From positions 6,736,001 to 6,800,000 of the forward strand of contig NZ_CP127385.1 of assembly GCF_030378205.1 (NCBI RefSeq): a stretch of DNA of 64,000 bases. Reading direction: 5' to 3'. Under the pieces are notes generated by a model, which had not been told where the DNA came from, did not search any database, and saw only the letters and a program-made list of their open reading frames with translations. How positions within the stretch are numbered: the stretch's first letter is position 1; each line of letters starts with the position of its first letter. Both the position numbers and the translations under genes were made by a program. Positions 1-64,000 of the stretch are shown piece after piece. The stretch is from Bradyrhizobium sp. NP1. GTDB lineage: Bacteria; Pseudomonadota; Alphaproteobacteria; Rhizobiales; Xanthobacteraceae.

Positions 1-1713
1 GTCGCGCTGGCCTACGCCGTCTATGTCGTGCGCTCGGGCCTGAGCCGCCGCGTGCGGCTCGACAAGGTCCGGCTGCGCGGCCTGTTCGGCCGCAAGACGG
101 CGCGGCTCGGCTCCGCCAACGTGATCCTGAGCTGGGTGTTCTTCGCCGCCATGCTGGCGCTGATCGGTAGCGGCGGCCTGCTGTATTTCGGAATCTCGGC
201 CGGCCAGGACGCAGCGACCGTGCATTGGTGGACGACCTGGGTGGTGCTGGGCTTCGCGGGCCTTCACATCCTTACGCATTATGCGATCGGCGGCGCGTCA
301 CAGCTGTTGCGGATCTTCCGCCCTGAACGTCTGCCGGCCCCGCCGCCGCAACTCGATGCCGTCGAGCTGCTTTCGCTGCTGGCCGAGCAATCGGACCGCC
401 TGGCGCGGCAAGCCGACGGCGCCGAGAGCGCACCGACTGCTGCGCGCGCGCAGCCCAACCCGCTCGGCGAGCCGGTGCGGCTGCGGCCGGCGGCGCGTCG
501 CGCCGCGCCGCCGCCACAGCAGCCATCCGCAAGGCCGGCGCAGCGCAGCGCGCAATCGCGGCCAAGAAATCCGACGTTCCAGTCCAATCCTCTCGTCGTG
601 GCGCTCGCGATCGCGATCACCGGCGCCTCCGCGCTGCTCACCGCCGACTGGCTTGCGGTCGATCGCCTCACCCTGCACCGCATCGATGCGGTCGACGCGC
701 CGGTGGTCGACGGCGATACCTCGGACCGGGTGTGGCGCAACGTGCGGCCGTACTCGCTGCTGACCAACCAGGGCGGCAATTTGGACGGCAAGGGCGAATC
801 CCGCGTCGAGATCCGCGCCGTGCATGACGGCACCTGGGCCTATTTCCTGTTCACCTGGGAGGACCCGACGCGCTCGTTGAAGCAGTTGCCGCTGGTCAAG
901 GAGATCGACGGCTGGCACCTCCTGCACAACGGCTACGAGAATGGCGACGAGCACGACTACAACGAGGACAAGTTCTCGGTGCTGCTGACGACAACGGACT
1001 CGATCCTTGCCGGCGACAAGACCTTTCACGCCGGCACCCAGCCGATCGCCAACGCGCCGGCGACCATGAGCGGGCGCGGCCTGCACTACACCAACGGCGG
1101 CTATGTCGACGTCTGGGAGTGGAAGGCGACCAACGGCGGGCCTGCCGGATGGATGGACGATCTGCATTTCGGTCCGCCACTCGAGCCGACGTCAGCGCAG
1201 GCGCAGGCGCGCGCGCCCTATCACGGCGGCTTCGCGCCCGATCCGGGAACCGTGAACTATGCCGAGAACTTCACCGTTTCGCCCGACGATGCGGCCGCGG
1301 GCAACCAGCTCGTTACACCGCGCCGCCTGCCAAAGGACCTGCAGGCGATCAAGGGCGCGATGGGAGAAGTATCGCTCGATCCCAATCTCGGCGAGAGCGA
1401 GGGCGCCCGCTGGTTCATGACGGAGGCGGAGTCCGACCCTTATTCGCCCGAGCGCGACCGTCAGATTCCGGTCGGCACCATCCTGCCCGGCGTGATCTTT
1501 GCCGGCGAATTTTCCGGCGACCGTGCCGACATCCGCTGCGCGGCGCGCTGGGCGTCGGGCCGCTGGGCACTCGAAGTCGTGCGCCGGCTCGACTCGAAAA
1601 GCCCCTACGACGTGGCGCTGAGGAGCGGCACCTTCATGCGGGTTGCCGCCTTCGATCACAGCCAGATCCGGCACACCCGCCATATCCGACCCATTCGTCT
1701 CGAGGTGGAATGA
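1..1713 (+). CDS. Membrane cytochrome b / ethylbenzene-dehydrogenase-like haem protein (5' end outside window)
   Basis: The reading frame is open from base 1, so the N-terminus is missing. Visible order: a basic cytoplasmic loop, a transmembrane segment (about bases 118-200), a second helix with histidines (VHWWTTW and LHILTHYAIGG) that could ligate b-type haem, an Ala/Pro/Arg-rich linker, a third helix (ALAIAITGASALL), then a long exported domain opening with VDAPVVDGDTSDRVWR and containing YFLFTWEDP. That domain resembles the EB_dh family, the haem-b gamma subunit of ethylbenzene and dimethylsulfide dehydrogenases. The fusion suggests a membrane electron-transfer protein. Its stop overlaps the start of the ferredoxin-reductase gene, so the two are probably one operon. 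The electron donor and physiological partner are unknown. Confidence 0.75.
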   Translation, partial: VALAYAVYVVRSGLSRRVRLDKVRLRGLFGRKTARLGSANVILSWVFFAAMLALIGSGGLLYFGISAGQDAATVHWWTTWVVLGFAGLHILTHYAIGGASQLLRIFRPERLPAPPPQLDAVELLSLLAEQSDRLARQADGAESAPTAARAQPNPLGEPVRLRPAARRAAPPPQQPSARPAQRSAQSRPRNPTFQSNPLVVALAIAITGASALLTADWLAVDRLTLHRIDAVDAPVVDGDTSDRVWRNVRPYSLLTNQGGNLDGKGESRVEIRAVHDGTWAYFLFTWEDPTRSLKQLPLVKEIDGWHLLHNGYENGDEHDYNEDKFSVLLTTTDSILAGDKTFHAGTQPIANAPATMSGRGLHYTNGGYVDVWEWKATNGGPAGWMDDLHFGPPLEPTSAQAQARAPYHGGFAPDPGTVNYAENFTVSPDDAAAGNQLVTPRRLPKDLQAIKGAMGEVSLDPNLGESEGARWFMTEAESDPYSPERDRQIPVGTILPGVIFAGEFSGDRADIRCAARWASGRWALEVVRRLDSKSPYDVALRSGTFMRVAAFDHSQIRHTRHIRPIRLEVE

Positions 1714-2798
1714 TGCGAAAGACCTGCAAGGTGACCGTCAACGGGCAAAGCTTTGCCGCGAACTGCGGCGAGCTCCTGCTCGACGGCGCGATCATGAACG
1801 GCGTCGAGCTGCCGCATGACTGCCGCACCGGAATCTGCGGCAGCTGCCGGGTGCGCCTCGTCGAAGGCAAGGTGTTCGGCGGCGACGAGGACGGCAGCGG
1901 CATGATCCATGCCTGCCAGGCGCGAATCGTCTCCGACCTTTCGGTCGAGACCGAACCGGTGCCCGATTCCGTCACCGTGTCGGCCGAGGTCGCGCGGCTC
2001 GTGCGGCTTGCGCCCGACGTCGTCGGCGTCGAGCTGGCGCTGGAGCAGCCGTTTCATTACCTGCCGGGCCAGTATTGCAACCTGCAGTTCCGCGGCTTTC
2101 CCGTGCGCTCCTACAGCCCGAGCTATCCGCTCGAAGGCGCGCCCGACGAACGCCGGCTGCACTTCCACATCCGCAAGCTCGCGGACGGCGCGGTCTCCTC
2201 CGCGCTCGGCGAGCGGATTCGCGTCGGCCACCGCGTCAAGCTGAGCGGCCCGTTCGGCAGCGCCTATTTCAGGCCCGACCATTCCGGCTGCACGGTTCTG
2301 GTTTCCAGCGGCACCGGCTTTGCGCCGATGTGGTCGATCGCGGTTGCCGCGATCACGGAGCAGCCCGAGCGCGAGCTGATCTTCGTGGTCGGCGCGCGGC
2401 GTCTCGCCTCGTTCTACATGCACGCCGCGTTGTGCCGGCTCGCGCTGTTTCCGAACGTCACGATCATTCCCGTGGTGAGCGAGCCGCAGGCCGTTTCGTC
2501 GGCGATCCGGGTCGGCCAGCTCGCCGATCAACTGCCGAAACTGTCGGCGGATGACGTCGTCTATGTGTCGGGCGCGCCCGCGCTCACGCAACTTGTGGCA
2601 CGCATGGCCAAGACCGCCAGCGCCCGCTGCTACACCGACCCCTTCGTCGCAAGCGCGAAGCCCGGCGAGCAGGGAAAGCTGTTGTCGCGCCTGATCGGCT
2701 GGCTGGACAGCGGGCGCGGCAACGCCGCCCCGCCGCTGCAGCCCGAGGAGATGCCGGCGCGGCCGCTGCCGCGAAAACCGGTCGCCCACGTCGCCTGA
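1713..2798 (+). CDS. [2Fe-2S] ferredoxin / FAD / NAD(P)H oxidoreductase
   Basis: About 361 residues in three domains. The N-terminus is a plant-type ferredoxin with cluster ligands C37, C42, C45 and C68 (CRTGICGSC). An FAD-binding barrel follows with the RSYSP motif, then an NAD(P)-binding domain with VSSGTGFAPM. This is the architecture of phenol hydroxylase and CDP-glucose dehydratase type reductases, which pass electrons from NAD(P)H through FAD to the iron-sulfur cluster. Two ATGs lie in tandem at 1710 and 1713. The second has better spacing from GAGGTGG at 1702-1708. The first would give an ATGA overlap with the upstream stop. Either way it is coupled to the cytochrome gene and probably reduces it or a shared oxygenase. 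Confidence 0.85.
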   Translation: MRKTCKVTVNGQSFAANCGELLLDGAIMNGVELPHDCRTGICGSCRVRLVEGKVFGGDEDGSGMIHACQARIVSDLSVETEPVPDSVTVSAEVARLVRLAPDVVGVELALEQPFHYLPGQYCNLQFRGFPVRSYSPSYPLEGAPDERRLHFHIRKLADGAVSSALGERIRVGHRVKLSGPFGSAYFRPDHSGCTVLVSSGTGFAPMWSIAVAAITEQPERELIFVVGARRLASFYMHAALCRLALFPNVTIIPVVSEPQAVSSAIRVGQLADQLPKLSADDVVYVSGAPALTQLVARMAKTASARCYTDPFVASAKPGEQGKLLSRLIGWLDSGRGNAAPPLQPEEMPARPLPRKPVAHVA

Positions 2799-2884
2799 GT
2801 CCGCGCCTTATCTCAAGAGGCCAACGCGCCAAAGCGGCGATGGCCTTAGGCTGAACGGCCTTCGCCGCCCTGGCTTGTCGTCTC

Positions 2885-2934
2885 GAGCATGATCGCTTTC
2901 GAAAACCCGGCGTCCGCTTTTCCGGATCATGCTC
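2885..2934. repeat. Palindromic intergenic repeat, GAGCATGATC family
   Basis: A 50-bp inverted repeat with perfect 10-bp ends (GAGCATGATC at 2885-2894, GATCATGCTC at 2925-2934) around GC-rich inner half-arms (CGCTTTCGAAAAC and GTCCGCTTTTCCG). From memory, closely similar palindromes occur in large numbers in Rhizobiales genomes. The right end supplies the TGA stop of the neighbouring isochorismatase gene (2927-2929), so insertion of the element may have set the C-terminus of that protein. Confidence 0.6.
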
Positions 2935-3514
2935 CCGCGCCGCGCACGATGATGGCAAAGCGGTCTGACAGTTCCGCCAGCGCCACGTCATGAATCGTGG
3001 CGGCGGCGATCACGCCGCCGCGGCCGTCGGGAAGGTCGCGGGTGGCACAGCCGTCAGCCTCGATCGTGGTCATGAAGCCGAGATCGAGCGCGGCACGCGC
3101 CGTCGAGCTCACGCACATATGCGTCATGAAGCCGACCAGAAGCAGGTTCTTGCGCCCGCTTCCGGCCAGCACTTCCTGCAATTGCGTGCCGGCGAACGCA
3201 TTGGGCAGCGCCTTCTCGACCACCGCCTCGCCCGTGATCGGGACAAGCGCCTGCACGATCTGGCCGCGCGGGCCCTCGCGGTCGAACATGCCGCCGGCCC
3301 GGCCCTTGTGCGCGACATGCACAACCGGCGTGCCGGCAGCGCGGGCGCGCGCCAGCAGCCGAGCCACATGGTCGACGGCCCTTGGCGCATCCGGCAGCGC
3401 CAGCGGGCCCGCGAGATATTCGTTCTGCAGGTCGATCAGGACCAGCGCGGCATCGTCGAGGCCGGCGGGCCTGAGGTTGGCGCCGGCGAGTTCAAGCAGT
3501 GTCCTGGCGGTCAT
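2927..3514 (-). CDS. Isochorismatase-family cysteine hydrolase
   Basis: 195 residues with the catalytic triad of the family visible: D28 (VLIDLQNEY), K101 (VEKALPNAF) and C134 (THMCVSSTARAA). The fold is that of nicotinamidase, N-carbamoylsarcosine amidase and isochorismatase. The substrate cannot be assigned from sequence alone. A good ribosome site (GGAGATATCGAA) precedes the ATG at 3514. It is transcribed on the same strand as ald but separated from it by a strong terminator at 3625-3656, so it is probably transcribed separately. The stop codon lies in a palindromic repeat. Confidence 0.85.
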   Translation of the reverse strand: MTARTLLELAGANLRPAGLDDAALVLIDLQNEYLAGPLALPDAPRAVDHVARLLARARAAGTPVVHVAHKGRAGGMFDREGPRGQIVQALVPITGEAVVEKALPNAFAGTQLQEVLAGSGRKNLLLVGFMTHMCVSSTARAALDLGFMTTIEADGCATRDLPDGRGGVIAAATIHDVALAELSDRFAIIVRGAGA

Positions 3515-3624
3515 TTCGATATCTCCGGAAAGCGGCGTCCGGCATCATGAAGAAAGCTGCGGCGCATTCACGCCGCAATCATGCAGGGCGGCCTGCAATT
3601 CTGCAGGCGCGGGCGCCGCTTCGT

Positions 3625-3656
3625 TAAAAAAAATCGGGCCGCCTCGAGGGCGGCCC
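3625..3656 (-). terminator. Rho-independent terminator of ald
   Basis: Read on the minus strand, the stem is GGGCCGCC pairing with GGCGGCCC (3636-3643 with 3649-3656) around a five-base loop, followed by A then eight T. It lies 34 bases past the alanine dehydrogenase stop codon. Confidence 0.85.
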
Positions 3657-3689
3657 AAGTCAGGGAGGTAAACGGAATAGGATTCGGTG

Positions 3690-4802
<1,113 letters not shown>

Positions 4803-4870
4803 GAGCATCCTCCGTCGGTTCTTGTTGGCACTGGTTTACCACCCGATTTGTTTTGATTCTGTGCATTCTT

Positions 4871-4910
4871 GCGCTATGACGTGGCCATTAGCGCTAGAAT
4901 TTCAATTGAA
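4871..4910. promoter_or_regulatory. Candidate Lrp-type operator between ald and its regulator
   Basis: The 135-bp divergent intergenic region contains a direct repeat GCGCTA at 4871-4876 and 4891-4896 (20 bp apart, about two helical turns) and a perfect 10-bp palindrome TTCAATTGAA at 4901-4910. Lrp-family octamers typically bind arrays of weak sites with helical phasing. Function is inferred from position. Confidence 0.35.
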
Positions 4911-4937
4911 TGCGCGTATTGACGCAGGAATTTGATC

Positions 4938-5429
4938 ATGGAGCTCGACCGCATCGACACCCTGATTCTCGAGGAGCTGTCCACCAACGCGCGCGTCAGC
5001 CAGGTTGACCTCGCCGAACGGGTCGGCCTGTCGAGCACGGCGATCGCGCGGCGGCAGAAGACGCTGGAGGACGAGGGCTACATCCGCGGCTACCAGGCGG
5101 TGCTCGACCTCGACCGCATGGGCCTGAGCACGACGGTGCTGGTGCGGATCGCCCTGGAAAGCCAGAGCGACGAGGCGCTGCGCTCGTTCGAGGCCGGCGT
5201 GCTCAAGTGCCCGTCCGTGATCCGCTGCTTCCTGATGTCGGGCAGCGACGACTACATCGCGATCGTGCTGGCGCGCGACATCCAGGACTTCGAGCGCATC
5301 CACCGCACCGAGTTGTCGCGGCTGCCGCGGGTGTCGCGCATCCAGTCGAGCTTCGCGATGCGCGACGTCGTCAACCGCGCGGTGCCGCCAGTGATGTTCG
5401 ACCAGGGCAAGCGGGCGAAGCGCAAGTAA
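4938..5429 (+). CDS. Lrp/AsnC family transcriptional regulator (AldR-like)
   Basis: About 163 residues: an N-terminal winged helix-turn-helix (DRIDTLILEELSTNARVS, then VGLSSTAIARRQKTLEDEG) and a C-terminal RAM/AsnC ligand-binding domain (VIRCFLMSGSDDYIAIVLA). The ATG at 4938 has AGGAA seven bases upstream. An in-frame TTG at 4932 is less likely. It lies head to head with alanine dehydrogenase and is the probable alanine-sensing activator of that gene. The basic tail (GKRAKRK) is unusual but short. Confidence 0.9.
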   Translation: MELDRIDTLILEELSTNARVSQVDLAERVGLSSTAIARRQKTLEDEGYIRGYQAVLDLDRMGLSTTVLVRIALESQSDEALRSFEAGVLKCPSVIRCFLMSGSDDYIAIVLARDIQDFERIHRTELSRLPRVSRIQSSFAMRDVVNRAVPPVMFDQGKRAKRK

Positions 5430-5481
5430 GGCGAGCGCAGCGGCGCTCTCCGTCTCCGCGCGATGGCCTGGGTGCTGTCCC

Positions 5482-5607
5482 ATGGCCGCGGCGATCCCGG
5501 ATAGTCAAATCCATTGCTTCAAACGCGTCGGCCATGTGCCGATGATCGAGCGTCGCGAGGCGTTCAACGCGCTGACGCTGGACTTGCTGCGTCGCCACGA
5601 GCGCTAG
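5482..5607 (+). pseudogene. C-terminal remnant of an alpha/beta hydrolase
   Basis: The segment encodes about 41 residues ending at TAG 5605-5607 and contains CFKRVGHVPMIERREAFN. This matches the C-terminal part of alpha/beta-hydrolase-fold enzymes, including the catalytic-histidine motif GHVPM. No upstream catalytic domain exists in any frame because the Lrp regulator ends 50 bases earlier. It is read as a decayed gene end, although a short open frame with its own ATG at 5482 remains. Confidence 0.5.
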
Positions 5608-5638
5608 CCGGCCTCGCCTTTCCACGATGGCCGCGAGC

Positions 5639-5836
5639 TTACTTCGGCGGCCGTCCGCGCTTGGCGAACACCAGCCCGCGCGCATCCGCGGAGCATCGCA
5701 GCCGGCTTGCCTCCTTCAGCGCCTCGTTGCGCTGCGGACCCGGCGGCATTTGCCGCGCCTGTTCCAGGGCCTCGCTGGCGCGCGTATCCCATTCGAGTCG
5801 TTCAGCGGAGCGTGTCTCTCGGCGCATGACCTGCAT
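5639..5836 (-). CDS. Small conserved hypothetical protein
   Basis: 65 residues, strongly basic and alpha-helical in character (ASEALEQARQMPPGPQRNEA), ending in FAKRGRPPK, an AT-hook-like GRP motif. I recall close relatives in many Bradyrhizobium genomes (PPGPxRNEAL...AKRGRPRK), which supports it as a real gene. The function is unknown. A DNA-binding or nucleoid role is only suggested by the basic C-terminal GRPPK. Confidence 0.6.
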   Translation of the reverse strand: MQVMRRETRSAERLEWDTRASEALEQARQMPPGPQRNEALKEASRLRCSADARGLVFAKRGRPPK

Positions 5837-6442
5837 GGATGTCTATCGGCGCGCGAACAGTGTGTTCGGTGCAAGCCCGACTGACGCAGGCGCAGGATTA
5901 TTCCTGCGGTTGCAATCTCATTGCCGTGAACGAAAATCGCCGCAGAGGGCGCGCGTGCCGCCGCTCGCGGCGGCTAGCGATCAGGGCAGACGGCGGCCGC
6001 GAACGCGGACACGCCAAAGAGTCCCAGCCGGGCATGACTGAGACTCAGCTTGGAGGTTTTTCAAGGGCCGGCTGAAGCGGCGGGCCGGCGGATGCTGGGT
6101 GGTTGCGATCGGTCGCTTCGTCGTCTCTCCTTCCGGTGAAAGGAATCATTATCGCTGCCGATATTCCCGCAACGGCTCACTTTTGTTTCAGGTCAGCGTG
6201 CGCCTTCCGCTGCACGGCGTTCGCGACGATGCGCTGTTTTGCAGCCGCGAAGCGCCGGCCATTCACGGCTCGCTGCGATGTGAGCGCGGCCAAAGCGTTC
6301 CACCTTTCGTTGTGACAAAGCAGTAACAGGATTTCGTCCCTGCGCTTGCTTGGATCGCGCGCGACGCGACTTGCGTCATTCAGCCAGAACTCACGACTCC
6401 GTGACGCAGCTGGTCAAACAACAGCAGACCTCGAGGAAACAA
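5837..6442. other. Intergenic region, no supported gene
   Basis: About 600 bases upstream of the outer-membrane protein gene. Short open frames occur on both strands, but none has a plausible ribosome site together with protein-like composition. A promoter for the downstream gene probably lies in the AT-richer part around 6290-6350. Confidence 0.4.
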
Positions 6443-7441
6443 ATGCGATTCAGCAAAGCACTGCTTGCATGGGGAGGCGTCGCAGCGATGGCATGGACGC
6501 CCGCCTACGCGTATGAAGCCGGCTCGGCCGGCTGGGCACAGAAGCCGGGCATCACGCTCGGCGGCGGCACGGCCGGCGCGCCGCCACCCGGCCTCTACAT
6601 GATCGATCAGGTCTACACCTACCAGACCAACCTGACCGGACCCGGCAACAACGTTCTCAACCCGCGCGGCACCACGACCGGCGTTCCCTCCGCGGTGGGG
6701 GTGGGCGCCTTCGTCTGGGTGCCTGGCTGGGAAATTCTCGGCGCGACCTACGATGCGGCATGGGCGCTGCCGTTCGGCATGTTCGCTGCCGGCAGTCCCA
6801 TCAACGGCGAGGCGTCGGGCATGATCAACACCTTCATCGCACCGATCGAATTGAGCTGGAAGCTCGGCAACTCCGGCTTCTTCATCAAGAGCGGCCTCGG
6901 CATGTATGTGCCCGACGGCACCAAGAACGGCATCAACGGGCTCGGCAATGTCGGCACGCCCTGGTGGACCTTCATGCCGGAATTCGTGGTGTCCTACCTG
7001 AAGGACGGCTGGAACCTGACCGCGAACATCTTTGGCGAGATCAACACCGAGAACACCATCACGAAGTATCGCAGCGGCGATATCCTGCACGCCGAGTTCA
7101 CCGCGACGAAGTCGATCGGCAAATGGACCGTCGGCCCGGTGGCGTATTATGCAGGCCAGGTGACCGACGATCGCTCCAGCGCGTTCTATCAGGGCGCCAT
7201 CAACGTCAACCGCTACAACCTTTTCGCCGTCGGCGCCGAGCTCGGCTACAATTTCGGGCCGGCGCAGCTCACCTTCTGGGCGCTCGACGAGGTCTCGGCC
7301 AACGCCTCCGGCGGCACGCCGCAATTGCCGCCCGGACCCGTGATCACCAAGGGCTTCAGCGCCTTCGCGCAGCTCTCCTATCGCCTCTGGGGGCCGGACG
7401 AGCAGACGGCTGCGCCGAAATCGCCGCTCTGGCACAAGTGA
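6443..7441 (+). CDS. Outer-membrane protein, phenol-degradation MetA/SphA type
   Basis: 332 residues with a cleavable signal peptide (MRFSKALLAWGG to AYAYEA). The mature part alternates aromatic and polar residues as in a beta-barrel and closes near an aromatic-rich strand (AFAQLSYRLWGP). It resembles the MetA-pathway phenol-degradation-like family, thought to help uptake of aromatic or hydrophobic compounds across the outer membrane. The start at 6443 has GAGGAAAC upstream. A longer frame from 6350 has no ribosome site. It lies near, but not in an operon with, the catabolic genes to the right. Confidence 0.8.
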   Translation: MRFSKALLAWGGVAAMAWTPAYAYEAGSAGWAQKPGITLGGGTAGAPPPGLYMIDQVYTYQTNLTGPGNNVLNPRGTTTGVPSAVGVGAFVWVPGWEILGATYDAAWALPFGMFAAGSPINGEASGMINTFIAPIELSWKLGNSGFFIKSGLGMYVPDGTKNGINGLGNVGTPWWTFMPEFVVSYLKDGWNLTANIFGEINTENTITKYRSGDILHAEFTATKSIGKWTVGPVAYYAGQVTDDRSSAFYQGAINVNRYNLFAVGAELGYNFGPAQLTFWALDEVSANASGGTPQLPPGPVITKGFSAFAQLSYRLWGPDEQTAAPKSPLWHK

Positions 7442-7681
7442 CCTTGATGGTCCCTTGATTCCGGCATTCGCAAGTCCTTCCCGGCGCGGGCAGCGAATGC
7501 TGGAATCCCGACCGCTAGCCGGGCACCAGGCGCGACGCGCGACGTCGGCGGCTTGATCATCGGCGCGGGCACGGCCAGTCGCGCTTTCAACTGTCCGTGC
7601 AAACGGGAATGGAGAGGCCTGTTTCGCAGTCCTTTCATCACAAGCCCTTTGCATCGGTTCGGGGCTACATGGGAGGTTACG

Positions 7682-7921
7682 ATGACCACACGACTCACGC
7701 TGATCGGCGCGGCTGCCATCCTGTCGGTCGCCCTTGCAGCTCCGGCGCTGGCGCAGCAAGCCGTCCAGGAGCCCGGCAATCAGGCTTTCTATCAAAGCCT
7801 GGGCGTCGGCTCGCATGACCGGCCGGCAAGCGCGATGGCGCTGGCGGGGAGCGGTGTCTTTGCGGCGGTGCCGACGCATCGGAGAGTCGCACGGCACTAC
7901 GCCCATGCTCGGAAGATGTGA
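7682..7921 (+). CDS. Small exported hypothetical protein
   Basis: 79 residues. The N-terminus is a clear signal peptide (LTLIGAAAILSVALAAPALA, cleavage after AQA or AQQ), followed by about 50 polar residues ending in a His/Arg-rich tail (RRVARHYAHARKM). The ATG at 7682 is preceded by GGGAGG. It stands alone, 240 bp downstream of the outer-membrane protein. No known domain is recognised. Confidence 0.7.
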   Translation: MTTRLTLIGAAAILSVALAAPALAQQAVQEPGNQAFYQSLGVGSHDRPASAMALAGSGVFAAVPTHRRVARHYAHARKM

Positions 7922-8082
7922 AGCGCCGCATCAGACCAAGTGAGGGGGAGCGAGCGTCAAGCCCGCTCCATCAGCTCGATTCGTCAAAAGCGCCGGATCG
8001 GCAGCGACCTGAGCGCCCGGGGCGCGCGCGCCATCGCATGGGCGTGCGCCCGGGGCGAAATAGCCCCGGCACAACCCCGGCT

Positions 8083-9309
8083 TCAATCGACCCGCGACGT
8101 TGAGGCGCCGAACGCGCCGGCGGCGGCATATCGCTCCCGCTCCCGCGCGTCCCAGCCCAACCATTCCGACAACACCTCGACCGTGTGCTCGCCGAGCCGA
8201 GGCGGCGCCTCGGAAGCAGGCGGCGGCGCGTCGTCGAAACGGACCGGTCTTGCAATGAAGCGCACGGCGCCGGCCGCCGCATGTTGCACCGTCTGCACCA
8301 TGCCGCGCGCGACAAGCTGCTCGGCCTCGCACACTTCGCCGACGCTGCGGATCGCGCCACAGGGAATGCCGGCTCGGCGCAGCACGGCAAGCCATTCGCT
8401 GCGCGTCCGCGTTGCCATGACGGGCGCAAGCGCAGCGGCGAGCGCAGCCCGATTGGCGGCGCGCTTCGGCGCAGCGTCGAAACGCGTATCGCAGGCGAGA
8501 TCCTCGCGGCCGATCACGCCGCAGAAGATGCTCCAGAACTTGTCGTTGGCAACGCCGAGATTGATCCAGCCATCGCTGGCCTGGAACGGCTCATAAGGGC
8601 TGATGGTCGGATGGACGTTGCCGCGCCGCTTCGGGCTTGCGCCGCTGGCGAAATACATTCCGGCATTGAAGGTCAGGAGCGAGGCCATCGCATCCAGCAT
8701 CGAGACGTCGACGCGGCCGCCCTCGCCCGAGCGCGCGCGCCGCATCAAGGCGGCGAGCACGGCCTGCGACGCGTAAAGCCCGGTGACGAGATCGGCGATC
8801 GAGGTGCCGACCTTCATCGGCGGACCATCCGGATCGCCGGTGATGTCCATCACGCCGGACTCGCCCTGCAGGATCAGATCGTAGCCCGGACGGTCGGCGT
8901 CGGGACCGCTGCGGCCAAATCCCGAAATGCCGCACAGGATCAGCTTCGGATTGCGTGAACGCAGGGCGTCGAAGCCAAGCCCCCATTTCTCCAGCGTGCC
9001 CGGCCTGAAGTTCTCGATGACGACGTCGGCGACGCCGGCAAGCGCCAGGATCACGTCGCGACCGGCAGACGATTTGAGGTCGACCGCGCAGCTCCGCTTG
9101 TTGCGGTTGACGGAAAGGAAATAGGCGCTTTCGCCGCCGATGAACGGCGGGCCGTAGCGGCGGCTTTCATCGCCCTGCCGGGGGTCCTCGATCTTGACGA
9201 CGTCGGCGCCGAGATCGCCGAGATGCATGGTCGCGAACGGCCCCGAGACGACGCGGCAGAGGTCCAGCACCTTGATGCCGGAAAGCGCCTCCGTCTCAGA
9301 GAAGCGCAT
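8083..9309 (-). CDS. Class III CoA-transferase (CaiB/BaiF family), module A
   Basis: 408 residues, normal length for the family, which exchanges CoA between acyl-CoA and free acids such as formyl, carnitine or aromatic acids. The conserved start (GIKVLDLCRVVSGPFATM), ADVVKIEDP, VENFRPG and the catalytic-aspartate region (VGTSIADLVTGLYA) are all present. It overlaps the 3' end of the HAD dehalogenase by 14 bp, so the pair is co-transcribed and probably translationally coupled. A divergent LysR regulator begins at 10102. The substrate is not predictable from the sequence. Confidence 0.9.
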   Translation of the reverse strand: MRFSETEALSGIKVLDLCRVVSGPFATMHLGDLGADVVKIEDPRQGDESRRYGPPFIGGESAYFLSVNRNKRSCAVDLKSSAGRDVILALAGVADVVIENFRPGTLEKWGLGFDALRSRNPKLILCGISGFGRSGPDADRPGYDLILQGESGVMDITGDPDGPPMKVGTSIADLVTGLYASQAVLAALMRRARSGEGGRVDVSMLDAMASLLTFNAGMYFASGASPKRRGNVHPTISPYEPFQASDGWINLGVANDKFWSIFCGVIGREDLACDTRFDAAPKRAANRAALAAALAPVMATRTRSEWLAVLRRAGIPCGAIRSVGEVCEAEQLVARGMVQTVQHAAAGAVRFIARPVRFDDAPPPASEAPPRLGEHTVEVLSEWLGWDARERERYAAAGAFGASTSRVD

Positions 9310-9997
9310 CGGCGAGGTCTTTCATCGTCGGCACGAGAATATCCGGCTGGTGCGGCGTGATGCCGAACGGCCGGCTGCGGCGATCGATGAAGGCGGTGCG
9401 CATACCCGCCGACTTGGCGCCGATGCAGTCGAAGGCGTGGTTGGCGACGAACAGGATCTTGTCGAGCGGCAGGCCAAGAAGCTCGGCCGCCCTCGTGTAG
9501 GTCGCGACATGCGGCTTGAAGGAATTGGCTTCGGCAACCGAGATCACGCGGTCGAACGGGATCTTGTGATAGGCCTTCGCGGTCTCCAGCATGTCGGGAT
9601 CGCCGTTCGAGAGCACGACGAGCTTGTATCTGGTCTGCAGCCGCGCCAGCGCCTCGGGCACCTCCGGAAACGGCCTCAGCTTCTCGATCGCACCGACGAG
9701 GCTGCGCACCTCCTCCATCGTGTAGTTGATGCCGGCGCGGTCCATGACGTGGGCGACCGCGCGGTGGCCGATCTCGCGATACGGCGTGTGCGCGCGATGC
9801 AGCAGCGCGTCGATCATCGAGTTCTCGAAATGGGTGCGGCGCCACCAGGTGACGAAGGCGTTGGGATCGCCCTTCCAGCCCTTTGCTTGAAGGAACGGCG
9901 TCGCGATCGCGGTCAAGCCGCCCTGCATGTCGACCACCGTGCCGTACTGGTCGAACATGCAGACTTTCACTTCCTTCCTGATCGTTTCAAGGCTCAC
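9296..9997 (-). CDS. HAD-family hydrolase, haloacid dehalogenase type II-like
   Basis: 233 residues. Motif I is CMFDQYGTVVD, with the nucleophilic aspartate in FDQYGT. Motif II is VVLSNGDPDML, motif III lysine is in ANSFKPH, and the terminal acidic motif is weak: FVANHAFDCIGAKSAG has the asparagine and aspartate seen in L-2-haloacid dehalogenases. It is first gene of a two-gene operon with the CoA-transferase, suggesting conversion of a 2-substituted acid followed by CoA activation. That pairing is inference. Confidence 0.85.
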   Translation of the reverse strand: MSLETIRKEVKVCMFDQYGTVVDMQGGLTAIATPFLQAKGWKGDPNAFVTWWRRTHFENSMIDALLHRAHTPYREIGHRAVAHVMDRAGINYTMEEVRSLVGAIEKLRPFPEVPEALARLQTRYKLVVLSNGDPDMLETAKAYHKIPFDRVISVAEANSFKPHVATYTRAAELLGLPLDKILFVANHAFDCIGAKSAGMRTAFIDRRSRPFGITPHQPDILVPTMKDLADALL

Positions 9998-10101
9998 GGG
10001 ATATCTCTCCGGTTGGGCTGAACGGGATCATTTCTAGTGCGAACGGCTCCATCTGCTAAATGGATTTGTGATCTCTCATTATTTGTCTTATCAATGATGG
10101 C

Positions 10102-11136
10102 ATGAACCTGCGCTCGATCGATCTCAATTTGCTGGTCGCGCTCGACGCCCTGTTGTCGGAGCGCCATGTCACCAAGGCTTCCGAGCGGGTGGGCTTGAGC
10201 CAGCCCGCGATGAGCAATGCGCTCGGCCGGCTGCGCGGCCTGTTCAAGGACGAGCTTCTGGTGCGCACCGCGACCGGCATGCAGCCGACGCCGCGCGCCA
10301 CCGAACTGGTCGAGCCGCTGCGGCAATTGCTGCGCCAGGTCGAGCGCGTGCTGGAAAGCGATTCCGGCTTCGATCCCGCGACGTCGGAGCGCCTGTTCAC
10401 GGTGCGGATGTCCGACATCCTCGCCTGCCTGATCCTGCCGCTGCTGCTGGCGCGGCGGCCGGCCGGCACGCGGATCGGCTACAACGTCCTGCACCTGCCG
10501 CCGACGCAGACCGTCGACGCGCTGGAGCGCGACGAGGTCGATCTCGCGGTCAGCATGGGGCTGGAGCATTCCAACGCGATCCGCGCGGAGAAGCTGTTGC
10601 AGGACCGCATGGTCTGCCTGATGCATGCAGGCCACCCGGCTGCCGAGGAAGCGCTGACGCTGCCGCGCTTCATCGCGCATGAGCACATGAAGGTCTCGAT
10701 GAGCCCGACCGACGTCCGCTTCGTCGACGACGTGCTCGCGGGCCTCGGCCATCAGCGCAAGATCGTGCTCAACGTGCCGCACTGGCTGCTCGTGCCGCAT
10801 GTGTTGAAGCGCACGGACCTGCTGGCTGTCATGCCGGGCCATCTCGCCACCGCCTTGATGGACGCGGACCTGCGGATGAAGGAGCTGCCGTTCCACTCCG
10901 CGCCGTTCCACTGGATGATGTACTGGCATCGCCGCCACGACCAGAGCAAGGCAAACCGCTGGCTGCGCGAGGAATTGCGCCGGGTCTGCGCCGAGCTTGC
11001 TCAGGCGCCGAGCCGCGCGGCCGATTCCTCACCGCGCACCACGGCGCCCGCCGGATCGCCGGCGGCGGTCTCCGCGACCTCTTCGAGCGCGCGGCCCTTG
11101 GTCTCGAAGCCGAAGCAGAGGAAGACCACCGCCTGA
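10102..11136 (+). CDS. LysR family regulator (NahR/LinR/NodD-like)
   Basis: 344 residues. The N-terminal helix-turn-helix (HVTKASERVGLSQPAMSNAL) and the opening NLRSIDLNLLVALDALLSE are typical of the DntR/NahR/LinR subgroup, which responds to aromatic compounds. The inducer domain ends near residue 303. The remaining 40 or so residues are low-complexity (Ala/Ser/Pro) and are encoded antisense to the end of the MFS gene, so this tail is probably a read-through extension. It is divergent from the HAD/CoA-transferase operon, its likely target, and may also act on the convergent transporter. Confidence 0.88.
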   Translation: MNLRSIDLNLLVALDALLSERHVTKASERVGLSQPAMSNALGRLRGLFKDELLVRTATGMQPTPRATELVEPLRQLLRQVERVLESDSGFDPATSERLFTVRMSDILACLILPLLLARRPAGTRIGYNVLHLPPTQTVDALERDEVDLAVSMGLEHSNAIRAEKLLQDRMVCLMHAGHPAAEEALTLPRFIAHEHMKVSMSPTDVRFVDDVLAGLGHQRKIVLNVPHWLLVPHVLKRTDLLAVMPGHLATALMDADLRMKELPFHSAPFHWMMYWHRRHDQSKANRWLREELRRVCAELAQAPSRAADSSPRTTAPAGSPAAVSATSSSARPLVSKPKQRKTTA

Positions 11137-12422
11137 AACACCAGGACGCCGGCAAGCGTCATCAGCACGCCGAACAGTCCCTGCCACGCGAAGATCGCGA
11201 CCACCGCGAACTGCACCAGCGCCGTGGTGATGCGGCCGGCGGTCGCGCAGATCGCCGTGCCCCGCAGCCGATATCGGGTCGGGAACAATTCCGGCACATG
11301 CATCGCAAAGCCGGTGGCGAGCATCACGTAGATCGCGCTCACCAGCAGGAAGCCGACCGCAACCAGCGCGGGCCCGTCAGGCATGAACGGATAGGCGACG
11401 CCCAGCGCGGCCGCCGCGAGCGAGGAGCCGACGATCGAGGCCTTGCGGCCGATCAGATCGGCGAGAACGAGACCGATCAGCGAGCCGACCGGGCCGCCCA
11501 GCGACATCAGGGTGGTGTAGCCGAGCGAGGACACCACGCTGTGCCCGCCCTTGATCAGGAAGGTCGGCAGCCAGCCGATGAAGCCGTACAGGCTGAAGCC
11601 GACCACGATATGAAGAAGACTTCCGAGCAGCGTGCGCGAAAGATAGGGCGGCGCGAACAGCCGCCACACCGAGCCGTCCTCGGCTTCCTTGCGGGTCTCC
11701 GGCGCAACTGCCGGCAAGGGGCCCTTGCGCGCGGCTTCCGCCTCGATGTCGGCGAGAATGGCTTCCGCCTCCGCAGCGCGGCCGTGCGCGGCGAGCCAGC
11801 GCGGCGATTCCGGCATCGACTTGCGTGCCAGCCAGACCACCATCGCGAGCACGCCGACGATGACGAACATCGCGCGCCAGCCGAATGCCGGAATCACCCA
11901 CAGGCCGACCATCGAGGAAGCGAACAGCGAGAAATTGGTGATGACCGCGAGCAGCCCGATCCAGCGCCCGCGCGAGGCGGCCGGCACGAATTCGGTCAGG
12001 GTCGCATAGCCGACCACGATCTCGGCGCCCAGCCCAATGCCGATCACGAAGCGCGCGGCGATCAGAAAGCCCATCGAGGGGGCAAACGCCGCGGCGAGCG
12101 AGGCAAGGCCGAAGATCGCGAGGTTGACCTGGTAGGAGAAGCGACGGCCATAGCGGTCGCCGAGGATTCCGGAGAACCACGCGCCCAGTGTCATGCCGAC
12201 GAAGGTCGCCGAGACAAAGGTCGCGTTCAATTCGAGCGTGGACCAGCCTTCCTTCAGCACCGCGCCGAGCACGCCGCCCGCAAGGTAGATATCGAAGGCG
12301 TCCAGAAACATGCCGGCGCCGATCAGCGCCAGCATGCGCCAATGGAAGCGGCCGATCGGCAGGCGGTCGAGACGCGCACCCGCGTTGACTGAAATGACCT
12401 CGTTTCGCGACGGCGTCTGCAT
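11001..12422 (-). CDS. MFS transporter, sugar-porter / aromatic-acid symporter type
   Basis: 473 residues with twelve predicted membrane helices. Family signatures are GDRYGRR after helix 2, RFVIGIGLGAE in helix 4, PESPRWLAAHGR in the central loop and PTRYRLRGT near the end. It probably imports an organic acid with protons. The ATG at 12422 follows GGGGAGGG. A longer frame to 12515 has no such site. Its last 136 bases overlap the convergent LysR gene. Confidence 0.88.
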   Translation of the reverse strand: MQTPSRNEVISVNAGARLDRLPIGRFHWRMLALIGAGMFLDAFDIYLAGGVLGAVLKEGWSTLELNATFVSATFVGMTLGAWFSGILGDRYGRRFSYQVNLAIFGLASLAAAFAPSMGFLIAARFVIGIGLGAEIVVGYATLTEFVPAASRGRWIGLLAVITNFSLFASSMVGLWVIPAFGWRAMFVIVGVLAMVVWLARKSMPESPRWLAAHGRAAEAEAILADIEAEAARKGPLPAVAPETRKEAEDGSVWRLFAPPYLSRTLLGSLLHIVVGFSLYGFIGWLPTFLIKGGHSVVSSLGYTTLMSLGGPVGSLIGLVLADLIGRKASIVGSSLAAAALGVAYPFMPDGPALVAVGFLLVSAIYVMLATGFAMHVPELFPTRYRLRGTAICATAGRITTALVQFAVVAIFAWQGLFGVLMTLAGVLVFQAVVFLCFGFETKGRALEEVAETAAGDPAGAVVRGEESAARLGA

Positions 12423-12681
12423 CCATCCCTCCCCGGCCGAAACCGCCAAAGGCGGTCCGCTGCTGTTGCGGACAGCATGATGCGCGAAGCGCGGGCGTCT
12501 AATCGAAAGATGCAATCGCGCTATTCAACGCGGTGATAGTGCAGGCTTCGCGCATGTCCGGACACGAACGGCAACGCCGACCCGGCGGGAAGCTCGCGCC
12601 AGCCACAACTCTTGCTGCATCTTGCCGGGCTTCCGCCAATTTGTATTATCATTGGGTTGATAGGGAGAATGGGGGAAACAC

Positions 12682-13704
12682 ATGGCGCCTTTCGCACGGG
12701 CCTTCGCCATCGGCATCGCGGCTTTGGCAATCGCGGCGACATCAGCGGCCCCGGCGCGCTGCGCCGACGATCATGTACGGGTGACGCTGGTCGGCACCGG
12801 CGGCCCGGAGATCAATCCGACCCGGTTCGGCTATTCGACGCTGGTCGAGGCCGGCGGTGAGAAGCTGCTGTTCGACGCCGGGCGCGGCGTGGTGCAGCGG
12901 CTTTACGAGTCCCGCGTCAATCCGCGCGAGGTCACCAAGATCTTCCTCACCCACCTGCACAACGACCATATCGAGGGCCTGCCGACGCTGTGGATCACGC
13001 CGTGGTTCCTGCTCGCGCGCGACCAACCACTGGAAATCTGGGGCCCGCCGGGGACGCAGAAGATGGTCAAGGGCATGCGCGAGATGTTCAGCGACGTCGA
13101 GAAGCGCGGCGGCGTCAACGGCTTCAACAAGATCGAATACATGGACATCAAGGCCGAGGAGATCGGCGAGGGCACGGTCTATGACCGCAATGGCGTGAAG
13201 GTCACCGCCTTCAAGGTGTCGCATGGCGACGGCGATCCGGCCGTCGGCTACAGGATCGACTATGGCGGGCGCGTCGTCGTGCTGTCAGGCGATACCGTCT
13301 ACAGCCCCAACGTCGTCGCCGCCGCAAAGGGCGCCGATCTGCTGGTGCATAACGTCGTCGGATTCAGCGACGCCTGGGTCGCCCGGCCCGGCGCGGAAAA
13401 GCAGCGCAACGCGGTTGCCTCCAAGCTTGCCTCGCCCGAGCAGGTGGCGCGCGCGTTCTCTGAAGCGACCCCTCGCCTCGCCGTGCTCTCGCATATCGTC
13501 AAGAAGGATCTTTCGGGCCGCGCCGGCGACGATTTCATCGTGCAGCAGATCCGCAAGAACGGCTACAACGGGCCGATGCTGATGGGCGAAGACCGAACTG
13601 TGATCGACATCGACGCCAAGGACATCAAGGTCCACCCGCCGCAGCCCACCGACAAGCTGCCCGATCTCGACAACCGCAACGTCAAGCTCGACGAGGCGCC
13701 GTAA
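12682..13704 (+). CDS. Secreted metallo-beta-lactamase-fold hydrolase
   Basis: 340 residues with a signal peptide (FAIGIAALAIAATSAAPARC) and a metal-binding motif HLHNDHIEG of the HxHxDH type. Further ligands are plausible in VSHGDGDP, LSGDTVY and LSHIV. The layout resembles RNase Z-like and arylsulfatase-like MBL proteins, but export to the periplasm argues for a small-molecule or ester substrate. GGGGGAAACAC precedes the ATG. It is convergent with the four-gene CoA-transferase operon. Confidence 0.85.
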   Translation: MAPFARAFAIGIAALAIAATSAAPARCADDHVRVTLVGTGGPEINPTRFGYSTLVEAGGEKLLFDAGRGVVQRLYESRVNPREVTKIFLTHLHNDHIEGLPTLWITPWFLLARDQPLEIWGPPGTQKMVKGMREMFSDVEKRGGVNGFNKIEYMDIKAEEIGEGTVYDRNGVKVTAFKVSHGDGDPAVGYRIDYGGRVVVLSGDTVYSPNVVAAAKGADLLVHNVVGFSDAWVARPGAEKQRNAVASKLASPEQVARAFSEATPRLAVLSHIVKKDLSGRAGDDFIVQQIRKNGYNGPMLMGEDRTVIDIDAKDIKVHPPQPTDKLPDLDNRNVKLDEAP

Positions 13705-13744
13705 GGACGCGCGGCGCATGCGGGGAACGCGCCAGGCGCCGGCG

Positions 13745-15007
13745 TCAGGCGCGCTCCCGGCCGGCCCGCAAGGCGCGATCCTGAACCAGCACCTTCTCGG
13801 CGTAGAGATTCTCGATCTCCGCATCCGACAGGCCGATCTCGCGCAGGATATCCTCGTTGTGCTGGCCGAGAAGATCGGCCTTGAGCTGGTCGCTCGGCTG
13901 CCATGCCGAGAATCGCACCGGGTTGCCGGGAATGGCAAATTGACCGATTTGCGGGTCGTCGACCCGACGCACCGTGCCGCGCTCGACGAGATGCGGCTGC
14001 GCCATCGCGTCGTTCAGCGTCAGAACCGGCGCGCAGGGAATCCGCTCCTGCTCCAGCGCGGCAATGGCCGCCTCCCGCGACGGGAAGCGTTGCAGCCACG
14101 CCTCGACGATCTCGGCGACAGCCTTGTTGTTGTCGCTGCGCGCCCGCGCCGACGCAAAGCGCGGATCGTTCTCGAGCTCCGGACGCCCGAGCGCGCGCAC
14201 CATCTGCGGCCATTGATGCGCCAGCGCGCAGATCACGAGAAATTCGCCCCGGCCGCAGTCGAACACGCCGACCGGCCCGCCATTGGGATGCAGCGACCCT
14301 TCCCGCTTCGGCACGAAGGAATCGCCGCGCAGCGCGACCTTCGGCACGTTCGCCTCATGCATGTGGAAATAGGTGTCGAGCAGCGAGGCTTCGATGAACT
14401 GTCCCTCGCCGGTACGCTCGCGATGCAACAGCGCGAAGCCGACCGCCATGGCGGCCGCGACGCCGGTCGACGCGTCGCCGATCGCGACCGGAACCTGCGC
14501 CGGCTTGCCGTCCGGCTCTCCGATCACGCCGGTGATGCCGGCAAAGGCCTGCGCGATGTAGTCGAAGCCCGGCTTGTCGCTCAGCGGCCCGGTCTGTCCG
14601 GCAAAGGAGATCGAACACATGATCAGCTTCGGATTGATCGCCTTGAGCTCGTCGTAGCCGAGCCCCGCACGCTTCATCACGCCGGGCGTGAAATTCTCGA
14701 CCAGGACGTCGCAGCCGGCCGCGAGCCGCCGCAGGATGGCGCGGCTCTTCTCGTGCTTGAGGTCCAGCGCAAGGCTCCGCTTCGAATGGTTCTGCTGAAA
14801 GAAGTAGGTGCTCTGCGACGTGTTCTTGTACGCGGGATCGCGCGGCTTCAGGCCCTGGAAGCGCGACCGGTCCCCGAATGGCGCCAGCTCCACCTTGATG
14901 ACGTCGGCGCCGGCTTCCGCCAATAGCCGCGTGCAGGTCGGGCCGGCGACGAATTGCGTGATGTCGAGGACGCGGTAGCCGCTCAGCATTTTCGGAGGAA
15001 GGTTCAT
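13745..15007 (-). CDS. Class III CoA-transferase (CaiB/BaiF family), module B
   Basis: 420 residues, full length. It starts GYRVLDITQFVAGPTCTRLL and has ADVIKVELAP, VENFTPGVMKRAGLGY and the catalytic-aspartate segment VAIGDASTGVAAAM. It is last gene of a minus-strand operon (solute-binding protein, isomerase-like protein, GST, CoA-transferase) with gaps of only 16-28 bp. This suggests the imported compound is activated to a CoA thioester. Divergence from modules A and C in sequence suggests different substrates. Confidence 0.9.
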   Translation of the reverse strand: MNLPPKMLSGYRVLDITQFVAGPTCTRLLAEAGADVIKVELAPFGDRSRFQGLKPRDPAYKNTSQSTYFFQQNHSKRSLALDLKHEKSRAILRRLAAGCDVLVENFTPGVMKRAGLGYDELKAINPKLIMCSISFAGQTGPLSDKPGFDYIAQAFAGITGVIGEPDGKPAQVPVAIGDASTGVAAAMAVGFALLHRERTGEGQFIEASLLDTYFHMHEANVPKVALRGDSFVPKREGSLHPNGGPVGVFDCGRGEFLVICALAHQWPQMVRALGRPELENDPRFASARARSDNNKAVAEIVEAWLQRFPSREAAIAALEQERIPCAPVLTLNDAMAQPHLVERGTVRRVDDPQIGQFAIPGNPVRFSAWQPSDQLKADLLGQHNEDILREIGLSDAEIENLYAEKVLVQDRALRAGRERA

Positions 15008-15023
15008 CGCTATCGTCCAGTCG

Positions 15024-15746
15024 CTAGATCTGATTGGCCTCGTTCGGCGTCACCGCACCTTCGCGTCTCGCGCCGAACAGGTTTTCCCGCGCTTTGTCGT
15101 CGAGGGTCTTGCGCACCGCATGCCGGCCGAGCGCCAGTCCCTTTTGAAGCTGGGGGCGCGCCCGCAGCTCGGCGAACCAGCGCCTGACATGCGGCAGGCC
15201 ATCGAGGTCGAGACCCTGCGCCTTGTGGGTCATCACCCAGGGAAAGCAGGCGATGTCGGCGATGGAATAGTCGTGACCTGCGACATAGGCACCGGTCTCG
15301 GCCAGCTGGGCGTCGAGCACGCCGTAGAGCCGCTTCGCTTCGGCGCCGTAGCGCGCGATCGCGTAAGGGATCTTCTCCGGCGCGTAGAGCAGAAAATGGC
15401 CGTTCTGGCCGAGCATCGGCCCCAGCCCGCTCATCTGCCACATCAGCCATTGCTGCACGCGATGGCGGCCGCGGACGTCGCTCGGGAGAAGGCGTCCACT
15501 TCGTTCCGCGAGATAGAGCAGGATCGCCCCCGACTCAAAAATCTGCATCGGCGCGCCGCCGTCGGCAGGATCGCGGTCGACGATCGCGGGAATCCTGCCG
15601 TTGGGGCTGAGCTTGCGGAACTCAGGCTTGAACTGGTCGCCGCGCGCAATGTTCACCGGCACGACGGTGTAGGGCAGCCCACACTCCTCGAGCATGATCG
15701 AGATCTTCCAGCCATTCGGCGTCGGCGCGAAATAGAGATCGATCAT
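15024..15746 (-). CDS. Glutathione S-transferase (Ure2p/YfcG-like)
   Basis: 240 residues. The thioredoxin-like N-terminal domain begins MIDLYFAPTPNGWKISIML and contains the glutathione-binding stretch SPNGRIPAIVD and FESGAILLYLAE. The C-terminal helical domain contains DYSIADIACFPWV, the N-capping motif of the GST fold. It matches the Ure2p/YfcG subgroup, often disulfide reductases rather than conjugating enzymes. The start at 15746 is placed by homology; upstream in-frame codons cover the neighbouring isomerase gene. It sits between the isomerase-like protein and the CoA-transferase in the operon. Confidence 0.9.
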   Translation of the reverse strand: MIDLYFAPTPNGWKISIMLEECGLPYTVVPVNIARGDQFKPEFRKLSPNGRIPAIVDRDPADGGAPMQIFESGAILLYLAERSGRLLPSDVRGRHRVQQWLMWQMSGLGPMLGQNGHFLLYAPEKIPYAIARYGAEAKRLYGVLDAQLAETGAYVAGHDYSIADIACFPWVMTHKAQGLDLDGLPHVRRWFAELRARPQLQKGLALGRHAVRKTLDDKARENLFGARREGAVTPNEANQI

Positions 15747-15774
15747 CGGCGTGAACCTGCGCGGCGCTGGTGGA

Positions 15775-16392
15775 TCAGGCCGATTGCTTTTCGCGGGCCA
15801 GCGCAAGACCGGCCTGCTGCAGGCGTCGCTCCAGCATCGGCACGCGATCGTTGCCCCAAAACTGTTCGCCGCGGAAAACGCAGATGGGAACGCCGAATAC
15901 GTGATCCTGCTGGCTCTCCGCCTGTGCCTCCTCATATTCCCGCAGGCCATCGCCCTCGAGATAGGCCCGGTATGCGCTACCCGACATGCCAAGCGATTCG
16001 ATGAAATTCTGCATCGCATCGGCCTCATCGATGGCGAGCTCGCGCCTGAAGAACAGCTCGTAGACAAGGCGGCTGTATTCGACCAGCCGGCCCTGCTTCT
16101 CGGCAAACAGCCCGCCGATCAGCGCGGGCGCCGTATCGTAGATCTTCAGCGGGCCGCGGATGATCTTCTTGTCGCCGCGCTCGTTTGCGGTGCGCCTTGC
16201 ATCCATGTAGGAATACTTGACCTTGTATTCCGAATAGACGCTGCGCTGTCCCGAGCCCTTGATGCGGAGCTGGAACGGCCGCCACTTGACCTGGATGTCG
16301 TATTTGCTTTCGAGGTCGAAGACCGGATCGAACGCGAGCCACGCGTAGGGGCTCTTGTAGTCCGAATACATCTTGAGAATTTCACGCGGCAT
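15775..16392 (-). CDS. DsbA-family / 2-hydroxychromene-2-carboxylate isomerase-like protein
   Basis: 205 residues. The opening (ILKMYSDYKSPYAWLAFDPV) matches kappa-class GST and HCCA isomerases, with the catalytic serine expected in YKSPYA in place of a CxxC redox pair. The closing VFGVPICVFRGEQFWGNDR is the conserved cis-proline and glutathione-contact region. In known pathways the family isomerises naphthalene-derived chromenes using glutathione, which fits the GST next door. The start at 16392 has GGGAG at good spacing. Confidence 0.82.
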   Translation of the reverse strand: MPREILKMYSDYKSPYAWLAFDPVFDLESKYDIQVKWRPFQLRIKGSGQRSVYSEYKVKYSYMDARRTANERGDKKIIRGPLKIYDTAPALIGGLFAEKQGRLVEYSRLVYELFFRRELAIDEADAMQNFIESLGMSGSAYRAYLEGDGLREYEEAQAESQQDHVFGVPICVFRGEQFWGNDRVPMLERRLQQAGLALAREKQSA

Positions 16393-16412
16393 GTTGCTCT
16401 CCCTTGTCCTTG

Positions 16413-17633
16413 TCATTCCGATTGGGCGACCAGCGGGCAGCGGCTCTGCGACAGGGGCAGCGCCGCCTCTTCCGCCGGAATGGTCTTTTCGAGACGGTAG
16501 TAGTCCCAGGGCTCCTTCACCTCGTCCGGCTTCTTGATGCTTGCCAGGTAGAACGGGTGCATCAGCCAGCCGTCGGCACGAACCGAGCCGTCGTGCACAT
16601 ACATGTCGTTGACGGGAAGCTTCCTCATCTCGTTCGCGACCGTCGGACCATCCAGCGTTTTCGCCGCCGCCACCGCACGCAGGTAGTGCAGCGTTCCCGA
16701 GTAGACTGCGGCATGATCCATGGTCGGCATCGAGCCGCGCTGCTTGAAGAAGCGCTCCGACCACGCGCGCGTTTCGGGCGTGCGGTTCCAGTAGAACGGC
16801 GTGACGAAGGTCAGGCCCTGTACGTTCTCGATACCGAGCGCATGGACGTTGGTGATGTAGGTCAGCGGCACGACAATCTGCTGGCCGCCCTGGGCGACGC
16901 CGAACTCCCTGGCCTGCTTCAGCGCGTTGGTGGTGTCTTCGGCCGCCGAGATCAGCCACATCACCTTCGCCTTGGACGAGACGGCCTGCAGAATGAACGA
17001 GCTGAAGTCCGGATTGTTCTGCGGGAAGCGGACCGAGCCGACCACCTTGCCGCCGGCCGCCTTGATGGCGCCGGTCGCCGCATCCTCCATCGCCTTGCCG
17101 AACGAATAGTCGGCCGACAGGAAGAAGAAGCTGTCGAGGCCGCGCTCGATCAACGGCTTCGGCAGCGGCGCGGAAATCGCGTAGGCGTTCAGCGACCAGG
17201 AGAACGCCGTCGGCGCGCAGGCCTGCTGCGTGATCGCGGGTGTTCCCGTGACGCCATGGATCACGATCTTGTTGTGCGATCGCGCCAATTCCTGGACGGC
17301 GAGCGCCACGGCCGACTGCGCGACGTCGACGATGACGTCGGCGCCGCCATTGTCGAACCAGTTCCTGGCAATCGCGGCACCGACATCGGCCTTGGCCTGA
17401 TGATCGCCGGACACGATCTCGATCGGCCGGCCGAGCACGCTGCCGCCGAAATCCTCCACCGCCATCTTCGCCGCCAGCACCGAGCCAGGCCCCATGATGT
17501 CGCGATACATGCCGGACATGTCGGTCAGCACGCCGATCCTGACTGGTTTCGACGCATCCTCGGCGCGGCTTGCGACCGCCGACACCATGCAGATCGACAG
17601 CACCGTCGCCGCGAGAATTCCCTTGCTTGCCAT
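16413..17633 (-). CDS. ABC transporter solute-binding protein, branched-chain amino acid type
   Basis: 406 residues with a signal peptide (ILAATVLSICMVSAVASRAE) and a periplasmic-binding fold of the LivJ kind (VRIGVLTDMSGMYRDIMGPG, ADYSFGKAMEDAA). Such orphan binding proteins in this genus often serve aromatic acids. No permease or ATPase genes are adjacent, so it must share a transporter encoded elsewhere, possibly the Liv system at 29.2-33.9 kb. It is first gene of the four-gene catabolic operon. The start at 17633 follows GGGGAAGCGTC. Confidence 0.88.
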   Translation of the reverse strand: MASKGILAATVLSICMVSAVASRAEDASKPVRIGVLTDMSGMYRDIMGPGSVLAAKMAVEDFGGSVLGRPIEIVSGDHQAKADVGAAIARNWFDNGGADVIVDVAQSAVALAVQELARSHNKIVIHGVTGTPAITQQACAPTAFSWSLNAYAISAPLPKPLIERGLDSFFFLSADYSFGKAMEDAATGAIKAAGGKVVGSVRFPQNNPDFSSFILQAVSSKAKVMWLISAAEDTTNALKQAREFGVAQGGQQIVVPLTYITNVHALGIENVQGLTFVTPFYWNRTPETRAWSERFFKQRGSMPTMDHAAVYSGTLHYLRAVAAAKTLDGPTVANEMRKLPVNDMYVHDGSVRADGWLMHPFYLASIKKPDEVKEPWDYYRLEKTIPAEEAALPLSQSRCPLVAQSE

Positions 17634-17685
17634 GACGCTTCCCCTGTTCGGGCGGTTGTGATTCCACCGCCTCTTGTTCTGCATC

Positions 17686-17849
17686 TAGTGTGGCGGCTCC
17701 GACGTTCCTTCACTTTCGCCGCATGTTCTTCAAAGGAACGTCAGAGCCAAAGCCACACTAGAATCCTATATTTGCTAGTGCCCCTTTGGTTCTGACATTC
17801 GCAAACGTGGCGCCGCAAAATGATGCGAATGTCAGAACCGGGGCACTAG
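17686..17849. repeat. Tandem double-hairpin repeat element, copy 1
   Basis: Two imperfect palindromes of 75 bp each. The first (17686-17760) has arms beginning TAGTGTGG and ending CCACACTA. The second (17775-17849) runs from CTAGTGCCCC to GGGGCACTAG. A 14-bp linker (GAATCCTATATTTG) separates them. In each hairpin one arm carries an extra TTT before GG. The element fills the gap between the solute-binding-protein gene and the module C CoA-transferase, whose TAG stop lies in its right end. The same arrangement recurs at 54907-55073, and a single related hairpin at 28012-28079. Confidence 0.75.
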
Positions 17850-19099
17850 ATGATGCTTCGAGCCCGCAGCTCCTCGATCCGCTCGTCCGAAAGCCCGAGC
17901 AGTTCGCCGTAGATCTCGGGATTGTCCTGGCCAAGCGAGGGCGCCGGCGCGGCGTATCCCTTGTGGGTCCGTCCCATCTTGATCGGGAAGCCGGCGCCTA
18001 TGACCTTGTCGTTCAGTCGTTCGGTCGGGTGTTGCAGCGGCTGCAGCATGTCGCGCGACTGCAGATGTTTCCACGCCAGGATGTCGGCGAAATCCCGGAT
18101 CGGGCTCGCCGCGATCTCGTTGCTGTTGAGCGCCTCGATCGCTTCCGCCGTCGTCAGCCGACTCGTCCACGCCTCGACGATCGCGTCGATCTCGGCGTTG
18201 TTGCTGACCCGCCAGCCGGTGCTCATGAACTGCTCGCTTTGCGCGAGATCCATCCGGTCCATGACCCGCAGCAGCGCGAGCCAGTCTTCATTGGTGGCGG
18301 CGCCGATCGCGACCGTGCCGTCCTTCGTCGGATAGGTGTTGAACGGCGAAAACCGCATGATGCGGTTGCCCTGGCGCGGCGCCAGCCCAAGACGATCGTA
18401 GCAATCCAGCGGCTCGTCGAGGACCAGCGACAGCAGGCAGTCCGTCATGGAAACGTCGACGAACTGGCCCTGGCCCGACGAACGCTGCTCGATCAGCGCA
18501 GCGAGAATGCCGGAAACCGCGAATGCTCCGGTGATGCCGTCGGCAAGCGCGGTGCCCGCCTTGCTCGGCGGGCTCTCCGGCGCGCCCGTGATGCTCATCA
18601 GGCCGGCGCCGGCCTGGATCATGAGATCATAGGCCTTCAGCCCGCGGTCTTCGCCGGTCGAGCCGTAGCCGGTCAGCGCGCAATGAACGATGGCGGGGTT
18701 GACCGCGCGGTTCGATTCGTAGTCGATCCCGAGGCGCCGCGCCGCGCCCGGCCGCAGGTTCTCAACGAGGATATCGGACTTGCGCAGCAGCTCGCGAAAC
18801 AGGTCCATGCCCTCCGGCGAGCGCATGTTCAGCGTGATGGATTTCTTGCCGCGGCAACGCTTGAGATAGGCAATGCCGAGATCGCTGTCGTGCTGGCCCT
18901 CCAGCGACACGCCGCCCTTGCCGAGGAAGGGTGGCCCGGTCATGGTCGGATCGCCCTGGCCGGGCTCGTCGATCCGGATCACCTCCGCGCCGAAGCCCGC
19001 CAGCATCAGGGTGGCGAACGGACCGGAATAAAACCGCGTCACGTCGAGCACCCTGACACCTTGCAGGGCGCCCTGCTTCGCTGCGTTCAGTCCCGTCAC
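17846..19099 (-). CDS. Class III CoA-transferase (CaiB/BaiF family), module C
   Basis: 417 residues, starting at a GTG preceded by AAGGCGG. Landmarks are GVRVLDVTRFYSGPFATLML, AEVIRIDEPGQGDP, VENLRPGAARRLG and the active-site region AGTALADGITGAFA. It stands alone between the double-hairpin repeat and a divergent LysR gene 125 bp away that probably controls it. It is third CoA-transferase of the same superfamily within 11 kb but clearly divergent from the other two. Confidence 0.9.
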   Translation of the reverse strand: MTGLNAAKQGALQGVRVLDVTRFYSGPFATLMLAGFGAEVIRIDEPGQGDPTMTGPPFLGKGGVSLEGQHDSDLGIAYLKRCRGKKSITLNMRSPEGMDLFRELLRKSDILVENLRPGAARRLGIDYESNRAVNPAIVHCALTGYGSTGEDRGLKAYDLMIQAGAGLMSITGAPESPPSKAGTALADGITGAFAVSGILAALIEQRSSGQGQFVDVSMTDCLLSLVLDEPLDCYDRLGLAPRQGNRIMRFSPFNTYPTKDGTVAIGAATNEDWLALLRVMDRMDLAQSEQFMSTGWRVSNNAEIDAIVEAWTSRLTTAEAIEALNSNEIAASPIRDFADILAWKHLQSRDMLQPLQHPTERLNDKVIGAGFPIKMGRTHKGYAAPAPSLGQDNPEIYGELLGLSDERIEELRARSII

Positions 19100-19224
19100 C
19101 TGGCCGCCTTTTCCTGAAAACCAGTTCTAAAAACCGGACCATCATTGCCGCAATGATGCTTGATCTTTCGGGCATCTAGGTCAAATACTTTCCTATCCTC
19201 ATTATTGATGCAGAAACGGAATGA

Positions 19225-20163
19225 ATGATGAGCCGCCATCGACGCATCGCCGAACGCCGGTTCGACGTCGGGCTGAAGCATATCCGCGCGGTGAACTCGG
19301 TTGCGACCTATGGCAGCTTCACCGCCGCGGCCGCCGATCTCGGCATGACGCAATCCGCGGTCAGCCGGCTCGTGATCCAGCTGGAGAAGCAGCTCGGCGT
19401 GTCGCTGTTCCTGAGGTCGACCCGCAATGTCGTGCTGACCGCGCCCGGCCGCGAATTCACCGCATCGACGCGCCGCTTCATCGATGATCTCGACATCCAG
19501 GTCAACAATGCCCGCGCGCTCGGCGGGCAGATCCGCGGACGGCTGATCATCTCCTGCCTGCTGTCGATCACGCATCACGTGGTTCCTGATGCGGTGCTGA
19601 AATATCGCAAGGCGCATCCAGGCGTCGAGGTCCACCTTCGCGAGGGGCTGGGCAGCGAGGTTCACGAGGACGTTCGCAGCGGCTTCGCCGATTTCGGCGT
19701 CGGCAACGTCACCGGCCTCGGCCAGGAGGTCGTCACCGAGGAGATCGTTCAGGAATCCTGCTTCGCGGTGCTGCCCTCCACACATCCGCTGCGCCGGAGG
19801 AATGCGCTGAGCCTCCGCGAGATGAGGGACGAACCGTTCGTGTCGTTGCCGACCGCGGCCGGCCTGCGGCGGCAGATCGACGTCGCCGCCGCCGACCAGG
19901 GGATTGCGCTCAAGCACACGACCGTCGTCGAGCAGTTCGGGACGCTGTTCGATTTTGTCGCGGCCGACGTCGGGATCGCGATCGTGCCGGCCTCGGCACT
20001 GCCGCGCCGCCCGCCGCCCGGCGTCGTCATCAAGAAGCTGGTGTCGCCGCCGCTGGTGCGGCGGGTCGGCATCCTGCGCCTGAGAAACCGTCCGCTGACC
20101 CCGGCAGCGACCGGCTTCCTGAACATCTTCCGGCCGCTGTTCCTGAGCGCATCCAGGCGGTGA
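19225..20163 (+). CDS. LysR family regulator
   Basis: 312 residues. The helix-turn-helix is GSFTAAAADLGMTQSAVSRL and the C-terminal periplasmic-binding-like inducer domain has the usual PSTHPLRRRNALSLREM segment. A short basic N-terminal extension (MMSRHRRIAERR) precedes the conserved region, and ATG codons at 19225 and 19228 are both possible. Divergent from the module C CoA-transferase, which is its expected target. Confidence 0.9.
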   Translation: MMSRHRRIAERRFDVGLKHIRAVNSVATYGSFTAAAADLGMTQSAVSRLVIQLEKQLGVSLFLRSTRNVVLTAPGREFTASTRRFIDDLDIQVNNARALGGQIRGRLIISCLLSITHHVVPDAVLKYRKAHPGVEVHLREGLGSEVHEDVRSGFADFGVGNVTGLGQEVVTEEIVQESCFAVLPSTHPLRRRNALSLREMRDEPFVSLPTAAGLRRQIDVAAADQGIALKHTTVVEQFGTLFDFVAADVGIAIVPASALPRRPPPGVVIKKLVSPPLVRRVGILRLRNRPLTPAATGFLNIFRPLFLSASRR

Positions 20164-20242
20164 TGCGCGGGGCCGACGCCGTCCGACGGATCGTCGGCGC
20201 TCGGGGTCAGATCAGCTACGGCTCAGCAACCGCGGAAGGATT

Positions 20243-21415
20243 TCACTTCGCGGCCGGAAGGTCGGCAAGCGACGCGGGGCCCGGGCCGGGCGTGATCAGC
20301 GTCGGCCACTGCTTCGACCCGAACGGCACGACCGGCGGCAGGAACGGCGTGGCGCCGCGCTTCCTGCTTTCGTCGATGATGGCCTGACGGGCGTCGCCGC
20401 CCATCAATTCATAGTCCATCAGGTGGTAGCTGCCGAAGAAGGCCGCACCGACGGAGCGATCGGCGATGATGCGGGTCAGCGATTCCAGCATGTCCTCCGG
20501 GGTCGTCGTGAACGAAATCGTCTCGATCAGCATCAGCCGGTCGTTGATCGCGTCGGGACCGAAGAATTGCGCCAGCACGCTGAACAGCACGTTGTTCTGC
20601 CTGGCGACATAGATCGTGTTGCTCGCGGCATAGGTCCTGTCCCAGGCGTCGCCGAGCTGTTTCTTCCAGTCGGCGAGCACGCCCATCCAGTGCGCCACCT
20701 GGGTCTGCGCCGCCCAGGCGATGTTCTTCTTCAGAAGCGGCGCCTGCCTGGCGGCGAATGCCTCCAGCGCCGCGGTCGTGATCACGCCCTTGCCGGCACA
20801 CTCATCCATGAAGGCGACGTTGTTGCGCAGGATCGCGCGGTTGTTCTCCTTCCAGTCCGCCGGCATGTCGGTGGCGTCGATCCCGTTCAGGGCCGACTGC
20901 ATCTGGCTGCGATAGGAAAGCAGCGAAGCGCGCCAGGACGTATCGGCCGCATTCTCGAGATACGGCATCACGATCTCGGCCAGCGCCATGGTGCTGTGCC
21001 CGACCGATTTCTGCAGCTGATAGGCGACCGGCACCGACGGCGCCTCGAGCGGCGGCATGCCGGGGCGATACAGGATGAAGCGGCCGCCCGAGCCCGAGAA
21101 CAGTGCGAGGATGACGGGATGCTTCGCCAGCAGGTTTCGCCGGAACACCGCGCCGGCATTGGCGTAGAGCTGGAACATGCTGGTGTTGAGCGCCAGCACG
21201 TCAGCATTGGCGATGCCGGCCGCATTCGCCGAGGTACGGCCCGCGATCGGCGCCATGTAGGACGGCAGCTCCTCAGATTGTGCGGCAGCCATCGACCCCG
21301 CGAACATCAGCGATGCCATGACGAGGGAAAGACAGCGCTTCGAGATGGAGCCGTTTCTCGCGAAGGTATCCGGCTGTGGCGATGTGTCCACGCTGGGTCC
21401 AAGGATGTTGTGCAT
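20243..21415 (-). CDS. Secreted protein of unknown function
   Basis: 390 residues from the ATG at 21415; no strong ribosome site is visible. A signal peptide (CLSLVMASLMFAGSMAAAQ) follows an unusually long polar leader, so translation might instead start near the internal methionines. The mature part is helical with regular tryptophans (IAWAAQTQVAHWMGVLADWK) and has no domain I recognise. The gene is divergent from the Tat-exported molybdenum hydroxylase operon, which suggests a shared function in the periplasm. Confidence 0.7.
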   Translation of the reverse strand: MHNILGPSVDTSPQPDTFARNGSISKRCLSLVMASLMFAGSMAAAQSEELPSYMAPIAGRTSANAAGIANADVLALNTSMFQLYANAGAVFRRNLLAKHPVILALFSGSGGRFILYRPGMPPLEAPSVPVAYQLQKSVGHSTMALAEIVMPYLENAADTSWRASLLSYRSQMQSALNGIDATDMPADWKENNRAILRNNVAFMDECAGKGVITTAALEAFAARQAPLLKKNIAWAAQTQVAHWMGVLADWKKQLGDAWDRTYAASNTIYVARQNNVLFSVLAQFFGPDAINDRLMLIETISFTTTPEDMLESLTRIIADRSVGAAFFGSYHLMDYELMGGDARQAIIDESRKRGATPFLPPVVPFGSKQWPTLITPGPGPASLADLPAAK

Positions 21416-21526
21416 TTTGGTTTCTTGTCCGCCCTGCAATGGTTCTTTTACGAATCGCCGTGCAGTGATTCTTTTACGGGCTGTCGCGGCGGCAGCAATG
21501 CCGCTGTGACCGGGGGCGAGAAAACA

Positions 21527-24286
21527 ATGTGGACATCGCGACGCGCGTTCGTGAAGCTGGCGGCGAGCGGTATCGCGTGCAGCGTGTCGTCTCTCGCCTT
21601 CGCGCAACAACCCGAATTCGACGCGCGCGAGACGTTGCCGGGGCGCGCCAATCCCGCTGCCGCCGGCCGCATCGACGGCGTCGCCAAGGTGACGGGCGCC
21701 AAGCTCTACGCCTCGGATTTTCGCGCTGCCGACCTTCCCGGCTGGCCGGCGCAAACGTCGCACGCCATGCTGATCCGCGCGCCCGACGCCACTCACGTCT
21801 ATACCGGCCTCGATCTGGCGCGGCTGGCCGGCCGCGCAAAACCGTCCGTGGTGGTGACGTCGGCCGACCTCGCCCGCGCCGCGATCCGCGTGCCAGCGTT
21901 CTATGCCGGCGATCTGTTTTGTCCGGTCGGCCGGACGCCGCTCTACCTCGGCCAGCCGGTGGCGCTGCTGATCTTCGAGACCTTCGAGGCCTTCGATTCC
22001 GCACGGACCGCGTTGCGCGACGGATCCTTCGTCCAGTTCGGGGAGGAAACCGGCGCGGTCGCGATGCCCGACTATGGCGCCTTCCGCTTCACGCGCGTCG
22101 CGGGTCCGACGTCCGACGCACCCGATGTCTATTCGCCGCTGAAGGCGGGCTGGGTGAGCCCCGCCCATGTGCAGAACTCGGAGCGGCCGGTGTGGACGGC
22201 TTCCGCAGCGCCGGCCACGAGCGCCTACGCGCAAGCCGCCGTCCATGGCGAACAGATCCGCGCCGAACTGGCCGCGGACGACCCGGCGCTGCTGGTGCTG
22301 GAGCGCGCATTCGAAACCCAATCGGTCGACCCGATGTTCCTGGAGCCCGAGTGCGGGCTTGCCTGGTATGAGACAAGCCGCAGGAATCTCGAGCTCGTCC
22401 TGGGCGTGCAATCGCCGTATGAAACCACGGAGTCTGTTGCGTTCCTGCTGGGCCAGGCGGCGCCCGCCTACAAGCCTGCGCGGATCAACACGCATTTCGC
22501 CCATGTCGGCGGCGGTTTCGGCGGCCGCGACCACACGCCGTTTCCGCTCTATGTCGCGCTTGCCGCGATGTTCTTCCCGAACCGTCCGGTGCGGCTTGCG
22601 CATGACCGCTACCAGCAATTCCAGGGCGGCATCAAGCGGCATCCGTTCAGGATACGCACGCGCATCGGGGTCGATCGCGCGAGCGGCCGGATCCGCGCGC
22701 TGGCCGCCGATCATGTGCTCGACGGCGGCGGCCTCGCCAATTATTCCGAGAGCGTCGCGGTGGTCGCGGCCACCGGCGCGCTCGGCATCTATGACGTCCC
22801 GAAAGCCGATGTCACCACCGTCGCGCTGCATTCGCGCGGCGTCACGGCGGGTTCGATGCGCGGCTACGGCACGCTGCAGACGATGACCGCGCTGGAGGTG
22901 CTGGTCGACGAGGTGGCGGCGGCGCTGCCGCTCGATCCGATCGAGTTCCGCCGGCGCAACGCGCTCAGGACCGGCGGGCGCACCCTCACGGGCAATCCCT
23001 ATTTCGTGCCGGTGCGCACCCCGGAGATCCTGGACCGGCTGGAGAACCATCCGATCTGGCGGCAGCGCGCCGAAGCAAAGGCGCGTGCGACGCGCGAGAT
23101 CGCCATCGGCACCGGCGTTGCCTGCGTGACCAAGGATTACGGCTCGGGTGCCGACTGCGCGCTCGGGCGCGTGGAAATCGACCCCGTGGGGCGGGTTTCC
23201 ATCCATTGCGATCACGTCGAAATGGGCAACGGCATCGGCACGGCGCTGGCGAACCGCGTCGCAATCCATCTCGGCGCCGTCGCCGATGAGGTTGCGGTTG
23301 CCCGCACCGATACGTTCGGCGCGCTCGCGCTCGTGACCCATGGCGATCCCTACACCATGACGCAGGCGGACCAGGACGCCGCTCAGCGCAATCCGCGCTG
23401 GGTGCCGGCGATCAGTTCACCGACCAGCGCCTCGATCGGCGCGCATGTCGGAACGCATGCGGCGGCCGAGGCCGCGCGCGTCATCTTCCGCTTCGGCCTT
23501 TGGCCGGCCGCCTTGAAACTGTGGCAGATCGCGGCGACGGATCGGCGCACCGGGCAATGGGCCGCGGCGCGCTGGAAGGATGGCGAGCTGGTGATGCCCG
23601 GGCTCAGGCCATTGCCGCTGGCTGACGTCGCGGCGCAGGCGCATGCGATGAATGCCGTCACCGGAGCGATGGCGCATGGGTTTTCGCGCTGGTCATGGGC
23701 GCAGGCCGGCTTCAGGATCGGCAGCGAGCCCTGGACCGCCGCCATCGATGCGCTTGCGGTGCGCCGGGGCGGCGGAGCGTTCATGCGGCTGGACCGCGCA
23801 AACGTGAAATATCCGCCGACCGACTATAACCGGATCGGCACCAGCTTCACCTCGCTCTGCGGCACGCTGGTGCGCGTCGAGATCACGCGCGCGACCGGGG
23901 CGCTGCGCATCGCCAGGGCCTACAGCGTCTTCGAATGCGGCAACGCGCTGGTGCCCGAGGTCGTGATCGGACAGGCACAGGGCGGCTTCGCCATGGGCGT
24001 CGGCTATGCGCTGCTCGAATCGCTGCCGCCCTACGAAGGCGGCCCCGGCGACGGACAATGGAATCTCGGACGATACCTGGTCGCGCGCGGCTCCGATTTG
24101 CCGCTGCGCGATCTCGAGGTCGAAATCCTTCCGCCGCTTTCGCCGGACGAGCCGCCGAAGGGCATGGCGGAGGTCGTCATGATCCCCGTCGTGCCGGCGC
24201 TTCTGAACGCGATCTTCGACGCGACCGGCCGCCGCTTCCAGTCGCTGCCGGTGACGGAGGATAGCCTCAAGGGAGCGCTGGCGTGA
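21527..24286 (+). CDS. Molybdenum hydroxylase large subunit, Tat-exported (xanthine/aldehyde oxidase family)
   Basis: 919 residues. A Tat signal opens the protein (TSRRAFVKLAASG), so the folded cofactor-bound enzyme is exported. Family motifs are GGGFGGRDHTP and SMRGYGTLQTM for the molybdopterin site, and GMAEVVMIPV near the C-terminus, whose glutamate is in the place of the catalytic GxGE residue. The order of small subunit and cytochrome c downstream is like isoquinoline 1-oxidoreductase and periplasmic aldehyde dehydrogenases. It probably hydroxylates an aldehyde or N-heterocycle and passes electrons to cytochrome c. The start is ATG 21527, just before the twin arginines. Confidence 0.9.
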   Translation: MWTSRRAFVKLAASGIACSVSSLAFAQQPEFDARETLPGRANPAAAGRIDGVAKVTGAKLYASDFRAADLPGWPAQTSHAMLIRAPDATHVYTGLDLARLAGRAKPSVVVTSADLARAAIRVPAFYAGDLFCPVGRTPLYLGQPVALLIFETFEAFDSARTALRDGSFVQFGEETGAVAMPDYGAFRFTRVAGPTSDAPDVYSPLKAGWVSPAHVQNSERPVWTASAAPATSAYAQAAVHGEQIRAELAADDPALLVLERAFETQSVDPMFLEPECGLAWYETSRRNLELVLGVQSPYETTESVAFLLGQAAPAYKPARINTHFAHVGGGFGGRDHTPFPLYVALAAMFFPNRPVRLAHDRYQQFQGGIKRHPFRIRTRIGVDRASGRIRALAADHVLDGGGLANYSESVAVVAATGALGIYDVPKADVTTVALHSRGVTAGSMRGYGTLQTMTALEVLVDEVAAALPLDPIEFRRRNALRTGGRTLTGNPYFVPVRTPEILDRLENHPIWRQRAEAKARATREIAIGTGVACVTKDYGSGADCALGRVEIDPVGRVSIHCDHVEMGNGIGTALANRVAIHLGAVADEVAVARTDTFGALALVTHGDPYTMTQADQDAAQRNPRWVPAISSPTSASIGAHVGTHAAAEAARVIFRFGLWPAALKLWQIAATDRRTGQWAAARWKDGELVMPGLRPLPLADVAAQAHAMNAVTGAMAHGFSRWSWAQAGFRIGSEPWTAAIDALAVRRGGGAFMRLDRANVKYPPTDYNRIGTSFTSLCGTLVRVEITRATGALRIARAYSVFECGNALVPEVVIGQAQGGFAMGVGYALLESLPPYEGGPGDGQWNLGRYLVARGSDLPLRDLEVEILPPLSPDEPPKGMAEVVMIPVVPALLNAIFDATGRRFQSLPVTEDSLKGALA

Positions 24287-24798
24287 CGACTTTCAGCATC
24301 ACCATCAATGGCCGCGCCTACGGCCCGGCCGAGATCAGCGACGATCTCTCGATGAATGATTTTCTTCGCGAGCACCTCGGCCTGACCGGCACCAAGTTCG
24401 GCTGCGGCGCCGGACAATGCCTGAGCTGCGCCGTGATCGTCGACGACGCCGACGGCGCCAGCTACACCAGCCCGACCTGCATTGCCGCCGCCGCGAGCTT
24501 CAACGGCAAGGCCATCCGCACGGTCGAAGGTCATGCGAAGGACGGACAATTGTCCGTGCTGCAAAAGGCCTTCATCGTCCATTTCGCGTTTCAGTGCGGC
24601 TATTGCACCGCGGGCTTCCTCAACGAGGCGCAGGTGCTGCTCGAGCGTCTTGCGAAAAAGCCGATTCCCCGCGCCGAGCTCGAAAAAACCGTCGCCGAGG
24701 CGCTGGACGGCCATCTCTGCCGCTGCACCGGCTACATCAAATATCATGAAGCGGTGCTTGACGTGATCCTCGCTGATCCAAAACGCTACCTGGCTTGA
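24283..24798 (+). CDS. [2Fe-2S] small subunit of the molybdenum hydroxylase
   Basis: 171 residues, starting at a GTG that overlaps the large-subunit stop by four bases (GTGA), with GGGAGCG upstream. The plant-type cluster ligands are in GCGAGQCLSCAVIVDD. The second cluster is held by QCGYCTAGF and CRCTGY. No Tat signal is present, so it is expected to be carried out with the folded large subunit. Full length for the family. Confidence 0.93.
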   Translation: MTTFSITINGRAYGPAEISDDLSMNDFLREHLGLTGTKFGCGAGQCLSCAVIVDDADGASYTSPTCIAAAASFNGKAIRTVEGHAKDGQLSVLQKAFIVHFAFQCGYCTAGFLNEAQVLLERLAKKPIPRAELEKTVAEALDGHLCRCTGYIKYHEAVLDVILADPKRYLA

Positions 24799-24801
24799 TC
24801 G

Positions 24802-25416
24802 ATGAAATCCGACACAGGCGTCAAACTTCTCATCGCGGCCGCGGCGCTACTTGCAAGCGCGCTGTCGACGTCAGCGGTCTCGCTGCTTCCGTCGAACGGC
24901 CTTGCTGCGCCGGAAAATTTTGCGACGATCGAGGATACCGAAGCGAGGTCGGCGGCGTTGTTCGGCGAGCTTGCCAAGGTGCTGACGCACCCGCGCTGCG
25001 TCAACTGTCATCCGGCCGGCGATCGGCCGCGCCAGGGCGACATGATGCGGCTGCATCAGCCGCCCGTGGAGCGCGGGGCTGACGGCCACGGCCTTGCCGC
25101 GATGCGCTGTTCGAGCTGCCATCGCGAGACCAATTTCGATCCCGCCCGCGTGCCCGGCGATCCCAACTGGCATCTCGCGCCGCGCGAGATGGCATGGGAA
25201 AACAGGACCGCAAGCGAGATCTGCGCCCAGATCAAGGACCCCGCGCGCAACGGCGGCCGTTCTCTGGAGGAGATCGCGACCCATATCGGCAGCGATCACC
25301 TGGTCGGCTGGGCATGGCAGCCGGGCGCCGGCCGTCAGTCCGCGCCCGGCACACAAGCGGCGGCCGGAGCACTGGTTGACGCCTGGGTGAAGAGCGGAGC
25401 GGCCTGCCCGAAATAG
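24802..25416 (+). CDS. Dihaem cytochrome c, electron acceptor of the molybdenum hydroxylase
   Basis: 204 residues, beginning three bases after the small-subunit stop. A hydrophobic leader ([19 protein letters not shown]) directs export. Two haem-attachment motifs, CVNCH and CSSCH, lie in the middle of the mature protein. The position and spacing indicate it takes electrons from the hydroxylase and passes them to the respiratory chain. The C-terminal cysteine (GAACPK) has no obvious role. Confidence 0.88.
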
Positions 25417-25878
25417 CGGGCACCCCGATTGGGACCGCCCGGTTCACTGAAATCAAGGCGGCCCCGGCCGACCATTTGAAATTGCCCGTCAACCGAAGCC
25501 ATAGCCAGCGGACGCGACCATAACGCGCCGCAAAATCGCTGTCGCTTCGTCGAACGGCTATTCTCGAATGGGAGCGATTCAGAACGAAGTCCGCCTGCCG
25601 ATGGTCGGGCAGCGCCTGGAAGGCAATTTCCCGGCGATGATCTCGCCGATGTGACCGATCGTGAAGCTGCCGCAAGCTTGGGATCGCGGCGGTCCGCAAC
25701 CACATGACGGCTGGCGGGCAATTGCATTCGCAGCCCCTCAGAGCCGCCCGCTGAAGCGGTCCCAGCACGCCGTCGCGTCCCCCCCGTTGTGCGACGCTGG
25801 GACCGTTTCCCTGCGGCCCGGCCGGCGCAGCATGTGATCAGCTTGAGCGGACGCCGGTACGTGAATGGGAGCAGTGCG
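25417..25878. other. Intergenic region with one hairpin, no supported gene
   Basis: Open frames here have Arg/Ser-rich shadow composition. The only structure is an inverted repeat CGGTCCCAGC / GCTGGGACCG at 25757-25766 and 25796-25805 with a loop containing seven C in a row. Its role is unknown. Confidence 0.4.
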
Positions 25879-26115
25879 ATGCGTCCAGCGCTGACGTTTG
25901 GTGTCCTGGCTCTTGATTTGGTGATCATGTTGTGGGCTCCCGCTGATGCCGCCCCGGCGCACCGCGCGACAGCGCACCTGCGCGCGCGCCAACACCTCAT
26001 CATTCGTCCGAGCCAAGGCGCGACCGCGCCTGCGCACTTCGCGGTCCCGGGCTGGACGGACGAACAGACGCAGCGCTGGCTAGATGCGCCCACCTCGTGC
26101 GAGGGCTGCGGATAG
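25879..26115 (+). CDS. Small exported hypothetical protein
   Basis: 78 residues with a signal peptide (LTFGVLALDLVIMLWAPADA). The mature part has RARQHLIIRPSQG and HFAVPGWTDEQTQRWLD, a pattern I recall from many small Bradyrhizobium proteins, and ends in CEGCG, a possible metal or redox pair. GGGAG lies seven bases before the ATG. Confidence 0.65.
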   Translation: MRPALTFGVLALDLVIMLWAPADAAPAHRATAHLRARQHLIIRPSQGATAPAHFAVPGWTDEQTQRWLDAPTSCEGCG

Positions 26116-26421
26116 CACGCGGCGCAACGCGCGCGATGATGGGACGCTGACTTGGCGCTCGATGCCACGACAAGCGTAGCTTTTGCCGAGCGATCCTTTC
26201 CGCCGCGGTTGTGGCTGAGATCCGGGCGCGCGTCCAATGGCGCAAGCAGTGCGCGATGGAAAACGACCTCGCCTGCATTCGTCGGTTGCGGTCAAATGCC
26301 CTCCGGCCGGCCAAGTAACGCCCACAAAACGCCCGAAAAAGCGCAGCAGATCGTTTTTCCTAGATCTGTCGACTTTGGGGGGCTCGGGGCTTTTCATCAC
26401 GTACCTTGGGGAGGGATTGTG
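26116..26421. other. Intergenic region, nothing recognised
   Basis: Between two small genes. It includes an A-rich stretch around 26320-26345, but no open frame, repeat or terminator that I can support. Confidence 0.35.
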
Positions 26422-26664
26422 ATGGACCTACGTGAGCACTCGCTGGAAGGCCGTGAATCACCAACCTGCCCGAACTGCGGCAACGAGATGCAGTTGTACC
26501 GGTCGGAGCTCGTCAAATTTGTTCCGGTGACCAACCTGCATTTGTTCAACTGTCCGACCTGCCTTCTGTTCGCGGAGTCAGAAAGCGCGCAGCGCGGGCC
26601 GGTTTGGGTGCGCGCTGACAAGCTCGCCGCGCCGTGCTTCAGGTTTTTTGCGCCGGCGGCTTAG
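26422..26664 (+). CDS. Small zinc-ribbon-like hypothetical protein
   Basis: 80 residues with two CxxC knuckles (CPNCGNEM and FNCPTCLLF) about 28 residues apart, as in a zinc ribbon. No signal peptide, so cytoplasmic. The intervening YRSELVKFVPVTNLHL is a stretch I recall in small Bradyrhizobium proteins. GGAGG precedes the ATG at 26422 by seven bases. Confidence 0.65.
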   Translation: MDLREHSLEGRESPTCPNCGNEMQLYRSELVKFVPVTNLHLFNCPTCLLFAESESAQRGPVWVRADKLAAPCFRFFAPAA

Positions 26665-26806
26665 ACCTTGCGGACTGCCAATCGGGTCCGAGACCGGCTT
26701 GCCCACAGGTGCCCTGCTGCGGTCCCCATCTCGGTGAGACCCAACGCAACCCGTGCGGCCGGCGCAAAATCGGATAGAATGCGTACCTGGTCTTTGGCGG
26801 TCGCTC

Positions 26807-26956
26807 ATGACTGCTCTGGGTGTCGCGTTCCTCGTCGTCGGCGTCGCACTGGTTTGCGGCGGGCTCATTTTGCGGCCCGCGGCGCCGGAGACAAACGATG
26901 AGAAGAGCGAGGAGGAGCGCGACGACGGCGACGAACGGCAGATGCCTGAACGGTGA
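26807..26956 (+). CDS. Small single-span membrane protein, paralogue of 48157-48342
   Basis: 49 residues: one transmembrane helix (LGVAFLVVGVALVCGGLIL), then a highly acidic tail (NDEKSEEERDDGDERQ). The protein at 48157-48342 has the same plan (LGLALIAVGLTVICGALIL plus acidic tail). The two genes also share upstream DNA: GTGCGGC, then TAGAATGC (26775-26782 here), then TTTGGCG before the ATG. Function unknown. Confidence 0.55.
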   Translation: MTALGVAFLVVGVALVCGGLILRPAAPETNDEKSEEERDDGDERQMPER

Positions 26957-27246
26957 TGCGGCAGCGATCTCGCCAAAGCCATCTCGCAGGCCATATTCGA
27001 TGATGATTTGATCGATGATGACTTGCGCGGCCACAATCGATCGCTTGCGTGCACCGATCGCCACTCCATTCGCACGCGCAGGCCCCCAAATCTGGGCAAT
27101 CGGATTCCGAACCGGTTCCCTTTCGCGTGGCCGCACGGTCGCGGCCCCAGTGAAACCAAAATTTCTCCCAAATCGGGTCGGCGATGGTCGCTTTTGGACC
27201 TCGATACCGGGCTACCGGTTGGACAGGACAACAAGAGGAGGTGTCA

Positions 27247-28011
27247 GTGTCGACCAAAGACGGTTTCACTCCCGACCATCCCTTGCCGCTCTTTCTCTCC
27301 GACCAGGCGGATGAAGAGGTACAGCGGGGTCCGTCGCGACTCCTCAAGGCGAGCACCGCGGTCATGGCGGCGGCCGTGATTTGTGTCGCCGTGGCCCTGG
27401 CACTGGGAAATCCGGCGAAGGTCGTTGCCGACCTCACGGCCTCGCTGACCGACGTTTCGGCGCTAAAGGCTGACGCCGATCAGTCGACGCCAACAATTCA
27501 ATCAACCGCTGACACTCAGGCTTTGCAGCCGACGGCGAGGGACGCGCCAGCGCGCGACGAGACTTCCGCCAATTCCGATGCCGTCGCGCAGAGCCAGCCG
27601 GAAACCGGCGAGGCGCCGTCGGGAGCGCTGTTGAAGCAGTTTCAGAATTGGGCAGCCGAGCAGGACGCAAAGACGCAGGCCCAGCCTGCGCCGGATGCGC
27701 GGGCGCAGGCCGAACCCATAGAGTCTGTTCCGGACGCGCGCGCGCCGGTCGAGCCTGTGCAGGCTGCACAGGATAAATCGGAACAGAACCTGCAAAATGC
27801 TGAAGCACCGGTCCGACCGGTCAAGCGGCACCGAAGGGCCCAGCCCGTCCAGAATGCGCGGGCGGAGATAAGGTCGCCACGTCCCCAGACAAGGATTCCG
27901 CGTCATCAAGCGCCGCGGGCAGAGGTGCGCCCGGCGCAGGCACAGGAGCAGGCGGGGCCCTATGGCCAGCCGCCATCGTTCCTGCAAAGCCTCGGCCTTC
28001 GCGATTACTAA
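27247..28011 (+). CDS. Membrane-anchored Ala/Gln/Pro-rich hypothetical protein
   Basis: 254 residues from the GTG at 27247, five bases after GGAGG (an in-frame GTG at 27241 is too close). Residues 1-35 are cytoplasmic, followed by one transmembrane helix (STAVMAAAVICVAVALALG), then a long disordered region with repeats of the type PDARAQAEP / PDARAPVEP and a basic stretch VKRHRRAQP. It is probably a bitopic inner-membrane protein extending into the periplasm. Its stop abuts a palindromic repeat. Confidence 0.7.
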   Translation: MSTKDGFTPDHPLPLFLSDQADEEVQRGPSRLLKASTAVMAAAVICVAVALALGNPAKVVADLTASLTDVSALKADADQSTPTIQSTADTQALQPTARDAPARDETSANSDAVAQSQPETGEAPSGALLKQFQNWAAEQDAKTQAQPAPDARAQAEPIESVPDARAPVEPVQAAQDKSEQNLQNAEAPVRPVKRHRRAQPVQNARAEIRSPRPQTRIPRHQAPRAEVRPAQAQEQAGPYGQPPSFLQSLGLRDY

Positions 28012-28079
28012 TGCGGTCGTTCGGAGTTTCTCCTGATTGCGCGTTCGCCAGGAGAACTTCCGAGCCAAACCGCACTTTC
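28012..28079. repeat. Single hairpin of the double-hairpin repeat family, between convergent genes
   Basis: Arms TGCGGT...CTCCTG (28012-28034) and CAGGAG...ACCGCA (28049-28074). The right arm carries the extra TTTGG that the left lacks, as in the copies at 17686-17849. It fills the space between the stop codons of the flanking convergent genes and could act as a bidirectional terminator. Confidence 0.7.
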
Positions 28080-28299
28080 ATTCGTCCTCCTCCTCGTCTT
28101 CCTCATCGTCGGCTTCTTCGAGTTCCTCGAGCGCGCCGTCGATCACCTCGATCGCCTGCTGCACCTCGATGAGGCCTTTGATGGCGGTTTCAGTCTCTCC
28201 GCGCTTGTAACCAGCCGCGATGACTTCGGCCCAGTTGTAGCGCAACTCGATGAGAACCTTGCGCGCCTTGGTCAGGTTGTCGTGATCGTCATCGGCCAT
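28078..28299 (-). CDS. Small acidic hypothetical protein
   Basis: 73 residues, cytoplasmic. It has a helical N-terminal part (NLTKARKVLIELRYNWAEVI) and an extremely acidic C-terminus made almost only of Glu and Asp. AAGGAATAGCC precedes the ATG at 28299. I recall similar small proteins in related genomes. No function assigned. Confidence 0.65.
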   Translation of the reverse strand: MADDDHDNLTKARKVLIELRYNWAEVIAAGYKRGETETAIKGLIEVQQAIEVIDGALEELEEADDEEDEEEDE

Positions 28300-28407
28300 G
28301 GCTATTCCTTTCAGCTTTCTCGGCCGAACGGAGTAGCAGCAGCGCATGTCGCTCGTATGTCGATGGAGCGGCGCTATTCTGCCTGAAGCGCGCCTGCTCG
28401 TCGCGCG

Positions 28408-29010
28408 TCAGCGGCGAGCGCCGAAGGCGAACGGAGAAGCGCCGGGCAGCGAGAGCGAATTGATGTTGCCGGCCGGCTGTTGGGCGTAGCCGACCCCGAG
28501 CGACAGGCTGACATTCGATGTCGGCTGGAACTCGACGCCTGCATGCGCGCCATAGCCGGTCACCGCATTGGAGGCGGAGTCAGACGCAAAGGGACTGCCG
28601 ATACCGGGATTGTATTTCAGGGTGTCGAAGCCGGCATAGACCGTGACGGGCAGCGCCCCCACGCCCTTGAAGTTGTAGCCGAACTGCACGCCGTCGTAGG
28701 CGAGCGAGGGGATGTTGGTGAGCGCTCCGCTCAGCCCCGTGCTGCCGCCTTCGCCGCCGCCAGACCAGCCGTCCTGAAAATGGGTGCGCGCGTAGGAAAA
28801 GCCGGCGCCTTTCGCGTCACCGCTGTCCAAGCCCGGACCGTTGCCGAAAGCGTTCGCACTCGAAGCGGCGGACAGGCTGCCGCCGAAGCCGATGGGCCAG
28901 TTCGGCATCCAATAGGCGAAAGGCGCGGACTGGGCATGAGCGGCTCGCCCGGCCAGACAAAGCGCCGCCAGGACGAATACGAGACCTAATTTGCCAGAGG
29001 ACATGGACAT
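28408..29010 (-). CDS. Outer-membrane beta-barrel protein, porin family-like
   Basis: 200 residues with a signal peptide (LGLVFVLAALCLAGRAAHAQ). The mature protein is Gly/Ser/aromatic-rich with alternating strands (VQFGYNFKG, VTVYAGFDTLKYN, GAHAGVEFQ, VSLSLGVGYA), as in small eight-stranded barrels of the Omp25/RopB kind. The expected C-terminal aromatic is present in PFAFGARR but not at the last position. Starts at 29010 and 29004 are both possible. Confidence 0.7.
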   Translation of the reverse strand: MSMSSGKLGLVFVLAALCLAGRAAHAQSAPFAYWMPNWPIGFGGSLSAASSANAFGNGPGLDSGDAKGAGFSYARTHFQDGWSGGGEGGSTGLSGALTNIPSLAYDGVQFGYNFKGVGALPVTVYAGFDTLKYNPGIGSPFASDSASNAVTGYGAHAGVEFQPTSNVSLSLGVGYAQQPAGNINSLSLPGASPFAFGARR

Positions 29011-29036
29011 AAGCGCGACCACCAAATTCTTCGAAA

Positions 29037-29234
29037 TTATACCCGTCCGGCCGTGGGAGCGCCAGTGACCTGGCCGTCGTGATCGATGCTGGCCAAGATG
29101 TTCGAGAAGATCCCGGCGATGGCGGGTCCGAGGTCTTGAGCCCCGGATCGACGCCTTTCCCTGCCGAGCACGAGATCGATCGTGTGCGCGGCAATCCCCC
29201 GATCGGCCTGGTGGCGGCTGCTTGTCCCGGTATT
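29037..29234 (-). pseudogene. C-terminal gene remnant at the left edge of the ABC cluster
   Basis: An open frame without a start codon, from an in-frame TGA at 29235-29237 to TAA 29037-29039. It encodes protein-like sequence including IAAHTIDLVLGRERRR, then GPAIAGIFSNILASIDHDGQ and VTGAPTAGRV. The composition is unlike the shadow frames around it, which suggests a truncated gene end. The family is not recognised. It lies exactly where the AT-richer ABC/hydantoinase block begins. Confidence 0.35.
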
Positions 29235-29244
29235 TCAGTGCGCT

Positions 29245-29988
29245 CTATTCCAACCGATCATGATCCTCGCCGCTGAACCCAAAATAGGCTTCCTGAATAT
29301 AAGCATCGTCGCGGAGAGCGGCGGCGCTCGCGGACATTTTCAGCTTTCCGATCTCGATGACGATCCCGCGATCTGCGAAGCTTAGAGCCCAACGCGAGTT
29401 CTGCTCCGCAACAAGCACAGCAATGCCTTCCTTGGATCGTATCGCTTTCACCACCTCGCCAATGCGCTGAACGACAACGGGCGCAAGGCCGAGCGAGGGT
29501 TCATCGAGCAGCAACAGTTGAGGGCGTCCCATCAGTGCGCGGCCAATCGCCAGCATCTGCTGCTCTCCGCCGCTCAGGCTTGCGGCCAATTGCGACGCCC
29601 GCTCCGACAAGCGCGGAAAATAGGAATGAATTTCCTCAAGCCGACTCGCGATCGTGTTTTTGTCGGTCCGATACGCGCCAGCCAGCAAATTTTCCCGCAC
29701 CGTAAATTCCGGGAAGACGCGCCGGCCCTCGGGCGACAAGCCGATCCCGTGCCGCGCGATCTCGGAAGGACGACGGCCAGTGATGGGCTTTCCCTGGAAG
29801 GTGATCGTGCCGGAATGAACCGGCGCCATTCCCATAATCGCCTTCACGATGGTGCTCTTACCCGCGCCATTGGACCCAACGAGCGCGACGATCTCACCTT
29901 TTTTCACATCCAGGCGCATCGACTCCACGGCCTGGACATGACCGTAGAGAACCTTGATGTCGTTGACCTCAAGCAGGCTCATCGACAT
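29245..29988 (-). CDS. livF: Branched-chain-type ABC transporter ATP-binding protein
   Basis: 247 residues. Walker A is GSNGAGKST, the signature LSGGEQQMLAIGRAL and Walker B LLLLDEPSLGLAP, followed by VLVAEQNSRWAL, the LivF-type H-loop region with Q-N replacing the usual histidine. The start (29988 or 29982) overlaps the end of livG by 14-20 bases. It is last gene of the five-gene importer. The symbol describes the family; the substrate is unlikely to be limited to leucine. Confidence 0.88.
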   Translation of the reverse strand: MSMSLLEVNDIKVLYGHVQAVESMRLDVKKGEIVALVGSNGAGKSTIVKAIMGMAPVHSGTITFQGKPITGRRPSEIARHGIGLSPEGRRVFPEFTVRENLLAGAYRTDKNTIASRLEEIHSYFPRLSERASQLAASLSGGEQQMLAIGRALMGRPQLLLLDEPSLGLAPVVVQRIGEVVKAIRSKEGIAVLVAEQNSRWALSFADRGIVIEIGKLKMSASAAALRDDAYIQEAYFGFSGEDHDRLE

Positions 29989-30739
29989 GTCCAAGGTAAG
30001 CATCCATCACGCGCGGATCCTTAAAGACATCCCGCGGCGCCCCCATTGCGAGTTCCTGGCCATGATGCAGAACGACCACGCGGCTGCACAGCGCCAGGAC
30101 AAAACGCATGTTGTGATCGACGATCAGAATGCTCACGCCGCGTTGATTGATATTCCGTATCACGCCCACCAAATGCCTTGCTTCCTGCCCGTTCAGTCCT
30201 GCGGCAGGCTCATCGAGCATGATCAACTTCGGATCTGCCGCCAAGGCAATGGCGAGACCAACAAGCTTTTGATGACCATACGGCAAGGTTGCCGCTTTGA
30301 CATCGGCCAGTTCCTGCAGATTCAACTGAAGCAGAATTTTGTTCACCCGCTCTTCCGCGACCGCGCGGCGTCTACGCAAAGCGGCACCATCCCACAGCGA
30401 TGACCAAAGATCTCTGTAGACGACCGAAAACGCTCCGCGCAAAACATTTTCGCGAACCGTCCTTGTGCCGAACAGGTTCACGTTCTGAAACGTCCGCAGC
30501 AATCCCCGACGAACCAATTCATGGCAGGAATATTTCAGGACCTGTTCGCCATCGAAATGGACAGAGCCGGCCGTTGCCGGTATCGCGCCCGAGATCAAAT
30601 TGATCGCCGTGCTTTTGCCTGCACCATTCGGGCCAATGAGCCCAACAATTTCATGCTGCCCGATGTCAAATGTCAGATCAGATAATGCATCGACGCTGCC
30701 ATAACGTTTTTTGAGACCCCGGACCGAGAGTAGCGCCAT
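29969..30739 (-). CDS. livG: Branched-chain-type ABC transporter ATP-binding protein
   Basis: 256 residues. Walker A is GPNGAGKST. The signature region reads [15 protein letters not shown], in place of a canonical LSGGQ, which is usual for LivG. Walker B is [15 protein letters not shown] and the switch histidine is in IVDHNM. It overlaps the permease gene by one base (TGATG). With LivF it forms the ATPase heterodimer of the importer. Confidence 0.88.
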
Positions 30740-31734
30740 CACGACCCCGCTCGCATTCGCGCGACAGCCATATCGCGCAGCTTCGTCCCAAGTTCAGCAA
30801 GCCCGCCGGGGAAGAAGCGCATGACGCAGATCAGCGCGATACCGTACAAAATCCATTGCAGCTCGACCCATTGTCTTAGCAGCTCCGGCAATGCCACGAT
30901 AAATATCGTGCCAATGATTGGCCCCCATAGACTATGCGTTCCTCCAATGACGTTCATGACGAGAAAATTGAGCGACTCTGAAAAGGAAAACGATTGCGGC
31001 GCAATGAAGCGAATGAAATGCGCCGTCAAACTGCCCTGAAGACCAGCGAGCACACAGCCGATGATAAAGACCGTGATCTTGACCCGATAGACGGGAACGC
31101 CCGTGGCCGCGGCCAGCGTCTCACTTTCCCCGATGGCGTCCATCGCCTGCCCGAATTCAGATTTCATCAGACGAAGCGAGAAGACGAGCGACGCCGCGGC
31201 GACGGCCAGAGCCAAATAATAATAATGAAACGGAGACGAGAAGAACGCAGACGGCGACGGGATGCGTGAAATCCCATCGGATCCACCCGTGATAGCGCTC
31301 CATTCGACGAAAACGAGGCGGACAATTTCTCCAAGCGTAAATGTGATGAGGACAAAGTAGACCCCGCGCAGCCGCAGAATAATGGGGCCGACGACGGCAG
31401 CCACCAATCCCGCCGCCATTCCGGCCGCCGCGAACGCAAGCCAGAACGATATGCCAAACCTGGTGGTCAGCAGCGCCGAAACATATCCGCCGATTCCGAC
31501 AAAAGCTGCCTGCCCCAAAGGGATCAGGCCGGTGCGCATGATCAGATGCATGCCGAAGCCGCCGACCAGATAGAGGAAGACGACCGTCGCGATGTACACG
31601 AGGAAGCTGTCGGGGTTCCAAAGCGGCAATAATGCAAGGAGGAGCAAAACGCCGACCGCTGACGCCCAGGCCAGGAAGGCGCGATGGTTTCGCATCTCCT
31701 CGCCTGCCAAAATCCTATCGGCTGTCGTGGTCAT
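30739..31734 (-). CDS. livM: Branched-chain-type ABC transporter permease
   Basis: 331 residues, about nine membrane helices, with the LivM landmarks GGFGMHLIMRTGLIPLGQAA, VGIGGYVSALL and GGTHSLWGPIIGTIF. The start at 31734 lies one base after the livH stop. An upstream in-frame codon at 31812 lies inside livH. The DNA is noticeably more AT-rich than the neighbouring core genes, including a run of ATAATAATA near 31218. Confidence 0.88.
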   Translation of the reverse strand: MTTTADRILAGEEMRNHRAFLAWASAVGVLLLLALLPLWNPDSFLVYIATVVFLYLVGGFGMHLIMRTGLIPLGQAAFVGIGGYVSALLTTRFGISFWLAFAAAGMAAGLVAAVVGPIILRLRGVYFVLITFTLGEIVRLVFVEWSAITGGSDGISRIPSPSAFFSSPFHYYYLALAVAAASLVFSLRLMKSEFGQAMDAIGESETLAAATGVPVYRVKITVFIIGCVLAGLQGSLTAHFIRFIAPQSFSFSESLNFLVMNVIGGTHSLWGPIIGTIFIVALPELLRQWVELQWILYGIALICVMRFFPGGLAELGTKLRDMAVARMRAGS

Positions 31735-31735
31735 G

Positions 31736-32608
31736 CTAGGCGCGTCCAAACCGGCCGAGCAGGCCGTTGGGCCGCCACAACAGCAGCAGGATAATGCCTC
31801 CGAAGGAAGCAAATTGCGCGATCGACGCGCCGTAAAGCGTGCTCAAGATACTTTCGCTCATTCCCAACAAAAGACCGCCGAGGGCAGCGCCCGGAATGCT
31901 GCCCAACCCGCCGAGGATGACGACGATAAAGCCCTTGGTAAGCGGCATTTGCCCTATAAACGGTGACAGCGCGTAAAGCTGACTGAGCAGACCACCAGCC
32001 AAAGCCGCCATAACGGTCGCGACAAAAAATGCGGTTCGATAGACCAGGCGCGTATCCATTCCTTGCGCCTCCGCGATCTCAATATCTTGTGCAACCGCCC
32101 GCATCGCGAGGCCGATGCGGCTGAACTGCAGCAGAGCCCAAAACAAGCAAAGCGTCACCGCCGCCACCAGCACGACGACGACCCGATCTTGGGAAATCAC
32201 GACACTCCCGAATGAACAGATGTCCGTGAATGCGCTTGGGATCGAGCGTTGATAAGGTCCCCAGAGCCAAACACCTGAGGATGTCAAAGCAACGGAAAGC
32301 CCAAGCGTCGCGATCATGCCCGGCATCTCGCGTTGATAGAAGTGCCGATAAACCACACGCTCCAGGACCAGGCCGGAAGCACCAACCGTAATCGCACCGG
32401 CCGCCAGTGCGGGCAGAAATGGCAGACCTAGCGTGGTGAACCAGAACAGCGTGGCAAAACCGCCCAACATGGCGAATTCGCCATGGGCAAAATTGACGAT
32501 GCGCATGATTCCAAAAATCAGCGTGAATCCAAGCGCCACGAGAATATAGATGGCCCCGAGAGACAGACCGTTAATTCCGATTTGCGCGATCAGGGCCGAC
32601 GAGGACAT
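31736..32608 (-). CDS. livH: Branched-chain-type ABC transporter permease
   Basis: 290 residues, about eight helices. LivH landmarks are NGLSLGAIYILVALGFTLIF, IVNFAHGEFAMLGG, ERVVYR and GGLGSIPGAALGGLLLG. It pairs with LivM to form the channel. A 102-bp gap separates it from the binding-protein gene upstream, so an attenuation or processing site between them is possible. Confidence 0.9.
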   Translation of the reverse strand: MSSSALIAQIGINGLSLGAIYILVALGFTLIFGIMRIVNFAHGEFAMLGGFATLFWFTTLGLPFLPALAAGAITVGASGLVLERVVYRHFYQREMPGMIATLGLSVALTSSGVWLWGPYQRSIPSAFTDICSFGSVVISQDRVVVVLVAAVTLCLFWALLQFSRIGLAMRAVAQDIEIAEAQGMDTRLVYRTAFFVATVMAALAGGLLSQLYALSPFIGQMPLTKGFIVVILGGLGSIPGAALGGLLLGMSESILSTLYGASIAQFASFGGIILLLLWRPNGLLGRFGRA

Positions 32609-32710
32609 CTTCTCTCAATCCGTTGAAACGGGCCGCATAACCATCCGGCGGGTTTGCACAAGGTCCACAGCGCGCCTTGATTTTTCCGGCGCGCCGCGGA
32701 TCGGGGAGAA

Positions 32711-33874
32711 CTACGGCTGCAAGCGTGCGACGTAGTCGGGCTTTCCACCCTTTATCTCCACCACATAAAAAGCCGTCAGCAGCTGATGGTCGATGCCGTA
32801 GGCTTCCTTGCCGGCCCAGCGAACCGGGCCATACATCGTGTCGTATCCGCCAAGCTTCTCAAGCTGATCGCTCACCGCCGACTTGTCGAGGCTGCCGGCG
32901 CGCCTCATCGCCTCAAACAGCAACTGCGCGGCGTTGTAGAACAGGGGCGCGTAGGTCGTGATCGGCGTGGAGAAGCGCGCGCGATACTTTTTCACGAAAT
33001 CCTGCATGCTCGCGGCATTGGGGTCAAAATTCTCGAACGACAGGAAGCCCTCCGACAACGGCCCCGCGATCCTGATGACTTCCTCGATGCTGGGGCCGCC
33101 CGTCTGAATGATCGTCCCCTTGAATCCGAGCTGACGGGCTTGTTTGACCATCAGGCCTGCTTCAGCCAGCGCATTGGAATCAAGCTCGAACACATCAACG
33201 CCGGCCTTCATCATTCGCGTGATCAGAGCGATGAAATCGTTGACGCCACGCTCATACGTCTCCTTGAAGACGACCTCGAACCCCTGTTTCGGATAGGCAT
33301 CCGTCAGCACCTTGATCGCAAACTGGCCGGTCGCGTCATTGGGGCTGATGATGCCGACACGCTTGGCATCCGGCACCCGCTCTCTCAGCCATTTGACAAT
33401 CGCGGGCGCAATTTCCACGGTCGTGATGTTGACGCGGAAATTGAACTTGCTTTCCGGCGTGAGGATCTTGTCGGAAAATCCATTGGAGACAACGAGAGCC
33501 TTGTCGGGCGACGTCACGCCGAGAGCGCCGAGCACAGAGGCCGAACCGATTGGGCCGATGATGAATTTCGCTTTGTCGACGTTGATCAAGCGCGTGGCGG
33601 CCGTCGTCCCGCCCTGGGCGGTGTATTGATCGTCGTACAGGACAAGCTTTGGCGTATGCGTTTCACTTCCGACCTTGAGACCACCCGCCTCATTCACCTC
33701 CGCTATCGCAAGTTCGACGCCTTGCTTCAACGCGATGCCCCACTCCGTTCCTCCACCGGACATCGGTGCGATCGCGCCGATCACGAGATCGGCTGCTCTT
33801 GCTTGAAATCCTCCGCTCAGAACCGCAAGCGAAGCAAGCATTCCGAGAAAGAGCTTTCTGATGATCTGGATCAC
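32711..33874 (-). CDS. ABC transporter solute-binding protein, branched-chain type
   Basis: 387 residues from a GTG at 33874, chosen because GGGGGGA lies seven bases upstream. An ATG at 33889 has no ribosome site and would translate that G-run. The signal peptide is KLFLGMLASLAVLSGG to QARA. The mature domain has VIGAIAPMSGGGTEWGI and the two-lobed fold typical of LivJ-like proteins. It is first gene of the importer operon and defines the substrate, presumably the hydantoin- or lactam-like compound handled by the HyuAB pair nearby. Confidence 0.88.
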   Translation of the reverse strand: MIQIIRKLFLGMLASLAVLSGGFQARAADLVIGAIAPMSGGGTEWGIALKQGVELAIAEVNEAGGLKVGSETHTPKLVLYDDQYTAQGGTTAATRLINVDKAKFIIGPIGSASVLGALGVTSPDKALVVSNGFSDKILTPESKFNFRVNITTVEIAPAIVKWLRERVPDAKRVGIISPNDATGQFAIKVLTDAYPKQGFEVVFKETYERGVNDFIALITRMMKAGVDVFELDSNALAEAGLMVKQARQLGFKGTIIQTGGPSIEEVIRIAGPLSEGFLSFENFDPNAASMQDFVKKYRARFSTPITTYAPLFYNAAQLLFEAMRRAGSLDKSAVSDQLEKLGGYDTMYGPVRWAGKEAYGIDHQLLTAFYVVEIKGGKPDYVARLQP

Positions 33875-34030
33875 TTCAAATCCCCCCATTTGTGTTCTGA
33901 TTTTTTATGCTCTTGCGCGCGTGCCCGGCCTTGTCGCAAGACGGCCGTTGCACGGCGATGACTAACGGAATATGCGAGAGCCGCCACGAGAGATGGTTCG
34001 ACAGAATTTGAATGAGGGAGACAGATCGCG

Positions 34031-34489
34031 ATGAATAATCTCACGACCCGGCATCTCTTTCACCTTTCGCTCAAGGCTGGCCTGCCGCAACCGATCGGCG
34101 CGGCGCCGACCGGTACGCGGCGCATCGTCCCGGTCGAAGGTGGAACTTTCGCGGGTGACCGGTTGCGCGGCATCGTCCTGCCCGGTGGATCGGACTGGAT
34201 CACGATCCGCTCCGACGACGCGTGGCATCTCGACGTGCGCATCGTTTTGCAGACCGACGACGATCAGCGCATCGCCATGACCTATCAGGGGTTGCGGCAC
34301 GGACCGCCCGAGATCATGGCGCTCGTCAATCGTGGTGAACCGGTCGATCCGTCCACCTATTATTTCCGCAGCGTCGCGACTTTCGAGACCGCGTCGCAGC
34401 GCTATGGCTGGATGAACGGCATCTTCGCGGTGGGAAAGGGATATCGACCGCCCGAAGGCCCCTGTTACGGCGTCTTCGAGGTCACGTAA
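34031..34489 (+). CDS. DUF3237 family protein
   Basis: 152 residues, cytoplasmic, full length for DUF3237 (UPF0311). Conserved segments are RIVPVEGGTFAGDRLRGIVLP, here split by me only for description, and SDDAWHLDVRIVLQTDD, followed by YYFRSVATFET near the C-terminus. The family is of unknown function but repeatedly occurs in catabolic clusters. The gene is divergent from the solute-binding protein and convergent with the quinone reductase. GGGAGACAG lies upstream of the ATG. Confidence 0.82.
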   Translation: MNNLTTRHLFHLSLKAGLPQPIGAAPTGTRRIVPVEGGTFAGDRLRGIVLPGGSDWITIRSDDAWHLDVRIVLQTDDDQRIAMTYQGLRHGPPEIMALVNRGEPVDPSTYYFRSVATFETASQRYGWMNGIFAVGKGYRPPEGPCYGVFEVT

Positions 34490-34545
34490 CGGCAGCGGCG
34501 GTGAACGCCCGCGACCGTTCAGGATTTCGCGGACAAGTACCGGCA

Positions 34546-35232
34546 TCAGGGCTTCACCATTTCTTGCGCCGCTTTCTGCCTGCTCGCCTGCATGACCCGC
34601 CGCAGATGCGCACGGTAAGCGCTGGCGCAGGATTGCCGCTCGACTTCGGACATTTGATTGACCGCCCATCCGATAAACGGCTCCGCCGGCGTGATACCGA
34701 CATAGCGAAACAGCCCGCGATGCAAGGGACGCAAGGTATCCTCCATGCTGGCATAAGCGAGTGGCTCGGCCGGAGAGTAGCGGCTTTGCTCAGCGGCCGT
34801 GGACGTCGAGACCATACCTGTTCGACCGCGCAAGCCGCCGTTGTTGAATTTCATGCCGCGGTCATAGGCGAAGCCGACCGACATCACGCGATCGATCCAG
34901 CCTTTTAGGATCGCCGGGACGCCGTACCACCAAAGCGGAAATTGCAGGATCAGCAACTCGCACCAGAGCAGCTTCTCGTGCTCCGCGCGCAGATCCGGCG
35001 CCATGGAGGACGTCTTGAATGCGTTCCGTTGCTCTGCCTGATAATCGAAATAATCCGGATCAGCGGCAGCCAGAAAATCATGTCGCCCCGCGACCGGATC
35101 GAATTCCATCTTGTGAAGATCGGACACGACAACGTCATGTCCATGATCGGAAAGGTAGTTCACCGCGACGTCCTTCATCATCGCATTGAAGCTTCGCGGC
35201 TCGCGGTGGGCGTACACGATCAACGTGTTCAT
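34546..35232 (-). CDS. NAD(P)H:quinone oxidoreductase / flavodoxin-fold reductase
   Basis: 228 residues. It has the NQO1/MdaB flavodoxin-like fold with IVYAHREPRSFNAMM for the FMN or FAD phosphate and LQFPLWWYGVPAILKGWIDR for the flavin ring. The start overlaps the hyuA stop by four bases (ATGA), so it is translationally coupled as third gene of that operon. A two-electron reductase next to a hydantoinase is uncommon and suggests reduction of a quinone, azo or N-hydroxy intermediate. Confidence 0.88.
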   Translation of the reverse strand: MNTLIVYAHREPRSFNAMMKDVAVNYLSDHGHDVVVSDLHKMEFDPVAGRHDFLAAADPDYFDYQAEQRNAFKTSSMAPDLRAEHEKLLWCELLILQFPLWWYGVPAILKGWIDRVMSVGFAYDRGMKFNNGGLRGRTGMVSTSTAAEQSRYSPAEPLAYASMEDTLRPLHRGLFRYVGITPAEPFIGWAVNQMSEVERQSCASAYRAHLRRVMQASRQKAAQEMVKP

Positions 35233-37301
35233 GGCGGCAACACGATCGAAACAGCGCCGCTTTCGGTGACGGTCGCTTTATTGCCGGGGTAAAGAACGAT
35301 CGATGTCAGCGCCTGATCGAGAATGGCCGGCCCCTCGACTTGGACTCCGGGCAGAAGATGGTCGACGCCGTACACCCGAAAATCCACCTCGCCGCCCAAT
35401 TCCGGGGCATAGGCCTTGCGCAGCTTGATCGTCTCGTTTTGAGGCTGCGGGATCACATCGTTCTTGCGTTCGATTGCGCGCTTCGGCAGCCGGCCAATTG
35501 CATCGACCGACCATTCGACAAATTCCACCGGGTCGTTCTGACTGCGGACAAAGAACCGCTTTTCGTGAAGCTTATGAAACGCCTCGACGGTGTCAGCCAG
35601 ACTCGCGGCATTCGGGATGCGGTTACCCTGCAGCGGCAAGGTAAGCTGCCACACCTGTCCCCGATATCGCGTTTCGACCGAGAACTGCAATTCGCGACGG
35701 TCGGCCGCCACATTCATGCGATCAAGATAAGCTTGCCCCTCACTCTCGATCTGCGTCAGAACGTCCGCTACACCCGCGAAATCGAACGCGATGTTCGACG
35801 TCAGAAGGCTGCGCGCAAAGCTCGATTTGATGTCGCTCACCATAATGCCGAAGGCGCTGAGCACGCCCGCGACCTGCGGCACCAAGACATTCTTGATACC
35901 GAGTTCGCGCGCGATGGCGACGGCGTGCAAACCGGCAGCCGCGCCGCCCACCACCATCACATATTCACGGGGATCGATGCCCTGCCGGATCGTAAAATCC
36001 TCGATCGCGGCCACCATATTCTGCTCGACCGCCAAGCCGATCAGACTTGCCGCCTCTGGAACGAGAATGCCAAGCGGCTCGGCGACATGTTCGCGGATCG
36101 CCTGTTCGGCGCGCTCCTTGTGCAGAACGACCGTGCCACCCGCAAAGCGATCCGGATCAAGGAAGCCGCGCACGAGATTTGCATCCGTCACCGTCGGCCG
36201 CACGCCGCCGCGGCCATAGCATGCGGGCCCCGGTGTCGCGCCCGCGCTTTCCGGACCCACGTGGATAAAGCCCCCCGCATCCACGCGCGCGATGCTTCCG
36301 CCGCCGGCGCCGATTGTCTTCACCTCGACGGACGGCACGCCGAACATATGACTGTCGATGACGCCATCGCGATGCATCGGGATGTGCCAGTTGTCGATGA
36401 TGCTGATATCGAAACTCGTTCCACCCATATCCACGACAATGGCATTGCCGCCCTTGCCTTCCTGGCGCAGCAGCTGGCGCGCCGCTTCGGGGGCAGCCGA
36501 AGGTCCTGAAAGGCAGAGCTGGATCGGCCGGTTGACGATTTCGGCTGCGGATGTCTGCCCGCCATTCGAAGTGACCAGACTGAAGATGCCCTTGAAACCC
36601 GCGCCATGAAGCTGCTGCTGCAGTTCATTCACATTCCTGCGGATAAGCGGCTTGAGCGAGGCATCGATCGCGGTCGCCGATGTGCGGCGATATTCCCGGA
36701 TGGTGGGACTGGTGCGATGGCTCAGGCTGTAAGGAATGCCCGGGCATTTTTTCTGGATCAATTCGCCTATCCGGACCTCGTGCTCCGGGTTGGCGATCGA
36801 CCACAATAGACTGACCGCGATTGCTTCGACATCCTGCTGCGCGACTTTGTCAAGCACCACGGCGAGCTGTGTTTCGTCAAGCGGCGTCTCGATACCGCCT
36901 TCGCTGTTGATCCGCTCTCGAACTCCATAGGTCAGATGCCGCGGAATATAGGCTTCGGGATAATCGATGGCGATATTGTAGGTGTCCTGTTTGCCGCCCT
37001 CGCGGATGAGAAGCGTGTCCCGGAAGCCCTCGGTGCAGAGCAGCGCGGTCCGCGCATAGGCTCTTTCCAGAATCGCGTTCGTTGCGACCGTGGTGCCGCA
37101 GGCAAATTTCTGACAGCGCGAGAGAAGCTCGGAGCGCCCGAGGCCGAGTGTTCTTGCAGCGAGCGAAATGCCGCCGAGAATTCCGTCAACAATATTGGCG
37201 GGCGTGCTTGGCGCCTTGAACGTTTGCACCCGCCCTGCCTCGTCCTGCACGACGACATCTGTGAACGTGCCGCCGACGTCGGCGGATATCTGGTAACTCA
37301 T
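35229..37301 (-). CDS. hyuA: Hydantoinase/oxoprolinase subunit A
   Basis: 690 residues, full length. The N-terminal ATPase motif is DVGGTFTDVVVQDEAG, the central ASKHA phosphate loop VVDMGGTSFDISI, and GAGGGSIARVDAGG follows. The family couples ATP hydrolysis to opening of cyclic amides (N-methylhydantoin, 5-oxoproline) or to carboxylation of ketones. The start overlaps the hyuB stop by four bases (ATGA). The exact substrate is open: hydantoins, lactams or acetone-type ketones are all possible for this family. Confidence 0.92.
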   Translation of the reverse strand: MSYQISADVGGTFTDVVVQDEAGRVQTFKAPSTPANIVDGILGGISLAARTLGLGRSELLSRCQKFACGTTVATNAILERAYARTALLCTEGFRDTLLIREGGKQDTYNIAIDYPEAYIPRHLTYGVRERINSEGGIETPLDETQLAVVLDKVAQQDVEAIAVSLLWSIANPEHEVRIGELIQKKCPGIPYSLSHRTSPTIREYRRTSATAIDASLKPLIRRNVNELQQQLHGAGFKGIFSLVTSNGGQTSAAEIVNRPIQLCLSGPSAAPEAARQLLRQEGKGGNAIVVDMGGTSFDISIIDNWHIPMHRDGVIDSHMFGVPSVEVKTIGAGGGSIARVDAGGFIHVGPESAGATPGPACYGRGGVRPTVTDANLVRGFLDPDRFAGGTVVLHKERAEQAIREHVAEPLGILVPEAASLIGLAVEQNMVAAIEDFTIRQGIDPREYVMVVGGAAAGLHAVAIARELGIKNVLVPQVAGVLSAFGIMVSDIKSSFARSLLTSNIAFDFAGVADVLTQIESEGQAYLDRMNVAADRRELQFSVETRYRGQVWQLTLPLQGNRIPNAASLADTVEAFHKLHEKRFFVRSQNDPVEFVEWSVDAIGRLPKRAIERKNDVIPQPQNETIKLRKAYAPELGGEVDFRVYGVDHLLPGVQVEGPAILDQALTSIVLYPGNKATVTESGAVSIVLPP

Positions 37302-39070
37302 ACGGCTACCCTTTTGGATCGTTTTTCATCGCGCAATTTCACGGTTTCCGGCGCATCGACCCGCCACACTTGTTCGTCATGAAACAGGACGACGCCGTAC
37401 ACCGCCCTGGCGCGGTCGGGGGAAATCCATTCCTTGAGGACGCTTTGCAGGACACGCGCGGGATCACGCTCAAGCGGATCACCGAAGCCGCCTCCGCCGC
37501 AGCCTTCGGACAAAAGGCGCTCGCCTGGCTGGACCGTAATATCGATGGAGATCGGAAGCTCGGCACGACTTCCGTTTTGGTCCAATACCGCAACTTTCAT
37601 GGCGCCGCCGGGCGACCCGCCGGCCGCTCCCAGCGGAGGAAACGTTCGGCTTGCGGAATTGACGGTGAAACGAATCGGCGCCTGCCGCGGCCTGAACACG
37701 GAAACGGCACCCGGAGCTCCGTCCCATCGTCCTGCGCCGCCGGAATCCTGGCTGACCTCGAGCCGCTCGACGATGATGGGCTGCTGCTGCTCGACGATTT
37801 CGACGCTCGACTGCCAGAGGATACCTTGCGATGTTCCGCTGCCGTAAGTGAGCCAGCCGTCGTGGCCGTGCATCGCCGGACCGCCCCAATACCCCATCAA
37901 TATCTGATTGACGAACGGCTGGTTTCCCTGGCGCCAATCATTACCGCTGACGACGGGACAGGATCCGGGCAGCCCGATCGTCCCATAAGCCGTTCCCAGA
38001 TCCGGCCGCAGATCGGCGAACATGGACTGGATATGCGGCGTCAGCGCATGGCATAGGTTGGTGGTCGCGGCGGACGTCGCGGCAGGAAAGCGCGGCTTGC
38101 CGATCACCGCCCCTTCGCGCATCAGGACACGAATGCGTCGAAACGAACCCGTGCAGCGCGGAACGTCAGCCCCTAAAACATTGAGCACACCCATCCGGCA
38201 CGCGGCCAGTGTCGTACTCTCCGTCAGATTTATGCCTGACGGAATGTTGTCAATGTTCTCCGTCAGGTCGACCGTGACGACCGCGTCATCCGGGTCGACT
38301 GTGACGATCGCGCGTATTGGAATGCCGCCAGGCAATCCATCGATCTCGGAATCATAGAAAGCTTCCTTGCGAACGACTCCCGCCGGCAATTTACGAATGG
38401 CGTCGATTGCCAGTTCCTCGGCATAATTCTGAAAGTCATCGACAAAAGTCTTGACCGTCTGCGCGCCGTATTTGGCGCACAGGTTTTTTATCTTTGTCTC
38501 ACCGGTCCGCACCGCCGCCAGGACGGCGAGGTAGTCGCCATAAAACTGTTCAGGGACGCGGATATTAGCCTTGCAGATATCGATGACCTCCGAAACATCG
38601 GCGTAGTCCTGCTGAATGCGGACACAAGGAAGCATCAGGCCTTCCTCGTAAACATCTCGCGCCCGCGGGCTGTAAGTGGTGGGTGTCGGAAACCCCATAT
38701 CGCCGAAATGAGCGCGCGCGATCGTATAGAATATGAGCTCGCCTTCATAAAAAACGGGTGCGCAGACGGTGAAGTCCGCACAATGCGTATTTCCCAAATA
38801 GCCGCTGTTGTTGACGAAGCAATCGCCTGGTCGAATATCGTCGCCGAATTTGTCGACCACCGCACGCGGGATGAGATCAATCGCGCCGACATGGACAGGC
38901 AATCCAAGGGCGACGCTGATCGATTGAAATTTGCTGTCGGTGAGCCCGCAAGAGAAGTCCATCGCGGTATTCAAAACGCCGGACCGCCCGGACTTGAACA
39001 ACGCCGTAATCATCTCTCTGACGATCGCTTCGAACCTTCGCCGGAGAATGACACTCGTAAAGATGTCCAA
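37298..39070 (-). CDS. hyuB: Hydantoinase/oxoprolinase subunit B
   Basis: About 590 residues. Landmarks are ILRRRFEAIVREM near the start, PGDCFVNNSGYLGNTHCADF, and the C-terminal GCGGGGFGDPLERDP, all typical of HyuB. Only TTG starts fit: the TTG at 39070 has AGAGG five bases upstream and is preferred. A TTG at 39115 has none. It is first gene of the operon with hyuA and the quinone reductase, and divergent from a LysR regulator. Confidence 0.9.
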   Translation of the reverse strand: MDIFTSVILRRRFEAIVREMITALFKSGRSGVLNTAMDFSCGLTDSKFQSISVALGLPVHVGAIDLIPRAVVDKFGDDIRPGDCFVNNSGYLGNTHCADFTVCAPVFYEGELIFYTIARAHFGDMGFPTPTTYSPRARDVYEEGLMLPCVRIQQDYADVSEVIDICKANIRVPEQFYGDYLAVLAAVRTGETKIKNLCAKYGAQTVKTFVDDFQNYAEELAIDAIRKLPAGVVRKEAFYDSEIDGLPGGIPIRAIVTVDPDDAVVTVDLTENIDNIPSGINLTESTTLAACRMGVLNVLGADVPRCTGSFRRIRVLMREGAVIGKPRFPAATSAATTNLCHALTPHIQSMFADLRPDLGTAYGTIGLPGSCPVVSGNDWRQGNQPFVNQILMGYWGGPAMHGHDGWLTYGSGTSQGILWQSSVEIVEQQQPIIVERLEVSQDSGGAGRWDGAPGAVSVFRPRQAPIRFTVNSASRTFPPLGAAGGSPGGAMKVAVLDQNGSRAELPISIDITVQPGERLLSEGCGGGGFGDPLERDPARVLQSVLKEWISPDRARAVYGVVLFHDEQVWRVDAPETVKLRDEKRSKRVAV

Positions 39071-39351
39071 AGATGCCTCTTTGGAAATTGCCTGCTCTTG
39101 CAAATCAACACCCAAGAAATGGAACGGTCAGCTGCGATCCTCAGCGCAGGCAAATGCCCAGCATTGCGACAATGAAACAAATAAAATGTTTTTATGCGCG
39201 AGTTCATACGGCTTGATACGCATTCCATATGAAACAAGCGGCGCCGCGCCCGTGAGAGCGATCTTTGATTGCCAACATAAACTTACAGTGACAAGCTTCT
39301 TCGAGCAGACGGCCGTCAGGATGACGCACCGGCAGATCGGCATGGGCAATC
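39071..39351. promoter_or_regulatory. Divergent control region between hyuB and its LysR regulator
   Basis: AT-rich 281-bp region. It includes an inverted repeat TTCATA / TATGAA (39203-39208 and 39228-39233) centred in ATACGGCTTGATACGCAT, a plausible LysR-type site. Promoters for both directions must lie here. No ribosome-binding or terminator features apart from the gene starts. Confidence 0.35.
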
Positions 39352-40266
39352 GTGGATTTCAGGCAAATTCAGTACTTCGTTGCATTGTACGAGGAACAGA
39401 GCATCACCAAGGCGGCCAATCGACTCAACGTGGTCCAACCCGCCGTGAGCATGCAAATTCGTCGACTGGAATCGTTTTATAACGTGAATCTTTTCGAGAG
39501 AACGCCGCGCGGCGTTTATCCGAATGCCATCGCAAGACGGCTTTATCCGCTTTGCCGTGACGCGCTGGAAAAGGCCGGCGCGCTGCACAAAATTCTCGAA
39601 GCGTCGTCCGGCGACGCCGTCGGAACAGTTTCGATTGGTGTGCCGCCGTCGATCGCGGCAAATATGCTTGGACGCGTCCTTATCAAATTTCACGAACAGA
39701 GCCCGCATGTGCAGCTGCGTGTCCGGGAAGGCTACAGCGCCAATTTGATGGCCTCCTTGATGGATGGCGAACTCGACTTCGCTGTCGTGACGCCGATCGA
39801 CAATACCGTGCGCCTGAATTCGCAGATTCTTGGAACGGAGGAATTTGTCGTTGTGGTCAAGGCCCGCACCTTTCCCGATGCGACGTCGATATCGGGGATT
39901 GATCTGGCGGGCTTGCGACTCATCGTCCCATCCGAACGAAACATGACGCGACCGCTGATCGATACCGGATTCGAGGCTGCCGGAGTTGGAATCTCCGTTG
40001 CGATGGAGGTCGATTCTCTGGCGACCGTGTTCAGCATGATTCATCAGCCCGGCTGGGCCTCGATTCTTCCGATGTCGGCGGCGCTCGCGTTGTCGAGGGA
40101 ACGCGATGTGCAAATTCTCAAGCTCTCAAAACCCGACCTTCGACGCAGCCTGACGGTTGCCTTCCATCGCCAACGGGGATTGTCGGCTTCCGCGCAGTTG
40201 CTGATCAGTCACCTCGAGGTCGAATTGGCGACGCTGGCGCTGGACGCAAATCCGCCCGAACATTAG
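39352..40266 (+). CDS. LysR family regulator of the hydantoinase cluster
   Basis: 304 residues, starting at GTG. The helix-turn-helix is QSITKAANRLNVVQPAVSMQ and the inducer domain contains GTVSIGVPPSIAANMLGRVL, typical of the CbbR/CysB-like branch with NAC-type features. The gene is AT-richer than the core genome, like the genes it faces. Its position indicates it senses the substrate of the HyuAB pathway and controls the hyuB operon. Confidence 0.9.
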   Translation: MDFRQIQYFVALYEEQSITKAANRLNVVQPAVSMQIRRLESFYNVNLFERTPRGVYPNAIARRLYPLCRDALEKAGALHKILEASSGDAVGTVSIGVPPSIAANMLGRVLIKFHEQSPHVQLRVREGYSANLMASLMDGELDFAVVTPIDNTVRLNSQILGTEEFVVVVKARTFPDATSISGIDLAGLRLIVPSERNMTRPLIDTGFEAAGVGISVAMEVDSLATVFSMIHQPGWASILPMSAALALSRERDVQILKLSKPDLRRSLTVAFHRQRGLSASAQLLISHLEVELATLALDANPPEH

Positions 40267-40731
40267 TTGTGCTTGTTGCAAGAACGGTCCGATCGATATC
40301 GCCAGCCCGTTGCGCCCGGATCTTGCCCGTGGGCGCCGGTGCAATTTTTGCGGGCGCCGCCGATCCAGCGAGATCGATCAAAAGAAAGGCGGCCCCGCCG
40401 CGCTGGTGGCCGGGGCCGCAACGGAGGGCCGCAACGATCCCCCAGCCCCCGTCCGTTCGACAATCGCGAAGTTGGCGGGCGATTTCAATGCCGCTTGCAC
40501 GCTCCGACAGGCATTCGTTCGGCTGAGTGGCAAATGTGCAACCTTTATTGGCTCGCCGCAGGTCGAGCCGCTACTGCCGCGCTGTTTCGTTGCGGCGACT
40601 GTTCCGTCGTCCGGAACTGATGCGTGGGGCGTTTTGCCGGGCCGACATCGCCGTCTGCACCGGATCAACGGCAAGCACGACGGACGCTCGTGCCCATTGA
40701 AGTGGCCGACACTGGACACGCAACCGGCGCG
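40267..40731. other. Intergenic region with a minus-strand terminator
   Basis: No supported gene. At 40380-40419 a stem GCGGCCCCG (40389-40397) pairs with CGGGGCCGC (40411-40419); read on the minus strand it is followed by CCTTTCTTTT, like a rho-independent terminator. It could end a transcript from the Cys-rich protein gene, whose stop is about 310 bases upstream, leaving a long 3' region or a small RNA between them. Confidence 0.4.
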
Positions 40732-40965
40732 CTACATTCCGTGACTTGCGAAAACCTTCTTGCAGGCTGCGCTCAAGCTGGCTCGTTTCGTCTGAAGGCA
40801 TTGCTGGACGGCACTGTCATTGCCGAGGTCCTTGCGACAGAATCGCGAAGCATCGCGCGAGCATGCCGACTGTTCTGTCTGGGTGCCGGCGTGCTGCGCC
40901 TGTGCGACGCCACCGGCCGTCATCGAAGCCGCGACGGATAAAGCAACGATCAACGAATAGCGCAT
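40732..40965 (-). CDS. Secreted cysteine-rich repeat protein, general-stress controlled
   Basis: 77 residues with a signal peptide (LIVALSVAASMTAGGVAQA). The mature peptide has four regularly spaced cysteines (ACSRDASRFC, QQCLQTKRASLSAACKKVF), matching the Cys-rich repeat family. GGAGGAATTCAACA precedes the ATG. A perfect EcfG-type promoter lies at 40996-41020, so expression is expected to rise in the general stress response. Confidence 0.8.
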   Translation of the reverse strand: MRYSLIVALSVAASMTAGGVAQAQHAGTQTEQSACSRDASRFCRKDLGNDSAVQQCLQTKRASLSAACKKVFASHGM

Positions 40966-40995
40966 TGTTGAATTCCTCCCGTTTTGAAAGGGTCA

Positions 40996-41020
40996 AACGG
41001 GCCTCACTGCGGTTCGTTCC
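40996..41020 (-). promoter_or_regulatory. EcfG (general stress response) promoter of the Cys-rich protein
   Basis: On the minus strand, GGAAC (41020-41016), 16 bases, then CGTT (40999-40996). This exactly fits the published alphaproteobacterial EcfG consensus GGAAC-N16/17-CGTT. The start codon lies 30 bases beyond the -10 element. Confidence 0.75.
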
Positions 41021-41322
41021 GGGGAACCCGATCCGAAACGTGCTCATGCCTTCGGTCGCCTGCCGCGACCGAGAGACCGCATGAGTGGCGCGCGATGGCC
41101 GCACCTGCAGCGTCGCGTGCCAAGGTGAGCGAAGCCGTCACAAGCGACCTGAAGGGCGGTCGGTGAACCCCAGGTCGTCGAAAAGCGCCCTGGACTGATC
41201 TGGCTGCTTGAAAACGCCGCCCGGAACGGAACCTGCGACACATTTTTCGGGCCACGGGAGCTATCCGAACGGCGGCCGGAACGATACCATCCCCGCGAAA
41301 GGCGGATCGGGAAGGAGCGGCG

Positions 41323-42633
41323 ATGAACCAGCTCGAAACCGGCGAGATGCCCGCGGCCGCTCACGCTGCTTCGGATTTGCAAGACGAGCTGGCCGAGGTT
41401 CTTCGGCAACGGGCGGCCATCTCCGCGGTGCTGCGCGCCATCGCCAGTTCGCCACACGACCTGCAACCCATATTCGACACGATCCTCGACAGCGCGAGAA
41501 GGCTCTCGCGCGCGGATACGGGTGTCTTCCGTCTCGTCGAGGAAGCGGGCTTTCGTCTCGTCGCGCGTGCATTGAGCCCCGCCGTGTCGGAGAAGGTTTT
41601 ACCGCCGACGCTGGTGAAACCCGGCACCTTTCATGGCAACTTTTATGATCGCCTCCTCGCAAGCAAGTCGCCGCTCCACGTCCACGACGTCGCACTTGAG
41701 CTGCATTATGCGGGAGAGGCTCGTGCAGTCATTGAGCGGGGCGGCCTTCGGACGCTGCTCTTCGTGCCCATGCTCAGAAAGCACGAGCTGATCGGATCGC
41801 TTACCTTGGGGCGGCTGCGCGTCGAGCCCTTTACCGAGAAAGAGATCGAACTGGTCACGGACTTCGCTGCGCAGGCGACCATTGCCCTGGAGATTGTCCG
41901 TCGCGAGCGGCAACAGGGCCAGCTGCAGGCGGAGCTGGCGCATGCGAACCGCGTTGCCACCCTGGGCCAGCTCGCGGCTTCAATTACCCACGAAGTGAAA
42001 CAGCCGATTGCCGTGGCCGTCACCGGGGCGCAGGCCGCCCAGCGCTGGCTCAACATGCAACCGGCGAACCTGGCCGAAGTCAGCGACGCACTGCTGCGTA
42101 TCGCGACGGAAGGAAAGCGCGCGGGCGACATCATTGACCGAATCCGCAACCTGATCAAAAAGGCGCCCTCCAGGAAGGAAGCCGTTGATATCAACGAGGC
42201 GATCGGCGAGGTGCTTGGGCTGACCCGCGGTGAAGCCGTGAAGAACGGCGTCTCGGTGCAGACCGATCTCGCGTGGGACTTGCCGCTCGTCGAAGGTGAT
42301 CGGGTGCAACTGCAGCAAGTGATGCTGAACCTGATCGTCAACGGCATTCAGGCAATGAGCGGTGTTGCCGAGGGTCCGCGCGACTTGCTGATCAGCACCG
42401 AGGCCGCCGAGCACGGCGTGCGCGTTGGGGTGCTGGACACCGGCCCAGGGCTGCATCCGGAGAACCTGCCGCGCCTGTTTGAACCTTTCTACACGACCAA
42501 GCCTGACGGCATTGGCATGGGCCTGTCGATCTGCCGCTCGATCATTGAAGCCCACGGAGGACAGCTCTGGGCGACCGGGCACACACCGCAAGGTGCGCTC
42601 TTTCAGTTTACGATACCCGCTCGGCCGGCGTGA
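41323..42633 (+). CDS. Sensor histidine kinase with N-terminal GAF domain
   Basis: 436 residues, no membrane segment. The GAF domain spans roughly residues 45-190 (TLLFVPMLRKHELIGSLTLG). The H-box is LGQLAASITHEVKQPIA, with the phospho-acceptor His, and the ATPase domain has LQQVMLNLIVNGIQAM (N-box), VLDTGPGLHPENLPRLFEPF (G1/F boxes) and GIGMGLSICRSII (G2). AAGGAG precedes the ATG. No response-regulator gene follows, so it is an orphan whose partner is elsewhere. Confidence 0.9.
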   Translation: MNQLETGEMPAAAHAASDLQDELAEVLRQRAAISAVLRAIASSPHDLQPIFDTILDSARRLSRADTGVFRLVEEAGFRLVARALSPAVSEKVLPPTLVKPGTFHGNFYDRLLASKSPLHVHDVALELHYAGEARAVIERGGLRTLLFVPMLRKHELIGSLTLGRLRVEPFTEKEIELVTDFAAQATIALEIVRRERQQGQLQAELAHANRVATLGQLAASITHEVKQPIAVAVTGAQAAQRWLNMQPANLAEVSDALLRIATEGKRAGDIIDRIRNLIKKAPSRKEAVDINEAIGEVLGLTRGEAVKNGVSVQTDLAWDLPLVEGDRVQLQQVMLNLIVNGIQAMSGVAEGPRDLLISTEAAEHGVRVGVLDTGPGLHPENLPRLFEPFYTTKPDGIGMGLSICRSIIEAHGGQLWATGHTPQGALFQFTIPARPA

Positions 42634-43365
42634 TGAGCCGATGGTCTGACTTTGGTCCCGCGCCGACCTATCGAGATGTCCGCCTCTGTGCTGGCCGGCT
42701 CTCACGGACTGAATGACATCAGCATGAGAGCAAGCCTTTGGTCGCCGGCCGCGACTGAGCGGGCCCGCGTGAATGGTACGCGATGTACATGTCAAAGAAC
42801 CGGTCGGCGAGCCGACGCATTGCCGCGACGCAGGAAGCGCCCGGGCTTTGCGCAAAACCCTCTCGTTGAGAGGGCGCAGGGAATGCCGGGTGCCTGGCCG
42901 CACCCGCAGCCTCGCGTGCAAATGAAAAAAGCACACGAGTTAGTCACCACAGGTCAGCCGAAACAATCCGGCATTCCCCGCGCGATTGGTTTTAACGGTT
43001 TCCTTCGTGCTCTCCCCGGTGACCGGGCTTTCTTGCCACCGTCATTTGCGAATTGTCGTTTCGCAAACTTGATCCCAGCGTCGGGGGATCGGGACCACAC
43101 GACTTCGCCGTCCGCGTTGACGCCGCTCGTCTGGCAGCATCACCCGCGTCCATCGCATCCCGCGCCCAACGTCCGTGACGATCGCGATACGCCCCTCTTA
43201 TCGGGCGCGAGACGCGGGAATTGAAGCCACTGATTTGCCCGACGCATCAAGGCGAATATTTTTTGCCGAGGGGATGGACAGGGGCTTTGTGAGGGGGCGG
43301 GTGTTTTGCCCGTCGGGCAGAGCTGGCTCAGAGACATCCAAAAGTTCGACTCTCAATTTCCCATG
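42634..43365. repeat. Probable dispersed Bradyrhizobium intergenic element
   Basis: 732 bp without a credible gene. Several stretches (around 42985-43070 and 43090-43340, including TTTTAACGGTTT, CTCTCCCCGGTGA and CACACGACTTCGCCGTCCG) match, as I remember it, an intergenic sequence repeated many times in Bradyrhizobium genomes. The right end has a TTTTGCCCGtCGGGCAG hairpin. This identification rests on memory and needs a genome-wide search. Confidence 0.4.
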
Positions 43366-44634
43366 TCAAATCCGACACGTCGACGCAAATCGCCTGGCGG
43401 CATCGAGCGCAAGGCCGGTCGCAACGCTCCCGAGCGCATCACCTTCAATGAGGCGCGCGGTGGGCACCGCAGCCGCGATGGACTTCCGCACCGAAGGCAT
43501 CCTGGTGGCGCCGCCGGTGAGAAACACCGCCGATACCGAGTCCGATGTCAAGCCGGCCATGCGCAGCAAATCATTGATGCGAGATCGTATCCGCTGCAGG
43601 CTGTCGGACATTGCGGCCTCGAGTTCTGCGCGGGTGATCTTCAGGGAGATATCGGCCACGCCATCGTCGAGCTTGAGCAGGGCGAGATCGGTGCGCGACA
43701 AATCGATCTTGGCAGCCTCGATGCCCGCCAGCAATTCGTGACCCTTGCGGTGTTCGAGCACGCGCAGAAGCCGTTCGATTTTCTCGGGCTCTGCCGCATC
43801 TCGCAAAACCGCGCGAACCTCAGTGAGCACTTTCGAATCGTAGAGAAAGTTGATCCTGTGCCAGGTCGCGAGGTCGAAAAAATACCACGATGGCGCCTCC
43901 AGTCCCTTGCGGCGAAGCGGACTGCGCAGGCCCAGTGACGGCATCACACGCGCCAGCCCCAACTGTCTGTCGAAATCCGTGCCGCCGATGTGAACGCCGG
44001 TAAATCCGAGAATGTCCCGGCGCCGATCGCTCGATCGAGCGCGCTCTGGAGAAACCCGCACAATCGAAAAATCCGAGGTCCCGCCGCCGATGTCAGCCAC
44101 AAGCGCGATCTCCTCGGTATTGACGCTCTGCTCATAATCGAGGGCGGCCGCAATCGGCTCGAACTGGAATGCGATCTGCTCGAAACCGGCGCCTCGAGCA
44201 GCCGCTTCGAGCTGACGTTCCGCCGCCGCATCGGCCTTGGGATCGTCGTCGACAAAGAACGCCGGACGCCCGAGCACCACGCTCGTCGGCGGTTCACCGA
44301 GGCTTTGGGCAGCCGCAATGCGCAAGAACCGAAGAAACGCAGCGATGATCTCGCCGAACGCGTAACGCCTCAGCTTGGTCTGCGTTGTCTCCTCAAAGAG
44401 CTTGGTGCCGAGCACGCTCTTGATCGCGCGCAGATAGCGGCCGTGCTCACGCACGAAATAGCGATCAAGGGCTTCGTGGCCGAAGGTCGTGGAATTGTCT
44501 TCGAAGCTGAAGAACAGCGCAGTTGGCACCGACGTCTCGCCACGCTGAATAGGCAACAGGCGAGGCCGACCCGCGTCGCAGACTCCGATGGACGAATTCG
44601 AGGTGCCGAAATCTATGCCGCACGCAGTTGTCAT
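43366..44634 (-). CDS. Hsp70-family ATPase, YegD-like
   Basis: 422 residues, only the actin-like ATPase domain: ACGIDFGTSNSSIGV (phosphate 1), LVADIGGGTSDFSIVRV (phosphate 2), VFLTGGATRMPSVRKSI (adenosine). The C-terminal substrate-binding domain of DnaK is missing, as usual for YegD-type proteins. It probably acts in protein handling without a canonical DnaJ partner nearby. GGAG precedes the ATG with eight-base spacing. Confidence 0.88.
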   Translation of the reverse strand: MTTACGIDFGTSNSSIGVCDAGRPRLLPIQRGETSVPTALFFSFEDNSTTFGHEALDRYFVREHGRYLRAIKSVLGTKLFEETTQTKLRRYAFGEIIAAFLRFLRIAAAQSLGEPPTSVVLGRPAFFVDDDPKADAAAERQLEAAARGAGFEQIAFQFEPIAAALDYEQSVNTEEIALVADIGGGTSDFSIVRVSPERARSSDRRRDILGFTGVHIGGTDFDRQLGLARVMPSLGLRSPLRRKGLEAPSWYFFDLATWHRINFLYDSKVLTEVRAVLRDAAEPEKIERLLRVLEHRKGHELLAGIEAAKIDLSRTDLALLKLDDGVADISLKITRAELEAAMSDSLQRIRSRINDLLRMAGLTSDSVSAVFLTGGATRMPSVRKSIAAAVPTARLIEGDALGSVATGLALDAARRFASTCRI

Positions 44635-44893
44635 GCGCAGTGCTCCGTGTCATGGCGTATTGGATGACGTGATCAAGTGCGAAGGGAGCTCGACCTATCG
44701 TCGGAGGACGCACCTTGACAAGACTGCAATTTCTCTTCAGACCGTGGCGTATCCAGCAAATTGAGAGAGGCGACGAGGTCGCAAGGTGGAACGCCAAAGC
44801 GGTGGGCCCTTGTGTTGTTTCGTCGCTTCATCGCATCGGCAGGCCGCCCACGGCTGCTTCTCCTGCAACCACTAGGCTCGGCGGCTTCTGGCG

Positions 44894-45085
44894 ATGCAAG
44901 CAGCCGATGCCGTGCGGTTCGCAGAACGCTTTGTCCAACTCGAGGCAGACGTGAAGGAGGCATGGTCCGCCGGATTTCGGCACGTTTACTGGTTCGACAG
45001 GGCTACTGTCGCACCAATCGATGTGCCTTCGGGGACATCACGGGTTAGCAGTTTCGCCGAATTGACCGAGAAACTGTTTCCGTGA
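44894..45085 (+). CDS. Small hypothetical protein
   Basis: 63 residues with ordinary globular composition (RFAERFVQLEADVKEAW, then FRHVYWFDRATVAPIDV). No signal peptide or domain recognised, and the ribosome site is weak. Listed because the sequence looks protein-like and its frame is distinct from the neighbours, but it could be a chance frame. Confidence 0.4.
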   Translation: MQAADAVRFAERFVQLEADVKEAWSAGFRHVYWFDRATVAPIDVPSGTSRVSSFAELTEKLFP

Positions 45086-45140
45086 TGTCCGAGTTGGCCA
45101 ACAGGCGGCATCACGAGATCGGCTGCCGACCGAGGCGACC

Positions 45141-46349
45141 TCACTCCTCCGGGAGCGAGTGCTCGAGGAAAAAGCGAAGCATTTCCCTTGTTGCGTTCGG
45201 TCCTCGCGGATCAGTGTAGGAGCCCGCTGGGCTGCCTCCCGACCATGCGTGTCCGGCTCCGTGGATACTCCAGTGCTCCAACATTCCGCGTCCGCTCGCG
45301 TCGCTCAGGATCGTGCGAGTATAGGCGTGCCCTCCGGGGACCTGCCCGCGATGCACCTTCTTTTGTGTGCTCATCGTTCTCACAGACTGCTCGAGAATCT
45401 GACCGCCGTTGTTTGGATGCACGGTCGTGTCGCGATCGCCGTGAAACACAATGGTGGGGACAGGGGACCGGTCGCCTGAAATTACCTTGTGATCGGACCC
45501 GCCTTGTCGCATCGCGACAAGCGCGGAGGGAAGGTCTGTGGCAACTCCGCACGCGAGGCCAGAATGTACACCGATTGCCGCGTACAGATCGTTGTATGTT
45601 GCTCCCATGATAGCCGCGGCGGCCGCGCCGGCCGACAACCCGCCAATGTAGACGCGCTTTCGATCAACTGAATAGTGATCCATGATTTGGCGAGTGATGC
45701 CCGCGATAAGCGAGGGTTCACCACTGCCTCGCTGCTGGTCGGCTGTGCGAAACCAGTTCCAGCATTTCGCCGGGTTGGCCTGGCTGGGCTGAGCAGGATA
45801 GACCACGAAGCAATTATGCTCCTCTGCGATAAAGTTCATCCTCGTGCCGGCGGCGAAATCGTCCGGCGACTGGGTACAGCCGTGAAGCATGACGACCAAA
45901 GGAAGCGGTCCCTCCTGATAGCGGCTCGGGATGAAGAGCCTGTAGGTACGGCTTCCCGCGGGACTGCTGTACGTGCCTTCGATGAACCGGGTGCCCTCCG
46001 GCACGACGTTCGGTGTGGACAGCGGGGCGCGCTTGATCTCACCTCGCAGTCCGATCCTGGAGCGCCCCTTCTTGCGATCCAGTAACGCCCCGAGCATCCG
46101 CGGTTGTGCGGAGGTGGCTGGCTTTGATTGCGGATGACTATCCATCTCCTCAATAGCGTTGGCCTTCGCATCAATGACGAGAGGTTCGCGTCGTGTAAGA
46201 GCGATGCGACCGCCGGTACGCGATGGCGCGTCTGGCGCACTATTCCCGCGAAGCATGCACTGAAGGAGCGCGGTAGCCTCAACGAGTTGGCCCGCGCGCG
46301 TGAGGCGTGTTGCCTCCCGAATGATGTCCTGGTTCAGCATCGCCTTCAC
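45141..46349 (-). CDS. PHB depolymerase-family esterase
   Basis: 402 residues. An N-terminal helix (TRLTRAGQLVEATALLQCML), about 80 linker residues, then an alpha/beta hydrolase of the LpqC/PHB depolymerase type: oxyanion HGCTQSPDDFAAGT, nucleophile GGLSAGA, acid HGDRDTTVH, histidine GAGHAWSGG. No signal peptide, so it acts inside the cell, possibly on intracellular polyhydroxyalkanoate. The GTG at 46349 overlaps the CopG stop (GTGA); an ATG at 46340 is an alternative. It is coupled to the regulator gene. Confidence 0.88.
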   Translation of the reverse strand: MKAMLNQDIIREATRLTRAGQLVEATALLQCMLRGNSAPDAPSRTGGRIALTRREPLVIDAKANAIEEMDSHPQSKPATSAQPRMLGALLDRKKGRSRIGLRGEIKRAPLSTPNVVPEGTRFIEGTYSSPAGSRTYRLFIPSRYQEGPLPLVVMLHGCTQSPDDFAAGTRMNFIAEEHNCFVVYPAQPSQANPAKCWNWFRTADQQRGSGEPSLIAGITRQIMDHYSVDRKRVYIGGLSAGAAAAAIMGATYNDLYAAIGVHSGLACGVATDLPSALVAMRQGGSDHKVISGDRSPVPTIVFHGDRDTTVHPNNGGQILEQSVRTMSTQKKVHRGQVPGGHAYTRTILSDASGRGMLEHWSIHGAGHAWSGGSPAGSYTDPRGPNATREMLRFFLEHSLPEE

Positions 46350-46765
46350 CGTGTCCTGTCGGCGAGGACGGCCTTGACCGCCGGACTGGCGTGCAATGCG
46401 CCCAACACGGAGACTGAGGCAATGGTGGCGCGAGCAAGCTCGGGCGTGACATCTTGCGAGATGCTGGCAAGGCCCAGAACATTGATGTGCAGCATCTCGC
46501 CGGCGCGCTGCGCCGCTTCGAGATCCTCGCGGCTGTAGTTTCGCAGTCCGAGGTCCAGACTTTTGCGCGCCGTTGACTGCTTTACGACGTCGGCATGACG
46601 GTCGAGCTGGTTCCGGATCGCGGTCCGGATGAAATCGGTACGGTTCGAGTAGAACCCTTCCTGAACCATGAGATCGACGTGGCCAAGGTCGACATACCCA
46701 AGATTGATCGTGATTTTTTCGCTTTCAGGTAGCTTGGGTCGAAGTTCCCGAACATTATTCGCCAT
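46346..46765 (-). CDS. CopG/ribbon-helix-helix family regulator
   Basis: About 139 residues. The ribbon-helix-helix region is ITINLGYVDLGHVDLMVQEG with FIRTAIRNQLDRH. The rest is a helical extension. Starts at 46765 and 46777 are possible; any start further upstream would translate the palindrome at 46778-46807. That palindrome, directly in front of the start, is the obvious autoregulatory operator. It forms an operon with the esterase, whose start overlaps its stop. Confidence 0.8.
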   Translation of the reverse strand: MANNVRELRPKLPESEKITINLGYVDLGHVDLMVQEGFYSNRTDFIRTAIRNQLDRHADVVKQSTARKSLDLGLRNYSREDLEAAQRAGEMLHINVLGLASISQDVTPELARATIASVSVLGALHASPAVKAVLADRTR

Positions 46766-46777
46766 CACTTTCACCAT

Positions 46778-46807
46778 CCATATACCATCTGTACGGATGG
46801 TATATGG
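46778..46807. promoter_or_regulatory. 30-bp palindromic operator of the CopG gene
   Basis: CCATATACCATC (46778-46789) and GATGGTATATGG (46796-46807) are perfect inverted arms around TGTACG. It abuts the CopG gene start. Two nested half-sites (ATGG and CCAT) fit the dimer-of-dimers binding of ribbon-helix-helix proteins. Repressor identity is inferred from position. Confidence 0.7.
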
Positions 46808-46872
46808 ATGTCGCGGAGAACCTTTCAAGCGGGGGGTCCCACTCGCAAGTGGGTTTTATTCTCGACCGGGGA

Positions 46873-46899
46873 AAAGAAGCGGCCCGCCGAAGCGGGCCG
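46873..46899 (-). terminator. Bidirectional-type terminator of the stress-protein operon
   Basis: Stem CGGCCCGC (46880-46887) with GCGGGCCG (46892-46899), loop CGAA. Read on the minus strand the stem is followed by CTTCTTTTCC. It separates the stress-protein operon from the CopG promoter. Confidence 0.75.
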
Positions 46900-46904
46900 T
46901 TTCC

Positions 46905-47525
46905 TTAGCGAAGGGCGCCACCGTATCGCTGCCGCTCCTTGCGAACCTCCTCCGCGCCGTAGGGTTTGCTGGCGGGGTCGAACGATTTCCAGCCAGCCTT
47001 TTGCCAGGCCGCACTCCGGTCACGCAGATTGATGGCAGACTGGTTCAACATTGAATCGAGGCGGGATCGATCCGTGTCAGCCACTCGTGCCGACACCAGC
47101 GTGCCGCCACGACGGACGCCCTCGGCATAGGAGTGAGCATCCTCTGCCGAAACGCCAGCCTCCGTGAGCGCTCCGACGATCCCGCCGGTAGCTGCTCCTG
47201 CGGCAGCGCCAACCGCGGTCGCGACCAGCCAACCGGCTGCCACAACGGGACCGAGGCCGGGGATCGCCAACAAGCCGAGCCCGGCAAGAAGGCCGGCAGT
47301 GCCACCTACGCCCGCGCCAATGCCGGCGCCTTTGCCAGCACCCTCGGCGCGATCGTCGACGCCATCGCGGTCGCGATCCACCTTCTTGTCGGTGTTGAAC
47401 CAGCTGTCTGAATTATTGGCGACTATGCTGATGTCCGAGTGCGGCACGCCCGCAGATTCGAGGCGTCGAACAGCCTGCTGAGCGTCATTGTGATTGTCGT
47501 AAAGACGAGAAATTGTAACGGTCAT
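46905..47525 (-). CDS. General stress protein with YflT-like domain and glycine-zipper
   Basis: 206 residues. The N-terminal domain (ISRLYDNHNDAQQAVRRLES) is the heat-induced YflT fold seen in general stress proteins. The centre is a glycine-rich membrane-insertion stretch (GAGIGAGVGGTAGLLAGLG and VGAAAGAATGGIVGAL). The end is polar. It is second gene of an operon with the small exported protein at 47538, 12 bp away. Probable envelope stress protein. Confidence 0.8.
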   Translation of the reverse strand: MTVTISRLYDNHNDAQQAVRRLESAGVPHSDISIVANNSDSWFNTDKKVDRDRDGVDDRAEGAGKGAGIGAGVGGTAGLLAGLGLLAIPGLGPVVAAGWLVATAVGAAAGAATGGIVGALTEAGVSAEDAHSYAEGVRRGGTLVSARVADTDRSRLDSMLNQSAINLRDRSAAWQKAGWKSFDPASKPYGAEEVRKERQRYGGALR

Positions 47526-47537
47526 GCTAAACTTTCC

Positions 47538-47855
47538 TTACTTGGCGGTATTAACGTTGCCTTGAAAATCGACGCTTACCGCAGTGGCGGACCCGCCCTT
47601 GCTGGCTTCGCCGCGCCAGACACCATTGTCGTCCTTCTTCAATTCGGTGACGTTGGTGTAGCCCGCATCCTCGATCTTCGACTTGGCTTGTCCTTCGGTG
47701 AAACTGTTGCGACCAGCGACGGGAGCGTTGGAGTTGTTTTTACCGGGGCTATTGACCGCGCTGTTGTTCGGCCCCGACTGCGCCGGCGGATTTTGTGCCG
47801 AAGCCGTGGTAGCCGCCAATAATCCAATGCAAATGAACAGAAGTGAGCGTTTCAT
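47538..47855 (-). CDS. Exported PepSY-like small protein
   Basis: 105 residues with a signal peptide (LLFICIGLLAATTASAQ), a Pro/Asn/Ser linker, then a compact domain (FTEGQAKSKIEDAGYTNVTE) ending FQGNVNTAK, which resembles PepSY_2-type domains. GGAGACAACT precedes the ATG. It is first gene of the operon with the YflT-like protein. A GGAAC box 16 bases before GATT lies upstream (47909-47885, minus strand), only a partial EcfG match. Confidence 0.78.
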   Translation of the reverse strand: MKRSLLFICIGLLAATTASAQNPPAQSGPNNSAVNSPGKNNSNAPVAGRNSFTEGQAKSKIEDAGYTNVTELKKDDNGVWRGEASKGGSATAVSVDFQGNVNTAK

Positions 47856-48156
47856 AGTTGTCTCCAGAGTACAGGTGCGAGCTCAATCTCTCGCCGCCGC
47901 GTTAGTTCCTCGACCTGCGACGTTAAGTGGATTTCCAATCGCCAAATAATTCCTTGGCCCCGGCAGTCATCGACCACATTTGAGAGCCGCTGGTGCCGTT
48001 GGCGCGCATGTTTTCGGAAGCCGACGAATCCCTTTCGGAGCCTGCGGCGGCTACGGGCCGCTCGCGTGCGCGGACGCGATCAGCATTGCGGTGCACTCCA
48101 GGTCCGGTGCGGCTAGCTCCGGATTGAGCTAGAATGCCGCTTTGGCGAGACTCGCC
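47856..48156. other. Intergenic divergent promoter region
   Basis: Contains the partial EcfG-like site for the minus-strand operon and the conserved TAGAATGC (48128-48135) upstream of the small membrane protein. No gene supported. Confidence 0.4.
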
Positions 48157-48342
48157 ATGCGTGTTCTCGGTCTTGCTCTCATCGCCGTCGGCCTCACCGT
48201 TATCTGCGGCGCGCTCATCTTGCGGCTTCGGACGTCGATGACAGCGGAGGAAGAAAAAACAGAATCCCACGAAGACGTGGAGACTGGAATGGCAGACTTG
48301 TTGCGGCGGCTTAACGAGAGCGACGAGGATCCCTCCAGATAA
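48157..48342 (+). CDS. Small single-span membrane protein, paralogue of 26807-26956
   Basis: 61 residues: one helix (LGLALIAVGLTVICGALIL), then an acidic tail (MTAEEEKTESHEDVETGM) and a short helical end. It shares design, residues and upstream DNA with the protein at 26807. The ATG at 48157 was chosen by alignment with the paralogue; a TTG at 48142 is in frame. Function unknown. Confidence 0.55.
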   Translation: MRVLGLALIAVGLTVICGALILRLRTSMTAEEEKTESHEDVETGMADLLRRLNESDEDPSR

Positions 48343-48478
48343 ACAACGCGCCGATTGGCTCGCATCTTCGAGTGATTTGCCGACGGGCAAAATGCACGGG
48401 CGGAGAGATTCGTATCAAGGACTGTGGCCCGAAGAATTCCAGTAGCGAACGCGAAGAAAGGTCCGCAAAAGAGCATAT

Positions 48479-48503
48479 GGAACCTACAGCAATTGGACCC
48501 GTT
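48479..48503 (+). promoter_or_regulatory. EcfG (general stress response) promoter of the dodecin gene
   Basis: GGAAC (48479-48483), 16 bases, CGTT (48500-48503): exact consensus. The dodecin ATG lies 45 bases further on. Confidence 0.78.
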
Positions 48504-48547
48504 TCACTCAAAAAGTTTTTCAAACAACCCACAAATGGAGCTTCGTC

Positions 48548-48772
48548 ATGCCCGCTACTACTGAAATGAAGGACCATGTTTATAAGATCTTAGAACTCGT
48601 AGGATCTTCCGAAGACAGTATCGAGGGTGCCATTCAGAATGCCATTTCGCGTGCGTCGAAGACCATACGCGAGATGAAATGGTTTGAAGTCGTGCAGACT
48701 AGAGGTCACATCGAGAATGGATCTGTTCGCCACTACCAAGTCACATTGCGCGTCGGATTTACGCTCGAGTAA
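48548..48772 (+). CDS. Dodecin family flavin-binding protein
   Basis: 74 residues, the usual length for dodecin ([49 protein letters not shown]). Dodecins form hollow dodecamers that store and protect flavins. The tryptophan and the VQTRGHI segment, which stack on the isoalloxazine ring, are present. An upstream perfect EcfG promoter places it in the general stress regulon. Confidence 0.92.
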
Positions 48773-48924
48773 TAGCCTCGGGCCGAACGGAAATCGCCAT
48801 TCGAGCGCGCTACGATCTACCAGAGCCGGATTAGCAACCACCGAAACCGACATTCGCCGTTAGCGGCCGCTTGTCGAGGTCGCACGCCTTGGGGCGGCCC
48901 GGCACCTGGCGGTAGATCGGCCAT

Positions 48925-49195
48925 TCAGCCGTGATATGCAAACAGCTCGATTGGGTCGTTGAAGCCGCGCACGGGATATTCGCCGACGCGTTCGAGATCG
49001 AAATCGCTTTCGACCAAGTCGGCGAACTCGCGGGAGAGCAGCACCGTCTTGCCCGCTGTTTGGTGAGGGTTTCGAGACGCGAGGCCATGTTGACCGCAGG
49101 ACCGATCTTCGCCGAGCTGCCCGCTAGTGCGGACGGGGCTACGCCGAGACGATGGCGCCATGAGGTCCCTGCGAGGTGATGCGAGGGGACATCGT
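48925..49195 (-). pseudogene. Frameshifted C-terminal fragment of a class III adenylate cyclase
   Basis: One frame encodes KIGPAVNMASRLETLTKQ and, after a shift near 49055, another encodes TGKTVLL-like sequence then FADLVESDFDLERVGEYPVR and GFNDPIELFAYHG. Together they match the end of the nucleotide-cyclase catalytic domain plus the usual tail of bacterial adenylate cyclases. The expected codon ACG is reduced by one base at the junction. No N-terminal half of the catalytic domain exists upstream, so the gene is truncated as well as frameshifted. Confidence 0.75.
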
Positions 49196-49344
49196 GATCT
49201 TCGCTGAAGGTGACGAGAGCCAGGCTCTGTCATTCCATTTGCGCACCGACGACAGCGCATTCATTTAATCAAGTCGGCCTCACGAAAGCTTGCCTGAGAC
49301 AACGCAGCGGGCCGCCTATATCAAAACTATTCGCTTAACATGTT

Positions 49345-49530
49345 ATGGAGGCTCGCTTGGACCCAGATGAAGCGGAAGCAATGTTGCTCCTGATACCCTT
49401 GATGTGGGCCTCCAAGATGTTCAGAGCGCACATGGAGTTCGTCGCTGAAATAGAGACCATGCAGGTTGATCTGGACGAGCTGCTTAAGGCCGCTCTGCGC
49501 GAACGCGCTGAGCGAAACAAGACGCACTGA
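49345..49530 (+). CDS. Small hypothetical protein, coupled to a hydrophobic peptide
   Basis: 61 residues (PDEAEAMLLLIPLMWASKMF, then FVAEIETMQVDLDELLK, ending RAERNKTH). It is amphipathic, with no signal peptide. The ribosome site is weak. It is supported mainly by protein-like composition and by the TGATG overlap with the 25-residue hydrophobic frame that follows. Confidence 0.4.
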   Translation: MEARLDPDEAEAMLLLIPLMWASKMFRAHMEFVAEIETMQVDLDELLKAALRERAERNKTH

Positions 49531-49607
49531 TGACGACAGTGACAATCATATTCTTGATGGTGCTGGCTACGGCGGCCGCATGCGTGGCTATTGTGTTCTT
49601 GATGTAA
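49530..49607 (+). CDS. 25-residue hydrophobic peptide
   Basis: The frame TGATG joins this to the previous gene. It encodes TTVTIIFLMVLATAAACVAI plus VFLM and stops at TAA 49605-49607, forming a single membrane helix with almost no polar ends. The size is that of type I toxins and small regulatory membrane peptides. No independent evidence of expression. Confidence 0.35.
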   Translation: MTTVTIIFLMVLATAAACVAIVFLM

Positions 49608-49913
49608 CTTAACCCCACGAGGAAGTAGAAGGGGCTTGCAGCTGCGGCGCCGCCTCGCGTCTCTTGAAGATGATTGGCTTTGCCGACGGGCTCGATGGAT
49701 GCAAGACCCGAATTGTATCTGACGAAACAATCATGAGGAAACGTTGCGGCTCTATTCCTCCACCGAGCAGGGTTGGGGATTGCTCGCTGGAGGTACGCTT
49801 AAGGAGCCCGAGGACTGCGCGACCCCGAAAATGCGGGGATGACAACTGGCGCGCCACTCAGAATAAAACTGCGAACTGTTATATTATTGAAATTGTTATC
49901 TAATCCAGCCCGC
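49608..49913. other. Intergenic region, nothing recognised
   Basis: AT-richer towards 49900 (TTATATTATTGAAATTG). Frames on both strands have shadow-like composition. No hairpin or promoter that I can support. Confidence 0.35.
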
Positions 49914-50741
49914 TCATTGCTGGGACAAGGCTGCGGCCTCGGCAGCACAATCCGTCATCGAAGCTGAAGGCGTCGCCTTGGCCGCACTCACTTCCGCCTC
50001 CGCCGCCTTGAGATCAGCAAGAAAGGCCGGATCAGTCTGCAACCGTGCCACGGTGGCCGCTCCCATGATGCGCCCTGCATCGACGTCGCTCTGCCAATGA
50101 GCGTTGCAAATCACCCGGCTCTGGCCGAAGGCGAGGCCACGCCTGAACAGCTCGTTCGAGCGCTCGGGATTGATCTGCGAGAAAACCAGCGCCCATCCCC
50201 ACCCGGCAGCAGTATGTCCGGAGGGGTAGGAGCCGTCCCCGCGTAGGATCGCTTCCTGATCCGTCCTGCACGTCGCTTCGTCATGGACGACGAAGGGCCG
50301 AATGCGATTATACTTGTTCTTCACACCGTAGGTGGAAAGACCGAAGTCGGACAACACCTTCTGCATCATGGCATAGAGCCGAGGGGTCTGCGTTTCGTTG
50401 ATCTTGATACCCATCGCGCAGGAAAAGTTGTCTGCCGCCTGTGGGAAGGCCAGATCGGCGTCGGTGATAGCAAGCTTCCAGCGCTCGGTGCCCCGCAGCG
50501 GGATAGTCGCCTTGCGTGCTTCTTCGTCTTTGGCCAAAGCCGCCGAACCCCTCTCAGGGGGCGGACCCAGCAGGACCAAACTGTTCGGCAATTCCGCCGG
50601 TTTCAGATAACCGGGTGCGATCTTGAAATGAGGGTCAGTGACGTTCGGCTTAGCTTCGCTTGATTGCGCGAGAGCCTGTCCGCAAATCGGGAGCAGCAGC
50701 AAGATGGACGCACCTGCGGATCGAACCAAGTTTACAGTCAC
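49914..50741 (-). CDS. Class A (PhoN-type) acid phosphatase, PAP2 superfamily
   Basis: 275 residues from a GTG at 50741 (GAGGA four bases upstream); an ATG at 50756 lacks a site. The signal peptide is SILLLLPICGQALAQ. The phosphatase signature is complete: KNKYNRIRP, GSYPSGHTAAGW and SRVICNAHWQSDVDAG, which hold the catalytic and phosphate-binding residues. It releases phosphate from monoesters in the periplasm. Confidence 0.9.
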   Translation of the reverse strand: MTVNLVRSAGASILLLLPICGQALAQSSEAKPNVTDPHFKIAPGYLKPAELPNSLVLLGPPPERGSAALAKDEEARKATIPLRGTERWKLAITDADLAFPQAADNFSCAMGIKINETQTPRLYAMMQKVLSDFGLSTYGVKNKYNRIRPFVVHDEATCRTDQEAILRGDGSYPSGHTAAGWGWALVFSQINPERSNELFRRGLAFGQSRVICNAHWQSDVDAGRIMGAATVARLQTDPAFLADLKAAEAEVSAAKATPSASMTDCAAEAAALSQQ

Positions 50742-50968
50742 GGATTCCTCAATCATTCAATAGCGCCGAGATCATCAAGCGGCCGGGATTCCTTGCATGC
50801 GGGTCCCAACCATCTGGCCGAGGCGCCATTAAAGGTGAGTGAGAGCCGCTGGACCGCGTTGAATTTCGAGCTAGTTGTTCAGGTTGCAGAACCGGATGCC
50901 GCCAAACGCTCGCATCCTCGTCAGCCCGGCAGAGAGCAGGCGCCCGATCGCGCAGATCACGCTCGTGT

Positions 50969-51319
50969 TTACGGCTTCATCTTGATTCCCGCCGTAGCCC
51001 GCATGTCCTTGAAGACAACAGCGATCGCCTCGATAATCTTTTTGTTCGGATTGGCTTTGCAATACACGATCACCTCGTGCTCGGCCTCTTTCGCCCGCTT
51101 GATGTTGATCAAGTGCTTGCGAGCGAGGCCATTGTACCAGCCGCTGTACCAGGTGGTGAGCAAGTCCGCATCTTGCTGCCATGTGCCTGCGAGCTGAGCG
51201 CACGTCAGTTTCTGAACGTCCAAATACCCGTTGGCGTCGGCGTAGGCGCTTAGATCAGTCTGCGCGCGGGCCATCGACGTGAAGCCGATGACCGCTGCGA
51301 TGATCAGTGTTCTGAACAT
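50969..51319 (-). CDS. HdeA-family acid-stress chaperone-like protein
   Basis: 116 residues with a signal peptide (LIIAAVIGFTSMARAQ). The mature part contains LTCAQLAGTWQQDADLLTTW and VIVYCKANPNKKIIEA; the two cysteines are the disulfide pair of HdeA/HdeB proteins. These protect periplasmic proteins at low pH. GGAGCTATC precedes the ATG. Confidence 0.85.
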   Translation of the reverse strand: MFRTLIIAAVIGFTSMARAQTDLSAYADANGYLDVQKLTCAQLAGTWQQDADLLTTWYSGWYNGLARKHLINIKRAKEAEHEVIVYCKANPNKKIIEAIAVVFKDMRATAGIKMKP

Positions 51320-51467
51320 GATAGCTCCGATTCCGTTTACGGATGATCAGGAAGGGAATAGAAAGCCGAGCCGATATCGACTCAGGAGAAGCGGACGGCG
51401 CGGGCTCGCGTGACAGCGAGAGGCGACGAAACCGATGTCTCTTCCTCGAAAGCCAATCCTTTTGGGC

Positions 51468-52502
51468 TTAGATCAAGGGCTTCGCGTCCGGGAGTTTCCA
51501 CTTGCCGCTGGCAAGGGGTTGCTCCGGCCGATAAAGCCGGACGGTGTAGTTCCAGCCTTCAACGATCGGCAGACAGTTCGGGATCTTGCCGTCACAGCCG
51601 CCGAACTGGACGGTCACCGACCCGTCGGCATTCTTCTTCGCGGTGATGTCGTTGATCGAATAGGCATTGTATTCGTTTTTCTCGAAGAAGCCCTTCGCGT
51701 TGTACACGCTGACCGACCAGAACTCCTTCACCGGCACAGTCTTCGGCATATTGAAGGTGTAGACCGTCTTGCCGTCGTTCTTCGCAGGCGTGAAGCTTAC
51801 GTAGATGGCGTCCTTGTCCGGAATGCCGCCCCATCCGGCAGCGGTGCCGATCAGGTGCTGGATCGGATCGACCTGGCCACGGGCGCCAAAAGAACCGCGA
51901 AACGACGTCTGGAACTTTGCCAATCCGAGCAGCGCATTGCGGACGTCCGTCAGGCTCCCTTCATCCCAGTTTGGAAGGTCGAGCTTGCCTGTTGCCTTCT
52001 GGCTGACCTTGATGGCGTCCTGAAGCTTGTGGACCTCGCCGAGATCCTTCGGATCGTTGGGATCAACCAGCGTCCTGATAGCGACGAAGGCATATCGAGT
52101 GCCAACCGATTTCTGCGTCAGCGTAACCGGCTTCGTGCCGTAAGCGACGATTGGCAGGTAGTGATCCTGATCGACGACCATCATCGACATGTAGCGCTTG
52201 CCCGTGTCAGGCAGCGAGAGCGTTACCGGCCCGCCGGCAAGATCAAACACAGCAAACGAATAGAGCGTATCCCGGTTCATGCGAATGACCGTCTGCTTGT
52301 CGATCGATACTGGCTCCCGGGAGTGCTGAAACTTGCCGAGCCCGCCTACGGCCTTTGCATTCGCCACGAGGTAATGGTCGGTCTCAGCGCGGGCGAAATT
52401 GTCAACGGTGACCGGCATTTTGCCGCCTGGCGCCTGGGCAAATGCACCACATATCGGTGCAACTGAAGCAAATGCGAGACTGATCCCAACCGAGCGGAGC
52501 AT
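51468..52502 (-). CDS. DUF1254/DUF1214 domain exported protein
   Basis: 344 residues from the ATG at 52502 (AGAGG seven bases upstream; the ATG at 52508 is too close). A signal peptide ends at GAFAQ. The N-terminal DUF1254 part has VIRMNRDTLYSFAVFDLAGG. The C-terminal DUF1214 part has VPVKEFWSVSVYNAKGFFEK and ADGSVTVQFGGC. Both are of unknown function and usually occur together in periplasmic proteins. Confidence 0.85.
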   Translation of the reverse strand: MLRSVGISLAFASVAPICGAFAQAPGGKMPVTVDNFARAETDHYLVANAKAVGGLGKFQHSREPVSIDKQTVIRMNRDTLYSFAVFDLAGGPVTLSLPDTGKRYMSMMVVDQDHYLPIVAYGTKPVTLTQKSVGTRYAFVAIRTLVDPNDPKDLGEVHKLQDAIKVSQKATGKLDLPNWDEGSLTDVRNALLGLAKFQTSFRGSFGARGQVDPIQHLIGTAAGWGGIPDKDAIYVSFTPAKNDGKTVYTFNMPKTVPVKEFWSVSVYNAKGFFEKNEYNAYSINDITAKKNADGSVTVQFGGCDGKIPNCLPIVEGWNYTVRLYRPEQPLASGKWKLPDAKPLI

Positions 52503-52869
52503 GGACATACCTCTTCATTCAAAGCCGTGCTGAGTAGCGGCGTGGGAACATTCCGCACGGCGTGGCACGGGACAACTCAAATGCGATCTAACCAATCACC
52601 GTCTGATCGGCATCCGAGCTCTGCTCTGATCCTTTTGAGAATAGGCAGATCGCCAGTCTTGCCATTTCGCGCCAATCGCTAGCGACCGCGCTATCTGCAG
52701 GTGAATTATTACCACTGTGCACCTGCGATTGCTTTTGACGCGAACCGCTGCGCTTCAAGAACGGCATGTGCCGGCAACAGAACGGCCAAATTCTCGATGC
52801 TCGCCAGTAGCGAATCCGGCGAAACTCTGGCTGATGAAATGCACCACCTATGGTCGTGGCGAGATTCCA
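52503..52869. other. Divergent intergenic region before the AraC regulator
   Basis: No supported gene. It contains the in-frame upstream codons of the AraC gene (ATG 52834) and presumably the divergent promoters. No clear operator palindrome. Confidence 0.35.
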
Positions 52870-53871
52870 ATGGCTAACATCCCTTTAACGCGCTGCCAGT
52901 TTCTTCTTCCTTTCGTTGGGATTCTTGATGAGATCGGTGCGCCGACGAGTTCGCTTCTGGAAAAATTTCGGCTTCCGTCGTCTCTCGAAGCAAAGAGCGA
53001 TCTCTACGTCCCGCTACTGCCGGCAATCCGCTTCATGGAAGCCGCCCAGAGAAGCCAGGGTATTGAAGAATTCGGATTTCTGGCCAGTCAGCGGATGCAT
53101 TTTTCCCATCTGAGAGAGAAAACTCGGGCCTTGATCGCTCACTCCCCGACACTGCTCGTTGCGCTGCGGCACGCCTGCAGGTGGGCGTCGCGGGAGGATA
53201 CAATTCTGAGCATGTGGATCGAACACGATGACGATCACATACGGATTTGCAGCAGGCTCGTCGGGACAGCCGGGCTCCTGCATCTGGAGCACGCGCAATG
53301 GATCCAGAACATTTGTGCCATATATATCGTCCGGCAATTCGCAGGGCTGGACTGGATGCCGGCGACGATCTCCTTTGAAGCTCGCTACACGCCGAGTTTG
53401 GCGACGCAATCCCTCTGGCCAAATGTACGATTCCTGTCGGGCCAGCCTGCGGCTTGGATCGACGTGCCGGTCTCGTACCTGAGTCTATCTAATCCTTCGA
53501 ACGAAGTAAGCCCTTTGCCGCACGATGACGAGGATGGCCCTTCTGGCTATGACATCGTTGAATTGGTTAAATTGATGCTGCCGTCCTATCTGGACGAAAG
53601 AATTCCAGCCGTTGCTGAAGTCGCGGAGATGGCGAGGGTCAGCACGCGTAGCTTTCAACGCAAGCTATCGCACGTCGGCCTTACGTATTCAGATCTACTC
53701 GACACTGTCCGATATGAGAACGCGAGTAAGCTTTTGCGTGACACTGACTCCAAGATTATCGAAATCGCGATTTCTTCCGGCTACACGGATCCGGCACACT
53801 TCAGTCGCGCCTTTCGCCGAATTGCCGGCGTTACGCCGCGAGGGTTTCGCGAGCAATCGCGGCTACGATAA
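52870..53871 (+). CDS. AraC family regulator with N-terminal ligand domain
   Basis: 333 residues. An N-terminal arabinose-binding-like domain of the OruR/PA-type (LREKTRALIAHSPTLLVALR) precedes a C-terminal double helix-turn-helix: VAEMARVSTRSFQRKLSHVG and IIEIAISSGYTDPAHFSRAF, then RIAGVTPRGFRE. GGCGAGA precedes the ATG at 52870; the in-frame ATG at 52834 is an alternative. It is divergent from the DUF1254 gene and next to the tRNA-Glu. Confidence 0.88.
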   Translation: MANIPLTRCQFLLPFVGILDEIGAPTSSLLEKFRLPSSLEAKSDLYVPLLPAIRFMEAAQRSQGIEEFGFLASQRMHFSHLREKTRALIAHSPTLLVALRHACRWASREDTILSMWIEHDDDHIRICSRLVGTAGLLHLEHAQWIQNICAIYIVRQFAGLDWMPATISFEARYTPSLATQSLWPNVRFLSGQPAAWIDVPVSYLSLSNPSNEVSPLPHDDEDGPSGYDIVELVKLMLPSYLDERIPAVAEVAEMARVSTRSFQRKLSHVGLTYSDLLDTVRYENASKLLRDTDSKIIEIAISSGYTDPAHFSRAFRRIAGVTPRGFREQSRLR

Positions 53872-54027
53872 GCGCCACCGACAAACGAACATCGCCAAGG
53901 GTCGCCTATGGGGCAGAACGCGAAACCCTCGACCTGGCTGCAACTCAGTTATCTGAAGAACGCGGAAGAGTACCACCGCGCCCACGAGCCGATATAGTTC
54001 GCAGTTTTGTTCTGAATGGTTGCAATT

Positions 54028-54102
54028 TGGCGCTCCCAAGGGGAATCGAACCCCTGTTTCAGCCTTGAGAGGGCCGCGTCCTAACCGCTAGACGATGGGA
54101 GC
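54028..54102 (-). tRNA. tRNA-Glu (CTC anticodon)
   Basis: Seven-base acceptor stem GCTCCCA / TGGGAGC, D-arm GTCTAGCGGTTAGGAC, anticodon loop CTCTCAA with anticodon CTC, T-arm AGGGGTTCGATTCCCCT. G73 and a CCA end are encoded. The 3' end faces the accessory block, the position where integrative elements usually insert. Confidence 0.93.
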
Positions 54103-54270
54103 GTAAGGCTTACCGAATAGCCTCGAAATGCGTTTCCCGCAAGGCGGCTGGGGCCCACATGGCACCGACAGCACGGTTTTCTTGGACACTCTTAATTAGA
54201 ATCCGGCCGACCCGAACCGGAAAGCCGCGGGCGGCCGCCTCACCGGGCGTTGACGAGTCCGCGGATGGGA

Positions 54271-54302
54271 CGTGGATGCCCGGCGCAAGGCCGGCATGAC
54301 GA
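54271..54302. repeat. Partial copy of a dispersed GC-rich palindrome
   Basis: CGTGGATG, CCCGGCgcaaGGCCGG, CATGACGA: the same building blocks as the larger copy at 57303-57435. It is followed at once by 12 consecutive C residues (54304-54315). The rest of 54103-54548 holds a hairpin CCTCTCCCC / GGGGAGAGG (54520-54541) and no gene. Confidence 0.5.
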
Positions 54303-54548
54303 GCCCCCCCCCCCCGACCTTCGCTTCGCTCCGGCGTCATTTGAAGAACGGCCGCCTGAAGGGCGGCCTATGCCTCCCACCGCTTCGCGGGGGGAGGGAT
54401 AAGACGCGTCGGACCATGACGCAACCGTTCGCCCCCTCACCCGCGCCGGAGCCTGTCATCGGGCGCCCATTTGCGCGACCCGTTGGGCGCGATCCTCGGG
54501 TCAAGCCCGAGGACAAGCCTCTCCCCACCGGGGAGAGGTAAAGAGCCC

Positions 54549-54893
54549 TCACGGCTCCCGGGCGAATTTCAGCGTTCCCGCAGGCCTGAGCGTCTGGGCA
54601 TCAAAGGTGCGGATCTCGGTACTGCCACCGACATCCAGCGTCACCACCAGCCGGTCGCCGGCCACCGCCGTCGAGACGATCCGGGCATTTTTGGGCAAGG
54701 TCGCGGTGATCTCCGTCGCGGCGGCGGCCCGGCCGGCACTTCCCTCGGAGCGGAAAAGGCGGTAGCCGACGGCGACCAGCACGGCCGCGACCGCGACCGC
54801 CGTGGTCAGGCTCGCGATCAGCATCATCCGCCGCACCCGCGCGAACAAGGCGGCCTGTTCGGGTGTCGGCTCGGGAAGCGCAGTTTCGGTCAT
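54549..54893 (-). CDS. Membrane-anchored hypothetical protein (DUF6476-like)
   Basis: 114 residues: a short cytoplasmic start (TALPEPTPEQAALFARVRR), one membrane helix (MMLIASLTTAVAVAAVLVAV), then a small periplasmic domain (RIVSTAVAGDRLVVTLDV). It resembles the DUF6476 proteins found next to rluD in alphaproteobacteria, though I recall that assignment without a check. Divergent from rluD with the double-hairpin repeat between them. Confidence 0.75.
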   Translation of the reverse strand: MTETALPEPTPEQAALFARVRRMMLIASLTTAVAVAAVLVAVGYRLFRSEGSAGRAAAATEITATLPKNARIVSTAVAGDRLVVTLDVGGSTEIRTFDAQTLRPAGTLKFAREP

Positions 54894-54906
54894 AAAGGTC
54901 TCGTTG

Positions 54907-55073
54907 TTGGTGCCGCTGATCTGAAGCTCCTATCATGCCGCCGCGAACGCGTCCCAGGAACTTCAGATCGAAAAGCGGCACCAAAATCATGGATTTGCCG
55001 GTGCCCCTCGCTTTCCGAAGTTCGTGTAAGAATGTGCAGCAATGAGAGACGAACTTCGGAAAGCGGACACCGG
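54907..55073. repeat. Tandem double-hairpin repeat element, copy 2, overlapping rluD start
   Basis: First hairpin 54907-54984 (arms TTGGTGCCGC...CTCCT and AGGA...GCGGCACCAA), second 54998-55073 (arms CCGGTG...GAAGTTCGT and ACGAACTTC...CACCGG), linker 13 bp (AATCATGGATTTG). The inner arm of the second is a perfect 16 bp (55010-55025 with 55049-55064). One arm again has extra bases before the match resumes. The rluD ATG (55042) is in the second loop. Confidence 0.75.
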
Positions 55074-56067
55074 GGGTGAGAAAAGGCTGGAGGTCACCGT
55101 CGCCGGCGACGAGGGATCGGCCCGGCTCGACCGCGTGCTGGCGCTGCGCTGCGAGGGCCTGTCGCGCTCGCGGCTGAAGGCGCTGATCCTCGCAGGCGCC
55201 GTGACGGTGAAGTCGGTCCCGGTCCGCGACCCCGCTTACCACGTCACGGCCGGCGATACGATCCTGATCGAGGTGCCCGAGGCTGCGCCGGCCGAGCCCG
55301 CCGGCGAGGCGATCGCGCTCGACATTACTTATGAGGATGCCGACATCATCGTTATCAACAAGCCGGCCGGCCTCGTGGTGCATCCGGCCGCCGGCCACGA
55401 GAGCGGCACGCTGGTGAATGCGCTGATCGCCCATTGCGGGGCGAGCCTGTCGGGGATCGGCGGGGTGCGCCGGCCGGGCATCGTGCACCGGCTCGACAAG
55501 GATACTTCGGGACTGATGGTGGTCGCCAAGAACGACCTCGCCCATCAGGGCCTCGCGGCGCAGTTCGCCGACCATGGCCGCACCGGCGCGATGCAGCGCG
55601 GCTACCTGGCGTTCGCCTGGGGCCTGCCGAACCGCCTCCGCGGCTCGGTCGACGCGCCGATCGACCGCCACCCGCATGCGCGCGATAAGATGGCGGTGCG
55701 CGAGGGCGGCCGCGAGGCCGTCACCCATTGGGAGATCCGCAGGAGCTTTGCCGGGCGCGACGGCAAGCCGGTCGCTTCACTGCTCGCCTGCCGGCTCGAG
55801 ACCGGACGCACCCACCAGATCCGCGTCCATCTCGCTTATATCGGGCATCCGCTGCTGGGCGATGCCGTCTACGGCCCGCACTTCAAGACCAAGGCGAGCC
55901 AGCTCGGCGAGCAGGGTCGCGCTGCGCTGGAGGCGCTGGACCGGCAGGCCCTGCATGCCTATCTCCTGGTTCTGGAACACCCGCGCAGCGGGGAACTCAT
56001 GCATTGGGAGGCGCCGCTGCCCCCCGAGCTCGCCCGCCTGGAGGGCACCCTGGAAGCGGCGGTTTGA
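55042..56067 (+). CDS. rluD: Ribosomal large-subunit pseudouridine synthase, RluD type
   Basis: 341 residues. An N-terminal S4 domain (SARLDRVLALRCEGLSRSRL) precedes the catalytic domain with GIVHRLDKDTSGLMVVAKN, whose aspartate is the catalytic residue, and RLETGRTHQIRVHLAYIGHP. It converts uridines of helix 69 of 23S rRNA. No strong ribosome site precedes the ATG at 55042, which sits inside a hairpin of the repeat element; residues 3-10 are encoded by the repeat arm. Gene order rluD-rpoH is usual in this group. Confidence 0.93.
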   Translation: MRDELRKADTGGEKRLEVTVAGDEGSARLDRVLALRCEGLSRSRLKALILAGAVTVKSVPVRDPAYHVTAGDTILIEVPEAAPAEPAGEAIALDITYEDADIIVINKPAGLVVHPAAGHESGTLVNALIAHCGASLSGIGGVRRPGIVHRLDKDTSGLMVVAKNDLAHQGLAAQFADHGRTGAMQRGYLAFAWGLPNRLRGSVDAPIDRHPHARDKMAVREGGREAVTHWEIRRSFAGRDGKPVASLLACRLETGRTHQIRVHLAYIGHPLLGDAVYGPHFKTKASQLGEQGRAALEALDRQALHAYLLVLEHPRSGELMHWEAPLPPELARLEGTLEAAV

Positions 56068-56174
56068 CGCAGGCCCCGGAAAAGCCGTGTTATGCCAGCA
56101 GGTTATGGCAGCCACACGGGGACGTGACGTCAGCAATCCTTCCCTATTAACCCCCGGATGGTGTATTGTTGCAC

Positions 56175-56196
56175 CCGCGTTGAATACCCAACGCGG
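56175..56196. promoter_or_regulatory. Hairpin in the rpoH upstream region
   Basis: Perfect 8-bp inverted repeat CCGCGTTG / CAACGCGG around AATACC, about 90 bases before the rpoH start. It could be an operator or part of the 5' leader. It has no T-tract and does not resemble a ROSE thermometer. Confidence 0.35.
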
Positions 56197-56283
56197 AACA
56201 TCGCAGTCCGGCTGGCTTTAACCAAGCGCCGCCTGCCTGGCCCGCCGCTATCGGGGGCCTGAACCAAAGTGGAGGGCGCTAGA

Positions 56284-57183
56284 ATGGCCCGCACAGCTTC
56301 GCTGCCGATTCTCAGTGGAGAATCCGGCCTTTCAAGATACCTCGCCGAGATCCGCAAGTTCCCGATGCTGGAACCCCAGCAGGAATACATGCTCGCCAAG
56401 CGTTGGCGCGAGCATGACGATCGCGACGCGGCACATCAACTCGTCACCAGCCACCTCCGGCTCGTGGCCAAGATCGCCATGGGCTATCGCGGCTACGGCC
56501 TGCCGATCTCCGAGGTCGTCTCGGAAGGCAATGTCGGCCTGATGCAGGCGGTCAAGCGATTCGAACCCGAGAAGGGCTTTCGTCTCGCCACCTACGCCAT
56601 GTGGTGGATCAAGGCGTCGATACAAGAGTACATCCTGCGTTCCTGGTCGCTCGTGAAGATGGGCACCACCGCAAACCAGAAAAAGCTGTTCTTCAACCTG
56701 CGCAAGGCGAAGAGCCGCATCAACGCGCTGGACGAGGGTGACCTGCACCCCGACCAGGTGAAGACCATCGCCAAGCGGCTCGGCGTCACCGATCAGGACG
56801 TGATCGACATGAACCGCCGCCTGTCCGGCGACGCGTCGCTGAACGCGCCGATCCGGGACGATGGCGAAGCCGGCGAATGGCAGGACTGGCTGGTCGACAA
56901 CTCGCCGAGCCAGGAAGCGCTGATGGCCGAGCACGAGGAGTTCGACCATCGCCGTAACGCGCTGCACGGCGCCATCAACGTGCTCAACCCGCGCGAACGC
57001 CGCATCTTCGAGGCGCGGCGCCTGGCGGACGAGCCTATGACGCTGGAAGACCTTGCCGCCGAGTTCGGCGTGTCGCGCGAGCGCGTGCGGCAGATCGAGG
57101 TCCGCGCCTTCGAGAAGGTGCAGTCGGCGGTCAAGGGCACCATCGCGCGGCAGGAAGCTGCCGCGCTCGAGGCAGCTCACTAA
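56284..57183 (+). CDS. rpoH: RNA polymerase heat-shock sigma factor
   Basis: 299 residues. Region 2 contains HLRLVAKIAMGYRGYGLPIS and GFRLATYAMWWIKASIQEYI. The RpoH box is QKKLFFNLRK, diagnostic for sigma-32. Region 4 ends LAAEFGVSRERVRQIEVRAF. GGAGG lies eight bases before the ATG. It is downstream of rluD. Two hairpins follow its stop. Confidence 0.95.
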   Translation: MARTASLPILSGESGLSRYLAEIRKFPMLEPQQEYMLAKRWREHDDRDAAHQLVTSHLRLVAKIAMGYRGYGLPISEVVSEGNVGLMQAVKRFEPEKGFRLATYAMWWIKASIQEYILRSWSLVKMGTTANQKKLFFNLRKAKSRINALDEGDLHPDQVKTIAKRLGVTDQDVIDMNRRLSGDASLNAPIRDDGEAGEWQDWLVDNSPSQEALMAEHEEFDHRRNALHGAINVLNPRERRIFEARRLADEPMTLEDLAAEFGVSRERVRQIEVRAFEKVQSAVKGTIARQEAAALEAAH

Positions 57184-57189
57184 TGGCAT

Positions 57190-57268
57190 GATCCGAGAGC
57201 CGGAGGGCTTTCGGATCGGAACAGCAGGATCAGCGATTTCAAAGCCGGCGGCAACGCCGGCTTTTTTG
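57190..57268 (+). terminator. Hairpin plus rho-independent terminator after rpoH
   Basis: First, GATCCGAGAGCC (57190-57201) pairs with GGCTTTCGGATC (57206-57217). Then AGCCGGCG (57243-57250), loop GCAA, CGCCGGCT (57255-57262) and six T. The second is a canonical terminator; the first may stabilise or regulate the 3' end. Confidence 0.85.
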
Positions 57269-57302
57269 TTGCCTCGTTTCGTGCTGCGCCGTTCCGGCTG
57301 AC

Positions 57303-57435
57303 TTCGTCATGCCCGGCATGCAGTCAAGCCTGCGCAGACTGCGTAAACTTGTCTGCGGTGCCGGGCATCCACGTCTTCAGGATCTTGCGGGAACGGAAAG
57401 GCGTGGATGGCCGGGTCAAGCCCGGCCATGACGAA
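57303..57435. repeat. Dispersed structured GC-rich repeat (nested palindromes)
   Basis: Outer arms TTCGTCATG..CCGG and CCGG..CATGACGAA. Inner arms CCGGGCATCCACG and CGTGGATGGCCGGG. A small hairpin GGCCGGGT / CCCGGCC completes the right end. From memory this is one of the commonest intergenic repeats in Bradyrhizobium. A partial copy is at 54271-54302. Confidence 0.6.
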
Positions 57436-57450
57436 TAGCGCGGCGCTCCC

Positions 57451-58095
57451 CTACTCCCCCCACTCCCGCGCCATGGTGGCGAGCGCGCAGCCCTCGCAAT
57501 AGCGCGCGTCCTTGTAGTCGATCCAGTTGTGCGCATAGACGTGGTCGAGCGGAATGCCGTAACGCGCCCGCAACAGCTTCACCAGGATCCGCCACGCCGC
57601 GACCTGCGCCTCGGTGGGCGGACGGGTGACGTCGGGATAGTTGCCGGCGAACTCCACCCCGATCGAAGTGTCCTTGTTGGCCTGATGATAGGTCTGGCTG
57701 TTGTCGATATATTTGTTGTCGTTGCGGTTGGCGCCGTCGGTGTGGGTCGGGACCAGCGTTTCCGGCACCGCCCAATAGACCGTGCCGTCGGTCTCGACCC
57801 AGACCATGACGCCGCGCCGTGTCGGGTTCTTCGCCTGCTCGGCGGCGCCGCCGCGCGCCGAGCCTGCCGGCCCCTCGGTCTGGTGCACGATGATGTTGGT
57901 CCATCGGTGCGCCGTCGCGACGTCGCCCCAGGGCGCGAGCCACACGATCTTCAATCCGTCAATCCCGGGCGTGCCGGCCTGCCGCGCCAGCGCGTTCAGA
58001 TCAGCGCCTTGCGCGAACATCTCCGCCGATAACGCAAGCGCGGCGCAGGCGATGATCAGGAACCAACATGTCGTGGAGAACAGACGGGCTTTCAT
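57451..58095 (-). CDS. N-acetylmuramoyl-L-alanine amidase (Amidase_2)
   Basis: 214 residues with a signal peptide (FLIIACAALALSAEMFAQ). The zinc-binding fold is recognisable by NIIVHQTEG, then SIGVEFAGNYPD and VYAHNWIDYKDARYCEGCA. Such enzymes cut the amide bond between muramic acid and the stem peptide. It ends ten bases or so downstream of a dispersed repeat. Two cysteines near the C-terminus could form a disulfide. Confidence 0.85.
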   Translation of the reverse strand: MKARLFSTTCWFLIIACAALALSAEMFAQGADLNALARQAGTPGIDGLKIVWLAPWGDVATAHRWTNIIVHQTEGPAGSARGGAAEQAKNPTRRGVMVWVETDGTVYWAVPETLVPTHTDGANRNDNKYIDNSQTYHQANKDTSIGVEFAGNYPDVTRPPTEAQVAAWRILVKLLRARYGIPLDHVYAHNWIDYKDARYCEGCALATMAREWGE

Positions 58096-58114
58096 AAAGC
58101 CTGTCTAGCATGCT

Positions 58115-59329
58115 TCACGCGCGCTTGCGCGCCGGCTCGGCCGCGCCCTGGTCGGGCGCCAGCGGCGGCGACGGGTCATAGACCGCGCAGCGGTTCTTGC
58201 CTTCCTTCTTGGCGGCGTAGAGCGCGTGGTCGGCCGCGGCGACCAGCCGGTCCGGGAAGTTGCCGACGTCGGCGCTCCATTGCGCCACGCCGATCGAGAC
58301 CGCGATCGGGATGTCGTTGCCGACACAGGCTTCGGCGTCGGCGCGGCAGACGTCGAGGATGCGGCGCGCGATCATCGCGCCCTCGCGCAGCGTCGAGGAC
58401 GGCAGCACGATGCAGAACTCGTCGCCGCCGGTGCGCGCCAGCATGTCGCCGGCCCTGAGCCGCGTCTGCGCCATCAGCGTGAAATGCTGCAGGCAGGCGT
58501 CGCCCGCGGCGTGACCATGGGTGTCGTTGATGCTCTTGAAGCCGTCGAGATCGATCACCAGGAGCGCGAACGGCTCGCCGGAGCGCCCCGAGCGCGCGCA
58601 TTCCTCGGTGAGCCGCTGCAGAAGGTGGCGGCGGTTGCCGACCCCGGTGAGATCATCGAGCAGCGCGAGATCGGCGACCTCGCTGCGCAGCCGGTCGATG
58701 CCCATCAGCAGGAAGCCGAAATTCCAGGCCATCGACAGGAAGCCCAGCACCAGGATCAGCGGCGCCTGCAGCCCGTTGTAGGTCACCAGCGAGACATCGC
58801 CGCCGATATGCAGCAGCGCGCAGGTGGTGCGAAAGGCGTGAGAAGCGACCATCAGGATCGCGACCATGCTGGCGAGCCTGGCGCCGGGATTGGTGCGGCC
58901 GTGCTCGCGCCCCCACAGCAGCTTCACCGTCGCGGCGATGGGGATCGACTGGCCCACCGAATAGATCAGGATGCGGATCGGCATGTCGTCGACGACGACC
59001 AGGAAGAACAGGAGCCCGGCGCAGGTCAGCCCGACCGTCAGCGCCGCGCCACGCCAGGAGACCGGCTCGCCGTAGAAGCGGCGAACGCCCATCGCGATCA
59101 GGCAGCAGGCGAAGATCAACAGGCCACCGCCGACGACCAGCGGCAGGCGCGAGTCCACCACGCCGCGCAGCAGGGAAAGCGCCGCGCCGAGCGCGGCCAT
59201 CAGCGGCGCCGCAGCCCAGAACCGCGCGGCTTCGAACTTGGGGTAGCTGCGGAGGACGTAGCCCCAGAGCAGGCTCAGCGCGAGGAAATTGATGACGAAT
59301 ACCGTCCACAGCGTCGGCACGTTCAGCAT
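58115..59329 (-). CDS. Membrane-bound diguanylate cyclase
   Basis: 404 residues. Six or seven membrane helices occupy residues 1-210. The GGDEF domain follows with DDLTGVGNRRHLLQRL, DLDGFKSINDTHGHAAGD and a canonical active site RTGGDEFCIVLPSS. No clear RxxD inhibitory site is visible before the motif. It makes cyclic di-GMP. The sensory input is the membrane domain. Confidence 0.9.
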   Translation of the reverse strand: MLNVPTLWTVFVINFLALSLLWGYVLRSYPKFEAARFWAAAPLMAALGAALSLLRGVVDSRLPLVVGGGLLIFACCLIAMGVRRFYGEPVSWRGAALTVGLTCAGLLFFLVVVDDMPIRILIYSVGQSIPIAATVKLLWGREHGRTNPGARLASMVAILMVASHAFRTTCALLHIGGDVSLVTYNGLQAPLILVLGFLSMAWNFGFLLMGIDRLRSEVADLALLDDLTGVGNRRHLLQRLTEECARSGRSGEPFALLVIDLDGFKSINDTHGHAAGDACLQHFTLMAQTRLRAGDMLARTGGDEFCIVLPSSTLREGAMIARRILDVCRADAEACVGNDIPIAVSIGVAQWSADVGNFPDRLVAAADHALYAAKKEGKNRCAVYDPSPPLAPDQGAAEPARKRA

Positions 59330-59766
59330 CGCGACTGCGGGAAAAGAAACACCCGCCCCCTCTGTCCGGTCGAACGGCCCGCCCCGGACCGCTGCCTTTC
59401 TTCTTGGGCGCCAACATGCAGCCGCGCCGCTTAACGGACTCTCAAGGCGAAAGCATCAATCGCGCCGTGGTTTTGAATTGATGAAGAGGCCGTTCGGCAG
59501 CTGTTAAGCATCGCCTTCGACCGGCGCGACGGCGGCGATCAAAGGCTTACGCATCGCTTCGCACGGCGTTCGGCCAGCGCCGATTTCGCGAAAAACCGTT
59601 TCAAAATGCATAACATCTGTGGATAACGCGATGACACCGGCGTGACAGTGGGAGGCATCACGCCGCGAATCTGCTTCGCTTATCGTCGAGGATATTGCGA
59701 GGCTGGCCCTCCGCCGAGCATCCCTCGTGTCTCGCGTTCAATCCATTAAACCCTTGAGAGGATACT

Positions 59767-59829
59767 ATGGCTAAGAAAGCGAAGAAGGCGAAAAAGGCGA
59801 AAAAGGCGAAGGCCAAGAAGAAGAAGTAA
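59767..59829 (+). CDS. 20-residue lysine/alanine peptide
   Basis: ATG 59767 to TAA 59827-59829, preceded by AGAGG at six-base spacing. The product is 13 lysines and six alanines after Met, in a repeating AKK pattern, made by tandem GAAAAAGGC-like repeats in the DNA. It resembles the C-terminal tails of histone H1-like proteins and may bind nucleic acid. Hairpins at 59839-59870 and 59903-59933 follow. Too short for most gene finders. Confidence 0.55.
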   Translation: MAKKAKKAKKAKKAKAKKKK

Positions 59830-59902
59830 CGCTTCTTCAGCCCGGGCGGAGCGCACCGCTCCCCCGGGCTACCGGCCCAAACCCGGATCATCAGGTTCAA
59901 AA

Positions 59903-59933
59903 CAGGCGGGCATCGGCCCGCCTGTTTGATTTT
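59903..59933 (+). terminator. Rho-independent terminator
   Basis: CAGGCGGGC (59903-59911), loop ATCG, GCCCGCCTG (59916-59924), then TTTGATTTT. An additional stem AGCCCGGG / CCCGGGCT (59839-59870) lies directly after the lysine-rich gene. Both fit termination of that transcript. Confidence 0.75.
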
Positions 59934-59969
59934 AGGGAGGTCACTTCAAGGGAGGTGGGAGGACGCTCT

Positions 59970-60581
59970 TCAGCGCTCGGCGAACGCGAGCCGCGCGCCC
60001 AGCAGCGCAAAGCCGCCGGCGAACGCCCGGCGCAGCCACATCATCACCCTTGGCCGGCTCACCACGCGGTCGCGCACGTAGGCCGCGAACAGGCCATAGA
60101 GCACGAACACCGCAAACGTCATCGCCATGAAGGCCACGCTCAATTCGGCCATCCGCGCCAGCGGATGGCTTTCGCCGGAGGCGATGAACTGCGGCAGGAA
60201 GGCGAGGAAGAAGATCGACAGCTTCGGATTGAGGATGTTGATCAGGAAGCCGGTCACCACGACGCGCCGGTCCGAGTGCGGCGTTGTGCCGGTCTCCACC
60301 GCAAGCGCGCCGCGCTCGCGCAGGCTCTGCCAGGCCATGTAAAGCAGATAGAGCACGCCGCACCATTTCAGCGCGGCGAACGCCAGCGCGCTGGTGTGCA
60401 GCACCGCGGCAAGCCCGAGCATCGCGGCCGCCATGTGCGGCAGGATGCCGAGCGTGCAGCCGAAGGCGGCGGCGATGCTGGCGCGGCCGCCGCGCGCGAG
60501 CGCCGCCGCAAGCGTGTAGAGCACGCCGGTGCCGGGGGAAGCGACCACGATCAGCGAGGTCAGCAGGAAGGCTGCGGACAT
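59970..60581 (-). CDS. LysE family amino acid exporter
   Basis: 203 residues, about six membrane helices. Family signatures are VVASPGTGVLYTLAAALARG near the start and TGFLINILNPKLSIFFLAF, both characteristic of LysE/RhtB transporters. The ATG at 60581 is preferred over a GTG at 60596 by position relative to the first helix. It exports amino acids or related compounds. Confidence 0.88.
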   Translation of the reverse strand: MSAAFLLTSLIVVASPGTGVLYTLAAALARGGRASIAAAFGCTLGILPHMAAAMLGLAAVLHTSALAFAALKWCGVLYLLYMAWQSLRERGALAVETGTTPHSDRRVVVTGFLINILNPKLSIFFLAFLPQFIASGESHPLARMAELSVAFMAMTFAVFVLYGLFAAYVRDRVVSRPRVMMWLRRAFAGGFALLGARLAFAER

Positions 60582-60626
60582 GGCTTGCCATAGCACGCCG
60601 CCGCGCGCGGCGGTAGCGCTAGCGCC

Positions 60627-61013
60627 TCAGCGCGGCGAGCCGAGCTGCGCCGCCTCCGCCTCCCGCAGCACGTCGAGCGGCGTCCACGGCTTGGCCCAGA
60701 ATTTCGTGCCGTCGGGCAGCTTCTCCGCCAGCGGCCGGCCCGAGGTGACGACGACATCGAGCGCGGGATGGCGCTCCCTGGCGAGGAAGGCGAGCTCGAC
60801 CCCGCTCATGCGGCCGGCCAGGTTGACGTCGGTGATCAGGAGCAGCACCGCGCCACCGTCGTCCTTTTCCAGGACAAGCGCGGCAGCCTCCGCGCTCTCG
60901 CACTGGATCACGTCGTAGTCGCTTTCTTCCAGGAGCAACGACATCATGTCGCGCTGCGAGGGGTCGTCCTCCACGATGAGCGCGGTGGCACGAAAGGGCC
61001 TCGATTGTCCCAT
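60627..61013 (-). CDS. Single-domain response regulator receiver
   Basis: 128 residues. The acidic pocket is VEDDPSQRDMM, the phospho-acceptor aspartate is in LITDVNLAG, the threonine/serine switch in VVTSGRPL and the lysine in FWAKPW. No output domain, so it acts as a CheY-like or phosphorelay protein. No kinase gene is adjacent. Confidence 0.9.
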   Translation of the reverse strand: MGQSRPFRATALIVEDDPSQRDMMSLLLEESDYDVIQCESAEAAALVLEKDDGGAVLLLITDVNLAGRMSGVELAFLARERHPALDVVVTSGRPLAEKLPDGTKFWAKPWTPLDVLREAEAAQLGSPR

Positions 61014-61156
61014 GAGCCGCTCCCAAAATCAGACGTTGAAGAAGATGGCATGGGGTCAAACAACAAACCCCGCCATTGTTTCGCACCGCGGCTTAAATAG
61101 TGCCGGAACCTGCGCTATCAGCAGGACCCGTATGATCTCTGGACAGAGGAACCGAC

Positions 61157-62005
61157 ATGACCGAGATCAGGGGCTCCGCCGCGGCCGTAACGGGAGCGGC
61201 CAGCGGCATCGGCCGGGCGCTCGCGCTGGAACTGGCGGCGCGCGGCGCCGATCTCGCGCTCGCCGACCGCGACGAGGCGGGGCTCGCGGCGGTCGCGGCC
61301 GAGATCGAGGGCAGCAACGCGAGCCCGCGCAAGGTCACGACCCACCGCGTCGATGTCGGCGCGCCCGACCAGATTGCAGCATTCGCGCAAGCCGCAAGCG
61401 CCGCGCATCCCTCGCTCAACATCCTCGTCAACAATGCGGGTGTGGCGCTGCTCGGCCAGTTCGGCGAGATCGACCAGGCGCAGATGGACTGGCTGATGAA
61501 CATCAATTTCTGGGGCGTGGTGCATGCGACCCGCGCCTTCCTGCCGCAGCTCTCGCGGCAGCGGCAAGCGCATATCGTCAACCTCTCGTCGATCTTCGGC
61601 ATCGTCGCCCCGCCCGGCCAGACCGCCTATGCGGCGGCGAAGTTCGCCGTGCGCGGCTTCTCCGAAAGCCTGCGCCATGAGCTGCAAATGGCGGCAAGCC
61701 CGGTGCGGCTCTCGGTGGTGCATCCCGGCGGCGTCTCGACCAACATCGTGCGCAATTCCCGCACCGGAAGCGGCATCAGCGACAATGCGTGGCGCGCACA
61801 GACGATCGAGCGGTTCGACGCGTTGGCAAAGACCACGCCGCAAGCCGCCGCGCTGCGCATCATCGACGGAATCGAGAAGAACAGGCCGCGCATCCTGATC
61901 GGCAACGACGCCCGCTTCATGGACATCCTGCAGCGGCTTCGCCCCGCGAGCTACTGGTCGGTGCTGGCGCGGCGGCTGGAGAAGATGGCGAACAAGGCGA
62001 AGTGA
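61157..62005 (+). CDS. Short-chain dehydrogenase/reductase
   Basis: 282 residues. Cofactor motif TGAASGIG, NNAG, catalytic serine in NLSSIFG and tyrosine/lysine in YAAAKFA. The longer C-terminal region (about 90 residues after the active site) resembles SDRs acting on lipids or retinoid-like substrates. Aspartate after the second strand (ALADRD) suggests NAD(H). It is convergent with the lytic transglycosylase. Confidence 0.9.
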   Translation: MTEIRGSAAAVTGAASGIGRALALELAARGADLALADRDEAGLAAVAAEIEGSNASPRKVTTHRVDVGAPDQIAAFAQAASAAHPSLNILVNNAGVALLGQFGEIDQAQMDWLMNINFWGVVHATRAFLPQLSRQRQAHIVNLSSIFGIVAPPGQTAYAAAKFAVRGFSESLRHELQMAASPVRLSVVHPGGVSTNIVRNSRTGSGISDNAWRAQTIERFDALAKTTPQAAALRIIDGIEKNRPRILIGNDARFMDILQRLRPASYWSVLARRLEKMANKAK

Positions 62006-62063
62006 CGATCGCGCCCCTGGGCGCGATCGTCATCCCGGGGCGCGCGAAGCGCGAACCCGGGAT
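62004..62063. terminator. Two tandem hairpins between convergent genes
   Basis: GACGATCGCGCC (62004-62015), loop CCTG, GGCGCGATCGTC (62020-62031), a perfect 12-bp stem beginning inside the SDR stop codon. Then ATCCCGGG (62032-62039) and CCCGGGAT (62056-62063) with an inner CGCGC / GCGCG. No T-tract, but placement between convergent genes suggests termination or a dispersed palindrome. Confidence 0.5.
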
Positions 62064-62081
62064 CTCGCGCAGCAAGGCGCC

Positions 62082-62891
62082 TCACCGTCCGACGAGCTGG
62101 TCGGCGAAATAGCCGATGGTCTTGCGATAGATCACGGCGCGATTCCACTCGCGCATCGCCTCGAAATTGGCGCTGCCCTCGCCGTAAGGCTGCCCCATCT
62201 TGAAGCCGTTGGTGTGCAAGAGGTTCGCGGTGGAGGCGAGCACGTCGGCGACGCTGTGGCGCAGGTCGACGCGGCCGTCGCCGTCGAAATCGACGCCATA
62301 CTTGATGTAGGACGACGGCAGGAACTGCGTCTGGCCGATCTCCCCGGCATAGGCGCCGATCAGGTCGCGCTGGGGCAGATCGCCGCGCTGGATGATCTTC
62401 AGGGCCGCCAGCAACTCGCCCTGGAACAGCTCGCTGCGCCGGCAGTCATGCGCGAGCGTGGCGAGCGTGCGGATCACCGGCAGCTTGCCCATGTCGCCCT
62501 TGCCGAAATCGCTCTCCAGTCCCCAGATCGCGACCAGGATCTGGCGCGGCACGCCGAACTGCTGCTCGATCTTCGACAGCAGCGCGGCGTGACGGGACAG
62601 CATGGCGCGGCCGCCATTGATGCGGCCCGGCCCGACCCGGGTCGAAACATACTGCTCGAAGGTCTTGTTGAAGGTGTAGCGCTGCCGGCGGTCGAAGGCG
62701 AGCACGCTGCCGTCCTGCCCGACGCCGGAAAATGCCGTGCTGACGACGGCCGCCGAGACGCCGGCCGCTTGCGCATCCGCGGAAACATTCGAAATGAACG
62801 AATTGAAATCGCCGCCGCAGCGCGCGGCAAAAGCGGGCGTGGCCGCAGCAAGGAAGATGCCGAGAAAAGCGACCGTGCCAGACCTGAACAT
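62082..62891 (-). CDS. Lytic murein transglycosylase, MltB family
   Basis: 269 residues from the ATG at 62891 (the TTG at 62927 is less likely). A signal peptide (GTVAFLGIFLAAATPAFA) precedes the SLT_2 domain, with catalytic glutamate in IWGLESDFG and GEIGQTQFLPSSYIKYGVDF. It cleaves peptidoglycan glycan strands with formation of 1,6-anhydromuramic acid. A related gene lies at 63480. Confidence 0.9.
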   Translation of the reverse strand: MFRSGTVAFLGIFLAAATPAFAARCGGDFNSFISNVSADAQAAGVSAAVVSTAFSGVGQDGSVLAFDRRQRYTFNKTFEQYVSTRVGPGRINGGRAMLSRHAALLSKIEQQFGVPRQILVAIWGLESDFGKGDMGKLPVIRTLATLAHDCRRSELFQGELLAALKIIQRGDLPQRDLIGAYAGEIGQTQFLPSSYIKYGVDFDGDGRVDLRHSVADVLASTANLLHTNGFKMGQPYGEGSANFEAMREWNRAVIYRKTIGYFADQLVGR

Positions 62892-63021
62892 GCTCAAAAA
62901 TACCTTTGATTGCTGCACCGGTTTCAATCATGCCATGGCGAAAACAGGTCAGTCAAAACGCCCGCCCGGCAGAGCCAGTCGACGCTTGTGAACGACGTCC
63001 AGGACAGCCGCCTGCACGACA

Positions 63022-63046
63022 GGAACCGGCGCTGATGCCTGACGTT
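63022..63046 (+). promoter_or_regulatory. EcfG (general stress response) promoter
   Basis: GGAAC (63022-63026), 16 bases, CGTT (63043-63046): exact consensus. It is followed 48 bases later by the ATG of the small membrane protein. Confidence 0.75.
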
Positions 63047-63094
63047 GTCCGTTGACGGGTTGGCCGTTTTCAGTTGATCGCAGGTCAGGCCGCG

Positions 63095-63436
63095 ATGCAG
63101 GACGGATTGCAGGACGACACATCACCGCGCGGCATTCTTGGGACACCGCTGTTGCGGCTGCTCGCCATCAACCTCGCGGCCGGCGCGGCGGCGGCCGTCC
63201 TTCTCGTCGGCGGCCTGCTGCTGATCAACCCGGGCGGCCTGCGCGACCTGATCCTCGCCGACCGAGCGCCGGGCGTGGCGCTTCTGCTGCTGATCGGATC
63301 GTTCGTCATCACCTTCGGCTCGACCGCGATGGGCACCGCGATCATGGCTTCCGGCTGCCGCGAGGCGACGGATGACGCGCCGCGCGGACCCGGCCGCCTC
63401 GTCGCGCAGGACATCAAGCAACCGCGCGGCTCGTGA
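63095..63436 (+). CDS. Small two-span membrane protein, general-stress controlled
   Basis: 113 residues. Two hydrophobic helices (LLAINLAAGAAAAVLLVGGL and ALLLLIGSFVITFGSTAMGT) flanked by polar ends. No known domain. A perfect EcfG-type promoter lies upstream. The ATG at 63095 is preferred over a TTG at 63074. It lies between two lytic transglycosylase genes on the other strand. Confidence 0.75.
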   Translation: MQDGLQDDTSPRGILGTPLLRLLAINLAAGAAAAVLLVGGLLLINPGGLRDLILADRAPGVALLLLIGSFVITFGSTAMGTAIMASGCREATDDAPRGPGRLVAQDIKQPRGS

Positions 63437-63479
63437 CCGAAGGTCGCGCGACCGGGCGTCAGGCCGATCAGCACGCGCC

Positions 63480-64000
63480 TCACCCGCCGCCGTCGATCTG
63501 GCGGCCCATGATCGCGATCGCGCGCTGATAGACGGAAGCCGCATTCCAGGCCTCGATGGCCACGAAATTTGGCTCGCCCGGCTGGTAGCCGGCCCCTGCC
63601 TTCCAGCCATGGGCGCGCAGGAAATTCGCGGTCGAGGACAGCGCGCCCGAGGCGCTCTCGAGATTGCCGGCGCCGTAGGCCAGGATGTTCTTCGGCAGAA
63701 ATTGCGTCTGGCCGACCTCGCCATGCATCGAGCCGCGCTGCGAGGCCGACAGCGTGCCGCGATCGATCAATTGCAGCGCCGCGTAAAGCTGGTCCGTGAA
63801 ATATTCCGGACGCCGGCAGTCATAGGCCAGCGTCGCGATCGAGGACAGCATGTTCTGGTTGCCGCGCTGGCTGCCGAAGCCGGTCTCCATGCCCCAGATC
63901 GCGATCAGCGGCCCCGGCGGCACGCCATAGCGCTGCTGGATCGAGCCGAACATCGCCCCTTGCGACTGCTTCAGCGCGCGGCCGCGCGACACGATCGCCG
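63480..64000 (-). CDS. Lytic murein transglycosylase, MltB family (5' end outside window)
   Basis: The frame is open to base 64000, so the N-terminus is missing. The visible 173 residues contain AIWGMETGFGSQRG, with the catalytic glutamate, and GEVGQTQFLPKNILAYGAG. It is similar to the gene at 62082 but shorter in the substrate-binding part (no DFDGDGRVDL segment). A tandem duplication that has diverged is likely. Confidence 0.88.
   Translation of the reverse strand, partial: AIVSRGRALKQSQGAMFGSIQQRYGVPPGPLIAIWGMETGFGSQRGNQNMLSSIATLAYDCRRPEYFTDQLYAALQLIDRGTLSASQRGSMHGEVGQTQFLPKNILAYGAGNLESASGALSSTANFLRAHGWKAGAGYQPGEPNFVAIEAWNAASVYQRAIAIMGRQIDGGG

Follow-up and report, generated by a model that had tools for sequence, protein, structure and literature searches.

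The paired hairpins at positions 17685-17849 of the window, the whole 64,000-nt stretch of DNA analysed here (G000:C1:6736001-6800000, in a single-contig host genome of 7.71 Mb), belong to a repeat family of gene-less elements of ~165 bp (about 165-170 bp). Judged from their sequences, these elements are very probably non-autonomous IS630-type MITEs, which an IS630-family (Tc1/mariner-like) transposase would paste at the TA of CTAG. Their build is unusual, in that behind each end of the MITE comes the reverse complement of that end.

Two dimers and a relic in the window

The complete element at 17685-17849 (+ strand) consists of a G-type left hairpin, CTAGTGTGG...CCACACTAG (17685-17761, +), a linker, AATCCTATATTTG (17762-17774, +), and a C-type right hairpin that reads CTAGTGCCCC...GGGGCACTAG on the + strand (17775-17849, −). 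The inner arm of the left hairpin carries an AAA bulge at 17749-17751, and that of the right hairpin a TTT bulge at 17785-17787. Both hairpins fold, and R1, a covariance model of one hairpin, scores them at 82.9 and 88.7 bits, respectively; copies elsewhere in the genome reach up to 92% identity. A second, diverged double-hairpin element was located at 54907-55073 (+) by R1 and by folding, with its left hairpin at 54907-54984 (+; 57.7 bits), the linker AATCATGGATTTG at 54985-54997 (+) and its right hairpin at 54998-55073 (−; 54.2 bits). The earlier note had pointed to a single-hairpin relative near 28012-28079; R1 recovers it at 28008-28078 (+; 30.5 bits, E 4.5e-6) as a single-hairpin relic of the family, which also folds. 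R1 was built from alignment A1, comprising 55 hairpins from 29 loci of the host genome, with both hairpins of the first element inside this training set and the other three window hairpins outside it. A1 keeps 55 of 56 hairpins, L006:1502-1573 having been excluded with its inner bulge lost; L029 has no row in it, and L011 and L025 have none for their second hairpin. DNA folding gave z-scores of −10.9 for the first element, −7.8 for the second and −4.1 for the single hairpin, and none of 200 shuffles folded as well in any of the three cases.

R1 detects all four hairpins of the two pairs, so that the common architecture claimed for them in the earlier note holds: they are two copies of one element, and the earlier description of linkers, loops and additional bases in one arm is correct. 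The position of those additional bases can be stated more closely, since they lie in the inner arm, adjoining the linker (173 of 182 hairpins). The description of the hairpins as tandem does not stand; the bulge and loop motif are mirrored, giving an inverted orientation. Elsewhere in the window, R1 has a weak match at 7443-7518 (−; 19.3 bits, E 0.0066), perhaps another relic, and the earliest start available to a pseudouridine synthase ORF at 55042-56067 (+; PF00849, S4) lies within the second element's right hairpin.

Size, build and distribution of the family

BLAST returned at least 61 matches in the host genome (40 of 187 candidates scored) and R1 at least 150 (150 scored of 4404 candidates), which pool, some weak matches included, to at least 254 hairpins at at least 136 loci. 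Two hairpins are present at 94 of these loci, three or four at 9 and one at 33, where some loci rest on weak matches; among 17 single or odd loci inspected, many are truncated or rearranged dimers. Two single hairpins, G000:C1:925958-926043 and 4103454-4103527, join a G-type to a C-type outer arm, as if the interior of a dimer had been lost.

Each element is formed by two ~76-bp hairpins that face each other across a linker of mostly 12-13 nt, with CTAG bounding each hairpin. The typical hairpin, of about 26 base pairs, begins with CTAGTG and closes with CACTAG. Among the host-genome matches listed, adjacent hairpins are oriented (+,−) in 40 of 42 pairs, 36 of these 40 having a linker of 12-13 nt, and the remaining two are back-to-back joins with one common CTAG; at loci of other genomes, the orientation is (+,−) in 103 of 115 adjacent pairs. 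One dimer count admitted (+,−) neighbours only, a choice of which these two orientation counts are free. The inner arm exceeds the outer by 2-4 bases in the 173 hairpins mentioned above, by exactly 3 in 143, and 9 of the 182 host-genome hairpins are without such a surplus; across the 55 aligned hairpins, the extra bases are AAA in 31 and GAA in 16. After CTAGTGT the two ends of an element differ, one being G-rich (GG) and the other C-rich (CC). By this measure 85 of 91 host dimers are mixed and 6 ambiguous, with none of equal type, and the 99 dimers of other genomes comprise 79 mixed, 13 ambiguous, 6 GG and 1 CC. Over 24 bases, every one of the 91 host dimers has at least 4 differences between its two outer arms, and every one of the 99 others at least 5. 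When folded as DNA, 88 of the 91 host dimers give two hairpins and 3 give one long hairpin.

The family is patchily distributed, occurring in 11 of the 25 genus genomes searched (host included) and in none of 16 genomes of the order's other families at E≤1e-4. A pattern scan of named genomes matched at least 120 stretches and placed the family, among the matches listed, in Nitrobacter winogradskyi and vulgaris, several Mesorhizobium, Afipia and Pseudorhodoplanes, as well as in Xanthobacteraceae, Parvularculaceae, Magnetospira and Brucella grignonensis. Of 72,556 plasmid records, 8 and 9 matched with two queries; none of 50,697 phage records matched with one.

Movement as a unit into CTAG

Two lines of evidence show that the element moved as a unit into CTAG. 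First, at three places in the host genome a whole dimer is nested in another dimer, exactly at a hairpin-end CTAG, with the left and right border letters CTAG/CTAG at 1647380, CTGG/CTAG at 4919400 and CTCG/CTCG at 5313340. Second, a relative (G010) carries seven near-identical dimers at different sites, which are alike up to the CTAG and differ in the outer 20 nt; these copies moved recently. Element borders in general show CTAG or a near form. No clean empty site was found between close strains: in G004, from which the 17685-17849 element is absent, the intergenic DNA has diverged too far. Together with the IS630-like ends described below, the nested insertions, the near-identical copies at different sites and the CTAG target bear out the earlier suggestion of a mobile unit.

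This target has a precedent in the family of the putative mover. The title of Tenzen and Ohtsubo 1991 (cited in PMC2170065) states that an IS630-associated composite transposon prefers the TA in 5′-CTAG-3′, and ISY100, of the IS630 family, is described as inserting at TA and duplicating TA (PMC2170065). By excising the element and pasting it at the TA of CTAG, an IS630-family transposase would leave CTAG at both borders; the target duplication would then be TA rather than CTAG, the two giving the same letters at a CTAG target, as in the nested insertions. Candidates for an autonomous hairpin–gene–hairpin copy (L281, L312, L289, L106, L344 and L067) were rejected, since they turned out to be neighbouring dimers on either side of genes of ordinary appearance, a dimer that is truncated, or an insertion of IS5-like type.

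Similarity of the outer arms to IS630 ends

The outer arms would be the terminal inverted repeats that an IS630-family transposase recognizes, and we compared those of the host genome with 15 IS ends. One closely matching IS is found in genome G015, and its transposase (L408:1366-2454:-) is NF033545, transpos_IS630 (274 bits against a cut-off of 100), and also matches PF13358. It is present in three copies with identical transposase, two of which measure 1196 bp from CTAG to CTAG and the third of which is without the left CTAG. The IS ends are CTAGTGTCCTGAACCAAAAGTTCG and CTAGTGTCCTGAATCAGAAGTTCG, and an outer arm of the MITE reads CTAGTGTCCCGAATCCGAAGTTCG; over the 20 positions after CTAG, the best-matching outer arm has 2 mismatches to CTAGTGTCCTGAATCAGAAGTTCG, and the median outer arm has 7-8 to CTAGTGTCC-type ends. 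The ends of the G015 and Mesorhizobium muleiense IS both come within 2 of 20 mismatches of host outer arms, and those of L401 match loosely (7-8 of 20). As a control, 731 non-arm CTAG sites gave a median of 15 mismatches of 20 and best values of 3-9, the latter because arms of decayed copies stayed in the control set. Inner arms have at least 11 mismatches to CTAGTGTCC-type ends in register, since the AAA shifts the register.

IS630 lineages whose ends differ from these are similar to other types of hairpin. The IS630 end CTAGTCACATGAATCTAAAGTTCG (CTAGTCAC..; G021, G010 and G005) has 3 of 20 mismatches to the Roseibium C-type arm CTAGTCACCCGAATCTGAAGTTCG, and the end CTAGTGGAT.. (G019) has 5 of 20 to CTAGTGGCCC-type arms; arm diversity may thus track transposase diversity, as far as sequence comparison can tell. 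Several IS630 of element-bearing genomes have unrelated CTAG ends, such as CTAGAGCG.. (13 of 20 mismatches), and the G-type GTGTGG is absent from all 15 IS ends compared. At 29 homologous IS630 loci in relatives, CTAG-bounded repeats stand at both ends in 17 and at one end in 1, with none found at the other 11, many of which are fragments.

The MITE loop motif did not extend the match past about 30 bp, being present in 2 of 23 IS ends. Short self-hairpins, each about 34 nt long, are predicted for both ends of L408. None of eight IS ends folded (four IS) has the long inner complementary arm, so that loss of the interior of a known IS does not by itself account for the MITE.

A DDE_3 match was obtained in 10 of the 12 element-bearing genomes searched (8 above the cut-off and 2 below it) and in none of the remaining 2. 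The host genome has no IS630 match at E≤0.001, and likewise none at E≤1e-30; with no detectable IS630 transposase beside them, the host copies are probably stranded. As a stranded MITE may have no matching transposase in the same genome, we did not treat its presence as defining for each host. Of the 25 genus genomes, 7 have both the MITE and IS630, 4 the MITE alone, 6 IS630 alone and 8 neither, so that an association is not evident in this set (IS630 homologues in 7 of 11 element-bearing genomes). G010 contains, in addition to other IS630, a broken copy that has 78% identity with the fitting transposase and in which one end can be recognized. Several characters of an IS630-type MITE are found: the element is short, has no transposase gene, carries terminal repeats that match IS630, inserts at CTAG and has copies that moved recently.

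IS481 and IS5-group elements also use CTAG. That the MITE is moved by such a DDE family in place of IS630 is nonetheless improbable. IS481 models match in 11 of 12 element-bearing genomes, 3 of them above the cut-off, yet no end pair like the MITE arms was seen at 30 IS481-like loci; similarly, an IS5-like IS sits in the CTAG of one element, but its ends are unrelated, whereas IS630 ends do match the outer arms. The insertion in question, in a hairpin-element CTAG of L067 (about 3670-4772; G000:C1 about 1196669-1197771), is truncated, has a 119-aa OrfA-like ORF and a 174-aa passenger ORF, and is one that we take to be IS5-like.

Placement between genes and at stop codons

Gene context was assigned to the 91 host dimers with our own crude ORF caller, not from annotation: 44 lie between codirectional genes, 27 between divergent and 17 between convergent genes, with 2 inside an ORF and 1 undecided. 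In 26 of the 91, a terminal CTAG contains the TAG stop of a gene. The first window element is among them, its CTAG at 17846-17849 including the stop of a CoA-transferase family III gene (17846-19099, −; ORF list, Pfam PF02515). Both ends do so in 4 of the 26, as expected if convergent genes had once overlapped by one CTAG. The same placement recurs on the large plasmids of Roseibium/Labrenzia (L330-L336), where every record has a single match, always at one locus and next to the gene of an SDR oxidoreductase, at its stop codon; by annotation, this holds in 7 of 7 records examined, of 9 matching.

CTAG itself is scarce. In 645 kb of the host genome, 220 sites were seen outside elements against 2111 expected from base composition, an about tenfold depletion, and they divide into 136 intergenic sites, 38 at stops and 46 inside genes. 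The stop-codon share of dimers outside ORFs (26 of 89) is in no strong excess over that of such CTAG sites (38 of 174), and placement is therefore near what target supply and the sparing of genes give. Insertions would persist where they are harmless, between genes and at TAG stops, where the duplicated CTAG would restore the stop.

Paired stems and the question of an RNA

The earlier note held that the arms had diverged yet remained complementary, and proposed a covariance-model search. That search found the family genome-wide and in relatives, with covariation above that of column shuffles. In 54 distinct hairpins, 97.0% of cells are paired (shuffle mean 80.7%); changes on both sides account for 221 cells and are present in 18 of 26 pairs (column-shuffle mean 13.5). 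In four of five covariation measures, none of 500 shuffles reached the observed value; the number of pair types was reached by 47 of 500. Much of this covariation is subfamily structure.

Orthologous copies test the point more cleanly. G015 and G023 have two loci in common, with flanks 79 and 90% and 82 and 79% identical in a locus set that still contains overlapping loci. Their four hairpins (104 pairs), read like the other orthologous pairs on an alignment fitted to the covariance model, show six two-sided Watson–Crick changes, two of which (G-C to C-G and A-T to C-G) require a transversion in each arm, and five one-sided changes (three mispair/Watson–Crick, one wobble/pair and one mispair/wobble), against some 26 one-sided changes expected without constraint at about 15% divergence by our own arithmetic. 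The stems thus largely stay paired after insertion, and the claim that structure is kept, beyond a simple palindrome, holds in situ at two orthologous loci. Seven Roseibium/Labrenzia copies have five distinct stem changes, all one-sided and four of them pair-breaking, and in M. wenxiniae two pairs are broken that are intact in its two relatives; damage to the stems is therefore not mended at once. The four Mesorhizobium genomes compared have one hairpin with an unchanged stem and the other with a one-sided change.

Strong covariation, stems mostly intact in orthologous copies, strong predicted RNA folds and the dimers right at stop codons would all suit a conserved structured RNA, an RNA-processing element or a terminator, repeated by chance, and an RNA element had been one of the two readings first offered. 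It is very unlikely. Mispairs of the G-T kind number 21 in 1424 cells and those of the A-C kind 24 (18 are of other kinds); the two are equally rare and no strand is favoured, so that an RNA role is not indicated. Rfam has no match at the hairpins, the tRNA at 54031-54102 being its only match in the window, and a scan of 17600-17950 found no terminator-like site by its T-tract criterion. The dimers show no preference for convergent genes, their context counts standing beside 57303 codirectional, 25912 divergent and 20658 convergent intergenic bases, and they moved as units.

For the IS630-type MITE, the kept stems are compatible both with selection on structure and with copying from one arm to the other. 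The inner arms with their 3-base insertion would fold each end on itself and be unusable as transposon ends. We tentatively suggest, as a possibility and not as the favoured expectation, that the MITE ends fold on themselves and not on each other, that the arms are kept alike by arm-to-arm copying (hairpin-templated repair in replication), and that the difference between the ends and the extra inner bases keep the dimer one oriented mobile unit.

Comparison with known systems

The element is very probably an unusually built kind of IS630-type MITE. Like RUP, Correia and NEMIS as described in PMC2229807, it is under 200 bp, has no transposase gene and has TA termini and stem-loops; the same source reports that RUP of Streptococcus pneumoniae has terminal repeats like those of IS630-family IS, with IS630-Spn1 as its partner, and gives RUP and Correia one pair of terminal repeats each, of 9 and 24 bp. 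It differs from RUP and Correia in that each of its ends folds into a separate long hairpin with additional bases on the inner side, one end is systematically G-type and the other C-type, and its target is the whole CTAG. With the IS630 of Bradyrhizobium-like and Mesorhizobium genomes (L408/L417, L416, L418, L422 and L427), it has in common the CTAG borders and the first ~24-30 bp; those IS are about 1.15-1.2 kb long, carry a transposase gene and have no long inner arm in the eight ends folded.

REPINs, BIMEs and the GTAG and CGTC REP dimers are, as presented in PMC3733652, likewise extragenic inverted dimers of imperfect palindromes, commonly heterodimers; the element has a longer unit, CTAG borders, no GTAG or CGTC tag and no RAYT link. 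In an origin like that of GTAG repeats in Bradyrhizobium, a RAYT (Y1 tyrosine transposase) would mobilize dimers of REP or REPIN type; this accounts for inverted, extragenic, high-copy hairpin dimers, which with heterodimers are on record (PMC3733652), and the host has two Y1_Tnp genes, but we rejected it as the least probable reading, with hairpins of ~76 bp and not 20-40 bp, CTAG ends that are paired without any unpaired GTAG or CGTC tag seen, both host Y1 genes flanked by a different repeat, GTAGGGTGGGCAAAGCG.., and no Y1_Tnp match (E≤0.001) in 10 of 15 other element-bearing genomes. At L031 (G000:C1:1465208-1468504) and L032 (G000:C1:5440365-5443661), a Y1/RAYT-like gene lies within 30-32-bp inverted GTAGGGTGGGCAAAGCG..GTGCCCACC repeats, which are a different REP system. 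In the literature consulted we recognized no paper as describing the family; the consensus sequences of PMC3733652 stand in its figures, and the family could conceivably be identical with one of them.

Implications

Assigning the dimers to IS630-type MITEs gives a repeat family widespread in Alphaproteobacteria (Bradyrhizobium, Nitrobacter, Mesorhizobium, Afipia, Roseibium and others) a likely transposase. Orthologous hairpin pairs offer a natural test of single against joint change in paired bases. If arm-to-arm copying is true, covariation would be the signature of a DNA process, and RNA-structure calls from the covariation of repeats would call for caution. The family also shows how a genome can be filled while its genes are spared: CTAG is rare, the stop codon is one of its sites, and insertion there would restore the stop.
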